64,000 bases of DNA, from positions 26,108,187 to 26,172,186 of the forward strand of contig OZ024858.1 in the NCBI GenBank assembly GCA_964017155.1, written 5' to 3'. Shown here one piece after another: positions 1 through 64,000 of the stretch (its first letter is position 1; each line of letters starts with the position of its first letter). A program made the translations under genes and the position numbers. Origin of the DNA: Oasisia sp. SBJ-2009. Taxonomy: Eukaryota > Annelida > Polychaeta > Sabellida > Siboglinidae. Under the pieces are notes generated by a model. It was not told the origin of the DNA, searched no databases, and was given only the letters and a program-made list of their open reading frames with translations.

Positions 1-90
1 TTTTCATTTGACGACTGGGCAACTGTCAACTGGGCAACTATCAGTTCTCCCATTAACCAGCACTGACCAGTAGTGACCGCTAGTGACCAG

Positions 91-640
91 TGTGTTGACT
101 GGTGCATTGACCATTGTGAAGACCGGTGACTGTGTAGACCGGTGTGTTGACCAATCGATGTGTTGACTGCTGTGTAGATTGGTGTGTAGACCAGTGTGTT
201 GACCGGTGTGTTGAATGGTGTGTTGACTGGTGTGTAGACTGATCTGTTGACTGGTGTGTTGATCAATCTGTTGACTGGTGTGTACACCGGTGTGTGTTGA
301 ATGGTGTGTTGACTGGTGTTTTGACCGATGTGTTGACCGGTATGTTGACCGATGTGTTAACTGGTGTGTAAACTGGTGTGTTGACTGCTATGTAGACTGG
401 TGTGTAGACCGGTGTGTAGACCGGTGTGTTGACCGGTGTGTTGAATGGTATGTTGACTAGTGTGTTGACTGGTATGTTAACCAGTGTGTAGACCGGTGTG
501 TTGACCGCTGTGTAGACCGGTGTTTAGACCGGTGTGTTGAATGGTGTGTTGACTGGTGTTTCGACCGGTATGTTGACCGGTGTTTCGACCGGTATGTTGA
601 CCGGTGTGTGTTGATCGGTGTGTTGACGAGTGTGTTGTGT
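91..640. repeat. 12-bp minisatellite, GTGTGTTGACCG type
   Basis: About 45 degenerate units of GTGTGTTGACCG, GTGTGTAGACCG and GTGTGTTGAATG. It fills the visible end of the CEP112 intron and stops about ten bases before the acceptor of the exon at 651. Because 12 is divisible by 3, it creates spurious open frames on both strands. Most units hold a TTGAC or TAGAC word that fits the loose branch-point pattern yUnAy. The first 90 bases hold similar, more diverged GTGACC words. Confidence 0.9.
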
Positions 641-650
641 TTGCTGACAG

Positions 651-740
651 ACTCTACAGGAAGCCCTGGAGCAAGAGCACAGTCGCTTGCGGCAGGCGGA
701 GCGGACGCTGTCTCAGCAGCAGCAGTGGTACGAGGAACAG
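651..740 (+). CDS. CEP112: CEP112-like coding exon (antepenultimate)
   Basis: Ninety bases, 30 codons, open in the frame that continues into the next two exons. The acceptor is a GT-rich tract ending TTGCTGACAG; the donor is GAACAG followed by GTAGGA. It encodes a charged, Gln-rich helix (QEALEQEHSRLRQAERTLSQ) typical of coiled coil. The exon is bounded on both sides by tandem arrays: a 12-bp array upstream and a 62-bp array that starts at its donor. Confidence 0.8.
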
Positions 741-3700
741 GTAGGACCTCACAGCCTTCACTTTCACGTCTCATCACTCATAAACTAATTGCCTAGGAGC
801 AGGTAGGACCTCACAGCCTTCACTTTCACTTCTCATCACTCATAAATAAACTAATTGCCTAGGAGCAGGTAGGACCTCACAGCCTTCACTTTCACTTCTC
901 ATCACTCATAAACTAATTGCCTAGGAGCAGGTAGGACCTCACAGCCTTCACTTTCACTTCTCATCACTCATAAACTAATTGCCTAGGAGCAGGTAGGACC
1001 TCACAGCCTTCACTTTCACTTCTCATCACTCATAAACTAATTGCCTAGGAGCAGGTAGGACCTCACAGCCTTCACTTTCACATATAATATTTAATGTGGA
1101 TGTTGTAAAGTTTCTGGAGAATGTGGCCATGTCCCATGTACATATACTATGCATTTTTCTAGTGTGAAAAATCGCTATCAATGAATGAAATCAAATTTTT
1201 TTGCATACATTCACATGTATAATTTTGTATAAATTTATATGTATTTAAAATGTTGATAGCAGTAAAAAGCAAGCACTTCTGATGCCTGTAGTTCTCATGC
1301 TAACAAGTTAGACGATCTGTTTCAATATAGGTATATTTAGTAGCCTGATAGATGGCGCCACTTGACCAGGTGGAGTGTTAGTGTATTTTCCCTTCTCCAG
1401 GTGGCGTGTCTGTGTTGTGTCTTTCCCGTGCTATTGTTTGTCTCTGCGTATGTGTCAGCAGCTGATGTTTGTCAGCCAGTTTCATCAGCAGTGGAGTAGC
1501 TGGCTTCCAGACATGCAGTTAATTCCACATCATTGAGACCAACTAACATTTTATTCCAATTCCACCCACACTACACAAGTTTCGATACTGATTCCTGTCT
1601 GTGTCAGTATTAGGTGCCAGTGGTGTCAATGTTAGGTGTTAGTGGTGTCAGTATTAGGTGTCAGTGGTGTTAATGTTAGGTGTTAGTGGTGTCAGTATTA
1701 GGTGTCAGTGGTGTCAGTGTTAGGTGTTAGTGTTGTCAGTATTAGGTGTCAGTGGTGTTAATGTTAGGTGTTAGTGGTCTCAGTATTAGGTGCCAGTGGT
1801 GTCAGTGTTAGGTGTTAGTGGTGTCAGTATTAGGTGTCAGTGGTGTTAATGTTAGGTGTTAGTGGTCTCAGTATTAGGTGCCAGTGGTGTCAGTGTTAGG
1901 TGTTAGTGGTGTCAGTATTAGGTGTCAGTGGTGTTAATGTTAGGTGTTAGTGGTCTCAGTATTAGGTGCCAGTTGTGTCAGTGTTAGGTGTTAGTGGTGT
2001 CAGTATTAGGTGTCAGTGGTGTTAAAGTTAGGTGTTAGTGGTCTCAGTATTAGGTGTCAGTGGTGTAAGTGTTAGGTGTTAGTGCTGTCAATTTTAGGTG
2101 TCAGTGGTGTCAGTGTTAGATGTTAGTGATGTGAGTATTAGGTGTCAGTGGTGTCAGTGTTAGGTGTTAGTGGTGTTAATATTAGGTGTTAGTGGTCTCA
2201 GTATTAGGTGTCAGTGGTGTTAATGTTAGGTGTTAGTGGTCTCAGTATTAGGTGTCAGTGGTGTCAGTGTTAGGTGTTAGTGGTGTCAGTATTAGGTGCC
2301 AGTGGTGTTAGGTGTTAGTGGTGTCAGTATTATGTGTCAGTGGTGTCAGTGTTAGGTGTTAGTGGTGTCAGTATTAGGTGTCAGTGTTAGGTGTTATTGG
2401 TGTCAGTATTAGGTGTCAGTGGTGTTAATGTTAGGTGTTAGTGGTGTCAGTATTAGGTGCCACTAGTGTCAATGTTAGGTGTTAGTGGTGTCAGTATTAG
2501 GTGTCAGTAGTGTCCGTTTTAGGTGACAGTGTTTATGCATTGGTGTTAATTATTAGTGTTAGTGATGTCAGTGTTGGGTGATAGTGTTAGGTGTCAGAGG
2601 TGTTAGGTATTGGTGATGTCAGACGTTCAGTGTTAGGTGTCAGTGTTACGAGATAGTGTTATTCATTATTAGTGTTATGTCACAGTGATGTTATATTGTT
2701 AATGTTTGGTGTTACTGTTTGCTCACAGTAGTGTCAGTGTTGGGTGACAGTGTTGGGTGTCAGGGGTGTTAGGTGTTGGTGGTGTCAGACGTTCAGTATT
2801 AGGTGACAGTGTTAAGGTGATAGTGTTATGTCACAGTGATGTTATATTCTTAATGTTTGGTGTTAGTGTTTGGTGACACTGGTGTCAGTGTTGGGTGACA
2901 GTGTTGGGTGACGGTGGCTCAAGGTCTCAGTCAAGCCCCCAGTGTCCTCACCAGGCACCAGGTCTGATTCAATCTGTCATGACACGCTGTCAGCCTGTCA
3001 CTTCAAAGACATGTCACTTACCTTCAAAGAGCAAAGTCAACTTGATGGACTGTCATCATCAGTGGTGACATTTTAAAACAAGCTTTGTTACATAGACAGG
3101 GACAAATTGCTCGAACTCAATGTCAGTTGTCTCATGTATTGGCATCATTGTCACCATTGATGTCATCACAATAATTGTCATCATAACATTGTTATCAATT
3201 ATTGTGTATTGTAATATCATTAGTCAACACATTAGCAACCACATAATGTCACACAATATTGCACCTGATTTCTAAAACTGTCCAATTAATTAATTGATTA
3301 ATTTATAAATTATATGTAATCAAAATATATGTACATAACATATTTGTGGTAATAATACCATTATTAAAATTCATTGTTAGTCAGTTGTTATTAGTTGGCA
3401 TATTTTGACAGAAACATATGTTTATATAAACAATAAAAATGTATGTAGGCAACATGTGTGTGGCTTCATTCGATAGAAATGTCCGTTGTGCTTAAAATAA
3501 TCACTGAGAGACCAGGGGAACAGGAATGATGTTATTGCAAAAATAAGACATGTCAAAATGACACTGTGACCTGGATGTTTGACAGAATATTGACCTGATT
3601 AGTTTAGGTAATTGTATTATTTCATAAAACATCACAAATATAAATGCACATAATTAAAAAAATCAGCGACCCAATTTGTTCTGTACACATCTCAAAGAGG

Positions 3701-6700
3701 TCCTCTTGATTTAAACAGCTCGTCTTTTCCAAATAATGATTAAACATTAAATGAAACTATTTTGGTGTGGCCACGCTCATCCCCGTTCGTTTTTATCCAA
3801 ATAGCCGTCTTAAAATAATTTTCTTCTCGGGTGTTCATGAAGTATAAATACTACTCCTGTGAAGATCACCCTTATATAACGCTGTGTGTGCCTCGTAGAT
3901 TTGGAATCAATTTCTACTTCTCAGCTGTGAGGTTACAAAGCTGATCAGGCAGTGTTTGATGCGCTCTAATCCATTTCCTTGGAACAACATCAAAGACTGC
4001 CCTGACATCTGCTGCCAGGCGATGGCGTTTGCCGATCACCAGAGAAAGATTGGCCAATACCTCGGGGTGTACTTACACGTCTATTTCATTTGTTCCGCGG
4101 CTGGAGCAGTGCATTGCTCCAGTGGACATTGCCATCAATCCAGCTCCGCCTCCAAGGTGGCATTCGGCAGGCGATGGCTGCATCTTGTGGTGTAGAAATA
4201 ATCGAGACCACACAGCCTCACATTGCTCGACTGGCCACAACAGACACGGCTCGACACGACATCTCGTCACACAACATTTGGTCACGAGTTTTTCGTCACC
4301 TGATGTTTGGTCAGCTGACATTTGGTCACACGAAATTTGGTCACGCGAAATTTGGTCATATGACATTTGGTCACACATTTGGTCACATGACATTCAGTCA
4401 CACAACATTTGGTCACACGGCAATTGGTCACACAAACATTTGGTCGCATGACATTTGGTCAAACGACATAGGTCACATGACATTTGGTCTCACGACATAG
4501 GTCACATGACATTTAGTCACACAACAATTGGTCACATGGCAATTGGTCACACAACATTTGGTCACATGGCAATTGGTCACGCAACATTTGGTCCCACAAC
4601 ATTTGGCCCCATGACGTTTGGTCACACATTTGGTGTCACAACATTTGGTTTCACAACATTTGGTCACAAGACATTTGGTCACACAACATTCGGTCACACG
4701 ACATTTGGTCACACAACATTTAAAGTAACACTCTTATTTAGTAAACATTTCTGTTTTTTTTCCTACCAGTGTTAAGGTTCACATTATCAAACCTGACCTG
4801 ATTGCTCACAGTGTTACTCATGCTTTGTGCAGATGTTGTCAACTATTTCAACTGTCCAGTGGTCAGTCAGAGACATTGGACATTGCTTGTGACAACCACA
4901 CAGGCCAAATACAGCATTGCAAAAAAGAAGCGTATGAATTTTTTAGTGGTGTTAATGGGATCACTCAGGTTATATAAAATTATATTTGTTTAGGTTTAAG
5001 ATGGATATAATTAGGTCATAGTAGTAATATTTAAAGAATTACTTATTGTAGAGCGCAGTGGCTCAGGGGTAGAGCTTCGGACTCTCGACTACAAGAACCC
5101 GGGTTCGAATCCTGGCTGCGGCGTTAAAACCTTGGGCAAGTTTTTTCACTCTACATTGCTCCAGTTCACTCAGCTGAATAAATGAGTACCCGGCTATAGA
5201 CCGTGGTGGATATGTGTATGAGCAGCCTTCGCGCATTAATTGTAGCATGGCTGGATGCTTCCCAGAGAAGCTGAGATGGTGTTTGAGTGAACAGGTCTGT
5301 CCGGGAAGTAAAGTGTAAAGCGCTTTGAGCGGTCCTGAGGAATGAATATTGCGCTATATAAGAACTGCCTTTACTTTACTTTACTATTAGTGCTGGTATA
5401 CTTGAAAAATCTGAGCTCAATGGTGCAATAAAATCAAAGGATTCAGCATTCTCATGAAAAAGTCATACAATTTGAAAGTCAAGGCAGTATTAAAACGATA
5501 CATTTGTAATGAAATGTACAGTATCAAAATGTTCAAAAACCAGCTCACTGACCTTGGATCAGATAAACTGATTAAATGTGAATGGTTATTTCTGGATTAG
5601 TGTATGTTAATTGCACCCATGGGAAGAATCCCGGTGGATTAATCTCTGCTTTATGTAGGAGGCAACCCACGTGGATCAATATGCCTGGATTAGTTTTTTA
5701 ATTAACCCTCATTAGTCTGTTGATTAGGTACCCTGGGTTAATCTTGTAATTTATCCGTATGGATTAGTTAATCTCTTATGGTTCTCATGTCTTGCTTAAC
5801 CATCTGAATCTGTAGCCGTGGATTTACCCGTGGACCTTGAACCTTTCCTGTACAGATGTCGTGTAATTGAGTGTAATGATAGGGTGATACTTCTCCATGG
5901 ACCATCTTTAGGGAGACAGGGTAAGGGTTCCCTTGGTCAGTGCCTGGGTATGGCCTACCGGTAGTTCGATATTCCCCACATATATTAGTGCACAAGTGCA
6001 ACATACATATGCACGCACACAGCCGTGCACAAACACACACACACACATCCACATGTTTAGTAACTTGCTTTTTTTATTTTATACTCATGTGAACAGTAGC
6101 CATATTAGGCATGAAAACGTCATGCACAGATACATTATATATACTGTGTCTGTAGTCCAAATGGGCCAATCTAGTACAGTGAAGTACTCCATGACACTGC
6201 GACCTTGGGCCATGTATATTCTGACTCTCCCCATGACATTAATAATAATAACCAATATGATGATAACTTTTTATCCTTCAATATCCTCGAAGATTGATCT
6301 CAGTGGCGTGACAAAACCAAGGGATTAAGTAATCTTGTAATCGTATAGCAATGCACGAGTCGTTGGATGATGGTGCTAGGAATCTAAGGCAGCTTTAAAA
6401 AGATAGATTTTTAGAATGAAGTTATATTTCTTTCTAATTTAACACTGACAGGAAGTGAATTCCACAGAGTTGGTGCGGCAACAGAGAAAGCTTGGGTTCC
6501 AGCTTTCGTTTTCACCCAAGGAATGTAAAGAGGGTTAGATTCAGTTTGTTAGCAACCTTCTCTAGTCCTCCTAGGTTCTGTGAATGATATCTGGTAAAAT
6601 ATACTGAATATATTGATCAACTTGTCAAATTTCCAACAAATATAATCAATACCCAAATGTTAACTTTATATACAAACTTATTAAATACTATTAGCAGTCA

Positions 6701-9700
6701 GCAGTAAACCTTGCACTAATTTTCTGAGCACACCGTGACAAGCAGATAGAAATATACAGCAACTGAGGGAACTACAGGTACAGACACTGGTCAGTAACAA
6801 TACAGGCAACATAAAAAACAACAGATGTTTCGACTGATTGCAATTAACATCAGCCTTATTGTAGAGTCAACTTTAAAGGGCCTCTCCAAAGGGCGGTTTG
6901 TTTGTTCAGTTCAATGACCTCAGTCCTGATTACATCGCAACAAATAACCCATCAAAACATTCTCAATATTTATCACGGTTAGGTTTTTATCCAGTGGCTT
7001 AAAGACATTGCTTGTTAATCAGCGCCTGCCTGCCTGCTTTGATCTTCTAACTGTGTATTCTATCAGTGTTTGTCAAGTCAATTTCGATTCACTCGTGTGG
7101 AATGAAAGACATTTATCCTCTGGGTAGCAAAGCCAGCTGCGGCACTTAAGGAATAATTCTGTTTCCTTCGTTAAATCAAACATTGGCCCCACAAACGTTG
7201 TTCGTTATTATCTTGCAACATTGCCTGGACTCCAAAATGGCTACAATACATAGTTCCTATTGGGTGCAATTATAAACAAAGTTAATCAAATTAGGAACAG
7301 ATAAATACATTGGTGACAAATTGCTTTGATGATATTACCTTTTGTCTGGAAAAATTAACTGCTACTTTTTGTCAGTGACGCATCCGATGATCGATATTAG
7401 TCTGTGTACTTCTGTAATGGTGGGTGACATCCTTTGATCATTGCTGTTTTTCCTAAATGAAATATTGTGAATCGGTTTTGTGGAAATAGAAATGTGTCGG
7501 GCATTTTGAAAAATTACAACAAGGAAGCATTTTTAAACAGTAATTTACAGGCAATATGGTTTAAGGCCGTTTCTAATGGAATATGCCCATCTTGTCGCAT
7601 CTCTTGCGCCAGGCGTACGACATGTCTCCGCCAGAGTAACATATGCTGTGTGGCGCTGACGGTTTAATCAGCACTCGCAGTGTCTTTGAAGTCGCCATCC
7701 TTCAGTTTCCCTAGCCACAAAGCCAGTGTCTTAATTAATTGTTAAGGAAACTATTGATCAATTTGCATGGCTGTCTCACATTAGTGCCTTTGATGTAGGC
7801 TTCTGTGCAGTTTTATGTCAGTTGTAAATGTTCGTATGAGTCGTTGTGACATAAGGTATGTTGTATAGCGGCCCTGGATACACCTATTGTTGGAGCAGTC
7901 CGCCAAGGAGATTCTGCCATCAAGGAGACTATGTCTCTACGTTACTGGAACTGGTGCTAAATTCAGAACAATAGATCAGACAGGGTCTGAGCCAAAAGTT
8001 GAGGCAATACTGTCCAGATATGATCTCATAAACATGGTCCGCCAGTCTTGGATCTGTGTTTCTTCTTCCATATACTGGACTGGGCCCTTTCCGGGTGTTA
8101 AAAGTTCAATCAAAGCTTGTGTGCTTCGGGGGTGGGGGGGGGGGGGGTGTACATGCTCTCTTAAAAGTTAATATAAACAAATTATATTAACTAATTAAAA
8201 TTAAAACATTAATAAATTTATTCTATGGACCTATGGTGATTAAAAAAATGTATTATTATGATGTACATAGTCTTATGAAGAAATTAAAGCAGATGTTGAG
8301 GCCCGAAGTTTGTCTCACATAGGTGGACTTTGTTTGGTAAATAAAGTGAGGCCTTTAGACCTTCACTGTCTCCGTACCTTTTCTCTCACTCTCCCCTAAC
8401 CCTGCTAACCAGCTTCATATCTCAGTCAGGGTGTTCCTCTCCTTCTCCCACTGTCACCATCAGTGTACAGTTGTCAGGTAAGAACACTGACAGTAACTAC
8501 CATGATGTGTTAGAACAATGTCAGGTTTGGTCATCAACTAAATTAAATCGCCAGCTGAAATGTCAGATGACAAGGGTTGGCCCTGCATTGATTAGATGAC
8601 TGGGAAGTCGGTTCAGAAAGTCTTGTCATTGCTATGTTGGAACCACTGTGTTATAGTCACTTGGTCACCTGGTCAGCTGGTCACCTGGTCACATGATCAC
8701 CTGGTCACCTGGCCACCTGGCCACCTGGCCACATGGTCAATTTTGTTTGACTGTTTGACTCTGCTCAATTCTGGTTGACTGTTTGACTCTGCTCAATTCT
8801 GGTTGACTGTTTGACTCTGCTCAATTGTGGCTGACTGTTTGACTCTGCTCGACTGTGGTTGACTGTTTGACTGCTCGACTGTGGTTGACTGTTTGACTCT
8901 GCTTGACTCTGGTTGACTGTTTGACTCTGCTCGACTCTGGTTGACTGTTTGACTCTGCTCAACTCTGGTTGACTGTTTGACTCTGCTCGACTCTAGTTGA
9001 CTGTTTGACTGCTCGACTCTGGTTGACCGTTTGACTCTGGTTGACTGTTTGACTCTGCTCAATTCTGGTTGACTGTTTGACTCTGCTCGATTCTGGTTGA
9101 CTGTTTGACTCTGCTCGATTCTGGTTGACTGTTTGACTCTGCTCAATTCTGGTTGACTGTTGGACTCTGCTCAATTCTGGTTGACTGTTGGACTCTGCTC
9201 GACTCTGCTCGACTCTGCTCGACTCTGGTTAACTGTTTGACTCTGCTCGACTCTGGTTGACTGTTTGACTCTGCTCGACTCTGGTTGACTGTTTGACTCT
9301 GCTCGACTCTGGTTGACTGTTTGACTCTGCTCGACTCTGGTTGACTGTTTGACTCTGCTCGACTCTGGTTGACTGTTTGACTCTGCTCGACTCTGGTTGA
9401 CTGTTTGACTCTGCTTAACTATGGTTGACTGTTTGACTCTGCTCAAATCTGGTTGACTGTTTGACTGCTCAAATCTGGTTGACTGTTTGACTCTGCTTAA
9501 CTCTGGTTGACTGTTTGACTCTGCTCGATTCTGGTTGACTGTTTGACTCTGCTTGTCTCTGGTTGACTGTTTGACTCTGCTCGACTGAGGTTGACTGTTT
9601 GACTCTGCTCGACTCTGGTTGACTGTTTGACTCTGCTTGACTCTGGCTGACTGTTTGATTCTGCTTGACTGTTTGACTCTGCTTGACTCTACTTGACTGT

Positions 9701-11253
9701 TTGACTCTGCTTGACTCTGCTTGACTCTGCTTGACTCTGCTTGACTCTGCTTGACTCTGCTTGACTCTGCTTGACTCTGCTTGACTCTGCTTGATTGTTT
9801 GACTCTGCTCAACTCTGGTTGACTGTTTGACTCTGCTCGACTCCGTTTGACAGGTTGACTCAGACTAAGTGATGTTTCTGTCTGTTACAGTTGGTTGCTC
9901 TGCGAGGTCAGTATGAAGACAAGATCCGCGGTCTCATTCCCGCGACCATCAGACAGGTGAGACAGACACTAGTACTGGACCCTCTCACTTGGCACGTCCT
10001 CTTTCTGGCAGTAGAGCCCAATGCTGGCCCCAGATGGTTGCCAAGTGTCAAAATGCATTTATGATTACTGTTGTATAAATACATGTGTTAGCAGTGGTTT
10101 AGTCATTACTGTTTTAGCGAGAACAATTCATTGTTGTATGCAGTGGCATCACCTGTTGAACGGAATTTATGTCAGTACATAGAAACTACTACATCGTACA
10201 TACATATGCTACTGGGGACATCAGAACTGGGTATTGGTTGTTGTTTTGGAAGCCATTTTGAATTTGTACAAATTGCAAGTTTATAAGACTACACCCTGAC
10301 TGGTGCAGTGCTCTTGTCTTGCTCTTGCCCTGCTCATGCAGTGCTCTTGCTCTTGCCCTGCTCATGGACCAGTGGAACATGTAAAACTGTCTGTTGGTTT
10401 ACTTCAAGACAATGTTTATTTTTAATCTGTAATCGTTTGTCAGTATAATATACTGGTCAATTATGCATGCTTGCCTTTGTGTAGACGCATGCACCTGTGC
10501 GTGGGTCTTTTTCTTCCAGCTTCACTTCCTGTGACTTTGCATGTGATTTGGTTTCGTAAATTTTCTTCCAGCTCTGCTTTCTGCGACTTCATTTCTGTAA
10601 CTTTCTCTTGCGACTTTACTTCCTGTAATTTTATTACCCGTTATTTTTCCTGTGCATTAATTTTCTGCTAATCTGATTCCTATGTGTGTTTCCTTTAACT
10701 GTATTTGTTTATATTAATAAAGTTTATTCACTTCACTGGCAGCCCAAGCGGCTGAATAGTACAATAAGAACATTATGGTTGATAACAAATTCATTAATGT
10801 ATAGTAAAACTATTTAAGAAAGCATAACAATATCTGAAAGTGTTACTAATTAGAATGTCTAGTAAAATTAAAGCGATAAAAATGTTGGATAGGTAAACTG
10901 TAAATTTTCTCTAATATGAATATATACATTTAGGTAAATTAAAGCATAAAAAAACAAAAATATTCAGCAAACTATATTATTATAAATGACTAAAAAATTA
11001 CACCTCGACTAAAAAATTACATGACTAAAAAATACCACTCAATAAAATAAAATAAATTGTGTTCCCGCAGGAGTTGGAGGACACGATCTCGTCCCTCAAG
11101 TCCCAGGTGAGCTCCCTCCAACAGCACGCTGTCATCCTGCAGGAGGAGCTCGACCTCGTCCGCCACTCCACCTACGCCAACAACCACCTGGTGGCCGCCA
11201 GCAGCACTACAAGCACCTTGATCGGCTCGTCGCTGTCACTGAAGACCAGCTGA
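651..11253 (+). CDS. CEP112: CEP112-like centrosomal coiled-coil protein, 3' end (gene-level entry)
   Basis: Partial gene; the 5' part lies before the window. Coding exons are join(651..740, 9891..9956, 11071..11253), all junctions phase 0, giving 112 residues and a TGA stop. The peptide is a Glu/Gln/Leu-rich coiled coil, then a short linker with GLIPATIRQ, then a second helix beginning ELEDTISSLKSQV and containing LQEELDLV. That last block is what I remember as the conserved C-terminus of CEP112 (CCDC46), a centrosomal coiled-coil protein. After it comes a Ser/Thr-rich tail of about 30 residues that I do not recognise. Adjacency to Axin supports the call, because human CEP112 neighbours AXIN2. 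The gene converges on Axin. Its introns carry minisatellites touching the splice sites. The alternative is another centrosomal coiled-coil protein. Confidence 0.8.
741..1085 (+). repeat. 62-bp minisatellite duplicating the CEP112 splice donor
   Basis: The repeat begins exactly at the donor of the exon ending at 740. The word GTAGGACCTCACAGCC recurs at 741, 803, 869, 931, 993 and 1055. Spacing is 62 bases except one 66-base unit with a 4-base insertion. Each later copy is preceded by GAGCAG, closely matching the true exon end GAACAG. The array therefore offers six donor-like sites. Using a later one would read into TAA and TAG codons within the unit. Confidence 0.95.
1086..1600. other. CEP112 intron, unannotated stretch
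   Basis: AT-rich intronic sequence between two minisatellites. I see no coding exon, RNA gene or recognisable transposon. Confidence 0.6.
1600..2935. repeat. 22-bp minisatellite, GTGTCAGTATTAGGTGTCAGTG type
   Basis: About 60 units of roughly 22 bases, many arranged as alternating 44-base pairs (a GTGTCAGTATTAGG half and a GTGTTAATGTTAGG half). Units degrade after about 2500. It lies inside a CEP112 intron, away from any exon junction I can identify. Confidence 0.9.
2936..4265. other. CEP112 intron, unannotated stretch
   Basis: AT-rich sequence with TGTCA-rich decay of the preceding array at its start. Short open frames near 3956-4265 have no recognisable protein features. Nothing else is supported. 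Confidence 0.5.
4268..4725. repeat. 15-bp minisatellite, GTCACACAACATTTG type
   Basis: About 30 units of 15 bases, varying at CACA/CATG/CACG and CATTTGG/CAATTGG. It is open in several frames (pentapeptide such as GHTTF) because 15 is divisible by 3; the open frames are artefacts of periodicity. Confidence 0.92.
5050..5390 (+). mobile_element. tRNA-derived SINE, nearly intact
   Basis: The head resembles a tRNA. An A-box-like GTGGCTCAGGGGTAGAGC lies near 5059-5076, and a B box GGTTCGAATCC at 5102-5112. The body follows (CACTCTACATTGCTCCAGTT and AAGCGCTTTGAGCGGTCC), then a GCGCTATATAAGAAC stretch and a TTTAC tail at about 5367-5386. Two diverged copies lie near 45 kb. It sits within a CEP112 intron. 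Confidence 0.88.
5991..6052. repeat. CA-rich alternating purine-pyrimidine tract
   Basis: Imperfect CA/GCA dinucleotide tract ending in a run of CACACACACACA. Ordinary microsatellite in a CEP112 intron. Confidence 0.8.
6053..8062. other. CEP112 intron, unannotated stretch with TCF-like words
   Basis: No exon or transposon recognised. Several TCF/LEF-type words occur, including CCTTTGATCA at 7431-7440 and GCTTTGATCTTC near 7037. See the findings. Confidence 0.4.
8063..8175 (+). repeat. Dispersed G-run repeat, copy 1
   Basis: Shares about 110 bases with 47088-47192: CATATACTGGACTGGGCCC, then TTCCGGG, GTTAAAAGT, a CGAAGCTTG-like word, a long G run and ATGCTCTCTTAAAA. Copies are in the same orientation. 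Class unknown; no terminal repeats seen. Confidence 0.8.
8656..8745. repeat. 10-bp repeat, TGGTCACCTG type
   Basis: About eight units of TGGTCACCTG, TGGTCACATG and TGGCCACCTG. It directly precedes the larger 28-bp array. Confidence 0.85.
8745..9850. repeat. 28-bp minisatellite, TTGACTGTTTGACTCTGCTC type
   Basis: About 38 units built from TTGACTGTTTGACTCTGCTC plus GACTCTGG, with a pure TTGACTCTGC run near 9680-9790. It ends about 30 bases before the acceptor of the CEP112 exon at 9891. Each unit combines a TTGAC branch-point-like word with a pyrimidine-rich CTCTGCTC. Long minus-strand frames here are repeat artefacts. Confidence 0.93.
9891..9956 (+). CDS. CEP112: CEP112-like coding exon (penultimate)
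   Basis: Sixty-six bases, 22 codons, phase 0 at both ends. The acceptor is TTTCTGTCTGTTACAG and the donor AGACAG followed by GTGAGA. It encodes LVALRGQYEDKIRG and then LIPATIRQ, the linker before the conserved C-terminal helix. A 1.1-kb minisatellite ends about 30 bases before the acceptor. Confidence 0.8.
9957..11070. other. CEP112 last intron
   Basis: AT-rich with no further exon. A CTCTTGC/CTGCTC-rich patch lies near 10300-10370. The 3' end is an A-rich AATAAA-repeat stretch just before the acceptor. Confidence 0.6.
11071..11253 (+). CDS. CEP112: CEP112-like terminal coding exon with stop
   Basis: The acceptor is TGTGTTCCCGCAG; the reading frame runs phase 0 to a TGA at 11251-11253. The first 30 residues (ELEDTISSLKSQVSSLQ, then LQEELDLV) match the CEP112 C-terminal helix. 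The remaining Ser/Thr-rich residues look unstructured and may be lineage-specific. The exon is GC-rich at third codon positions compared with the flanking AT-rich intron, which supports real coding. Confidence 0.82.
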   Translation, partial: ELEDTISSLKSQVSSLQQHAVILQEELDLVRHSTYANNHLVAASSTTSTLIGSSLSLKTS

Positions 11254-11289
11254 CCGCGAGCAAGTTCGATGATGTAGCCGATGTTAACG

Positions 11290-11386
11290 GTGACACAAAA
11301 TGACGCGGGCAGTGACACAAAATGACACGGGCGGTGACACAAAATGACACGGGCGGTGACACAAAATGACGCAGGCGATGACACAA
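11290..11386 (+). repeat. 22-bp repeat in CEP112 3'UTR
   Basis: Four units and a partial fifth of GTGACACAAAATGACRCGGGC, exactly 22 bases apart. It lies just after the stop codon at 11253, so is probably in the mature mRNA. Confidence 0.9.
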
Positions 11387-13196
11387 TCATTGATGTTGCA
11401 CATAGTGTATTGCAGAACAGTGATAATGTATGATGTGTTTATAATCATTGGCGCTATAGTGATAGTAGGTCACATATAAATTAGGTTCAGTATATATGTG
11501 CAGGGCGTAGACTAATTTCAAATTGTGATTTTCCAGGTGATAAGATCCGTGAAGGTTCATGGAACGTAACAATGAAGGCAATATATCAATATGTATAGAA
11601 GATAGTATGTGAAGACTTAGCTGAGGCGTAGTTGTGTATTCCTGTGATATATTTTTATGGGGTTTCCTCATTCGATTTGTTTGCCGACTTCGTTTAAAAT
11701 TAATTGTTATGCAAAATCAAGCCTACCTAGTGTCCATGATGACCTGGTGGCTCACTGTCATCTGTGTGCGAGGTTCTTGTTTCAGACAAGTATTATTGGC
11801 TCATCTAATTCTCATCCAATAATTTGTGCAAGTGATTTGTGAATACGAGTCTTCATGTGAGTGTCTGACACAATTACACATCACCTACTATTGTGTTGAA
11901 ATTGTCGCTTTTCTTGCTCTCTTAAAAACAATCTGACAAATTCAGTGTTTTAAAGCTAAACATTCAACCACGCAGTTTGCCTTGGCTAGTTACCAACTTA
12001 CAAGATGTAGCAGGGAAAACAAATTTTTCGACTATAATTATAAGCAAATGTACACATCTTTTTAACTGTGGATTTACACACATTTGGACACGACAGAACG
12101 CTATTTTGTGATGGCCTTAAGCAGTTGAAGAAGCCACTTCAGTGCAGATTTTGAAACACAAACCAAGGTTCCACTTCCTGCACTTGACTGTGCAAGTATT
12201 TCAGTTGCGGCAGCCCTGCATTCATTGTTTCTTCATAGCACGTGTTTATGTATTTGTAATTTCAGTTAGGAAATTGTGTCATCAAAACCTGCTCATTTTC
12301 CTGGAAGTTGCAGCTAATCTCTGCAATTATCGACATAGGTGAATCATAAAATGCTAGCCAATTATCTTTACGATATTCAGGAGATAATATACCATGGCTA
12401 AAGACACTTCTGATGTGCTCACAAGCAGGCATGAGTCAGAGAAATCATCTCGTAATAAACTTTAGCTCACCTATGAACAAGGAGAAACATTTTAAATATA
12501 ATAATGGTTTTTAAACCAGAAGATGTGAAATAACTAGATTTTAAATGTATACACATGGAAAGGTATTAAGATCACCCACCCAACTGACCTGAAAATGGTG
12601 ACCACAATAGTAATTACTTACTACAGGTACAATTGGGTTTGACATATAATGGTCATATTGAGAGGTGGCTGTATTTCCAAGGTGATCGTAAAGTAAGGTT
12701 AAACTGTACTTCTGTGAAAGCAAGTGTTGTATTAGATGCTATAGCAATTCAATAACAAGTCGACTAGTGTATTAGTGTACTACCTCACATAGAAATAATT
12801 TTAACAGCTTTGTTAACCTAAAATCATGACATAAACAACCTCTAATCAGCCTTGTTTATTTCGGTCAACAAGGCTTAGCAAAATCAATGTTCATTATTTA
12901 TTTAAGATCAGAATGACTTGGTGAACACCATAATTTGAATATGTAAATAAATTTACATATTATAGGACTTGCGGAAGCACAAACATTTGTTGGTTTGTTC
13001 AAGCAGTTTTTATCATGTAAATAGGTAATTTTAAAGCATGTGAACCTTGTATGATGTGTTTGGTTTTATAATAAATTATTATTTATTTGGTGCACTGCAC
13101 GTGTTTTTATTATCCATATGGCTTATCGTTTTAATTTATAATTTAATGTTATTAAGACTAAATATAATCCGCCCTCACTCATTAATAAATACACAA

Positions 13197-13228
13197 TGCA
13201 TACACACGGACGCACGCACGCACACATT
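13197..13228. repeat. CACG/CGCA alternating tract
   Basis: Short alternating purine-pyrimidine run of CACACGGACGCACGCACGCA type. Confidence 0.75.
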
Positions 13229-13469
13229 ACGTTAATGACACATTGGCATTGCCAGTTGAATCTACTTGTCTAGTTTAGTTGCTTTACCTTTACGGTGAAT
13301 TACGGTAATTTAGGCTAAGGGCATAAGCCTAGGTTGGGTTAAGGCCAAAAAGCCCGGCGTAATGTTTTAATGATGATGGCAATTGAAGAATACCACAGGA
13401 CTGTCAGGAGCGTACAAATGGTAAACAATATATCCATTTTCTATACAAGGTTTTTGGCAATATCACCGG

Positions 13470-14720
13470 AGCGGGCCTCGTTGACCGCAATATGTTCGTT
13501 GTCCCACGTTTAATTCAGGCTCAGCAAGTTTCCTGTTGCAAATTACACCGCTGCTGCGCAAGGTTGAAGGTACTTGTCCAGGTAAAGCCAGGAACAGGTC
13601 TACACTGTTGCTTTAACTTACACAAAAATACAACTACTTGATCAAAATATTTTTAATACAGTTTAAAAGTAGTCATTAGTACCAGCCCATCTCCTCTCCA
13701 GACCAACTCGGTGTCGGTGTGTGAACGTTACTACTACGTCTACGCTCGTCTCTGTGACAGTGTAACAGAATACGCCAGATCTACGTCGACTCCATGTCAA
13801 TGTTTCCGTTTCCCACACACACATTATCAGTGCGATCACACCCACGGTAAAATGGTTTGACAACAAAGTTTTTTTTAATAAATGATTAATGATGCAATTA
13901 ATGGTTCTGTTGCTAGAGCGAATGATAGCAGACCAACGCGCATGACGCACACTTTAGCTTTGTCCCTTTGACTTGGTATGTGTAATGGCGTCTTTCTTGT
14001 CGTCGGCGATCCGTGGCCACGTGACCCACATCCGTCGATGTGTCGCACGTAATGAACGCACACACCTTGCCCGCTAATACATGTAATAATATTGCACTTT
14101 TAGGTAATGCGCCACCATCTAGATGCTTTGATCTTCTGTCTGCGCATTGTGCAGATCGACTGATCGATACAACGCTAGGTGGCGATGTAATAACGTCAAG
14201 GTGTAGGCTAATACCCGGTGGAAGGCGCATCGGTCGTTTTTTCAGTAAAAAATCCCGCGGCGGCGCAGATCAAAGAAGTCGGGGATTTACGATCGCCATT
14301 ATCCAGGAAGTGATTCATTCGCCGAGAGTCCGGAGTGCCCCTAATGGCCACCGTCGAGAGACGATAACGGTTGCACGACGCATGTAAAATAGGCGGCCAA
14401 CGACGACCGCGCTCGTCGCGTTCTGCCCGTCAGAGGCAGGACCGGATAGCCGTCAATGCCTTCGCCTAGCACCGGCCAAAGTGGTTATCAAAAGATCCTC
14501 GAGGGGAGGCATAATTGATCAATTGGAATCTGGCGTGACATTTCTCGGTATGAGCAGACTTTGTAATGTGAGCACAAAGTGTGCCATAACGCGTGCCGAT
14601 TTACACCGGCTATAAGGCCGCTTTGATGCTCATTGTTTCTGCCTGCTGAGCCGGGTGAATGCCCACTGCCCACGGCCGAGCGCCGACCGCCAGCCGCCCA
14701 CCGCAACATTTGTCAACGTC
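13470..14720. other. CpG-richer non-coding block between CEP112 and Axin
   Basis: CG dinucleotides are much denser than in the surroundings, especially at 14140-14470 and 14640-14710. No frame resembles a known protein. TCF-like words occur: GCTTTGATCT at 14125-14134, AGATCAAAG at 14267-14275 and GCTTTGATGC at about 14620-14630. It could be a regulatory island, a small promoter or an old GC-rich insertion. Confidence 0.45.
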
Positions 14721-15177
14721 GACAATTTGACGAGATCATAATAAACTTATACTTGATACCGTTGTTATTCAATAATTTACTAATGAAAACAGTTTTTTCA
14801 CGTCATCATAATCGGCAACGTAATTTATCATTTTTGCGGAAGGGGAATACGCACGATATTTCTGACTAATCGACTCCCAGCCGTCACTCTAGGGCTATAA
14901 TTAGACCTTGGTAAAAAAGTATTTTATTTCTTCTTTATTTCTTACATGCAGAAAACCCCTGTACAAATTCATTTGGCATAATGTGAACGACAGATTGTAC
15001 TAAGTCTTATTGTGCCCAAATGCCTACTTAGAGAGGTATCATCATCGATTATACAACAATAGTTTCTATATTCTGTTTGTATGTATGTTTGTATCTCGAA
15101 AACATCAATATTAAATTTGAATGCAAATGATTTGAAGATTGGACAATAACACAATGAGAAAGTATGCAGTGTTTTGC

Positions 15178-15226
15178 ATATGCACACACGCACGCACGCA
15201 CGCACACGCATACACACACACAACAA
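15178..15226. repeat. CACG/CACA alternating tract
   Basis: Alternating purine-pyrimidine microsatellite with repeated CGCACGCA, a candidate Z-forming tract. Confidence 0.85.
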
Positions 15227-15529
15227 TACTTATCAAAGGCTTTCAAGACTTAATGATGGATGACAGCCTAGGTTCAAGGGTCACGTACCTATGAGACCTA
15301 CACCTTGAAGCTGCTGTCACAGAAACAAGCCACAATTTACATGTGTAAAAATATGATACAAACTTTATTCTGCATTTCAACATTCATGTACACAAATTGC
15401 CATAGTTGACCAATCACACGGGCTCCACACTTCACTTCACTTCATGCCACGCAGTCGGAGACCAACTTTTTACAATGACTATGTACAAGTCTCCAACTCT
15501 GACAACCAATGTGACTGTGTCACCCCACC

Positions 15530-16150
15530 TCCACAAGTAGACTTTACAACTTCCACAGGTAGACACTGACTGTGTCACCCCATCTCCACAGGCAGACACT
15601 GACTGTGTCACCCCACTTCCACAGGCAGACATTGACTGTATCAGTCTGCCTCCACAGATAGACACTGACTGTGTGAGTCTGCCTCCACAGGTAAACACTG
15701 ACTGTGTGAGTCTGCCTCCACAGGTAGATACTGACTGTGTGAGTCTGCCTCCACAGGTAAACACTGACTGTGTCAGTCTGCCTCCACAGGTAGACACTGA
15801 CTGTGTCAGTCTGCCTCCACAGGTAAACACTGACTGTGTCAGTCTGCCTCCACAGATAAACACTGACTGTGTCAGTCTGCCTCCACAGATAAACACTGAC
15901 TGTGTCAGTCTGCCTCCACAGGTAGACACTGACTGTGTCAGTCTGCCTCCACAGATAAACACTGACTGTGTCAGTCTGCCTCCACAGGTAGACACTGACT
16001 GTGCCAGTCTGTCTCCACAGTTAGACACTGACTGTCTCAGTCTGTCTCCACAGTTAGACACTGACTGTGTCAGTCTGCCTCCACAGGCAGACACTGACTG
16101 TGCCAGTCTGCCTCCACAGGTAAACACTGACTGTGTCACAACGCCTCCTT
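15530..16150. repeat. 33-bp minisatellite, TCTGCCTCCACAGGTAGACA type
   Basis: About 19 units of 33 bases, beginning TCTGCCTCCACAGGTAGACA and ending CTGACTGTGTCAG. Because 33 is divisible by 3, both strands are open: 11-residue repeat SLPPQVDTDCV on plus, and a TQSV-CGGRL repeat on minus. It lies between the CEP112 and Axin stops and could fall in a long Axin 3'UTR. No evidence of translation. Confidence 0.93.
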
Positions 16151-17954
16151 AGGCAGACACACGGGTAAAATTGAATCAAAACAGCCCTTCCCACGTCTGC
16201 TAGACCAGCTGCTCACGAAGGTCAAAGGTCAGTTATAAACCTAATAAAACCGGTTTTACCGGAAATATAAAAACTGTTTAACCGACGTGTTCACAAGATT
16301 TTGTAATTACTCTTGTTGCAACATATACACTGTGGACAATGTTTCTTAACAGAGGTAGTAATATCGAACTGAAGTGGCACTTCAGTTAGACGTGAAGCAG
16401 CACAATTTCAGTCAAATTTTTCATGGGTCTAAAAAGCAGCAATTAAAAAAACTGTTTTTGACACCCTCTATCGAGTCATAATCCCTGGTAGGCAAGATAA
16501 AAACATTTCAAACAACGAGTGATTGCGCCGGGAACAATCCAGTGCAACTGGCTGATGAGTAACAGATCAGTCACAAGTACAGTTGCTCACACAGGCCTCC
16601 TTGCTCAGGTGTGAGGTTCATGTTGGAGGACATGTCAACTAAACAACAGTGAGCCGTCTTCTCTCGGCCTCTAGCTGCACCACACCAATAACCTATTAAA
16701 ATATACACGGCATCACATCTTGTACTGAGGGACTAAATAAAAATAACAACCAGTATTACTCGTTCTCACGCATACATTACACACGTGTCTGCGGCCATTT
16801 GCATACACTTGCAACGTGTATTTAAGACAAGATTTTAATTGCCTAAATTTGATCTTTCAAAACGTTTGTTAAAACAGACAGCATGTAAGATACAAACTGT
16901 CCACCCGCTTCTTTCCCAGATCACGTCCCCTGCTCCTTCTCTTCCCAAACCTTCTTCTCCCAAGACACACAATGACACTGCGGTACCAGTTTTAGGACAC
17001 CAAATTGTGACAATTTAAACAAGCTGTGGATAACTCATGTTGTAAGTTTCTGATGAAAGCAGTGGTAACATAATATACGAACCAACAACCTTTGCAGCTG
17101 TTACCTGACATCTTCCTGAGGCATCTGTCCAATTTGAGGACTTTCCACTATGACATCTTCACATCGACAACTTTACATAAAAATTTGGTTTCACACATAG
17201 GGTTGTAAAATGATTTTCAAAATCAAATATGCTGACAAATTTCAATGGCCTCACATAACATGCTGTCAAACCTGATCACATGTTACTAAAAGCCAAACGA
17301 AATACCTGTATTTAGAACCTGCAGCTCATTACCACTTCAACTTGCATGATTTGTTCTACATGGTCAAGTTTCATTTGATGTAGCAAAGCCACAAACACTG
17401 GGCTGTCACTGGCAATGTCAACATAGCGAAACCGAAACATCACTTGACACTCATGACAAACATGAAAACTACAGGTTTACATGAGAAATGTCACTGGTAT
17501 ATTTTGAAGACAGAAGCGAGAGGTATGACTACCCAAACGTCTGGGGCATTTGTTGCACAATGTCCCAAACTATCCCACATCTCCGTGTGACACGGTCCTC
17601 CTGTCACGTCTCTGTCGTGTTTGTGTCTGACTGGTGTCACAGATCAGCTGTTCACAAATACAGCTGCTGACTCCTGGAGGGCATCGATTGCAACACACTG
17701 CAGCCACGACCCCAAGATATGCAAGTCAGAAAAATTAGATCACAGTCAAACATTATGGCAGCGGGTGACACACACAAGGTGGCGCCACCTGACATGGCAA
17801 GCTACGAGGCTGCTGCGGTTCTGTCCGTCACTGAAGTCACTGGCCGTCTTGTCACGCCAGCCAATCACAGAGACTCGGTTGCAGTATTCCTCAACCAGTT
17901 AGCAGCGTTCGTTATATCTGACAAGGCGTCGAGTCGCCGGAGATCTACGAGTGC
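16151..17954 (-). other. Probable Axin 3'UTR and flank
   Basis: Non-coding sequence downstream of the Axin stop. Minus-strand AATAAA hexamers occur near 15363-15368 and in a pair near 14925-14940, so the 3'UTR could be long and include the 33-bp array. The true end is not determinable here. Confidence 0.4.
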
Positions 17955-18081
17955 TCACTCGATCCTGTCGACCTTGCCAACGACCTTGCCCTCCCACAGC
18001 GGGAGAACTGCCAAGTCATCGATGATCTCCTCGTGGACAACGCCAGAGTCAAACTCATCACAAGCCTTCTTGAAGAAGTAC
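17955..18081 (-). CDS. Axin: Axin coding exon 10 (DIX domain end and stop)
   Basis: 127 nt. The acceptor is TTTGTTGTTGCAG. It encodes [19 protein letters not shown], then [16 protein letters not shown] and TGA at 17955-17957. This matches the vertebrate DIX end (FKKVSDEFDCGVVFEE...EEKIIGKVEKVD). Confidence 0.97.
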
Positions 18082-21000
18082 CTGCAACAACAAACAAATG
18101 TCACCGTACAAGTCAGTTACACAACACAGCTACTTTAGCTCACAACTAGTTCCAGCTACTTTAGCTATATCTAAATCAATTTTAAAACCACCACTCTCTT
18201 TCATATGGCCTCTTTGACTTACACGTGTGTAACTTTCAGGTTTTTTTTTATATAATTAAATAAACTTGTTTTATCATGTACATGTAATGTTTTAGTAACT
18301 TATCCATTTCTCATACAGCTATTTATTGTGTACATTACTCTATGTATGTTGTACATTGTGTTATTACCCATAATTAATTTGAGTGCTCACTTTCTGTAAG
18401 CACCAAACGAGAACTGTCATTAAAGAGCTACGACAGATCGTAATTTCGCCAACCATCACTGTTTAATTTGTTAAATTTCATGTAAAAATAATAATAAGGA
18501 TAATCGACTGCATTTAAATCCTTGGAAACCAGACTCAAAGGTGCATCAATGCAAAATGGTTTGTCAATCTCAAAATGAAAAAGCAGCATTCACGTGGAAA
18601 AAAATATTCTTCATGTTGCAACATTGCAAGTTTCCATTAGAAAGCTCCAAAGTAAGTGATAACTCTTACAGTATTCAAGCTGCCAACAGATGTAAAGCTA
18701 TATTCATACTTCTTTTAATTAAGAGTCTCTCTGGTAACTGTGTTCTTGATTAAATCATTTGAGACAACAAATAACTTATGCTGTATAGAGCACTGTACAG
18801 TTGTAGCCACAGTGTGCTGGTAACAGTTGCCAGCAGTGTTGGGCCCCACCCTGCTGCACACAGCTGCCAGGTAAACACTGCCCCAGATGCTGCTGTTGAC
18901 ACTACCTGGCGCTGCCAATACACCAGAGGAGGCAGCCCCTATATCTTCCAGCCTCCCCACCCCCACCCACCCCCACTGCTGCTGGACCAGTGATTAGGCC
19001 CTTTGAAGTCTAAATGTGGCCAGCTTTGATGTGTTGTCTGCATGTGTGTACAACATCATGACTCAACGAAGCATGCATCTCCACTAGATTCAAATGTCTG
19101 TCAGTTGGTTGGTGCTGCACATAACCGGGCAGCGTCCGTGTTTATCTACTTGATTTCTACCTATTGTTTTTTTAATGCTTATCAATATTATACAATCTCT
19201 TCTGTATTCATTGTTACTTATTTTTCAAGCAGTATATTTATGTTTTATACATAAAACAACGATAAAATATATATTTGATTAGATTTATCATGGACAAAGA
19301 TCATTTGATCGGAATATTTTTTTAAACACTTATAAATTATAGTAGCTTAACACTGAACATTATTTGCGTAATAAGGCGCCTCTGTGAATTCAAACGGATC
19401 TGCTCTTGTACGGATGTGCCCGCACATACCCGAGATATGCACATACATGTTGGTACCTGGTAGAATACTGGGAAACAATCTACAGCAAGTCTTACTTGAA
19501 AGCAGCCTCCCACCTAATCTAATGTCAGCGCCCAATTAAAAGCTAATTAGTGCATGGAAAGCTGACCATAATGAAAGGGTTTGCTTTGATGGCTGCTAGT
19601 GGTCATCACACAACTTGCCCTTCAAAGGGCAGCGCCACCCTTTGAAGTGGCCAGCCTGAATGGCCAGGCAGCTTGCCAAACAGTTATTAAAGGTGGCCAC
19701 ATCAAACGATAACTGGCTGAAGACAGCTGTTTAATCTGGCTGCTTTATGGAGATTTAGTCTTGTGGCAAATGCCAAGTCTTGGCATGTACACAATGTCCT
19801 CTCCTTGCAATATCATCTTATACTGTAGAACACCCACAAACCCACAGGGCAGGCGCTAGTGGACACCTGCACTTAAGAGTGGGACGGTTCTCAATGATTA
19901 TACTGCCATTCTATTTTTAATTTAATTAATTTAAAGTTAATTAACATATATCATAAAAAAGGCATGCAACCTAAATATTTATGCAAACTGCATTCACAAT
20001 AATTACAACAATAGCGGAAATATGCAAAATTATATATTTTTTTCTGACCAAACTATCATTACTTTTATTATTTTATTCCAGCTTCGGTCATGTTTTGTCC
20101 ATTATTTTTCCTACAAGTTTTGAACCAAACTCCCGTCCAATTGCGTAAGAGCACTGTTCTGTACCCACCTGTAGTTGCCCCGCTTCGTGATGAGTTGCTT
20201 GAACTGAGCCAGGGTGATCCTCTTCCCAGGGACTGTGATGCGATATGGGATCGGCTCACCACAGAAATAGTAACCAACCACCGTCACATCGGCCCCCTTC
20301 TTACTCTGTCTCCTCCTGACGATGACACGATGACACACGTGAAGTGACACAACAATACGACGTCTAATACACCAGGTCTCGTCACTGTACATTGTAATAA
20401 AATGTACACATATTTCATACATTATAAACCATAAAATATTCCGTTAATAAAAGACATTTATTTTCTGCAGCCACACATTTCTTTTATACTGTTTATTACA
20501 TTTTAACGATTATTTATTGGCTAGCATTAGTTTTTAATACTGATATAATCATGTATCTATTCACAAGTGAAATTAGTTGTCAGTTATAACAATTTAATAT
20601 ACAAAATATTGAAAGTAATTTTTTTTGATAAATACATTTCTAGTGACGCGATTGGTTGATTGAAGTCATGTGACAAGACTTACTCGGACGTCGCTGACCC
20701 GGACGAGTGTTCCTCGGATGACGAGAGGTCTAGTGGCGCGCTCTGGGGAATGTTGCGACTGGAGGACATTGAGCGCGGGGGTGGGGGCTGCATACTGCGA
20801 CGGTCTCGGTCTCGGTCTCGTGACGACGAAGTACCCGTAAATGACCTGCACAAACAACGTCATACAACCACTGATCGACCCGGAAGTTGACGTCACAATA
20901 TTTCTTATACACAGGCCCTCTACTTCACTTTGTTTGCATTGCCAGCAATATTTAGAAAAGAAATATGCATTATGTTACACTGTTGCTATGACATCTGCTA

Positions 21001-24000
21001 CTAACGTAATCCTCCATTTTAATCACAATGAAAATATTGACGTCTAATTTTCAAAAGTGTGAAACAGAATATCCAACCCATTCGCATCAGCATCAGTCAT
21101 TTTGTAAGGCTTTAACCAGAAACCTGATCAAAAGTAGTATCAAATGATACAGTGATACATGCCCTCTTACAGCCACATATTTTGCCACTGTTAACTTCAA
21201 GATCAGAAACTAAAACTACCAACACCTGTGTTCCACGTCGGTGATAGAAAGAAAACAGAAACAGTTAGTGCAGATCCACACCCACCTCGACATGGTAGGC
21301 TTCACTTCGTCTTCGAGCCGTCGTCGGGCTTCTTCCAGCTGCACGGTGGGGTTGGGCGGGTTGAGAAGGGGCATGGACGGGTCCTGTACGAAGGGGTGAC
21401 ATGGCTGCATCATGCTGTAAGGATAGTTGAAGTCGCCCGGCTGTACAAAGCTCTGGTGTAAAGTGGCTCGGTCCTGGGAGCTGGACCGGGCCGTGTTGTA
21501 TTGTGACGTTTTCTTGCTGCTTCCGCTGCTGACAAAAACACACCACTCTACAGTCAGACGCCGAGTGATTCAAGTATTTAATAGCACTATAAAACACCAA
21601 AGGAGCTTTATATTCGATACGAATAATAATAATGTCTATAGCGCTTATATCCTCAGAAATATGAGCCCGGGGGCAATGTAATATAGTAATCATAAAGCAT
21701 TATGATTAGCACAAGAATCATCATAAAAAAACATCACTAGGACTGCTGAAGGTTTATGGTCAGACTTCACACAGTGTAAATGTTTTACGCATCAATCCAA
21801 ATTAGTTGATTTTGAAAATATATAATTGCTCTCATAAATTCGAGATGTACACTAATCTGAAAGTATGCTTTGAGAGAAACAGACTTTTTCTAGAAAGCAA
21901 CAGCCAGCCACTTGTAAGGACTCACCTCTTGTGGGATCGTCTGTGTGAGGAGGAGCCTTTGTCTGAGTTGTCGGTTGAATACTGTGTGGTCCCTGACACA
22001 TGCTCATTCTCTGTCATCCATGCCAGCACCCTGTGGGACACATGACACACATGACATTTGACACGTGTCACCAACTCTTGCTCCATAGCAACTGTCACAA
22101 GGGTACACACCTGATAAATAACAGGTTCACTCAAGACCTAGTCCCCGACCTAACACTGGTTCACCCTACCAATATACCAGCAAGAGTATTGATATTAAGA
22201 ATGATGTGCTTCAGTGGATATGAGATATCAGGAAGAATTCTGGCCACATATACAAGTTATTGTCCTACAAAGTGTAGCTAAGCTGGTGTACCTTAGTATT
22301 AATACATCAGACTTGTGTAAGTGCTGGCTCTGCATTCAGTAATAATTTGTGTACAACAAGGGTTCAGCAACCACAAGGTGATGTACACTCACAGTCACTC
22401 ATTAGAGTAGTTATGTGCCCAACTGGTTAACTTGCCACCAGCTCAAACGAATGTGTAAGTACAGCAACTTATACATTCAATTTGCAAAATTAGCTTACAC
22501 AGTTGCGGACTTTTTGCACTTGTTTCAGTTGTCTATGTACATTACATGCATGCGTGTATGCATGTCAATAACAATTCAAATGGTATTAGTAGGCCGTTAC
22601 TATGTACAATGTGCCACCATGGGAAATATCTGGTTTGTCTGTGCACAAGTGACCATCAGATGCATCAATTACTGAATAACTGGTTCACTTAGTATGTATT
22701 CATTACTGTACAATAGATGTATTGATATAGTGCCTCATGCATGTCATAAACATTCCGGCTCAGGTCATACCTATTAACTAATCAACACATCAATGGAAGT
22801 CAGTTTGACATGTATGAAGTAAATTGAACTTGTACATCGCTGTGAACTACCGGTAATTATACAGATCTACCTACAACCGGAATGTACACATAACGCTGCT
22901 GCCAAGCTGATCAAAGCACAACTACACAAGCTAGACACCCAGCTGATGTGTACAATGCCGCCAGAACTCAGCCAACTGCTGCCAGCCTCCGACAGCTGTA
23001 CACACCCAGACTGACGCCTTTGAAGTGATCCAGCACACTTTGATGAAGACAACTACAAAGGTGGCTGTGGCTAAAGACCACTGACTAATCATCACAAATC
23101 ATAGCTGTGGATCAGCTTAAGAAATTAAAAGTGTGCCCTTTGTTGTTACCAATCACCGGCGGCCTATTAACAAGAAACACACACGCACGCGCATGCATGA
23201 ATCTGATGTGCATCCAGATGGAAACAAATCAACGAATGATGTTCATCTCGCATGCATCCGTACAAGTGCAGTGGTCGATGATTACCCGTCGACACTGGTG
23301 TAACTGGGTCCCATCTTGTGGCCAGGGCTCACCACATCTAACAGACTGACCCATGTGGGAGTGAGACTGTTAGTCACCACACGATCGTGTAAACACGCAC
23401 CCGGGATGATGCCAAACATTTCGCCTGGTTAACACCATGTGTGGAATCACTCCCACGCATGTAGCGATTACATGCGTCACCATGTAACTGCATGGATCAA
23501 GTAGTATATAAACTGTACATGAAACGACAGATCACAGAAACAAGCAGTGGTGCTATAAATAGACACATGTGCCATTAAATCTAAAAGCCTCCAATTAAGT
23601 GTTCAATGTAACTGTGCCAATTAAGTTACTTCTAGCACTGTTCACAACCACTCAACTTGGTACACAAGGCCCTAACCTAAATTTACTAATTTATCTTTGC
23701 ATTTTTTTTTAGAAAACAGGGATATCTGAAACAGAACTGCTGTAAGAGTAAGTAAACGTTCACTTACTTTTCACTGGCAGGATCCTTCAAGTTTGGCATC
23801 TGCAACGATCCACCGGCGTCGTATAACATACCGATACCACTGTCTATATTGCTGCTCGTCGACAACTTTTTCTGCGTGGCACGTTTCGCCTCGCGACTGT
23901 GTTGTCGGTTGATGTCCTCCCACACATGCATGCTCACAGCATGGCGGTCGGAAAAGTTCGCCGTCACAGGCGGTGCGCTCCGATAGTAGGCAGCGCCACC

Positions 24001-27000
24001 TGTCTGCTGAGCATCGAGCTCCCTCTGGTGGCGAGACCGGCTCTCGGCGCGGTTGATGTGGTGGTGATGGTGGTAGTGGTGGACGTGTCGATCGATGTGT
24101 CTATCAATCGACGTGTCGGCACTACCAGCGACGGCACTGCTGGATTTGTCGGCGGCGGCGGCGTCAACGACACTGCCACTGAACGACAGCGCCGACATGA
24201 AGTGGTTGCTTGCATTCAAGTCCTTCTCCTTCCGCTTGTGGTGGTACGACTTGGGCGGCACCGGCGGCACGGGCGCGGAGAATGACAGGTTTCCTGAGAC
24301 GTTGGGCGACGGCCCCGCGATGTAGGAGGGCAGCCGGAGGAAGCTGTGCTCCGGGGAGTGGCGGCCCGGGGAGCGGCTGGGCGTCTGGCCGGTGGAGCTG
24401 TCCCACACGCGCGACACGTGGTCCTCCAGGATGCTCTGTGCATTCTCCTCCCGGTCGTCCATCGCCGTCGCGATGAGAGTGCCAAGAGGCACTGCTCCCA
24501 CCGTCGGCACAAGTTTACTTGACGTCGGTGCGCACGACACTGACGTGTTCGACTCGTCATCCGTCAACTGTGGAACAAGAAGCAACATTTAAACACCACC
24601 TCAAGGACATCATCACTGGCTTGATTAAGTCTGACCACTTGGACACAGCACTGTTAAATGGACTGACCTGTGACCTGTGGTCAGATGAATGGTCAGACAA
24701 TGGTGTGAGCAGGTCTCACTGGCTCTGCCTATATCATGAGCAGTTGTACTGAGTCCACACACACTCACTGAATTCACCTCTAAACAAACAGCCTGGGGCT
24801 ACCCACCCACTGTCTGACCACTCCACAATCAACTGACCAAGACCTGTGATGCAGACCAGGACAAACACTCTTCAGGGGGATGTGACAGCTTTGATGAACA
24901 TCAAAGCAAGATGAAAGGACCGCCCTCCTGCACTGGTAATGTGGCCTGCTGGGGCACTAGGGATACAGTCACCTGTGTGGCTGCCAGCCCCACCCTGCCC
25001 CACTTCCCTACCCCAGGGGGTGAGTTTGCCAGACAGTTACATCATGCAGTGACCATTCAGTCTATCAGATGTTACATTTTACAAACATACAAACAAGTCA
25101 TTCAATGGCATATTTATTTTTAACCAAAATAATTATATCACATTGTATTATTAGTGTACTATTTATACAGCTTTTATAAATAATATTGTTTTACACTAAA
25201 TTAAATTTGATGGATTTTAAAATCATAAAAAATTGCCTTAACTAATATTATCCAGATACTAATTATAGTAGTCTTTATATTCACACAATATTAACTTCTG
25301 TACAACATTAACATTTGAGGAAACATTTTCATGGGCTAAAATGTGGCCACAGGTTGTCACTTCTACCGAAAGACCTAACATTTCTGCACACAGTGGATCT
25401 AATAAAATGTTAATAGTACTACTAGACTGGTTACACGCTTAGCCTAGATTTATACCATTGCATGATGTTAACGATATCGAACATTCCGTTTGAACACTGG
25501 GTATGTTTAAATAATTGATTGGCTGCTGCTTGCTGATGGGACTCTAAAGTTAACACTGCAGTGCATCGTGCACCCATTAACATCAGGGGAGCGCTGAGTG
25601 CAATCTATTTATTATTCTTTATTCCATGCCGCTGCCCCCCTGCATACATGATGGATCTGCTTCAATAAAGCACGGCTCCTTTTTAAGTTTTGCCAGACAC
25701 GACCATGTAATTAATCACTTTTCTGACACTGTACACTATTCAGCCATAGCAAAAGAACATTGACATAATTTCACAGATACTTCAAGACAGCAACGACAGG
25801 TGGACCCAATGACAACTGCACAGCGCAAATATAGACTAGACGGTTTTATACACTGTCAAAAATAAAAAAGATAATCCGATAGGATTTTCGTAAAATAGCT
25901 GCGCTACAATAAACTAATCAAACAAAGAGAGTACAGCAAAGCTAATCCCTCGCCGTCTTCCACTGTCAGCTCCTTCGCGTGCGCCGCATTCATCAAATGG
26001 CACCACATTACAGCCTCTCCACATTTGCGCCGCAACAAAAAGCCGCCGTCTAATGACAGCCCAGACTTTCGCGGAAAAAATCCAGAATAATCCCACAGCA
26101 AAGCCGGCGTGGACGACCGCAGCACGTGTAATCCGCGTTTGATATCGTTTGAAACACCAGCAGCGCACGCAGGGCTTTTGAATCACAGACGAAGCGACAC
26201 TTTGAACTGCCTGTCGAAAGAAATTGCCAAAGATGTGCGTTAATTAAAACAAGCCATTCGGAGTTGGTCGACCGCGCGGTAAAAAGCACCGGAGAAACAA
26301 CCTGCCTTGAGCCAGCCGCGTGTCTGTGCTCACCCCCACACCTTCGCGAGGGAGCAGCAGTCATGATACCCCGGTTCTCACTTGCTGAGTCAACAGCCCC
26401 CTGGCGTTACATAGGCAACTTGTCTGGCTGCTGCATTTCAACAACATTCTACTGAAAACGTGTTGACTTTAGCTGCGCTGGTCGCCGAGCCGAACCAACG
26501 AACGCTGTTAAAACGCTGATTTTGCAACTGCTCGATAAACTTCTGAGTCTCGATACTTATTAAAATTACATTATATTATATTTAAAAGTTTACATTTTAG
26601 AGTTCTGCTAACATCCAATATGAATTGTGTAAATTTGATGGCTCACACATTTATGTTTATTGCTGTAATGTGAATGCTATAATCAAGACATTTCTACACT
26701 GGTGTAAACTTACTACCTGTAATCTACTGTGACATGAAATTGTTCTTGTCAGTAGCAGTTATGTAACATATCATGTACAACTCTCCATACAAGATATTTA
26801 ATACATCACAGCATTGGTAATAGTATAGGGCACAGTTTGACTACTGCGATAGTATCACAACAGTAAAACTACCATTGCGGTACTATCACGACAGTTAAGA
26901 AATGATGGTAGTATCACGGAAGTTAAATTTGCTTACTTAACTATATGTGAGCTAATCTAAATATTGCACTGACCCAGCCAAGATTAATGTGTTGCATCGT

Positions 27001-30000
27001 CACTAGTTTAGAATTGGAGCCATTTGCTTCACAATGGCAATCCATCAGTGATGACAATTTGATTAACAACGGTTCATAATGTAAACTATGTAAATAAGTA
27101 AAAATCATGTATGTGTATAGTATTAGAGCAACACAAGTAAACCTGGCCAAATATCCTTGTTATCAATAGTTCATTATACTATATTATTGCCAATAACTAT
27201 CTCTTGTTAAATTGATTATCGCTAGCATTGCTTCGCTACACCGACGATCGCAATGCATTGATTATTCAATGTACTGTTACACCCCTAAGTAGTGGTCAGT
27301 ATTTTTTTATTAAACACCTGACACATTTTACCTTCAATTTGTTTAACACAGGTCATCGTGTAAACTATAATTTATTAATTATTAGTAATAAATCTCTTTT
27401 AAAAATAACTACTAAACCAAGTAAAAGATTTTATGATGTAAGTTACTGGAGTATGGCAAGTTGAACTTAAATCATATCCTGGCATTGTTGTTTCATATCA
27501 ATTACTTCTGTAAGTACTTTTTAACAAAATTCCTTCCTGAACAGACTAGTGTCTAATCCCACGTACGCCCATATTTGGGCATGCTGGCTATTTATATAAC
27601 CTAATCGGATTTCCTCTCAACAAAACATTTGCATGGTGAGCCAGGCTTATGGCATTGCTATACTGATGCAGTGATTTTTGGATAGTGCATGAAGAATGTT
27701 TTGGCGAAAAGAGTACATTGAAGTTTTTTTAACTAAAATATTTGTAAACTAACTTTACGATAGCATTGCATTTTGTGACATAACATTGTTTCTCTGATAA
27801 ATTTGAACAAGGTATTGATGTGAGCCACATTGGTAGTCATCATGTAGTGTCGAGACCAATCCGTTATTGCACAACAACAGTGTGATAACTTCATACAGAG
27901 ACTATGAGATGGTAAGTCTGATGACAGAACAGACTGGAAGACCATCCACTCACTTCATGCTGCCTGTTCATGCTGATCAGAGACTGATCTGTCCATACCT
28001 TGCAGATTAAAAATGTGTTTACTATAGCTCATAGTAGTTGTACTTTGTTAGCACAATCTAGGCATTTGTGCTGTTCGAATTAATCAAAGTTATCAATGAC
28101 TGAATAGTCAATGATATCGATCCATAAATTTTTCAACAATTTATTTGACCCATTTGAAATTTACTTCCACATCAATTTATCTGACTCATGACATGTGACA
28201 CCAAATACAAGAGAAGAAGAGCAGCGTCTAAACGACCTCTCTCTCAGTATCGTATTGTTCTGGTCATTGACCGAGTGCAAATCACGGTGTCTATCGCTAA
28301 AATCAGGTGGCGTGGCTGGAAAAATTATGGATCAATTTTGGGCTATAAAATCCTCCAGGACAGGGTATCGTCATCAGTTAACACTGACTTGTTGGAAGCA
28401 GCTTCTACGGGAATACTGGGTAAATTATGTACGAGTTAGCGAGCTAGACACACCAGACGCCACGGTCTTGCTTGTCTTACTTATTGCACACCCACACTTT
28501 TCTTGGTGTAATCAGAAAGGTCTACTGGAGTGTATTGTATCTTAACAGATTATTATTTTGACAATCGACGATCATAATTAATTAGTCAGCTAATCATCCC
28601 TTTATTTTTATTATTACATATTTATACTTTTTTAATACACTGTATAGTCGTGTGCTTATTTATGTCGGTATTTTAAGGGAACGTGATTGTTTTTATTAGC
28701 ATATGCATATATTATCAAGTAGTATTGTATTAGCATTTTTATTATTATAACTCAATTAGGAATAATCATTGTAAAGAGCCCCACAACAATTATTTAGATG
28801 GGGCATTTTATAGGAAATTAATTATTATTATTGTTTTCGCCTGAACAAAAATACTTGGCAACTACTTACAACTGGATTTAGTCAAAATTATTCAGGCTTA
28901 GAAAACATTACTTAACAACAATCAGGACCTACCTCAATAGCTTTGATGGAGTGTTCGACGCGGGTCATCTTGTCGATGTCTTCCTTCACCTTTTGTAGCC
29001 TCTCTATCAACATCATCGCAAACTCGGCCGGTTCCTTCTCAGCCAAGTTCCGATCTTTTGGCGGACGGTCGGTCCGCTGGAACACAACCATGAAACATTG
29101 GTGACTGACAGAAAGTGACAGGAAAACCAACCAACAGTCCTAGATGCAGGAAAACCCCCAGAAAAGTAACGGAAATAAAATTACAACACTTGTTATGAAT
29201 ATACAAAAATTCACATCAGGGCCTGAAATAACATTTTGGAAATGTTATTCCTTTTTCAAAAGAAATGCTGAAAACTGCATAATGAAGTTTCGTGTGCAGT
29301 TTTTAGTAGTTTTCTACATTTTTATTAGAATACAGTATTTATTAGACAACACCATTACAAGTTAGTATTCTCATCAGTCATTATATATGCCAAGTGTAAA
29401 CATGAACCTCAGTGTATATACCTACTGAGAGTAAATGAACCGTATTATATATAATATTACACACTGTATGTATATTATCCTTCATACTTTAATCTGAATA
29501 ATATATTAACTGTTCACATGTTATTTTCCCCTACAGCCTAAACATCAAGTCACATAGGGTCTAATGCACCACATTATTATTTATAACAAGTTGTCAATTT
29601 TCACAGATGTAATACCATAGCATGACTAATAATCATACAGCGAACGTTTTTTTCATCATCGAAAATCCATTAATTCTGCACCTAAGCGGGAGGAATGATA
29701 CTGAATTAACTACACCCGTATTGCTGTGATCTGACGGCTGTTTTATTGCTGGACTCTGTGAACTACTGTAGTTCAATGCAGCCGACAATCGGCAATAAAA
29801 CAACCAGCTCATATAGTAGGTGGATTTTATGCAACTTGGTAATCACATAGGACAGATGTAGCGAGAGCCTGCCATGCAAGAGGTCAACAGTACCCACTGA
29901 CACAACATCAACCACTCAAATTGTCACAGATAATCTATTTTACTTTTAGCTACACCCATAAATGGTAGGTGATCAATTATCCATATATGTTTGCAACAGG

Positions 30001-33000
30001 GAAATTAGACAAATTAGCAACAACATCCATGGATGAATGCTGGATGGAGAATGGAAAATGAACCAAAAGTGAAAAAGAATACAAGGATTATAGTCGAGTT
30101 ACGACTGAAGTTGATAAATAAAGAAAACTTTCTGTGTACTTTCAGCAAGCAGTCGGTAGGTAAGATTATTTTCACAATATCAAATGCATTCATTACATTC
30201 CACAAATGCAGTTTCTGTTACACACTGAAACATCAACCGCTCTAGACTCATGCCATGTGACACATCAACAGCCCTTGCTTCAACGACATCACCAACGCTC
30301 ACAAGACATCACCGAAGGGGACTTTCAACAAGGTGACAGCGATAAAGAAATAATTTCAACGTTTTTAGAGTACAATTGGGAATAAAATAGTTAATTTCAC
30401 CTACTAGGGTAACTCCTACCTTGAGATAGAACAGGGACGAGAAGCGAGGTACTTACAGGGATGAGCGGCTGGTTGAGTCCAGTGCGGCGGTTGAGGTCAG
30501 CGTTCCTGCGCACCACTTGTTTGTGTTTCTTCCACTTCTTGCTGCCGAATGGAATCTCCCGTCCGTCGCTACAACACATGGCAGACGACTCCCGTAAGAC
30601 AATGCCAACGCCCACACAGCAACATCACAGACTCCCAGCCATCAATACACTCAAGGACAACGTTCAGACAAACACATATACACCCGACATACCAGTGGCT
30701 GTCAATTATCACATCATCTAACATCTGAATCGTGCAACTCTCTCCCCTCTCACAGTGCTACTGATGGCGAGCGTCTGCGTGCCAGGTATGTGCCTGTGCT
30801 GCCACCCAGCAGCGTCGTCAGTCCGGTATTGATCTGGCGGTGACAGGCGGCACATGGCGAGCCTTTGTAGTGCCGCCGCAAAGCCAGCATCAAAGGCTGC
30901 GTCTCATTGTTGAACGAACGACCATCAAAGCATCGCTTCATGAATTCGCAATAAATCGACATGGCAGTCACCGGCTGGCTGGGATAACGAAGTCGAACAA
31001 TATCACTCATGCAGTGGCGGTGGTCACATGACGCGCATACAAGGTGTTGCGCATCGCATGAATTGTCTATCAAAATATGTATGAAATACAAGCTTTCCTA
31101 ATTAGAGATCTCCCCATGCCTCCGTCAAATAATCACCCGAACAACAATTGTCACTGAAACAGTATCTTTCTGCATTAATTCTCCCACATCGTTTAATTTA
31201 CAACTTCAGTGCTGTGTGCATGTGTGCGTGCGTGCATGCGTGCGTGCATGCATGCGTGTGTGCGTGTACCAGATAGTGATAGTGCTCCAGTGCCTTCACA
31301 TGCGTTTGTTGCACATTTCATTTCGATTATCTGTCATAATAACAGTAATACCATTATATATTCTGTCAGATCTACAGTCGGCGAGACATTCCGTCAAAAA
31401 TCAATGTTGAAGATGGGAGCAGCACAGTACATGTTCTGTACAACACAACACAGCGACAACTGCACTGGAAGTAATGACTGAATAAGGCAATAGGACAACA
31501 CGGACACTCCCAGCAATCTCAACCTAATGAATACGTAAACTGTGATATTTAACATTAACATAACCTTCGAATGCGCAGTGTTTTCAGGGATAAGAACAGG
31601 AACAATACATGTTTGTGGTTTACTTGAGGGTATATATCTCCTTACAGACAAAACTGTTGATGGACATTTTAATGTATGTATGTAGGTTAATGATTGTTTA
31701 CACCTGTGTGCCTTATTTGTGTCAAGATAGAGAAGCTGCCATACTCCATTGAAATTCAAGTATCCATGCTCATTTACACAACATTTTAAAAAGTTGTTGC
31801 ATATGGGACACTGTATAAATAAATAAGTGTGCACAATTGTTTGTTGACTGTGTGTTATAGACCCTTAATTTTAAATGTTATGTAACCTTGAAACACGCCA
31901 CCAATTTCACCTCTAAAAAGGAGTTTGTCCCGAGGGTGTTATGTCTGTGAGGGGCTGCCCAACACTCAACTACCCCCTGGCATCAACATGTTTGTCTCAG
32001 ACAGAATTAGAAAGAGAATACTTTTGAAAAGGCGTAATCATTAACATCACTGTCTACTTCCTTAGCTACCATCAGTTGATCCGTTCCATTACAACTGGCC
32101 GACCCCTCCACCACCATTGGCACCCTATCTACAAGTATGTGATAAGGCAATCAGACTGGGACTGGGGCTGGGGGGAGACCTCGGAGGCTGGAGTGGCTTA
32201 CAAGTGAGGACTGTGTGGGTGGAGGAATCAGTGGCACAGTAAGTGGAGTAACTCCCACCAGGCACCTACTGCTGCCAGTTCAAAAAGGGGGGTGGGGGCG
32301 TATCTTACTGGGTTTTAAATTATAACGAATGGAACATTTTGTACACTACAATGAATATATGTTGAAGTTATGACGGGAATGTAGATCGCCTAATTGTGCA
32401 CAATTTGAAAGTTTTCACCAAGAAACTCATTCAGTTAGAAAGAAAAACATACAATTGCACAAACAACTTTACTGGCACTACTTGCACTACCACACAGGCT
32501 GGCCAAGTTAACCACAACACATTAGATTTCTAACAATGTCTCATTTTCTCAAGTTCAAGACAGCAGATTTTCTGTTCAAATACTGACACTGGCTAATTCC
32601 AGCCAGACAAGAATACTTTAGTACTACTAATGTGCATGGAGAATGGATGGGAACTAGGCCATCTACATGTATTGAGTTTGTCCATTCGTTTACAGCCCAG
32701 ATGGTAACCCCAATCCTGCTTGCAAGGTTACCCCATGGTGTACGTAATGAAGGGGTGGATTATTATGGTCTGAACAACAAGTGTTACTGCAGCCAGTGAC
32801 TGATGTCCTAAATAATGTTGACTCAGTGATGATTAGACAATTTTGAAGATAGCAGCCAACCGTGAATCACGTTCCGTATGTCTTGCATTAAAATTTGGTT
32901 ATTTAAACACCCAATGCATAAAATATATGAAAGTAACTGCGCTGTAAATTAAATGATTGTGTGAATAAAATATGCTATTAACATTTCTGTGTGTTGCAAT

Positions 33001-33646
33001 CAATAACATTTCAGATCTTGAAGCAAGCTTGAACTATTATTATGACAAAACAAAATGGGGATTTTATCATGCTGTGTATAATCAATCCCAGAAAAATCTT
33101 TTTATAAAAATCAACACATTTTCATTATACTACGAATACCCCAGTAAGTTGCACAAAACACTGAAATGCACCTACTTTACTTTGAGGTCAAATAGTGCAA
33201 ATTTGGTTGACTGGATTCCAGGAAGCTTCTCTCATCATTGAGAGACAAGCGAAAGCCTTGTAATAATAACAACCAACATCAATTGGCAGCTAACATAGCG
33301 TGATCCACTCATCTTGCAAAAGACCAGATAACTACCTCTAAAGTCTGGCATGAAGCAATGTACATTATCACTTCAATCAAGATCAGATCTTAAAAGAGCA
33401 ACCCTTATCTTGGCTAATGAATGGTTAGACAGACAAGCTATGATCTACAAGGGCAGGAAAACGCTTACATGTTCCTGCACAGTAATGACAAAGGGGTAAA
33501 CCAGATGAAAGGGTGAACTAGAAGAAAGGGTGCGCTATTATAGAGGCAGGCTTTGTCCTAAGGCAAAGTTTAGCAACACTTGATGGCTACTGTGTGAAAT
33601 ATATATATATATGTTCTGAGATATATATATATTCTGCACTAACATC

Positions 33647-33706
<60 letters not shown>

Positions 33707-36700
33707 ATAACCTAACAAAAATGCCCAGTAGCTCAGATACACATGTATGTAGACCCAGTACAAGACTGCTGGGTATGATTACTGGCCCATATCATTCTAG
33801 AACAGACCACTGAGACATGGACTAAAGGAGTCCTCACAAGAGCTCTCAAAAAGTCTCCCACAGAATGGCTGGCTACAGAACCCATAAAAAGATCCTGCCT
33901 TGTGATTGCCACTACACTCTACATACACAAGGTTTCAATAACTGCCTGTAATCATGCATCTTTCTCATCGCGTCATCAATGTCGTTATCAAACTTCAGCA
34001 CAGGGTGAAGTGTTACACCCGCACTTATAAATAAACACACTTGAGCTGAAGGCCAGTAATTTAGCACAGCAGTACACACTTAGTTCCTTGACTCAACTGT
34101 AGGTTTCACGAGCAACGAACAATGCCTGACTGTGAGACCAATGTACTAGAACATAGCTCTAGTGTCTCAGCTGTCAGAATAGATTTCTGTGAATGATTAA
34201 CCGAATGGAACCTAGTCTCAACGGACACTTCTCACTTGCTACATTAGTATCATTTAACATCATCTTATGCGGGCTATATACGCAGTTTATTTTTGTCCAG
34301 ACGAAATGCTAAGTTTTGATTACTCCAAATAACCCAAAACAAGGAGGCACTGGAATAGTTTCAAGTGTCTGTGAACTATTTATGTCCAAATTAAAAATCT
34401 AAAACAAAGTTATACATTAGTTATATACAGCCCCAACCAAAGAATTGTTCTGGGCACTGTACAAAAGTAATTTTTACTTACTTAATAATGTTAAAATACA
34501 TACATTACTCTGAAATCAAACGAACCACCTTTTTTTTAAATTAAATAAAAACTTAATAAATAAATAGTAAATAAATAAACACCATTAAATAGTAACAATA
34601 GATCAATTGGTGTGCTTGGCTCAGTGAATCCATGTGTGCCAGCCTTCTGTTGTGGAATGTGAATAAATACCAACGACAGAGTCTGAGAACCCCGAAACAG
34701 TGAGTGACACATGTAGACATGAGAAGAAACAAACAACTGCGGCTGCTCTCTGTGCCACATCTGTCTCACTGACAGCAGCATAAGAGATTACACACAACAA
34801 CCCCACAAACATCATCCACCCCATTGTCACTGGCCTATCACACTGCACCCTTCCTTTCACCCTGCCCAGGGCCAGCTCACACCCCAGCTGAGCCACTTCA
34901 AAGGCCCCCCAAATGACAGGGTAGAGTTCACTGAGCCGTGGCGAAGGCAGGTCATCCTGAATGGCTGCTTGCATAAGTGGATTATAATGAAGTTGCAGCA
35001 GGGTGCTGTGTAGTGACCTTTTTCTCAGCCCACTGCCACTGGCTGGAGGGAAGGCTTCAAAGGCCCTGTCAAGACATGCCAATGCTTGGCCTGTCTGACT
35101 GCGCGCCTCACTGATCACAGACCAACAGGCTGCCACTGCACTCCCTCAACTGTGGGTGATTCACATTGAGGCACACATGGCACAGAGCACAATTAACCAG
35201 CTCCACTGTTATGTCCCTGACTGTCCAGTGTAAACAATCAGCTCATCAAACACCAGTCACAGCAGGACCATTCAACACATGAATTCAATCAATACACAGC
35301 ATCACACTTGCCCAAATGAACAGATCTGTGTCACTTCTTCGGAATACTGTAGACGATAAATATGAACTGTTTATGTATGCACCCCCATAATCTCAAGGCA
35401 TACACATATCAACTAGCTGAATACTGGTTCAAAATTAATATTGTTGGAAGAAATAGTCACACCAATGGGAGTTATTGTTATCAAAAGATGATCAGCGTAA
35501 CACTTACTATAAAATGAAGGTATAACATACAAAATTAAGTTAAGATAAAATTTGTATCTCATTATTAGGCAATTACAGATAAAGGAAGCGTAAGTTGATG
35601 TATCAAATTTTACAGGTCTACAGGGCTTAATGCAGGATAAAATTATTGCCAGTCACACATGTTTTGTTGGACACATGGATGTTAACTGTTAAGCTAGTTT
35701 ACAAACTTTCAAATGTGCCTGATGACCTGAAATGGGCTACAAACACACATGACACCATTTACACTCACTTTCAAGGCATAACTAACAATATCTATGGGTT
35801 TTTTTGCTCCTTCATTTTTCCCCTTCCACCCATATTTCTACCCGTCCATATTCGTTTTTTACCCATCCTAATGATGGGTGGACGGGTCTCTACATAAAGC
35901 TATGCAGATCTACAATAATACTGTATATGCAAAGATTATCACTTAGTCAACACGTTTATGTAAACAGTTTCAAAATTATAAATTGTCTGTAATGTACAGC
36001 TCCTATTTTGTTAATGCCGGTGTCATATAGAATATTGACCCGGGGGTAAAGTGACCCGCGGGTCACTATTCTATATAGAATAATGACCCGCGGGTCACTT
36101 TTCCATAGATTTTCAGTTATAGAAAAATGACCCGCCCTATAGAAAAATGACCCGCCCCATATTTTACGGATATATATTTTAAATAATGGTTTTAATCATA
36201 ATATTAAATGTAGATTTATTATACAAACTTCACAGAGAAATGTCTACTTGGTAATAGCAACTAGTTTTTTTTTTGGGGTGGGGGGTCACATTTCTATGGT
36301 ATAGTATATTGTCCCGTGGCTTGTTATACATAGAAAACTATAAAAATTTGCCTATTTGGATGTTTACGGGCTTGTAGATTTATTATACAAACTTCACAGA
36401 AAAATGTCTACTTGGTAATACCAACCAGTATTTTTTGGGTGGGGGGTCACATTTCTATGGTATAGTATATTGACCCGTGGCTTGTTATACATAGAAAACT
36501 ATAAAAATTTGCCTATTTGGATGTTTACGTGCTTGTAGATTTATTATACAAACAGTTGAAACTTCATAGAGAAATGTCTACTTGGTAATAGCAACCAGTT
36601 TTTTTTGGGTGGGGGGGTCACATTTCTATGGTATAGTATATTGACCCGGGTCAATATACTATACCATAGAAATATGACCCCCCCCACTGCAAAACATTTA

Positions 36701-39700
36701 TTCGGTAATTATCAAATGGATGTTTACTATGATGCTTGTATGAATCATACACCATCACATAACCTTATAAATTGCCAAATATTTTTTATAACATTGACTA
36801 TTATGAGCTCCGGGTCAATATACTATACCATAGAAATATGACCCCACCTCATTTGCCTAAGGCAGTTAGCAGAATGTGGCCCAAGCAAAATATTTTCCAT
36901 GAAATTGGACACAAAATAAAACACTGGTGTTGGTGCAAGTGTCAACAAAATATGCCAACTGAGCAATGTCAGTTTGAAAAGGAGATCTTTCACTGGAAAA
37001 AAGTATTATGGCATAACAATAATATTATTAATGTATCAAAGTGCAATGTTGTATAAATATAAACAAAACATTACCTTCAATGTCATTAATACTCAAATAC
37101 ATACAAAAAAGAAAAATCCACGAAGAAACAAGGGGCGGGTCACTTTTCCATAGGGCGGGTCAATTTTCTATTATAGTATTTTGACCCCCGGGTCACTTTT
37201 CTACGCGGGTCAATATTCTATCTGACACCATCTTATAATAAATTTGCTGGTATGCCAAAATGAACACATTTTCTGAACTTAACAAAATATACTTCAATTG
37301 TAATCGTTATAAGAATCATACATGGCAATGCAGTACCCGTTTTCATGATAACTATTTAGTCAACATTATATATTTTTTAAATAACTGTATTTAAAATAAC
37401 ACTAGCAAGTCAGCCATTTTCACAACCTGTCACATTTCTATGGAGGTGCATCTACATAAACGTTTGTTACACCATTTCTATACAGCATTGAAGCACATAC
37501 AGTTTTCACTGATGAGCACATTAAATATTCAGCACATCATAAAACAGATCCACCCATCTATGTCCCCCCACAGACCCCCAGGGGGCACAGCAGAGGCAAT
37601 GGACTCAGTGGAAGCAATACACCTGGCTAGCTGTAGTGTTAGCTGGCACTGAGTTCCAAGGCCTCATCATCTATATTTGCATGAACATCAAAGCAACCGC
37701 CAACATCCCTGCTTACCAACGGACAAAGGCTTCTATTTGCTCAAAGCTTTGATTGTGCTCTCAGCCAATCTGCCTGCTGTTTCAAACACCAGCCTCAAAC
37801 AAGAGCCCTCACGGGTGCCACTCAAAGTCCTTGTAGCAATTACTGGCCATAGTCTCCAAGGGGGGAGGCACATATAGCATTAGCCACTTCACATGCCTTA
37901 CTGGCCAAACATAACACGTTCGCAGGTAGTGGTTCAAATCAATGAGGATATCATAATTACTAGAATTACATAGATGAAATCAATGTGCTAGGTGTCATAA
38001 ATATGACACAGTTAAACTGTGTAAGAGCCAATAAGACTGATATTACGTACAACTAAAAACACAGGAATGAATAGGAATTACATTAAAGAAAAGGATTTAA
38101 GATGCACAAATTGTAATCATGGGTTTAAGCTTTAACGTCATATGAATCACTCAACTACAATTTACAATGCCCCACCTGAATAGGTGGGAAACTGAAAAGG
38201 TTACCTTGTTTCCCTCGAGTGATGAGCTGTAAGCTAGTTACACTGTATTAGCAGTATACCATTTTACCACCTAGTTGTGGGACAGAAAACTGCCCACATT
38301 TCTTAGTGGTGTAATTGGTAATTTAAGGTAATGGGTGATTCATACTAATGGGTAATTCACAGTGATTATGCCTGGTGGGGTGCACAGGATGCAGACTAGG
38401 CCTAACAGGAGGATGTGAGTATTGCTAGCAATCAAACATATGAGTACTTGTCTATTCATTTTGTAAAAATAAATTCAGTTATTTCATTCAAACTGTTAGC
38501 CTATATCACTATATGACAAACTACATGGGCACATATCACGAACAAGCGACAGTCATTTTGGTGTCACATCATACTGCATATTCAAATACTTACACACTGC
38601 TGTCAGTCAGAGACATCGTGTCATCTGTGAGGGCATCGCTCGAAAGACTCTGGATCTCACTGTCCTGTGTCGATACCGGAGCGTACGAAACATGGTACGG
38701 ATTTGGAACCCTCATATTTGGTACAGGGTAGATACTGCAACAAACGAAAAGAAATATTAATACATATTGCAAAATTACATTCAAAAGATTATCATCTGAA
38801 TTATGTGTTAACATCATGGTTAGTTATAGTCTTGAAAGACACTGCTTGTTTCCGCTGCATTCATTTACAGGCATAAATTACATACATGTACTGAATAAAT
38901 CAAACTGACTGTCAATTTTTTTTAGTACTTTACCGTTTGAGCTATAACAAAATATCAATAACTGATGGGAAAACTATATAATTACCAAAGAGAACACTGC
39001 TAAAACACATCGTACATACGCTGCAATCCTGAACTACAGCACTATCAACTCTACAAATGTCTGCTTCTGACTGGCTGATCAGTGGCCCAAGAATAGATTC
39101 TATAAATGTGTTTCAGCACCTATTAAATTAACTTGTAGGTGTTAAACGAGGAACATGTCTTGTGAACACATTTGAGATAAATTCCCTCTCATTATCTGTT
39201 GTGATTCGCCATGGACATCAACAAAGGTCTATAATTGACTATTGGATTACAAAAGGTGTCTTGGCAGGATACTTTCACACTATGTGGTCATTCATTCCCA
39301 GTGACCAAAGGCTATTTCAAAGGTAGTCCAGACATTGTCCGGTCTTTAGAAGAACTTAGTGTGCTATATGGCCACTATGATCATGTCATTACCCGGGGAT
39401 GGCATTGGCTCAGATAAATGAGATGCCCTAATCAAAGGCCTGCTTCTTTAACACAAAGGACAGCTCACTAGATGATGGTAAGGTCTCTAATCAGACCTGA
39501 TACACACACCCACAACTGTAGGGACCAAAGAGCCCACACCATGTAATTAAACTGGCACCATCCAATAAAACTTGCTGCAGGTATACTGCCACCTGACCAA
39601 ACAGCCAGCAGACTTTCAACAATGTGATTCAACCACAACAATGTCATAGTTACTATGTTTCAACATTTATCTATGGATACAACACACTAGCAGGGCTCCA

Positions 39701-42294
39701 CAAATATTTAGTTCCTTTTTTACTAAACTTTATACAGTCAAGACAAGAATACAATGTAGTTTTCTGCATACATACACCCCAATATTGGTCATTGGATGGT
39801 GACCATTACAAACATTAAAAGGTAAGTTCTTGTACAGCGGAGTATTCAGTCCTCAGGCCTGTTCAAAGCCTTTACACTTTGACGACGTTTTTTGTGTGAT
39901 AATGACCAGTTTATCGTGTGAGGGTATAATGTTTGTCAGTTTTTTCCATGAATGCAATTTATGATCATAGTGTCGCATTACTGCATCTGGCATTCATGAA
40001 TGAAATTTCTGACAATCACAAACTTGTGTTTTTTAACCTGCGCCTGAACAAAATGTTTGGTGGTGACACCTAGCGAATAAACCATAACAGTGGACTGATG
40101 ATGTCATTGCACAGAACACCACAATTTATGGTAATTCTGACATTTTACAATTGTTGTTGACTCAAAGCATTCGAGTGCCCGACTTGTGGTAACTGGGACA
40201 ATTTGTAAAAAAAATTCACAAATATGTCAAGTGGAATTACTCAGCCTTGGTCTTTTTGTATTTCTTAAACAAATAAAAACATTCAAAATAATATATTTTG
40301 GCTTTATCTGACAGCACGAAAAACACTTTTAAACAATATCAAACATTACCGTCCATCCTTCAACTGCAAATTTTTACTGCACACCCAAACACATTTCTGT
40401 AATAGTATTCCGATGTTGAAGACAGATTTTACCACTTCCGTTGTCATATACTTTACCCATCAGCTGAGTAGTTTCATCAAACATGGTTGCAACTGCAGTT
40501 TTTTTATTAATTTTTTGCGTAGTAATTTTTTAATTCAAAATGCATGTGAAACAAATGGTAAAAACACCATCAAACAACTCAAAACCCAAGGACCATGTTT
40601 TATCCAGAACTGTCTCCATCAAATTCTATCAAGCCAGAGCTATCGATCACTGCATTGGCAACTGGTTGAAATCGCCTCTCAAGTGGCAGATGAAACGGCC
40701 AAGAACAAACGACAGATCTGCTTTGATCTTCTAATATTACGAATCTCTCCGGGGCCCACCAGTCCACATGCCAAGAAATTAGATAGCAGGTGAGTGAAAT
40801 AAATGAATACCTAGTTTTAAATTGCACATGTTGGCCAGTGTAAACATTTACACAATTGAATGTGTTCATCTTTGCTCGCATGAAAGATCACAGAGCGTCA
40901 GACCGCTCAACCATAAGCAATGCAGTATGGATCACAATCCCTAGAATGGAAGTGCCTCATCAGTTTTTGCAATTTGCGTCAGATCTATTAAAAAGTGGCT
41001 GCTCATAATTGTTTAGATCACCCAAATTGGACTGGAGGCCTAGTAAGTCTCCTTTCAGAGCACTGAACTCACTAAATATAAACATCAGTGGAAAGAACAT
41101 GACAAGGTATACAGACAAAGAGGTCATAGGAGAGACAGATGATGATTAAACATGCTCCATCCAATGACAAATATTAATTGTAGCCGACTTTTTAAGCCTA
41201 GGCTAAGTAAAAACAGCCAATGCAACACTGGGACACCACCATGTAATCGACCATCCACGTTGGGTGAACAAACAGCATAATTAATAATTTCATATCATTT
41301 CTTCGCGAAATGTTCACTGAAGATAAATTACTTACCCTTCTGGCTTTTTAAAACTCATTGATTCACGTGACCGTCGTGTCGCCATTAGTGACTGTGGTGT
41401 CAGTGCAAGCATGGACGTCAGTGACTTCTTGATGTCCTCATGCCTCAACTCCTCGTCCTCGTGAAGTGTCGGCAGAGGCCCAACGACTGGCCGTGCACTG
41501 CTAGATCCACTCGAGTTGTTGCTAGTCTTCGGACTCTCGCCACCATTCTGAATGTACTGCAGGTAGATATCCGACTTGAGGAACAGCGGGTACATGTTCG
41601 TGCGCATGCTATTTTCCACCTCCTGTTGCGCCTGGTCGAACAGAGTCTGATCGACCTGGCACTTTTTGAGTTTCTCCGTGATTGCATGCTTCGTGTCATG
41701 ACTCAGTTTCAACTGGTCTCCTTTGATGTATTTCTTATAAATCAACCGACCCAGGTTCTGAATGCGCTTCGAATCTTCGGCATCAACGATCTTCAGCCCG
41801 TTGCAAGCAAACCAGAAATCGAGCACGTTTGCACACTGCTCCTGTTCGAGAAACTGCTTGAAGATAACAACGCCATCACTGTCATCAAGCAGGTACTTCA
41901 GGTTCTGTGCCCATTTAAAATATGGCGGGGTGCTGTTGGTACTGTTCTCTGTGAACGGGGGCGAGTTGGTGGCACTGCCCTCCGGTTCAAACCCAAGTGG
42001 CGCATCATCATCGCCACAATCCAGCTTGGAATCAGCCCGAACAGAGGTGGCTGTGATAGTCTTGTCGAGATTTGAGCGACGTGGCGTCGCAGCTAGCGAC
42101 ACATCGCTGCGTGCGCTTTTACTTGATGTGTGGCTCCTGCCCGAGAGCTGACTCTTGTGTGAGCCACTGCTACGTGTAGACATTCCCCCGTTTGACTGGA
42201 GCTCATTTTCCTCCCCGGGGACTGGAGGCCGTGGCGCCGTCTCAGTGAAACTCCCTGCTGAGTTGCTAAGAAATCGGTGCACTTCCATGCTCAT
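17955..42294 (-). CDS. Axin: Axin, scaffold of the beta-catenin destruction complex (gene-level entry)
   Basis: Complete coding region: complement(join(17955..18081, 20169..20315, 20684..20845, 21286..21528, 21926..22030, 23768..24567, 28933..29076, 30457..30568, 38594..38734, 41336..42294)). It totals 2940 nt, 979 residues plus TGA; every GT-AG junction keeps phase. Human AXIN1 is 862 residues. Domains: tankyrase-binding RPPVPGEE at 22-29; RGS (APC-binding) about 128-249; GSK3-binding-type helix about 419-431; beta-catenin-binding helix [10 protein letters not shown] within 493-525; His-rich tract about 608-622; C-terminal DIX (polymerisation with itself and Dishevelled) about 897-978 with [11 protein letters not shown]. 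Axin scaffolds APC, GSK3 and CK1 so that cytoplasmic beta-catenin is phosphorylated and degraded. In-frame TGA at 42310-42312 supports the start. Single invertebrate Axin, so not assigned to AXIN1 or AXIN2. Confidence 0.97.
18082..20168 (-). other. Axin last intron
   Basis: No extra exon. A GC-richer patch at 18790-19000 and another at 19560-19750 carry TCF-like TTCAAAGG and CCTTTGAAG words. The rest is AT-rich. Confidence 0.6.
20169..20315 (-). CDS. Axin: Axin coding exon 9 (DIX domain, first part)
   Basis: 147 nt. The acceptor is GTGTCATCGTCAG and the donor TACAG followed by GTGGGT. It encodes [19 protein letters not shown], then [17 protein letters not shown], the hallmark first half of DIX, which forms head-to-tail polymers. 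Confidence 0.97.
20316..20683 (-). other. Axin intron between coding exons 8 and 9
   Basis: Short AT-rich intron with nothing else visible. Confidence 0.7.
20684..20845 (-). CDS. Axin: Axin coding exon 8 (low-complexity linker)
   Basis: 162 nt. The acceptor is TTGTTTGTGCAG and the donor CGTCCGA followed by GTAAGT. It is open only in the phase required by its neighbours. The peptide is disordered: [20 protein letters not shown], then an acidic Ser-rich end. It replaces the less conserved linker before DIX. Called by phase and splice sites, not homology, hence slightly lower certainty. Confidence 0.85.
20846..21285 (-). other. Axin intron between coding exons 7 and 8
   Basis: AT-rich intron with no further exon or repeat. 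Confidence 0.7.
21286..21528 (-). CDS. Axin: Axin coding exon 7
   Basis: 243 nt. The acceptor is TTTTTGTCAG; an AG three bases downstream gives a NAGNAG-like ambiguity, and this choice keeps the frame. The donor is TCGAG followed by GTGGGT. It encodes [20 protein letters not shown] and then [11 protein letters not shown], matching the vertebrate [31 protein letters not shown]. Confidence 0.95.
21529..21925 (-). other. Axin intron between coding exons 6 and 7
   Basis: AT-rich. A stretch near 21640-21660 (TATAGCGCTTATATCC) resembles the GCGCTATATAAG word of the SINE tail on the other strand. It may be a short SINE relic but is too brief to call. Confidence 0.5.
21926..22030 (-). CDS. Axin: Axin coding exon 6
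   Basis: 105 nt. The acceptor is CATGTGTCCCACAG and the donor AAGAG followed by GTGAGT. It encodes [11 protein letters not shown], then a Ser-rich [13 protein letters not shown]. This corresponds to the vertebrate KIMQWIIEGEKEISRHRR block. Confidence 0.93.
22031..23767 (-). other. Axin intron between coding exons 5 and 6
   Basis: No exon seen. A GC-richer segment at 22890-23070 carries GCCTTTGAAG, ACTTTGATG and CTACAAAGG, TCF-like words within about 50 bases. Confidence 0.55.
23768..24567 (-). CDS. Axin: Axin coding exon 5 (beta-catenin-binding region, His tract)
   Basis: 800 nt, the largest internal exon. The acceptor is CTTGTTCCACAG and the donor GTGAAAA followed by GTAAGT. It encodes [20 protein letters not shown], the beta-catenin-binding helix, followed by a [10 protein letters not shown] motif. 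A Pro-rich stretch precedes a His tract ([10 protein letters not shown]), as in vertebrate Axin. The exon is GC-rich inside an AT-rich intron, which opens misleading frames on the plus strand. Confidence 0.96.
24568..28932 (-). other. Axin intron between coding exons 4 and 5
   Basis: AT-rich intron. It holds a TCF-like palindrome at 24888-24907, a CpG-richer patch near 25940-26350 and a small TAGTATCACRACAGTTAA repeat at 26840-26930. No further exon recognised. Confidence 0.55.
24888..24907. promoter_or_regulatory. Palindromic pair of TCF-like motifs
   Basis: GCTTTGATG, AA, CATCAAAGC: a perfect 9-base inverted repeat of the TCF core with a 2-base spacer, in an Axin intron. Functional role unknown. 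Confidence 0.35.
28933..29076 (-). CDS. Axin: Axin coding exon 4 (GSK3-binding region)
   Basis: 144 nt, 48 codons, phase 0 at both ends. The acceptor is GTGTTCCAG and the donor TTGAG followed by GTAGGT. It encodes [19 protein letters not shown], the counterpart of the vertebrate helix EPQKFAEELIHRLEAVQ that binds GSK3, then a charged coiled segment. Confidence 0.94.
29077..30456 (-). other. Axin intron between coding exons 3 and 4
   Basis: AT-rich with no supported feature. A complementary pair, GGCTGTTTTATTGC at 29730 and GGCAATAAAACAACC at 29790, could form a short hairpin. Confidence 0.5.
30457..30568 (-). CDS. Axin: Axin coding exon 3
   Basis: 112 nt. The acceptor is TGTGTTGTAG and the donor CATCCCT followed by GTAAGT. 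It completes Val of SSV-DG across the junction (GT|C). It encodes [19 protein letters not shown], basic, in the position of the vertebrate DGIPPYRIRKQHRRE segment. Confidence 0.93.
30861..30930. promoter_or_regulatory. Candidate TCF/LEF cluster with helper-type site in Axin intron
   Basis: Within 70 bases: GCCTTTGTAG (30861-30870), GCCGCCG (30872-30878), CATCAAAGG (30888-30896) and ACCATCAAAG (30921-30930). CTTTGWW words are the HMG-box target of TCF/LEF. GCCGCC is the reported helper site for C-clamp TCFs, the form found in many invertebrates. Axin-family genes are known Wnt feedback targets in vertebrates (AXIN2). Function here is inferred from motifs only. Confidence 0.4.
31207..31266. repeat. 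TG/CG alternating tract
   Basis: GTGTGCATGTGTGCGTGCGT and similar, about 60 bases of alternating purine-pyrimidine, a candidate Z-forming sequence in an Axin intron. Confidence 0.85.
33650..33703. repeat. (TA)n microsatellite
   Basis: About 27 uninterrupted TA units, with shorter TA runs at 33599-33612 and 33621-33632. Self-complementary. Confidence 0.97.
36019..37229. mobile_element. Non-autonomous element with terminal inverted repeats, rich in GGGTCA/TGACCC
   Basis: The left end begins GGTGTCATATAGAATATTGA. The right end read on the minus strand begins GGTGTCAGATAGAATATTGA. Both continue into TGACCCG/GGGTCA arrays with the 14-base palindrome TGACCCGCGGGTCA. The interior holds three imperfect units of about 170 bases (TTATACAAACTTCACAGA, then GGGTCACATTTCTATGG and CTATTTGGATGTTTACG). 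No coding capacity and no clear target-site duplication. Class unknown; DNA transposon relic or MITE-like is the best guess. Confidence 0.75.
38594..38734 (-). CDS. Axin: Axin coding exon 2
   Basis: 141 nt. The acceptor is TTTGTTGCAG and the donor CAGTGT followed by GTAAGT. It completes the Gly split from exon 1 (GG|T). It encodes [12 protein letters not shown], then [20 protein letters not shown], matching the conserved Axin block SAPVS...SEQQSLSSDA...SLTDSSVDG after the RGS domain. Confidence 0.95.
38735..41335 (-). other. Axin intron between coding exons 1 and 2
   Basis: AT-rich. TTTCAAAGG and AATCAAAGG words occur near 39318 and 39435, and CTTTGATCTT at 40721-40730. No further exon or transposon recognised. 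Confidence 0.5.
41336..42294 (-). CDS. Axin: Axin coding exon 1 (N-terminus, tankyrase motif, RGS)
   Basis: Residues 1-319 plus two bases of the next codon. The start ATG lies in AACATGAGC and follows an in-frame TGA 18 nt upstream. Visible elements: [10 protein letters not shown] (tankyrase-binding), ATPRRSNLD and GFEPEGSA (conserved in vertebrate Axins), then the RGS domain starting [10 protein letters not shown] and ending [19 protein letters not shown]. The donor is GAAGG followed by GTAAG at 41335. The exon probably extends 5' to an acceptor TTTGTTTACAG at about 42360. Confidence 0.97.
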
Positions 42295-42359
42295 GTTGTA
42301 CTTCCATAATCACACTCCTACATCATGTTGTACGGTTGTGTAGCTACAACTGCAGGAAT

Positions 42360-43811
42360 CTGTAAACAAACAAAAACCGACTTATCATATGCCTAACAGA
42401 TACCTGAATACAATTAATTTTGATGGCAATAAAACTTGAAATATTTGCATCACCTTTTTCCAATAGCATTATATTGTGGTCTTTCTCAAAACATCCTCAT
42501 TTTCTTTGGACAGGTTATTACATATATTTCCATTTTAGCCAATGATGTGGCCTAAGCACTCGCATGAAAAATGTCAAAGATACAAGACATATGGAGTCAT
42601 CACAACTGTTACAACATATATACCTAAGAGATGTGTAGCTGTAATACAATAAGCAACAAAGATTTGCAGTTGCGATGCAGACATTTAGAACCAGGTGGTT
42701 TTCACTTTGATGATGATCAAACCACTTATCGGTGTTTGCAGCAGTCGATCCAATATCTCCAGTCTACACCGAAGCGCCACATCAAAGATGTGCGATTCTC
42801 AGTGAATCGTATCCAGGATATGCAATGATGCGCCAAGTGATTCTCTCAGCACATTCATTATTTAGGATCACATCGAGTTATGACTACCCAGTGACTATCC
42901 ACCATGCTAACAGGCTGCAATAAGCTAGCAAAGGAACCTTCACATTTAATTGAAAGCATGCTAATTAAAACCATTTGTTAAAAAATTATCTGAAATACAC
43001 ATGGAATACTATATTTCTCTCAACATCACTGTTTAAATCTGTGTTATTACACAAATTGTAGGTATAATTCCCATGGGAACAGTATAACCCAAATCCCACA
43101 TGCACTGCTGTTTCAAATAAATAATAATGAGTTCTTATTTTTTATAAACTATCCCACTGCTTGCATAGCATAGCAACAAATTCATCCACACAAAGTTCAG
43201 GCTCTGCAGCAGAGGAAGAACCACTGTCACTGACAGCAACACCCAAACTAGCCAAAGCTGGCGGTTACGGGTGTTTCATCACCAGCAGTTTTACGATTGA
43301 TTTGTCGGATTTCACTTCCGAAACGAAAACACTGACTGAAACCGAACGTGGCCTATCGCCATAGGATATTTAACAGCAACATTCTACTGCAATTCACATT
43401 TGAAACAACGAATTTGTTGGAGCGGTCGCCTCTTTACGATGCCAGCGCTAGCGGTTAACCCGGGTGCAGTTTGTTTTTCGTTCGCTGGCGACATTTTCCT
43501 TTGATCGCGAAATCGTGTTTAAACTACACCTGCATGGTGACCTTGGAATGCGTTCTTAACCCCACCAAGCAGTGTTTTTATACGTTACCAACACCAGCAC
43601 TTATAAATGGACAGGCTGCATATCAAAATATTAGTTCGGGTGTGTTTAACGGGCCGCTTGTCGAAACCAGTTTGCGAGTGCCAAATTCACAACGTGCACT
43701 TCGACGACACAATAAAGTCAACAGTTTTCCCGACAAATGGACGCAATTAACGGTCAAAGTTTCCAAACTACATTCTGCAAAGGCATTCCACGTGCTCGCA
43801 CGATACTTACC
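42360..43811 (-). other. Putative Axin 5'UTR intron
   Basis: Interval between the acceptor before the Axin start exon (TTTGTTTACAG, minus strand, near 42360) and a strong candidate donor at 43810. It contains CTTTGATGATGATCAAA near 42705-42722 and CACATCAAAG near 42779. Confidence 0.45.
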
Positions 43812-43930
43812 CGCTATTCGATTGATTAAAAGTAGTCCAAAATCACAGAAATTGTCCGTTCAACACATCAAAGGAACCAAGTCGTAATCTAGCACACTGA
43901 GCCGCCATGATTTTATGTAAATGAGGGGGC
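43812..43930 (-). promoter_or_regulatory. Candidate proximal Axin promoter and first non-coding exon
   Basis: On the minus strand an AAAATCATGGCGGCT word (YY1-type start-site motif, 43902-43916) is followed by ACCTTTGATG-like TCF words. It ends in a strong donor, AGCGG followed by GTAAGT (exon end at 43811). The surroundings (43.2-43.9 kb) are richer in CpG than their flanks. The ATG in the YY1 word would open only a tiny frame (stop after six codons). No transcript evidence is available here. Confidence 0.4.
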
Positions 43931-44219
43931 ACCTATCGGGGTTTCTGGTTGGCTGAGTTTATTTTCAGGTTGTAGTTAACCGCAAACATGCATACTTCTA
44001 CATGACAAGAAAGTGTGCTTTTCTAGGGTGTTCTTTCTACCAATTATTCTGGTTCCTAGAACGGGACAACTCCATTTTCACAGCCAAGTATGTCATACGA
44101 AATAATCTACCGCAATGTAAAGCTGTCCAGCTGAAAACAAATGCCCGGTTTCTGACTGCTCTTGCAGCATGTATAAAATAATCGCCATGCTATGGCAGTG
44201 ACAGTGGAATGGCATGTAT

Positions 44220-44228
44220 AAAAAAAAA
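44220..44228. repeat. Short A run
   Basis: Run of A residues in otherwise plain AT-rich sequence. Nothing else recognised between about 43.9 and 44.6 kb. Confidence 0.6.
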
Positions 44229-44591
44229 ATCCGTTTTGTATTAGTTTGAACTTGGGCAAACTTACGAACTGTTTGAAAACAAAATTAAATATCGGGTGAG
44301 CATTTTCCTGGTGTTATACGTGTACACTGTACAACAACATGGATATAATTTTTTATTTACAACAAAATTATAGCTCCATAGGCATAGTCAGACATAGTAT
44401 GAGCAGAAATTAGCCAAATTCTGCCAAACAAGAACATTTTGAATTAAAAGCCGTAAAAAGGGCAATTTTATAATTTAGGTTTTAAGATATCCATTAGGGA
44501 TTACTTGACTACCAGAACAAACACCTAAAATCAACCATTTGGGAACCTCAATTTCTCACGAAAAACTTACTATAGTCTATATTTTCTTAGG

Positions 44592-44594
<3 letters not shown>

Positions 44595-44649
<55 letters not shown>
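44595..44649. repeat. (AT)n microsatellite
   Basis: About 27 uninterrupted AT units. Confidence 0.97.
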
Positions 44650-44652
<3 letters not shown>

Positions 44653-44970
44653 TTGGATATCTTGGCATCCAGAGATCATTTCTGACTCTCCAAATGCTGA
44701 ACAGAATTTCTAAATGGTAATAATTTTTTTTACCCTGAATAAAACAAGATTTGTTTATTACGAAAATGTGTTAGTTCAGCCATGGAATCCGCATTCCAAA
44801 CACGATATGGTTCCACTGTAAATTTTTCAATGGCCGGTTTGTTACCCAGAGTCAGCAAGGACAGCCATTATTAATAGGCAATCTGCAGAACTGGTTGTCT
44901 TCTCCGCAGAACATCAAAGCTATGCTGTTAAACCAACCGGCGTCCGTCACATTGCTAATTGAATTTATGT

Positions 44971-45215
44971 TGAGCGCAGTGGCCAGAGCATCAGGCTCTC
45001 AATTGAAACAACCCTGGTTTCAAACCTAAGTTCATCGTTGTTCCAATGTTCCTTTAGCAGACAGTGGAATATTCCCCATGCATCAAATGCAGACAGGTGA
45101 ATGCTTCCCAGTGAAGATGATATGGTGTTTGACTCAACAAGTCAGCTAGGGGGCAGAATCCTCTGAAAAGAACTGGATAATCTGCTGTATAAGAAGTTAT
45201 TATTAATATTATATT
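44971..45215 (+). mobile_element. Diverged SINE copy (same family as 5050-5390)
   Basis: Keeps TGAGCGCAGTGG, a damaged B box (GGTTTCAAACC), GAATGCTTCCCAGTGAAGAT, GGTGTTTGACTCAAC and CTGTATAAGAAGTTATTAT. Shorter than the first copy and clearly older. Confidence 0.8.
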
Positions 45216-45435
45216 AAAATCTGGATGTTTTGTTAAAATTTTGTGGAAGAAAACGAAAATGGTTTAACACTGTACTTACTAAGTGTAGTAGTAAACTAGT
45301 ACTTATTAATGTAGTTTGGTGTGGAATATACCTTCAATCTTTAGAACATTTCATCAATTAATAAAGTATTACATATAGGTAACTGACATTTATGTAACAA
45401 TAACAAACAGAAGTTAGCATTCAGTAGAGGTATGT

Positions 45436-45750
45436 TCTTCTTATACAGTACACTATCCAGTTCTTAGACTGCGCAAAGTACTTAACACTACAATCTGGCA
45501 GAGCAGACATGTTCGATCAAACACCATTTCTACTTATCTGGGAAGTATTCATCCATGCTGCAATTAATGGGCAACAACTATTAATACATGTACATAGATA
45601 TCACCACTGTCTTTAGCCAAGTACTTATTCATGCAGCTGAGTGAATTGGAACAATGTAGAGTGAACAAACTTGCCAAAGATTCAACATGGCAGCACAGGA
45701 TTTCACACTGGATTCTCTCATTTGACAGTCCAGTGCTCTATTTGCTGCAT
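45436..45750 (-). mobile_element. Diverged SINE copy in reverse orientation
   Basis: On the minus strand it shows the same order: a damaged tRNA head, TTCACTCTACATTGTTCCAA, TTCACTCAGCTG, GAATACTTCCCAG, GGTGTTTGATCGAACA and the TATAAGAA end. It lies tail to tail with the copy at 44971, about 220 bases apart. Confidence 0.8.
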
Positions 45751-47087
45751 TCCAAGTTCAGCATATTTCATAGACAATATTATTTAGAGACCTTATCATG
45801 ATGTTTGTTGAGAATTATCTCATACAGACGTCTTACCATGTTGGAAGGTTTTCTTCTAAACAGCACACTGAATGAAGATGGTCAGCTTTGACAGAATGCC
45901 ATAGCCTATTAGAGCACTGACTGCTTGCGCTACAAACTGCACAACAGTCACATGTAAGCTCTAAGGAAGCATGCTGTTCGTAGAAGACCAGTGTTATAGA
46001 ATACTGAAATAAAAGCCCGACTTCAAAGTATACAGTATTCAGCAGTTCATGCCTAAACATATCCACGTAGTATCATTAACAGTGTTTGTTCACTGATCAG
46101 TATGGTGACTAAGCAGAGATTACACTCAAAACTGTGTTGCTTATAATTGGAACACACCAAAAATTAATTACAACTAACAACGCACTATATAATCATGTTG
46201 CACAAAACATGCCTTTGTGGTTTTTCTACAGACTTGTCAGTCCTTGTACCAATGGCTTCGTGGATTAATTAACTATTTCTTGATCTGTACCTATCAAAAC
46301 ACAATAGCCCATAATTGTCTTGTGCTCATAATTACAGGGAACCCTTTCTTGTGGCTGAAAAAAATGTCTAAATATACATATTCTCACCATTCATTAATAA
46401 AAACGTTTATGGAAGGCACAATGAGATCACACTGGCAGAAACGTACTGGTCAATTTGGTGACCGTCAATTTAACATTCTCTGACCACTTATGCAATTTTG
46501 CTGGAAGGGATCTAATCACAGGCAATGATTCCACAAATTGATCGCCCACATGTAACATTTCTTCTGCAGTCTTCATGGATAATTTAATTAAAGATCCGCA
46601 GCAAACTATGTACTATAAAGTTCTGCAGTGCATTATGTAAATAGTACAAGGTAATATTTTATTAACAACATAGTTACAATTGTAATTGATAACAGCAGAA
46701 ATCATATCCACAGTCAGTAGAAACATGTTTTTAAAATATGAACAATTGAAGCCATATATGATATAATGCTGATAAAATAACAGTAATCAAAGGCGTCAGA
46801 ACCAAGTACCTGGAAAGATGGCTAGCCCCCACAATATAATAAGGAAATAGCCGTATGTTTTGGTGCAAATCATAGATTAGAGATAACCTGAAGACCTTCA
46901 ACAGCACCTCTCCCCCATCTTCATATGTCAATTCCTTCATTCATATGTATCATTATTATACATGCAAAACATCTTGGATCGGGGGGTTGTCTGAGGAGTC
47001 TGGGTGTCTCACAGATTGTTATGAACCTTCCTTTTTCTTTAGAGCACCACCCTCCCCATGTTTTGCTTCAGATTTCTAACAATCCAT

Positions 47088-47192
47088 CTTCTTCATCTTC
47101 CATATACTGGACTGGGCCCATTCCGGGCGTTAAAAGTCCAATCGAAGCTTGTCCGCTTGGGGGGGGGCGGTATATGCTCTCTTAAAACAGTT
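47088..47192 (+). repeat. Dispersed G-run repeat, copy 2
   Basis: Same family as 8063-8175: CATATACTGGACTGGGCCC, CCGGGCGTTAAAAGT, AATCGAAGCTTGT, a G run and TATATGCTCTCTTAAAA. Confidence 0.8.
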
Positions 47193-47654
47193 AATATTCC
47201 CACTCCAGTCTTCCAATGTTCAATCGTATGCTGCAAGACAGATGTTGTGACTCATGCTAAATAAACAGGACCAATGACTCATGTAAGTCAAGTTAAATCT
47301 TGACTCTCCTAAAAAAAATTAAAGCTGGCTTGTATACATTTAGTTATTTTATTACATTACTTCATGTAATAATTTAACACATCTACAGTTGGTGTGGCAG
47401 GGGTCTCAACCTCTCATTTATTGGGCCATGAACCCGCCACCATTTTGGGGCCCAACCTTCCACTTCCCACTGCCACACCCTTCAGGTACCTTGTGAAACC
47501 ATGTTTACCTGCTATTATAACATTTTAAAACATGTAAACAATGTGAATACAGTCAACACAACCCACACCATCCAATCCATCAGCCAATAAGTTCTGGCGT
47601 AACAAACCCATAAATTTAACATGACCCTTTAACCCATTACATGCCAACCCTTTA

Positions 47655-47899
47655 GGGACACACTTTGTAAGTGTAAGAGTTACTGGTATGAAATGGGTTA
47701 ATCTTAGAGTAATCCGTAATTAGGTTAACTCTCTGTGCCGTGGTGCCTGCAACGTTTACGCGTACGTAATTTGTGTAAAGGCATAGTATACAACAAGCAA
47801 TGTTTACCTGACTGTTAGTGTTAGGTCGGCTGGTCTTGATATTTCCCAACTCGTGCAGTCCCAGAATAAGACGAACATATCCCACAGAAAGTGTGTCCC
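47655..47899. mobile_element. MITE-like element with TA target duplication
   Basis: Ends are GGGACACACTTT and its complement AAAGTGTGTCCC, each flanked by TA, giving a 245-base element without coding capacity. TA duplication is typical of Tc1/mariner and related DNA transposons. Family assignment is not possible by eye. Confidence 0.7.
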
Positions 47900-48187
47900 T
47901 AACTCCCTATAATATCCTGCCGCCTAACCTGCTTACCGTAAACCGTGATAACGTCTGATATGGTGGTGCGACGTTGTAACTAACGCTGACGACACGAATC
48001 CATTCATGCAGGCGTTCAATGGACCCCTACAATCCCGTCCGGTGTAGTATTACCGAGCCACAGACAGCAATAGTTTCCGGCCCTATGTAGATCAATCTGC
48101 CGATCACATCAGACGATCTACACTGCACAACTTTGACAAAACTTGAAAGACGCTGTGCCGTTAAGTTCGTTTTAAAATCTGTCTTAC

Positions 48188-49110
48188 CGACACAGTTTCT
48201 TCTGTGTAGATTCCGACTCGCCGAGAAAGTCACTCGAAACAATGACAAATGCCCACAGAAATTTGAAAAGTTTGAACGACGACATCAAAGAAACTTGCCG
48301 ACAGCCGACAATGCCATTGCGGACAGCCGCCGAGCCTTTGGACAAGCCGCGCCAATCAGCAGCGAGCGGAATCAACATTGAAGAAAACTAGGTCAATTCG
48401 TCCGGTTTTACGGAGGGGTGATGGGTTGTTACTGATACGTCCCGTGTTTTCTTTACGACACTAACCTTATTTCGTCGTAGTTGCAGCGCTCCGGTGTGCC
48501 GCAAAACAAGCGTGCGCTTTGTATAACCGCCGTGCTTAAACAGCGAGCGTCGCGCGCGCGTCCGTTGAACAAGCCACCCCACCCGGCGAGTGCGCGACTT
48601 GAAAATACTCGAAGTGTGGAGAACTTGGAGGCTTTGTAGAACGCCGCCTAATCGCCGTCTGTGTAGTTGTTGTTTCGGCTTTTTTTCGGCTCGCTCGGTG
48701 TAGCCGTCGTGTTTGTGCGTGCACCGGTGTTTCGGTGCTCGTGTCTGTGTGTCGGCATGTCTTTCCCGTCCTCAGTCCGGCGCTCGTTTTGATTCAAACG
48801 AATCGTGTAATATCGGAACCGCAGCGAGTTGCAGTTTGCCCGCGGCGGCCGGCAAACTTGCAGCGTGTGGACTGTGGCGCGGGCATGAAATTTTAATTAG
48901 ATGATTGATAGACGAGTTTTACGGGCTTCCTTCGGCTGGGTTTCTGCCGGCCTTCGGTTCGCCGGCTGGACGGCGTCTTCGGGGATGGGGTGGGGGGTGT
49001 GTGGGGGAGGCGGTTGAAATTCAAGCCGGGCTTTGATGAGGCAAACAGACCGAAGTGCGTTGCGGCAGCTGTACAGGGCGACGGTTACGGCTTACACGGC
49101 GACAGACGGC
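48188..49110. promoter_or_regulatory. CpG-rich block, candidate distal promoter
   Basis: CG dinucleotides are dense from about 48400 to 49110 (for example GAGCGTCGCGCGCGCGTC and CGCGGCGGCCGGC), in strong contrast to the AT-rich flanks. A minus-strand donor, TGTCG followed by GTAAGA, ends a possible non-coding exon at 48188 and would fit a distal Axin first exon. A G-quadruplex-type tract lies at 48981-49007. The island could instead serve an unannotated non-coding transcript. DCAF17's first exon is more than 6 kb away. Confidence 0.45.
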
Positions 49111-50590
49111 AAAACACCTGTGATCATGACTGTCCATTGGAGCTCAAGCTAACACCCAACGGTCTTCGGTATAGGCCGGCTACTGCATGCGCGTTTGTCG
49201 CATTGTTTGTTATCTCAATGGCGATTCTTATACATAACGTCGTCGGGACGGGGCTTGGTGAACGTTGATTCCCAATAATATCGTGGATGGAGTTGGACGT
49301 AGGATTAGGCCCAGGGGGCCCACCATCTAGGGAAATCTAGGGTAGTCATTTCCGGAAGTAATTTTAGTTTGTGGAATAGCTGGATATATTAAAAACATAT
49401 TTGTGGGTGCAATTTGATTTTTTTATTCATACCAAGGTTAAATTCCATATTTTGTTGTAACAAATTACATTCATCACTGAAAAAAGAAAAATATAGGCTG
49501 TATATTGAGTCTGTTAGATACCTTAAATTAATTAAGTCACCACGTTAATTGTTTACACCTTGCAAAGCAGACATATGCAAAGTTTAACAAAAACGTAATC
49601 TAAATAAACTGATTCACACTGAACCTAATTCGAGTTATCCTCACGTGTCGGGGGGCCCTGTACGTTGATCACACCATGCCGTCTCAATACCCCCTGGTAA
49701 CTGGCCTTGCGAAACTGTGAAGAAGAGCTCAATTAGCTAATTATTATCGTTTGATGAAACGTTTGGGTAATTTGTGAAATGGACGTTGTTAGCTGTTTGC
49801 ATAATAGTAATACGAATTGTATTGTACAAATATTATGTTGCGCTTGTAAGTTATATCCTTGAAGATTCAAGCTGAGAGGTGCGACTGATGAAGATGAATG
49901 CAGGTAAACAACGGAGAAAACATAATTTTATTCGGTAACGTAAAGGTTCGTATACTGCTCCGTACACCGGTTCTTAAATGGGAATGCTCATAGCGTTCAC
50001 TCTTAATTTCACCAGTTAACTTCGTGAGTTGCACAGTTATATAATGAGTTGCACCCGTTTAACTATAGTCAAACTATTGAATAAAATTGCATAAAATAAA
50101 AATAATTACACATGTGTCAGATTGCTTAGCTTTCCGGATGGTTATCAGAAGCACGTGAGCAAACTTTTGCATACGATTTTTTGACGCTTGGATGGATAAA
50201 GATCGCCAGGTCACCCACGGACCACGGTCACGACGCAACAGAGCGCTGTCGGGTAATAATTGATGTAGGTGTCGACGAATATTGCAACGTGACGACGTCG
50301 TGACTCGTTTAAATGATATCACCCAATCGTACAAAGAACAATGGTTATTTATGGTGCGAACATTGGTATCTTGACATCAAACGCAACAAGAATGTTACAT
50401 CGGATGTAGGAGAGTAGCATTGCAATATTCCCTTTCCCTCGGTTAAATACAGGTAAAGCGTGACACGATCGAGTAGCTAAGGTAATCAACAAGCCACTGA
50501 AATCGAGGATTTCGTCACCATTCACCGACACGAGCCCTGATGTAGAAACGACGAGAAATGGTGGGAAACGGCGACAATAAACAACGAAGA
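49111..50590. other. Intergenic, unannotated stretch
   Basis: AT-rich after the CpG block. Short frames only. No feature recognised. Confidence 0.5.
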
Positions 50591-51485
50591 TAGAAATATG
50601 CAAGACCATCAAAAAGAAAACAAACGAGGACATCAGGAAAGACAACAAAGAGATCACACGAGAAACGAATGTGGCATCAGAGAGCCCGAGGTCATTCAGA
50701 AGAAACTAGGCCAAGACAGACTGCTCACACTCCTAGACAAGCAGGTGAGAGTCTAGAACTCCACGATTAAGCTATATATAATCCACATTGACCCGATATA
50801 GGTGCCAGAGATAACATCATATGAGGTGGAAGCAGTACTAAGAAATGTGAAGAATGGAACAGCAAAGGGCAACGACCACATAAACACCTAGACATTGAAA
50901 GCAAGAGAAGATATCACATCGAAGGCACTTGCTAAGCAGTACATACTAAATTTGTATCAAAAAGGGAAATAAGAAAGACCTCAATAATTATAGATAGATT
51001 ATGTCTAATATCAAACGTCTATAAAGTACTCACGAAAGTATTAACGAAAAGCCTAGAGAAGACACTCGACGAAAACCAGCCACGAGAGCAAGCTGGATTC
51101 AAATGCAGATACTCAATGACAGACCACATCACCAGCAAAGCAAAGAACAAGCTAGCAGCTACACAAACAAAAATGGAAAGAAATAAGTTAAACATCACAT
51201 ACCGGGACAGAAAACAAACATCAGGGTAAGAGAAAAGACAAAGGTCACAAACGTGATTGAACCAATCAGAAAACGGAAGTGGACCTGGGCAGAGTACGTC
51301 AGCAGAATACGAGACAACCGATGGACATCGCGTATCACCACCTGAAAACCCTACGAAGGGGAACGATCTAGACGAAGACCGGCGAGACGATAGAGAAAAG
51401 AACTAGATGACTACTGGAAGGGTGCCATTTGACAGAGGATAGCGCAAGAGAGGCAGACGTGGAAACACGATGGCAACAGCATGTT
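50590..51485 (+). mobile_element. Degraded RTE-type LINE fragment
   Basis: In broken frames the plus strand shows reverse-transcriptase-family words: VPEITSYEVEAVLRNVKNGT, a block with NYRP-like and VYKVLTKVLTKSLEKTL segments, and QPREQAGF then a YSMTDHI segment. Further on is the C-terminal RRKWTWAEYV-like block with NRWTSRITTWKPY and DYWKGA. Frameshifts, stops and internal deletions make it non-functional. The RTE/BovB-like clade is suggested by these words. Confidence 0.8.
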
Positions 51486-52390
51486 TGAGGCCATCCACGG
51501 GCCACTACGGTTGCACAGTGATGATGTGGTAATTAATATGCTAACTTTGTGGGATTCGGGGAGCATCTTCTCCCAGGAACCGAGGTTCACTCGCCTCCAT
51601 GTACAGTCATTCATTCGATTCACTGCCCCACCACCATTTGATCACCCTACTGCCTATGTGTACTGAACACACCCAGAAAGATGGTTATTTAGAAAGAAAC
51701 AAAACGGAAACAGAGGATGCATTGAATGGTGAGCCACTCACCAGAGGCACCACGTCTGTCGTCCCGAACGTGGTCCTTCGGATTCTGTCGTGCGCGGGCA
51801 CAAACTCAGTGAACTATTTGGCACATTCCTTTGGCAACTGACCAGATCTTTGCGGTGCAAAATATGTTGTCTTATTGGGTTTTCCTGCGAATTGTTACAA
51901 ATTACTACATTTTATGTTTTCTATGCGACCAATTACACCATTTATCTTGTATAAAACAGAATCGGTTATGGTAGGGCCTAAATAACCAATAATAATATTT
52001 ACTCTTCTATTTGCTAGAAAACGTGATCGGTCATCTGGTATTTGAACCGTTTATCGTTCTAGGCACATACATAATGCCGATGCTTATTTTTTATGTAAAG
52101 TGCAATATTTTAACTCACGACATCCCAGCAATAATAAAGCATGACCACATAGCATATTATGTGGCGTAAATCCTTTAATGTTTTATAATACGCCCTATTT
52201 ATATTCTATTGTTGGTCCAATGATATAGGCAATGATAACATATAATATAAATTGCAGACGACATGGTGATTTGTTATCGGCATGTGTCGACAAAAGTCGA
52301 CACATGCCCTGTCTATATGACGGTGTTATATTAATTAACTGGGATTCATGTTAGCCATATTAATGTTGGGGGAGGGCTTGGGCACGTAGC
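51486..52390. other. Intergenic, unannotated stretch
   Basis: No gene recognised. A short palindrome, CATGTGTCGAC AAAA GTCGACACATG, lies near 52281-52306. Confidence 0.55.
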
Positions 52391-52396
52391 GTAATT

Positions 52397-53325
52397 ATGC
52401 ATTGTCTTCGTGTCGTCGTGTATCGCGCCATCGTGCATCACGTGATCGCGCAACGTGTCATCGTGCAACGCGTCATGTCATCGTGCATCGCATCATCGTG
52501 CATCACGTCATCATGTCATCGTGCATCACGTCATCATCATCGTATCGTCATCGTGCTTCGCGTCATCATGTATCGAGTAATTGTGCATCGCGTCATCGTG
52601 CATCACATGATCGCACAACGTGTCATCGTGCAAGGCGTCATTTGGCATCGTGTATTTGTGTATCGCGTCATCACGTCATCGTGCATCGCACTACCGTGCA
52701 TCGCGCCATCGCGTCTTCGTGCATCGCATTATCGTGCATCGTGTCATCATGTCATCGTGCATCGCGTCATCACGTCATCGTGCATAGCATTATCGTGTAA
52801 TCGTGCATCGCATTATCGTGCATCGCGCCATCACGTGTTCGTTCATCGCATTATCGTGCATCGCGTCATCACGTCATCGTGTATCGCATTATCGTGCATC
52901 ACGTCAGCATGTCATCACGTCATCACGTCATCACGTCATCACGTCATCACGTCATCACGTCATCACGTCATCACGTCATCGCGTCATCACGTCATCACGT
53001 CATCGTGCATCGCATTATCGCGTCATCGCGTCATCGCGTCATCGCGTCATCGCGTCATCGCGTCATCGCGCCATCACGGCATCGTGCATCGCATTATCGT
53101 GCATCGCCCCATCACGTCATCGCGCCATCGCGCCATCACGGCATCGTGCATCGAATTATCGTGCATCGCGTCATCACGTCATCATGCATCGCATTATCGT
53201 GTATCGCGTCATCGCGTCATCGCGTCATCGCGTCATCGCGTCATCGCGTCATCGCGTCATCGCGTCATCGCGCCATCACGTCATCGTGTCATCGTGCATT
53301 GCGTCATCATGTATCGCGTCATCTC
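52397..53325. repeat. CpG-bearing 8-bp satellite, CGTCATCA/CGTCATCG type
   Basis: More than 100 copies of CGTCATCA, CGTCATCG and variants such as CGTGCATCGCATTAT. Purest runs are at 52910-52995 and 53020-53070, and 53205-53275. It is open in all three plus frames with an 8-residue periodicity, a repeat artefact. It is a strongly CpG-enriched island in AT-rich DNA. Confidence 0.93.
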
Positions 53326-54550
53326 CCGTGGGGTTGCAAACTTCTACACAGACAAGCGAAGGCCCTTAATTCCTAGCAGTCATAAGCCGCAGAGCTCGGT
53401 GGCTGTGAGGTGATCTTGGTTGAGAGACGGCAGCTGCAGTTACATGTCGTCTATTCCTGCTAACAAAAGAAACACCCAGCGACGTACACTACTAATCAAT
53501 ATACTAAAAAGACCCTGCAGCTTATCAAAGGCTCTTTGAAGCTTGTGATCTTCGCGTATGCAAGACGTTCACCATTATAAAGCCAAACAGTTAATATATC
53601 CCGTCGTTGTGAAATCAACATGTTCTTGTAAAGGAGCTTTGAATTTTGGTTTTGTTATTTTCTGGAAACTAATTAAACGCGACGAACCGGAAATTGTCAA
53701 CCTGCTGCCGGGCGTTAGATGAGTCAAGCATTAGTTCACATGCATGGGTCTTTGATTAGATAGCCACAGAGCCGCTTTCCAAGACCATAACCAAGTTTCG
53801 CCGAGGGGTGTCGTTTTTTACGTTTCGATCTCACATTCTCGCGAAATTGCTTTGTTCACATGATAATACACATGCATAGAATATTACATTTGACTATATT
53901 TACGAAAGAATGAAACCCACAGGTGTTCGTATATCTGGTGTTTTATTTTCCATTCTTCAACTTCTTTCTCCATTTTTGTACCTCGTTTGGTTTTATTTTA
54001 TCCCGTTGGATGCACTTATTCGTTCTAAAGTGCCATGTAAATTGTGGTCTGACTCTGCTCCCTGTCTCGTCGCTTATTCTGTCTTTAACAGTCACGACAT
54101 CTCCACCCGGTCGCTACCTATCCAGCCTAGCTGGACCAGCCACACACGTGTCGGGATGGGGGCATGCCCCGTAGATTAAATATTACATTTTGCTTGCGTT
54201 ATTCATGACCTAGCCATACACGCCCCTTGGACTGTCTGTGTATGCCCCCAGCTAACACCCTCTCGCTATCTTAGCCCATAATGAATTATCTGGGACCAGT
54301 TCAGTTCGATTGGCACTCAACATCTCACAAAAAGCTCACACACACACAAAAATCCGCAAACATTACACTAAACGAGGACTGAGCATCTACAACCGTCCCA
54401 TAGTTCCGACATATTTGTAAAAGAACTTATTCGGCTCAATAGGCTGTTAGAAAGACACAGCACATATTTCCAATGTTGCTGATGGGCGATTAGACTGTGA
54501 GGAGTCCAAATTATTCATGACATCCTTATCCGCTGTGTGGCAGCACACTT
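53326..54550. other. Intergenic, unannotated stretch
   Basis: No exon supported. A plus-strand frame at 53910-54179 is hydrophobic but matches nothing I know. Confidence 0.5.
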
Positions 54551-55003
54551 GTTAAAGGGAATAACAACAAGGCATTATATAAATTTCTTTTGTTGCATAT
54601 ACTTAAAGTATACTATTATATGTAACATTTGGGTGTGTTTAAAAATACATAAAAATATCTATATGTTTCAAATGTTATATTAAACACGGCTAGTCCTCAG
54701 ATCCCGCGGAATTTTCAGATTTAATGAGCTAAGCGTTTTACCAACTATGACGTCATCCCAGCATCCGTAAAAGCGCGGCACGAATATGCATATTTCAAAA
54801 AGCCCACTGGCATTGCATAAAGTGTGGAATTTCTAATTCGTTCAAATGTTACGTATAATAGTATACTTCATGTATATGCAACAAAAGAAATTTATATAGT
54901 GCCTTCTCGTTATTCCCTTTAACTACAAAACTATTTTTGCCGCGCTTTTACGGATGCTGGGATGACGTCATAGTTGGTAAAACGCTTAGCTCATTAAATC
55001 TGA
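54550..55003. mobile_element. Foldback-like element with two interleaved inverted repeats
   Basis: Arm A (about 54550-54635, AAATTTCTTTTGTTGCATAT within) is complemented at about 54840-54925. Arm B (about 54714-54783, ACTATGACGTCATCCCAGCA within) is complemented at about 54938-55003. The order is A, B, A', B'. Each B arm holds a full CRE palindrome, TGACGTCA. No coding capacity. It lies about 400 bases before the DCAF17 start. Confidence 0.75.
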
Positions 55004-55029
55004 GGGAGGGAGGGAGGGAGGGAGGGAGG
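55004..55029. repeat. (GGGA)n microsatellite
   Basis: Six GGGA units directly abutting the foldback element. Confidence 0.9.
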
Positions 55030-55395
55030 TATCTAATTATTTCCGTATTACCAAAGCACCAGTGATATTCCAAAATATAAATGTACAAAACAAAAGCGTT
55101 CTTTTTTAAAGTATCCTAAAGGGGCGTTTTGCCCCCGGGATCTCCTTGCCCTAAGTAAGGTCACATTGTGTAAACTGTTAATACTTGAAATGAAACGTAC
55201 AAACTCGTGATCAACGGTAATATAAATTAATTGTATCTAATAGATGCCTTTAAATCAGTCACATAATGGAGAATTAAGCATAATAATTTGAGTTGAGGAA
55301 AGACTGAGTCAACGGATTTTACATTATTGTTAGCAGCGGTCGTACTCTTTTGCCAGTTTCACGCGAACATTATATGCTTTTGTTTGATTTTCAAA

Positions 55396-55500
55396 ATGCA
55401 CAATAAACGGAATATATTTTATTTTATTCGAGTAAGAGAATATATGAGAAAATCTACTTATAGGCTTGGTTTTAAAATTATAAGAACTGTCGTTTGTGAG
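55396..55500 (+). CDS. DCAF17: DCAF17 coding exon 1
   Basis: 35 codons from ATG (AAAATGC context, A at -3) to the donor TGTGAG followed by GTAGGA, phase 0. It encodes a basic N-terminus, then YRLGFKIIRTVVCE, the counterpart of the human NLGILRALVCQE segment. The start is chosen as the only ATG giving a length close to the human exon; a 5'UTR exon is not excluded. Confidence 0.78.
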
Positions 55501-58500
55501 GTAGGAAATAATACTAAAATATAGAAACATATCATATTATCGCTCGCATTCGTCGATGTGCTGGTATTTACTTTAGCCTTTAGGAGGCTAGGGGACAGGC
55601 TGACAAAGCACTGTTGATTTTCCCATTGTCGGCCATGTTAGCGTTTTGTCAGATCATGAGGAAACTGTACATGAGAGAAAAAATTGAATTCTACACAGTC
55701 ACTGCAGTCATGTCACTGATTCGCTGATAAAATTTCGTAAAAATCACATATCTCGGATAATGCACGCATGTGTTATGTGTACTGCAGGTCTATATATTGA
55801 TTTTTTTGAATACAGCATTATCTGATAAAAAGGTATCCTTATTTAATTTGTTATTTCAAATTTGGCTTGAGAACCAATCAGTGTCTCTACCCTATTCTGG
55901 GATAAGGCCGCCCTGTCGATTACATTGGCTGCCCATAAATATACCAGGCGGTGTTGAGGGACTGAAAAGTGCTGCCACCTTATGGAGTCTGATTAATCAA
56001 GGCTAGTGTATAAGGTGTAGTTGCTATGTTGCCTTAGCCAACTCTCGTTCGGCTGCATAGCTTTGCTGAGAAGATAGTCTGGTAAAACATACGATTTGCT
56101 TATTTGGTGGTGTCATTGTTTAAAGTGGTCAGACAGCATCATTAGTGATGCTGTTTGGGATTAATTTATAAGTTTACGTGTATAATATAATAAAACATGT
56201 ATAGCATCTAGGTTTCATTATCAAAAACATACATACCCACTGTACCATGTATGCTTTTGATAACAAAACTAAGGTATATATATATATTTTATACAAAAAA
56301 GTAGAACAACATTTAATACAAAACGAAAAATGGCAATTTTTGTGCATGGCATGTTTCAGTGTAAATTTAATTCTGAATAGTTTTATATTATTGTAGTATT
56401 AGAGCTCTGATAAAGAGTATCCTAATTTTTTTAATTGGCCTAAGCCAATCAGCGTCTCGACTGTATTCTGGCATAATGCCGCCCTGGTGGTAACAAACAC
56501 AGAGCATAAGCTTCCCAGGCCATGGCGAGCGGCTCAAAAGTGCTGCCACCTCATGGTGGATAATCGAGGCTACATGCTGCTGGTGATGGCAAATGTGTGT
56601 CCTGTGCTATGCCTGTGTTTTACCTAGTTTATTTTGTATCCATTTTACAAAATTCTTATTGAAATGGTTGCGCATGCACATACATCTGTAATTAGTTGAT
56701 TTGCAACATAAGACGCCAGTTGGTTTCTAGGGCAGTGAGTTGTGAAAACATTACAGCTAAAACATGTCATCATCAAATGATAATAACAAAATAACAATTG
56801 CATAACATGCACATCATGCAGATGTGTGTAAGTTGTTGTTGCTAAGTTTTTATTACTAACAGTCTAGGCTGTAAAAATATTGCTTCATCAGTTTGACTTG
56901 TTGATCTTATCTTTCTTTCACGGTGAAGCTGTTTTTGTACATACAGAAAGACGTACCATTCCAGAAGGTTTGGGAGAAGCATTCAAATCAGCCAATAACA
57001 TATGAGGGGTAAGTTGTAGTGTTTGTTAAGTCAATAGTTCCACCGGTTGCTGTAAAGAGCTACATCAACCACAATCTAAAGACCATTCTAGTGGGCTAGG
57101 TATGTCATGAATGTGAACTAATTTTGACCAATTGATATATTTACCCATCAATATGTGGGCTATGGCCCTTTCAAATGGAACATTGTTTTATCATGGATAC
57201 ACTCTTTTCGGCAAACATCTGATGATAGATTAGTGCATGATGCAAATATAGTGTGGTTCTTTTGTGTCTGACATTAACAGAATGACATAATCTGATGTAT
57301 GAAAGCATCACATATGTTGCAGAAGTATAATAATTATTCACTATCTCAACCAATATAGACAGCTGGTCTTGTTTTATATGAACTATGTAACAAAGTTTCT
57401 TGTAGATTAATTTAACCACGACTCATAAATGAATATTAATCAGTATGGCTACACTGTGTTAAAGTTTATTTTCTGTTGTAGCGGACAGTTATATTTCAGT
57501 AACTACACAAAATGTTATACGTGGTAAGTGTTGATTTGAATCAGTTTAATTAATTTTTCAAAATATACTTTGTCTATATAGCAAGACACATTTCTGCTGA
57601 TATTTTTAATTCAATTTAAAGTCAATACATACATTAATGTTATTTATTGGGCATTATTGGTATAAAAGTTCTATGCATATTAAACTTACCTCATTCTACT
57701 TATAAGTTTGGACTGGTTAGAGTGCCATGTCAACTCTACTCATCTTATACTTGTAGTTTTGGACTGGGTGGAGTGCCGTGTCAACTCTACTCATCTTATA
57801 CTTGTAGTTTTGGACTGGGTGGAGTGCCGTGTCAACTCTACTCATCTTATACTTGTAGTTTTGGACCGGGTGGAGTGCCGTGTCAACTCTACTCATCTTA
57901 TACTTGTAGTTTTGGACCGGGTGGAGTGCCATGTCAACTCTACTCATCTTATACTTGTAGTTTTGGACCGGGTGGAGTGCCATGTCAAATCTACTCATCT
58001 TATACTTGTAGTTTTGGACGGGGTGGAGTGCCATGTCAACTCTACTCATCTTATACTTGTAGTTTTGGACCGGGTGGAGTGCCATGTCAACTCTACTCAT
58101 CTTATACTTGTAGTTTTGGACCGGGTGGAGTGCCATGTCAACTCTACTCATCTTATACTTGTAGTTTTGGACCGGGTGGAGTGCCATGTCAACTCTACTC
58201 ATCTTATACTTGTAGTTTTGGACCGGGTGGAGTGCCATGTCAACTCTACTCATCTTATACTTGTAGTTTTGGACCGGGTGGAGTGCCATGTCAACTCTAC
58301 TCATCTTATACTTGTAGTTTTGGACCGGGTGGAGTGCCATGTCAACTCTACTCATCTTATACTTGTAGTTTTGGACCGGGTGGAGTGCCATGTCAACTCT
58401 ACTCATCTTATACTTGTAGTTTTGGACCGGGTGGAGTGCCATGTCAACTCTACTCATCTTATACTTGTAGTTTTGGACCGGGTGGAGTGCCGTGTCAACT

Positions 58501-61500
58501 CTACTCATCTTATACTTGTAGTTTTGGACCGGGTGGAGTGCCGTGTCAACTCTACTCATCTTATACTTGTAGTTTTGGACCGGGTGGAGTGCCGTGTCAA
58601 CTCTACTCATCTTATACTTGTAGTTTTTGACCGGGTGGAGTGCCATGTCAACTCTACTCATCTTATACTTGTAGTTTTGGACCGGGTGGAGTGCCATGTC
58701 AACTCTACTCATCTTATACTTGTAGTTTTGGACCGAGTGGAGTGCCATGTCAACTCTACTCACTGACAGCTAATCCCACAACAGAAAAGATTGAAGACTG
58801 TCTCGTCTGTTACGGATCCTTGGTGAGTCAAATCTTGATGACAGTTTCTACATTTTTATATACATGGTTCTACTGCTGTGTGGTTTTAATTAAGAATAAA
58901 GTGTGTATGTTGCCTTCATATTCTCAGTCTTTAAAAATAATTCTCATATGCATTTTCAATCGCTAATGGAAAACTTATTAGTTACAAATTATCACATTTT
59001 ATATTTTATAAATAATCAGTATGAAAAATATTGCATTGCATTAAATGTATTTTCTGACTTACCCAGTAGATATAATTCATGTTTACAGAAAGGTTATTTT
59101 AGTAATGTTATGGGGCGTACAGTGAAGCCTCATAGGTGGAAGGTGTAAACATGGATTGAATAAAATATTTCTAGATATCACACCATTTTAGATGTGACAT
59201 TTTGTGTATTTTACAAAGTTTATGTTTACAGGAAAATCTTTATGTAATCAGAGACTATTTTCTATATTCGTATGATCAGATACAGAATGTTTCAGGATAA
59301 AATTCCAATAGAACACAAAGGTTACCGACCCAGTCTTCTTGCTCTCAAGAACAGCTGGTTGATGCGATATGACTTGGAGACAGGTGCAATGTTGGAACAA
59401 GTTTACCTCTCACCAGCACTGAAGTTTAAGTAAGTTATACAACTGCATTCAACAATGCAGCTCTAAATGCAAAACTTGTATAAAAATGAACCACAGATGT
59501 CATAATTTCCAGAATCAGCGACATGCAACATTGTTACAGTTGTATCTGTCTTAGTTATAAACAGATAATTCAGTTGCAGAAAATTTAGTTTTCTTTGCAG
59601 ATGTGATATTGAACTGAGAATGAACTGAGATTGTAGATGTATCATAGTTAATTTGTGGTGATCATTTCTGTATTTCAGGCATTTAGCATGGGACACGGCC
59701 ATGGAATATTTTGTTGCTCGAACAGTGCAGATGGATGTACGAGGCCAGTCACATCAGGTGTGTTTCACTTTCACTTTCAAAAACAAAAAGTACATCTTCT
59801 GACTGACCTCTCTCACTGTAGCACATGTTGAAGCCATGAAACGTTACAATGTTTATGTATCGATGCTGAATGTTTTGTACCATTTGCTAAATATTGCTAT
59901 CATGACTGTCTCATATCAAATACCAAGTTATCTCATCTGGGGAAGGACACTTTTTATAGTTCTGTTACAAATATTTTGCCAGTAACCATGGGAAAGGAAA
60001 TGGAAACATTTGACGTGAACTTAGCAGTTCGTCTGTTACTTGTAGACCCCAAGAACCCATTGCACAAACTCACCAACTCTCACGGCGGGCGGGTTATTGT
60101 GAGAACATCTGCGTTGATCAGCCCTAAGCAAGTGGCTAATACACACATTTACTGTATTCCATAGAGGCTATCCAAATCAAGAAAATGATGTTTTATGAGT
60201 GAAGTTTTCCGTGCAGGAAAACAAAACGCTGGTGGTGCTGGCTGTCTTCAGTGTGTTCCCACTCCAGTTTGTGGCCATGCTGGAGGTGTCCACTCATGTA
60301 AGTGAACTTGTTGGGAAGTAGTGCACTTATAAAGTTATAGAATGTTACTAATCTGGGCTATGAATACATTTAATTAACGTAACAAGACAAATTATCTGAC
60401 GTAATGTTGAACTAAGTAACTACGTATTCAGAGATTGTATGCTTATGGACTTGCTATAAATTTACAAAAAAGTTATTTATGCATTGTTCGTTTTGAAATA
60501 CCAACCGTTTTATGTGTCCGAATATATACTATACAATTACTTAGTGACTATGTTTTTTGAACAACACAAACAATTACTTTTTGCATTGTGTGTGTTCAGT
60601 CAGTTGGTTCAGATGCTTAAATATATGCCGTCATTACAGCATGTTGTGTAGTCGTATGAATTGTGTATTCAAAAGTAACAGTTGTGTTAGTTTTGAGTCT
60701 ACATTTTGACGTATTCAGTGGTATAAATGTGTACGATAGTTGGACAGGTAGATGTTTTAATTGGGCTTTATTATCAGTATTTAGAAAAAAATCAATATTT
60801 CCTTAAACGTCTTTTACTTGAAACTTTAGCAATATGACAGCTGGTTCTTATGTGTTTGGTTAAGATATCTGTATAATGTCTGTGTAGGTGTTTGATTGAG
60901 ACATCTGTAGCTGTGTGACATCTGTGTGTTTCGGTGTTTGGTTGATAAATCTGTAGCTGTGTAACATCTGTGTGTTCAGGTGTTTGATCGAGACATCTGT
61001 AGCTGTGTAACATCTGTGTGTTCAGGTGTTTGATCGAGACATCTGTAGCTGTGTGACATCTGTGTGTTCAGGTGTTTGATCGAGACATCTGTAGCTGTGT
61101 AACATCTGTGTGTTCAGGTGTTTGATCGAGACATCTGTAGCTGTGTGACATCTGTGTGTTCAGGTGTTTGATCGAGACATCTGTAGCTGTGTGACATCTG
61201 TGTGTTCAGATGTTTGATCGAGACATCTGTAGCTGTATGACATCTGTGTGTTCAGGTGTCTGGTCAAGACATCTGTAACTGTGTGACATCTGTGTGTCCA
61301 GATGTTTGGTCGAGACATCTGTAGCTGTGTGACATCTGTGTGTTTGGGTGTTTGGTCGAGACATCTGTAGCTGTGTGACATCTGTGTGTTCAGGTGTTTG
61401 GTCGAGACATCTGTATCTGCGTGACATCTGTGTGTTCAGGTGTTTGGTCGAGACATCTGTAGCTATGTGACATCTGTGTGTTCAGGTGTTTGGTCAAGAC

Positions 61501-64000
61501 ATCTGTAGCTATGTGACATCTGTGTGTTCAGGTGTTTGGTCGAGACATCTGTATCTGTGTGACATCTGTGTGTTCAGGTGTTTGATCGAGACATCTGTAG
61601 CTGTGTGACATCTGTGTGTCCAGATGTTTGGTCGAGACATCTGTAGCTGTGTGACATCTGTGTGTTCGGGTGTTTGGTCGAGACATCTGTAGCTGTGTGA
61701 CATCTGTGTGTTCAGGTGTTTGGTCGAGACATCTGTAGCTATGTAACATCTGTGTGTTCAGGTGTTTGATCGAGACATCTGTAGCTGTGTGACATCTGTG
61801 TGTCCAGATGTTTGGTCGAGACATCTGTAGCTGTGTGACATCTGTGTGTTCGGGTGTTTGGTCGAGACATCTGTAGCTGTGTGACATCTGTGTGTTCAGG
61901 TGTTTGGTCGAGACATCTGTAGCTGTGTGACATCTGTGTGTTCGGGTGTTTGGTCGAGACATCTGTAGCTGTGTGACATCTGTGTGTTCAGGTGTTTGGT
62001 CGAGACATCTGTAGCTGTGTGACATCTGTGTGTTCAAGTGTTTGGTCAAGACATCTGTAGCTGTGTGACATCTGTGTGTTCAAGTGTTTGGTCGAGACAT
62101 CTGTATCTGCGTGGCATCTGTGTGTTCAGGTGTTTGGTCGAGACATCTGTAGCTATGTGACATCTGTGTGTTCAGGTGTTTGGTCGAGACATCTGTAGCT
62201 ATGTGACATATGTGTGTTCAGGTGTTTGATCGAGACATCTGTAACTGTGTGACATCTGTGTGTTCAGGTGTTTGGTCAAGACATCTGTAGCTGTGTGACA
62301 TCTGTGTGTCCAGGTGTTTGGTCGAGACATCTGTATCTGTGTGACATCTGTGTGTTCAGATGTTTGGTCGAGACATCTGTATCTGTGTGACATCTGTGTG
62401 TTCAGGTGTTTGGTCGAGACATCTGTAGCTGTGTGACATCTGTGTGTTCAGGTGTTTGGTCGAGACATCTGTAGCTGTGTGACATCTGTATGTTCAGGTG
62501 TTTGGTCGAGACATCTGTAGCTGTGTGACATCTGTGTGTTCAGGTGTTTGGTCGAGACATCTGTAGCTGTATGACATCTGTGTGTTCAGGTGTTTGGTCG
62601 AGACATCTGTAGCTGTGTGACATCTGTGTGTTCAGGTGTTTGATCGAGACATCTGTAGCTGTGTGACATCTGTGTGTTCAGGTGTTTGGTCGAGACATCT
62701 GTAGCTGTGTGACATCTGTGTGTTCGGGTGTTTGGTCGAGACATCTGTATCTGCGTGGCATCTGTGTGTTCAGGTGTTTGGTCGAGACATCTGTAGCTGT
62801 GTGACATCTGTGTGTCCAGATGTTTGGTCGAGACATCTGTAGCTGTGTGACATCTGTGTGTTCAGGTGTTTGGTCGAGACATCTGTAGCTGTGTGACATC
62901 TGTGTGTTCAAGTGTTTGGTCAAGACATCTGTAGCTGTGTGACATCTGTGTGTTCAAGTGTTTGGTCGAGACATCTGTATCTGCGTGGCATCTGTGTGTT
63001 CAGGTGTTTGGTCGAGACATCTGTAGCTATGTGACATCTGTGTGTTCAGGTGTTTGGTCGAGACATCTGTAGCTATGTGACATATGTGTGTTCAGGTGTT
63101 TGATCGAGACATCTGTAACTGTGTGACATCTGTGTGTTCAGGTGTTTGGTCAAGACATCTGTAGCTGTGTGACATCTGTGTGTCCAGGTGTTTGGTCGAG
63201 ACATCTGTATCTGTGTGACATCTGTGTGTTCAGATGTTTGGTCGAGACATCTGTATCTGTGTGACATCTGTGTGTTCAGGTGTTTGGTCGAGACATCTGT
63301 AGCTGTGTGACATCTGTGTGTTCAGGTGTTTGGTCGAGACATCTGTAGCTGTGTGACATCTGTATGTTCAGGTGTTTGGTCGAGACATCTGTAGCTGTGT
63401 GACATCTGTGTGTTCAGGTGTTTGGTCGAGACATCTGTAGCTGTATGACATCTGTGTGTTCAGGTGTTTGGTCAAGACATCTGTAGCTGTATGACATCTG
63501 TGTGTTCAGGTGTTTGGTCGAGACATTTGTAGCTGTATGACATCTGTGTGTTCAGGTGTTTGGTCGAGACATCTGTAGCTGTGTGACATCTGTGTGTTCA
63601 GGTGTTTGGTCGAGACATCTGTAGCTGTGTGACATCTGTGTGTTCAGGTGTTTGGTCGAGACATCTGTAGCTGTATGATGTCAGATGGTCTACTTCTTGT
63701 TATGCATCAAAACAGCTTCATCAGATTCTACAGTTTTGACCACATCTTGAAGCAGGTAAAACTCTGACTGATTTGATGATAAGGATAAAAATAATTTCTA
63801 CTGCTTTATCATATACACTAAAGGGAGTTTCATTCTATCTTTTAATTATGCTATATTTTATATAAAAAAATTGCTTCATTTTTATCAATAAATACTTAAG
63901 ATATATTGACAAATATAGTATAATAAATAATATAATAATACTTCATTTTTACACTCATTTCCAGAGTATCACTGACAGGATAGTACTCGGGTCAACAGTG
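55396..64000 (+). CDS. DCAF17: DCAF17-like DDB1-CUL4-associated factor, 5' part (gene-level entry)
   Basis: Coding exons: join(55396..55500, 56947..57008, 57482..57523, 58726..58822, 59296..59429, 59679..59757, 60217..60297, 63648..63755, 63965..64000), 744 nt, 248 codons, truncated by the window end. All junctions are GT-AG and phase-consistent. The protein aligns from memory with human DCAF17 (C2orf37): KVWEKHSNQPITYE, LYFSNYTKCY, EKIEDCLV, SLLALKNSWLMRYDLETG, KHLAWDTAMEY, VLAVFSVFPLQFVAMLEV and LLLVMHQNSFIRFYSFDHIL. Human DCAF17 has about 520 residues and is a CUL4-DDB1 ubiquitin ligase receptor-type protein, nucleolar and membrane-associated. Divergent from Axin. Two exons have acceptors embedded in minisatellites. 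Confidence 0.92.
55820..56012 (+). repeat. Dispersed repeat, copy 1
   Basis: Shares with 56406-56580: a GATAAA..GTATCCT start, CCAATCAG, GCCGCCCTG, AAAAGTGCTGCCACC and ATGG followed by an AATC.AGGCTA end. Same orientation, moderately diverged. Class unknown. Confidence 0.8.
56406..56580 (+). repeat. Dispersed repeat, copy 2
   Basis: Second copy: GATAAAGAGTATCCTAAT, GCCAATCAGCGTCTCGACTG, AATGCCGCCCTGG, AAAAGTGCTGCCACCTCATG and AATCGAGGCTAC. Confidence 0.8.
56947..57008 (+). CDS. DCAF17: DCAF17 coding exon 2
   Basis: 62 nt. The acceptor is TTTTTGTACATACAG and the donor GAGGG followed by GTAAGT. It encodes KDVPFQKVWEKHSNQPITYE, matching human STKFKNVWTTHSRSPIAYE. Confidence 0.9.
57482..57523 (+). 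CDS. DCAF17: DCAF17 coding exon 3 (42 nt)
   Basis: Very short exon. The acceptor is TTTCTGTTGTAG and the donor CGTG followed by GTAAGT. It encodes GQLYFSNYTKCYT, matching human GRIYFDNYRRCVS. Confidence 0.9.
57695..58765 (+). repeat. 51-bp minisatellite duplicating the acceptor and start of DCAF17 exon 4
   Basis: Twenty units of exactly 51 bases plus one degenerate leading unit. Each runs CTCATCTTATACTTGTAG, then TTTTGGACCGGGTGGAGTGC, CATGTCAACTCTA. The last unit supplies the exon 4 acceptor (TTATACTTGTAG at 58725) and its first 37 coding bases. The unit length is 17 codons, so all copies keep the DCAF17 frame, encoding a GVPCQLYSSYTCSFGPG repeat. One unit carries a G-to-T change creating an in-frame TGA at 58628-58630. 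Long frames on both strands here are periodicity artefacts. Confidence 0.97.
58726..58822 (+). CDS. DCAF17: DCAF17 coding exon 4 (acceptor inside the 51-bp array)
   Basis: 97 nt. With this acceptor the split codon from exon 3 (TG|T) is completed and the frame runs FGPSGVPCQLYSLTA, then EKIEDCLVCYGSL, matching human PRKLYEMP...SEKIEDALLW. The donor is TCCTTG followed by GTGAGT. Identical acceptors one unit upstream (58675) would add 17 in-frame residues; those at or above 58624 would meet the TGA. Confidence 0.82.
59296..59429 (+). CDS. DCAF17: DCAF17 coding exon 5
   Basis: 134 nt. The acceptor is AGAATGTTTCAG; the earlier AG in GATACAG would shift the frame into TAA. The donor is TTTAA followed by GTAAGT. 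It encodes YRPSLLALKNSWLMRYDLET, then LEQVYLSPALKF, matching human KSSLIALTAHNWLLRI..TTGKILEKIYLASYCKF. Confidence 0.93.
59679..59757 (+). CDS. DCAF17: DCAF17 coding exon 6
   Basis: 79 nt. The acceptor is CTGTATTTCAG and the donor CATCAG followed by GTGTGT. It encodes HLAWDTAMEYFVARTVQ, matching human YLSWDTPQEVIAVKS. Confidence 0.92.
60217..60297 (+). CDS. DCAF17: DCAF17 coding exon 7
   Basis: 81 nt, phase 0 at both ends. The acceptor is TTTTCCGTGCAG and the donor ACTCAT followed by GTAAGT. It encodes LVVLAVFSVFPLQFVAMLEV, matching human LLYLAVFRVLPFSLVGILEI. Confidence 0.92.
60851..63680 (+). repeat. 46-bp minisatellite duplicating the acceptor and start of DCAF17 exon 8
   Basis: About 61 units of 46 bases: GTGTTTGGTCGAGACATCTG, TAGCTGTGTGACATCTG, TGTGTTCAG. 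The last unit flows into exon 8: TGTGTGTTCAG is its acceptor, and GTGTTTGGTCGAGACATCTG then TAGCTGT its first 27 coding bases. Earlier units are therefore copies of an intron-exon junction. 46 is not divisible by 3, so an upstream acceptor would reach a stop (CTG TAG) in the next unit. Minus-strand frames with a 46-residue period are artefacts. A 19-unit block is duplicated internally. Confidence 0.97.
63648..63755 (+). CDS. DCAF17: DCAF17 coding exon 8 (acceptor inside the 46-bp array)
   Basis: 108 nt, phase 0 at both ends. The acceptor is the final TGTGTGTTCAG of the array; the donor is AAGCAG followed by GTAAAA. It encodes VFGRDICSCMMSDGLLLVMH, then NSFIRFYSFDHILKQ, matching human IFGNVTDATLSHGILIVMYSSGLVRLYSFQTIAEQ, so VFGRDICSC is genuinely part of the protein and not repeat spill-over. 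Confidence 0.88.
63965..64000 (+). CDS. DCAF17: DCAF17 coding exon 9, start only
   Basis: The acceptor is ACACTCATTTCCAG; 12 codons (SITDRIVLGSTV) are open up to the window end, in the position of human FMQQKLDLGCAC. Truncated by the window. Confidence 0.75.

Follow-up and report, generated by a model that had tools for sequence, protein, structure and literature searches.

A 46-bp minisatellite that leads into the eighth coding exon found of DCAF17 in the tubeworm Oasisia sp. is, in our estimation (about three chances in four), the intron-exon junction itself amplified in tandem, with splicing using only the copy beside the unique rest of the exon. The structure is real. It represents a known kind of junction minisatellite, is large and occurs twice within the gene; it is probably old and seems to be frequent in the lineage. 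As far as we have found, what is new is the lineage (annelid, vestimentiferan) and the frequency of junction arrays. In what follows, the window is the whole stretch of 64,000 nucleotides that was analysed, decoys are the array copies of a splice site other than the authentic one, and k numbers the copies outwards from the exon.

DCAF17 gene structure

Seven exons ending with 63648-63755, bordered by AG and GT, join in phase into a single open reading frame of 201 aa (Table 1). This product matches the Pfam family DCAF17 (PF15802) at 4.6e-60 over residues 4-201, which bears out the gene and the junction named by a previous sequence-only reading of this DNA; the peptide VFGRDICSC occupies residues 166-174. 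The last DCAF17 exon was found by tblastn about 7 kb past the window end and is 96% identical to Ridgeia. Ridgeia residues 240-431, which come after exon 63648-63755, were found neither in the flank nor among the eight whole-genome matches, all near the window; 5,000 consecutive N in the downstream flank, in the stretch where these residues are expected, may hide them. DCAF17 as seen here consists of eight exons through 63755 and the last exon, so that this copy of the gene may be incomplete. The segment 63965-64000 was considered as the next exon and dropped, since the Ridgeia protein continues with other residues; the stop counts given below are unaffected.

Table 1. Positions of the exons, arrays and array copies described in the window, followed by the junction arrays at kinesin exons
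Feature	Position	Strand	Basis or remark
Exon TLQEALEQEHSRLRQAERTLSQQQQWYEEQ of upstream gene, donor GTAGGA	651-740	+	No Pfam family above cut-off
62 bp x 5.6 array, spans donor after 740	733-1081	+	TRF; exon part 8 nt, less certain
First DCAF17 coding exon found	55396-55500	+	tblastn with Ridgeia protein
DCAF17 exon	56947-57008	+	Phase and splice sites; Ridgeia protein
DCAF17 exon, upstream partner of 51-bp array	57482-57523	+	Phase and splice sites
51-bp unit x 20.7 (14 nt intron end + 37 nt exon start)	57707-58762	+	TRF; phased units
Start of decoy k=2 of 51-bp array, in-frame TGA	58624-58641	+	Phased units
DCAF17 exon, acceptor inside 51-bp array	58726-58822	+	Phase and splice sites; Ridgeia protein
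DCAF17 exon	59296-59429	+	Open frame, AG/GT borders
DCAF17 exon	59679-59757	+	Open frame, AG/GT borders
DCAF17 exon preceding 46-bp array, donor GTAAGT	60217-60297	+	Phase, splice sites; Ridgeia protein
Outermost, intron-side copy of 46-bp array: degenerate, shorter, out of register	60851-60887	+	Read in the sequence
46-bp minisatellite, enters exon by 31 nt	60886-63678	+	TRF and phased units
True acceptor CATCTGTGTGTTCAG, letters identical in many decoys	63633-63647	+	Phased units
True DCAF17 exon (eighth coding exon found), 108 nt, donor GTAAAA	63648-63755	+	Phase, splice sites; Pfam; Ridgeia protein
Kinesin acceptor array	C1:56285302		127 bp
Kinesin acceptor array	C13:27821948		48 bp x 31
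Kinesin acceptor array	C10:19242553		Exon part 14/21 bases in six copies checked
Kinesin donor array	C11:8593862		33 bp x 46
Kinesin donor array	C12:30622246		85 bp x 4.5

The 46-bp array

TRF reports 60.7 copies of the 46-bp unit, with 94% matches and 0% indels. When phased to the acceptor at 63648, the units stay in register from k=0 (the exon itself) to k=60, that is 61 copies, 60 of which are intronic and upstream of the true exon, in agreement with the some 60 decoy acceptors claimed beforehand. Each unit is composed of 15 nt of intron end (CATCTGTGTGTTCAG) followed by 31 nt of exon start; the earlier description as acceptor plus exon start is therefore retained, and its exon share of 27 coding bases is replaced by 31 nt. 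The AG is intact in 50 of the 60 decoys, and the 11-mer TGTGTGTTCAG has 42 exact occurrences within 60700-63760, the true site counted. A 92-base probe made of two units gave at least 31 matches in the genome (764,102,534 bases in 33 contigs), and all the listed ones fell within the array.

Two traits of the array bear on its growth. The 13 consecutive units k=5 to 17 are found again, unchanged, 19 units away, and the divergence of decoys from the exon copy grows with distance (Spearman 0.35, p 0.008); together they are what unequal exchange would leave. Because of this block duplication the losses of AG (10/60) are not independent events, and we draw from them no claim of selection for broken decoys. 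Over codons 1-9, the distinct changes in 58 copies were seven nonsynonymous and two synonymous, to be read against a yardstick in which 17 of the 81 possible changes, or 9 of the 27 transitions, are synonymous. On these small numbers the decoys do not look kept: they are without sign of coding constraint and drift freely. The last two decoys and the exon fold with a z of -2.84, and 2 of 200 shuffles did as well.

As the sequence-only reading had stated, use of a decoy ends in a stop. Every one of the 60 leads to one after 3 to 40 aa (39 at 22 aa, 10 at 17, nine at 40 and two at 3). Recursive splicing at these decoys is unlikely: a zero-length recursive site would be an acceptor followed by GTRAG, and most of them read AG|GTGTTT. 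Weak donor use at the AG|GTGTTT decoys may nevertheless occur, because one true DCAF17 donor reads CAG|GTGTGT.

The 51-bp array

The window contains two junction arrays beyond the one of the earlier reading, one at a second DCAF17 acceptor (57707-58762) and one in the upstream gene (733-1081). In the former, the AG in register and the same 14-nt acceptor are present in 19 of the 20 decoys, the outermost (k=20) being degenerate. The 51-bp unit amounts to 17 codons without stop, and decoy k=1 keeps the reading frame without a stop, so that its use would add 17 aa; no other decoy there gives an open frame, since the TGA in k=2 closes that copy and 17 further AG-bearing decoys. Distinct changes among these decoys, again in small numbers, were four nonsynonymous (one a stop) and one synonymous. 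At one position where all the decoys checked (19) have G, like Ridgeia and Lamellibrachia, the exon copy (58726-58762) alone reads S (FGPSG). The far decoys k=18 and 19 (57757-57844) carry an FGL variant, which is the exon form in Ridgeia.

DCAF17 in related tubeworms

The identity of DCAF17 is 92-95% to Ridgeia piscesae (95% being the local value) and 78% to 84% to Lamellibrachia P0123, the query in these comparisons including 12 residues from the dropped candidate exon 63965-64000. Together with the Axin relatives described further on, these identities assign the window to the lophotrochozoans and to a vestimentiferan close to Ridgeia; amphioxus, which the literature on similar arrays had suggested as host, was rejected on these grounds. 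The proposal that VFGRDICSC belongs to DCAF17 in relatives held when checked: it is present in P0123, P0124 and P0001, and Ridgeia P0122 has VFCRDICSC.

The Lamellibrachia gene models (L. satsuma) contain one extra unit at each of two DCAF17 junctions, of 17 and 14 aa and in frame: P0001 reads STH-VFGRDICSCMTCVQ-VFGRDICSCMMSDG and P0123 reads FGPGGVPCQLYSPSTCS-FGPGGVPCQLYSL. P0123 has a plain join at the junction where P0001 has its extra unit, and P0001 does not reach the extra-unit junction of P0123. Ridgeia P0122 has plain joins at both array junctions, and P0124 (454 aa, contig of 1654 nt) has a plain STHVFGRDICSCMMSDG at the 63648 junction, with no extra copy. P0124 presumably comes from spliced RNA, because its contig spans exons that are kilobases apart in the present genome. 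The extra copies in P0001 and P0123 could reflect real decoy use rather than a gene-prediction fault; they also warn that gene models in this lineage can carry extra, perhaps false, repeats.

The lineage of Lamellibrachia (dated for L. luymesi) separated from that of the other tubeworms sampled some 65.1 million years ago (PMC9921365). As the extra copies sit at the same two junctions, both DCAF17 arrays are probably old, as old as that split, or else would have arisen twice.

Frequency of junction arrays at kinesin exons

We surveyed kinesin exons, for which the presence of arrays was no criterion of choice (first 20 of the 53 listed regions plus the 30 best loci). Among 127 exon matches, 69 were testable, in 34 merged segments of 169,874 bp altogether; the remaining 58 either were outside the fetched sequence or lay less than 200 nt from a segment end. 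An array counted as a contact if it lay no more than 25 nt from the match and had, by TRF, a period of at least 10 and at least 2.5 copies. The segments hold 55 arrays, covering 13.0% of the 169,874 bp, with nine contacts at eight exons. Seven of these eight were read (C9:19120660 being left out), and arrays derived from the junction itself were found at 5 of the 69 exons, four of them plain and one (C10:19242553) with a degenerate exon part, whereas the arrays at C1:40494580 and C10:19239185 only abut their exons. A further array, on the donor side of the C13 exon, is a probable junction derivative, with 18 to 23 of 29 bases in five copies.

This exon (C13:27821948-27822151, minus strand) is flanked on both sides, by the acceptor array of 48 bp x 31 and by the donor-side array of 36 bp; read by eye, the 48-bp unit makes 16 open codons. 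The small kinesin match C2:46932173-46932283 lies within an open frame of 3042 aa, which may be an array that preserves the frame.

The five junction arrays compare with 1.1 expected from a one-unit seed (P 0.0025) and with 2.8 from a two-unit seed (P 0.13), and whole arrays dropped at random would cover 17.9 of 138 boundaries, above the number seen. Since the expectation depends on the seed in this way, junctions need not be favoured as birthplaces of arrays, and a high birth rate of minisatellites may suffice; we accordingly dropped enrichment at junctions as not needed.

Comparison with known systems

The sequence-only reading knew of no described example of this scale, which does not stand: amphioxus has structures of the same kind, and the human ABCA7 array reaches a larger scale. 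Mirages is the name given to exon-intron boundaries that are duplicated in tandem, in the manner of a minisatellite, in the amphioxus genes for Adh3, globins (BflGb6, BflGb9), troponin C and PGBD5 (PMC3087553, PMC3902484). According to the accessible portions of these reports, they occur on the acceptor or donor side and bear decoy AG or GT in many copies, and Adh3 data and globin RT-PCR suggested that splicing is plain and undisturbed. The arrays described here share with them a unit holding both sides of the junction (15+31 nt, 14+37 nt, and 8 nt of exon in the donor array) and an authentic junction in the outermost exon-side copy, the exons being in phase through 58726 and 63648. The 13-unit block duplication inside the 46-bp array, seen in a single assembly, fits a mirage-like instability of length. 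The mirages were reported from cephalochordates and the present host is a lophotrochozoan, taxon not being a structural property; here two arrays lie in one gene of an annelid and several kinesin exons are concerned too. Copy numbers are 61 and 21 here versus 6 and 3 for two BflGb6 haplotypes, as far as the reports were available.

The human ABCA7 intron 18 VNTR likewise has a unit carrying a splice site in many copies, and the effect of its length on splicing has been measured: alleles of about 12 to 427 units track exon 19 skipping and, inversely, expression, with one-unit retention at about 2% (PMC5954066, in the part of the article available). It differs from the 46-bp array by lying on the donor side, by larger copy numbers and by being polymorphic in people; its unit begins at the exon 18 donor GT, and the part available names no exon sequence in it. 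In human genes of segmental duplications, exon-intron boundaries with tandem repeats can show altered splicing or give rise to new introns (PMC2812944); these repeats are boundary minisatellites too, but in recent primate paralogs and with units averaging 30 bp repeated 4 times.

In the titles and abstract beginnings covered by our literature search, most subscription papers being outside its scope, no annelid report of junction arrays was found, and the portion seen of the Ridgeia genome paper makes no mention of minisatellite. The gain of introns by tandem genomic duplication reportedly goes under the name of AGGT model. There the duplication carries the splice signals (PMC4974935, available part), whereas in the present case the intron already existed and grew, with no new intron shown. 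With the present arrays, a structure that we found described in lancelets and in human genes is now seen in an annelid lineage as well, and it seems to be common there.

Proposed origin and alternative explanations

We propose that the 46-bp array likely began when a stretch spanning the acceptor was duplicated in tandem, in a tubeworm genome rich in minisatellites, and that its copies would have spread by unequal exchange or slippage, as the 13-unit block repeated exactly 19 units off suggests. The last acceptor would win by exon definition, because it alone is followed by a donor at the distance of a short exon (108 nt). Nonsense-mediated decay would clear transcripts spliced to a decoy, in which case the array would be close to neutral. 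Use of the last copy at 63648 is thus probable from the sequence, the decoys being ignored or their transcripts lost. The array offers a natural test of splice-site choice: as the 60 decoys depart from the true acceptor mainly in the sequence downstream, the choice would have to rest on position and exon context.

Neutrality cannot be taken for granted in an array like this, given the one-unit retention of about 2% and the skipping that rises with length in the available ABCA7 data. Repeat number could then set DCAF17 output, the share of transcripts taking a decoy or skipping the exon growing with length. Many decoy acceptors are letter-identical to the authentic acceptor, a stop follows each of the 60, two arrays occur within this one gene, and a parallel is offered by ABCA7, whose VNTR length correlates with skipping of exon 19 and negatively with expression (PMC5954066). 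We nevertheless judge this tuning unlikely, as the 46-bp decoys drift freely and the mirages were reported, in the accessible text, without disturbance of splicing.

Real alternative acceptors that add a repeated peptide, chiefly at the 51-bp array and with a doubled FGPGGVPCQLYS as the expected product, appear to us more doubtful still. The open, in-frame decoy k=1 there and the single extra in-frame units of 17 and 14 aa in the Lamellibrachia models speak for them; however, the TGA of k=2 shuts that decoy together with 17 more of the same array that bear an AG, none of the 60 46-bp decoys is open, and joins are plain in Ridgeia P0122 at both junctions and in P0124 at 63648. Finally, an assembly or annotation artefact, or a dead DCAF17 copy, is the least credible explanation: long arrays are prone to mis-assembly, the Lamellibrachia extra copies come from gene models and the middle of DCAF17 after exon 63648-63755 is unseen, but the array contains unit variants and a repeated 13-unit block, the same junctions are concerned in another genus and the kinesin arrays are alike, while the exons seen are open and 92-95% identical to Ridgeia (96% for the last one) and the N run accounts, at least in place, for the unseen part.

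A broader reading goes further than the amplified junction that we prefer, and we offer it as a speculation with rather low expectations. Vestimentiferan tubeworms would be a second animal lineage with splice-junction minisatellites throughout the genome (at about one in fourteen exons of the kinesin sample), both DCAF17 arrays would have been kept for about 65 million years, the spliceosome would routinely pick the authentic site among dozens, and array length would act as an unstable dial on output.

Other features of the window

The 62-bp array provides five decoy donors (802, 868, 930, 992 and 1054), each of which would add 15 aa and then a stop. It belongs to an upstream plus-strand gene (exon 651-740) that may be CEP162-like; a Pfam search with its product gave no family above its cut-off. 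Two long arrays, 8747-9861 and 84-637, stop 29 and 13 nt short of exons of this gene, not entering them. The 30 kb upstream of the window (C5:26078187-26108186) hold about 20 minisatellites, likely in introns of the same gene, and several of their units contain splice-like AG or GT motifs.

For a survey of the window, 12 arrays were hand-picked from 47 TRF rows, short rows and overlapping periods being left out. Three of the 12 cross a junction, at 3 of 21 exons, and three others are 13 to 37 nt away from an exon; all 12 are more than 40 nt from the nine exon cores of Axin. This gene occupies 17958-42288 on the minus strand, and nemerteans, Owenia and brachiopods are near the top of its relatives among the 120 listed of 1595 matches. 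In a tree of 33 rows, 32 of them hand-chosen from the listed proteins, the window Axin is paired with the first of the listed matches (support 100/98) and stands beside Owenia (89/89), with Branchiostoma far off.
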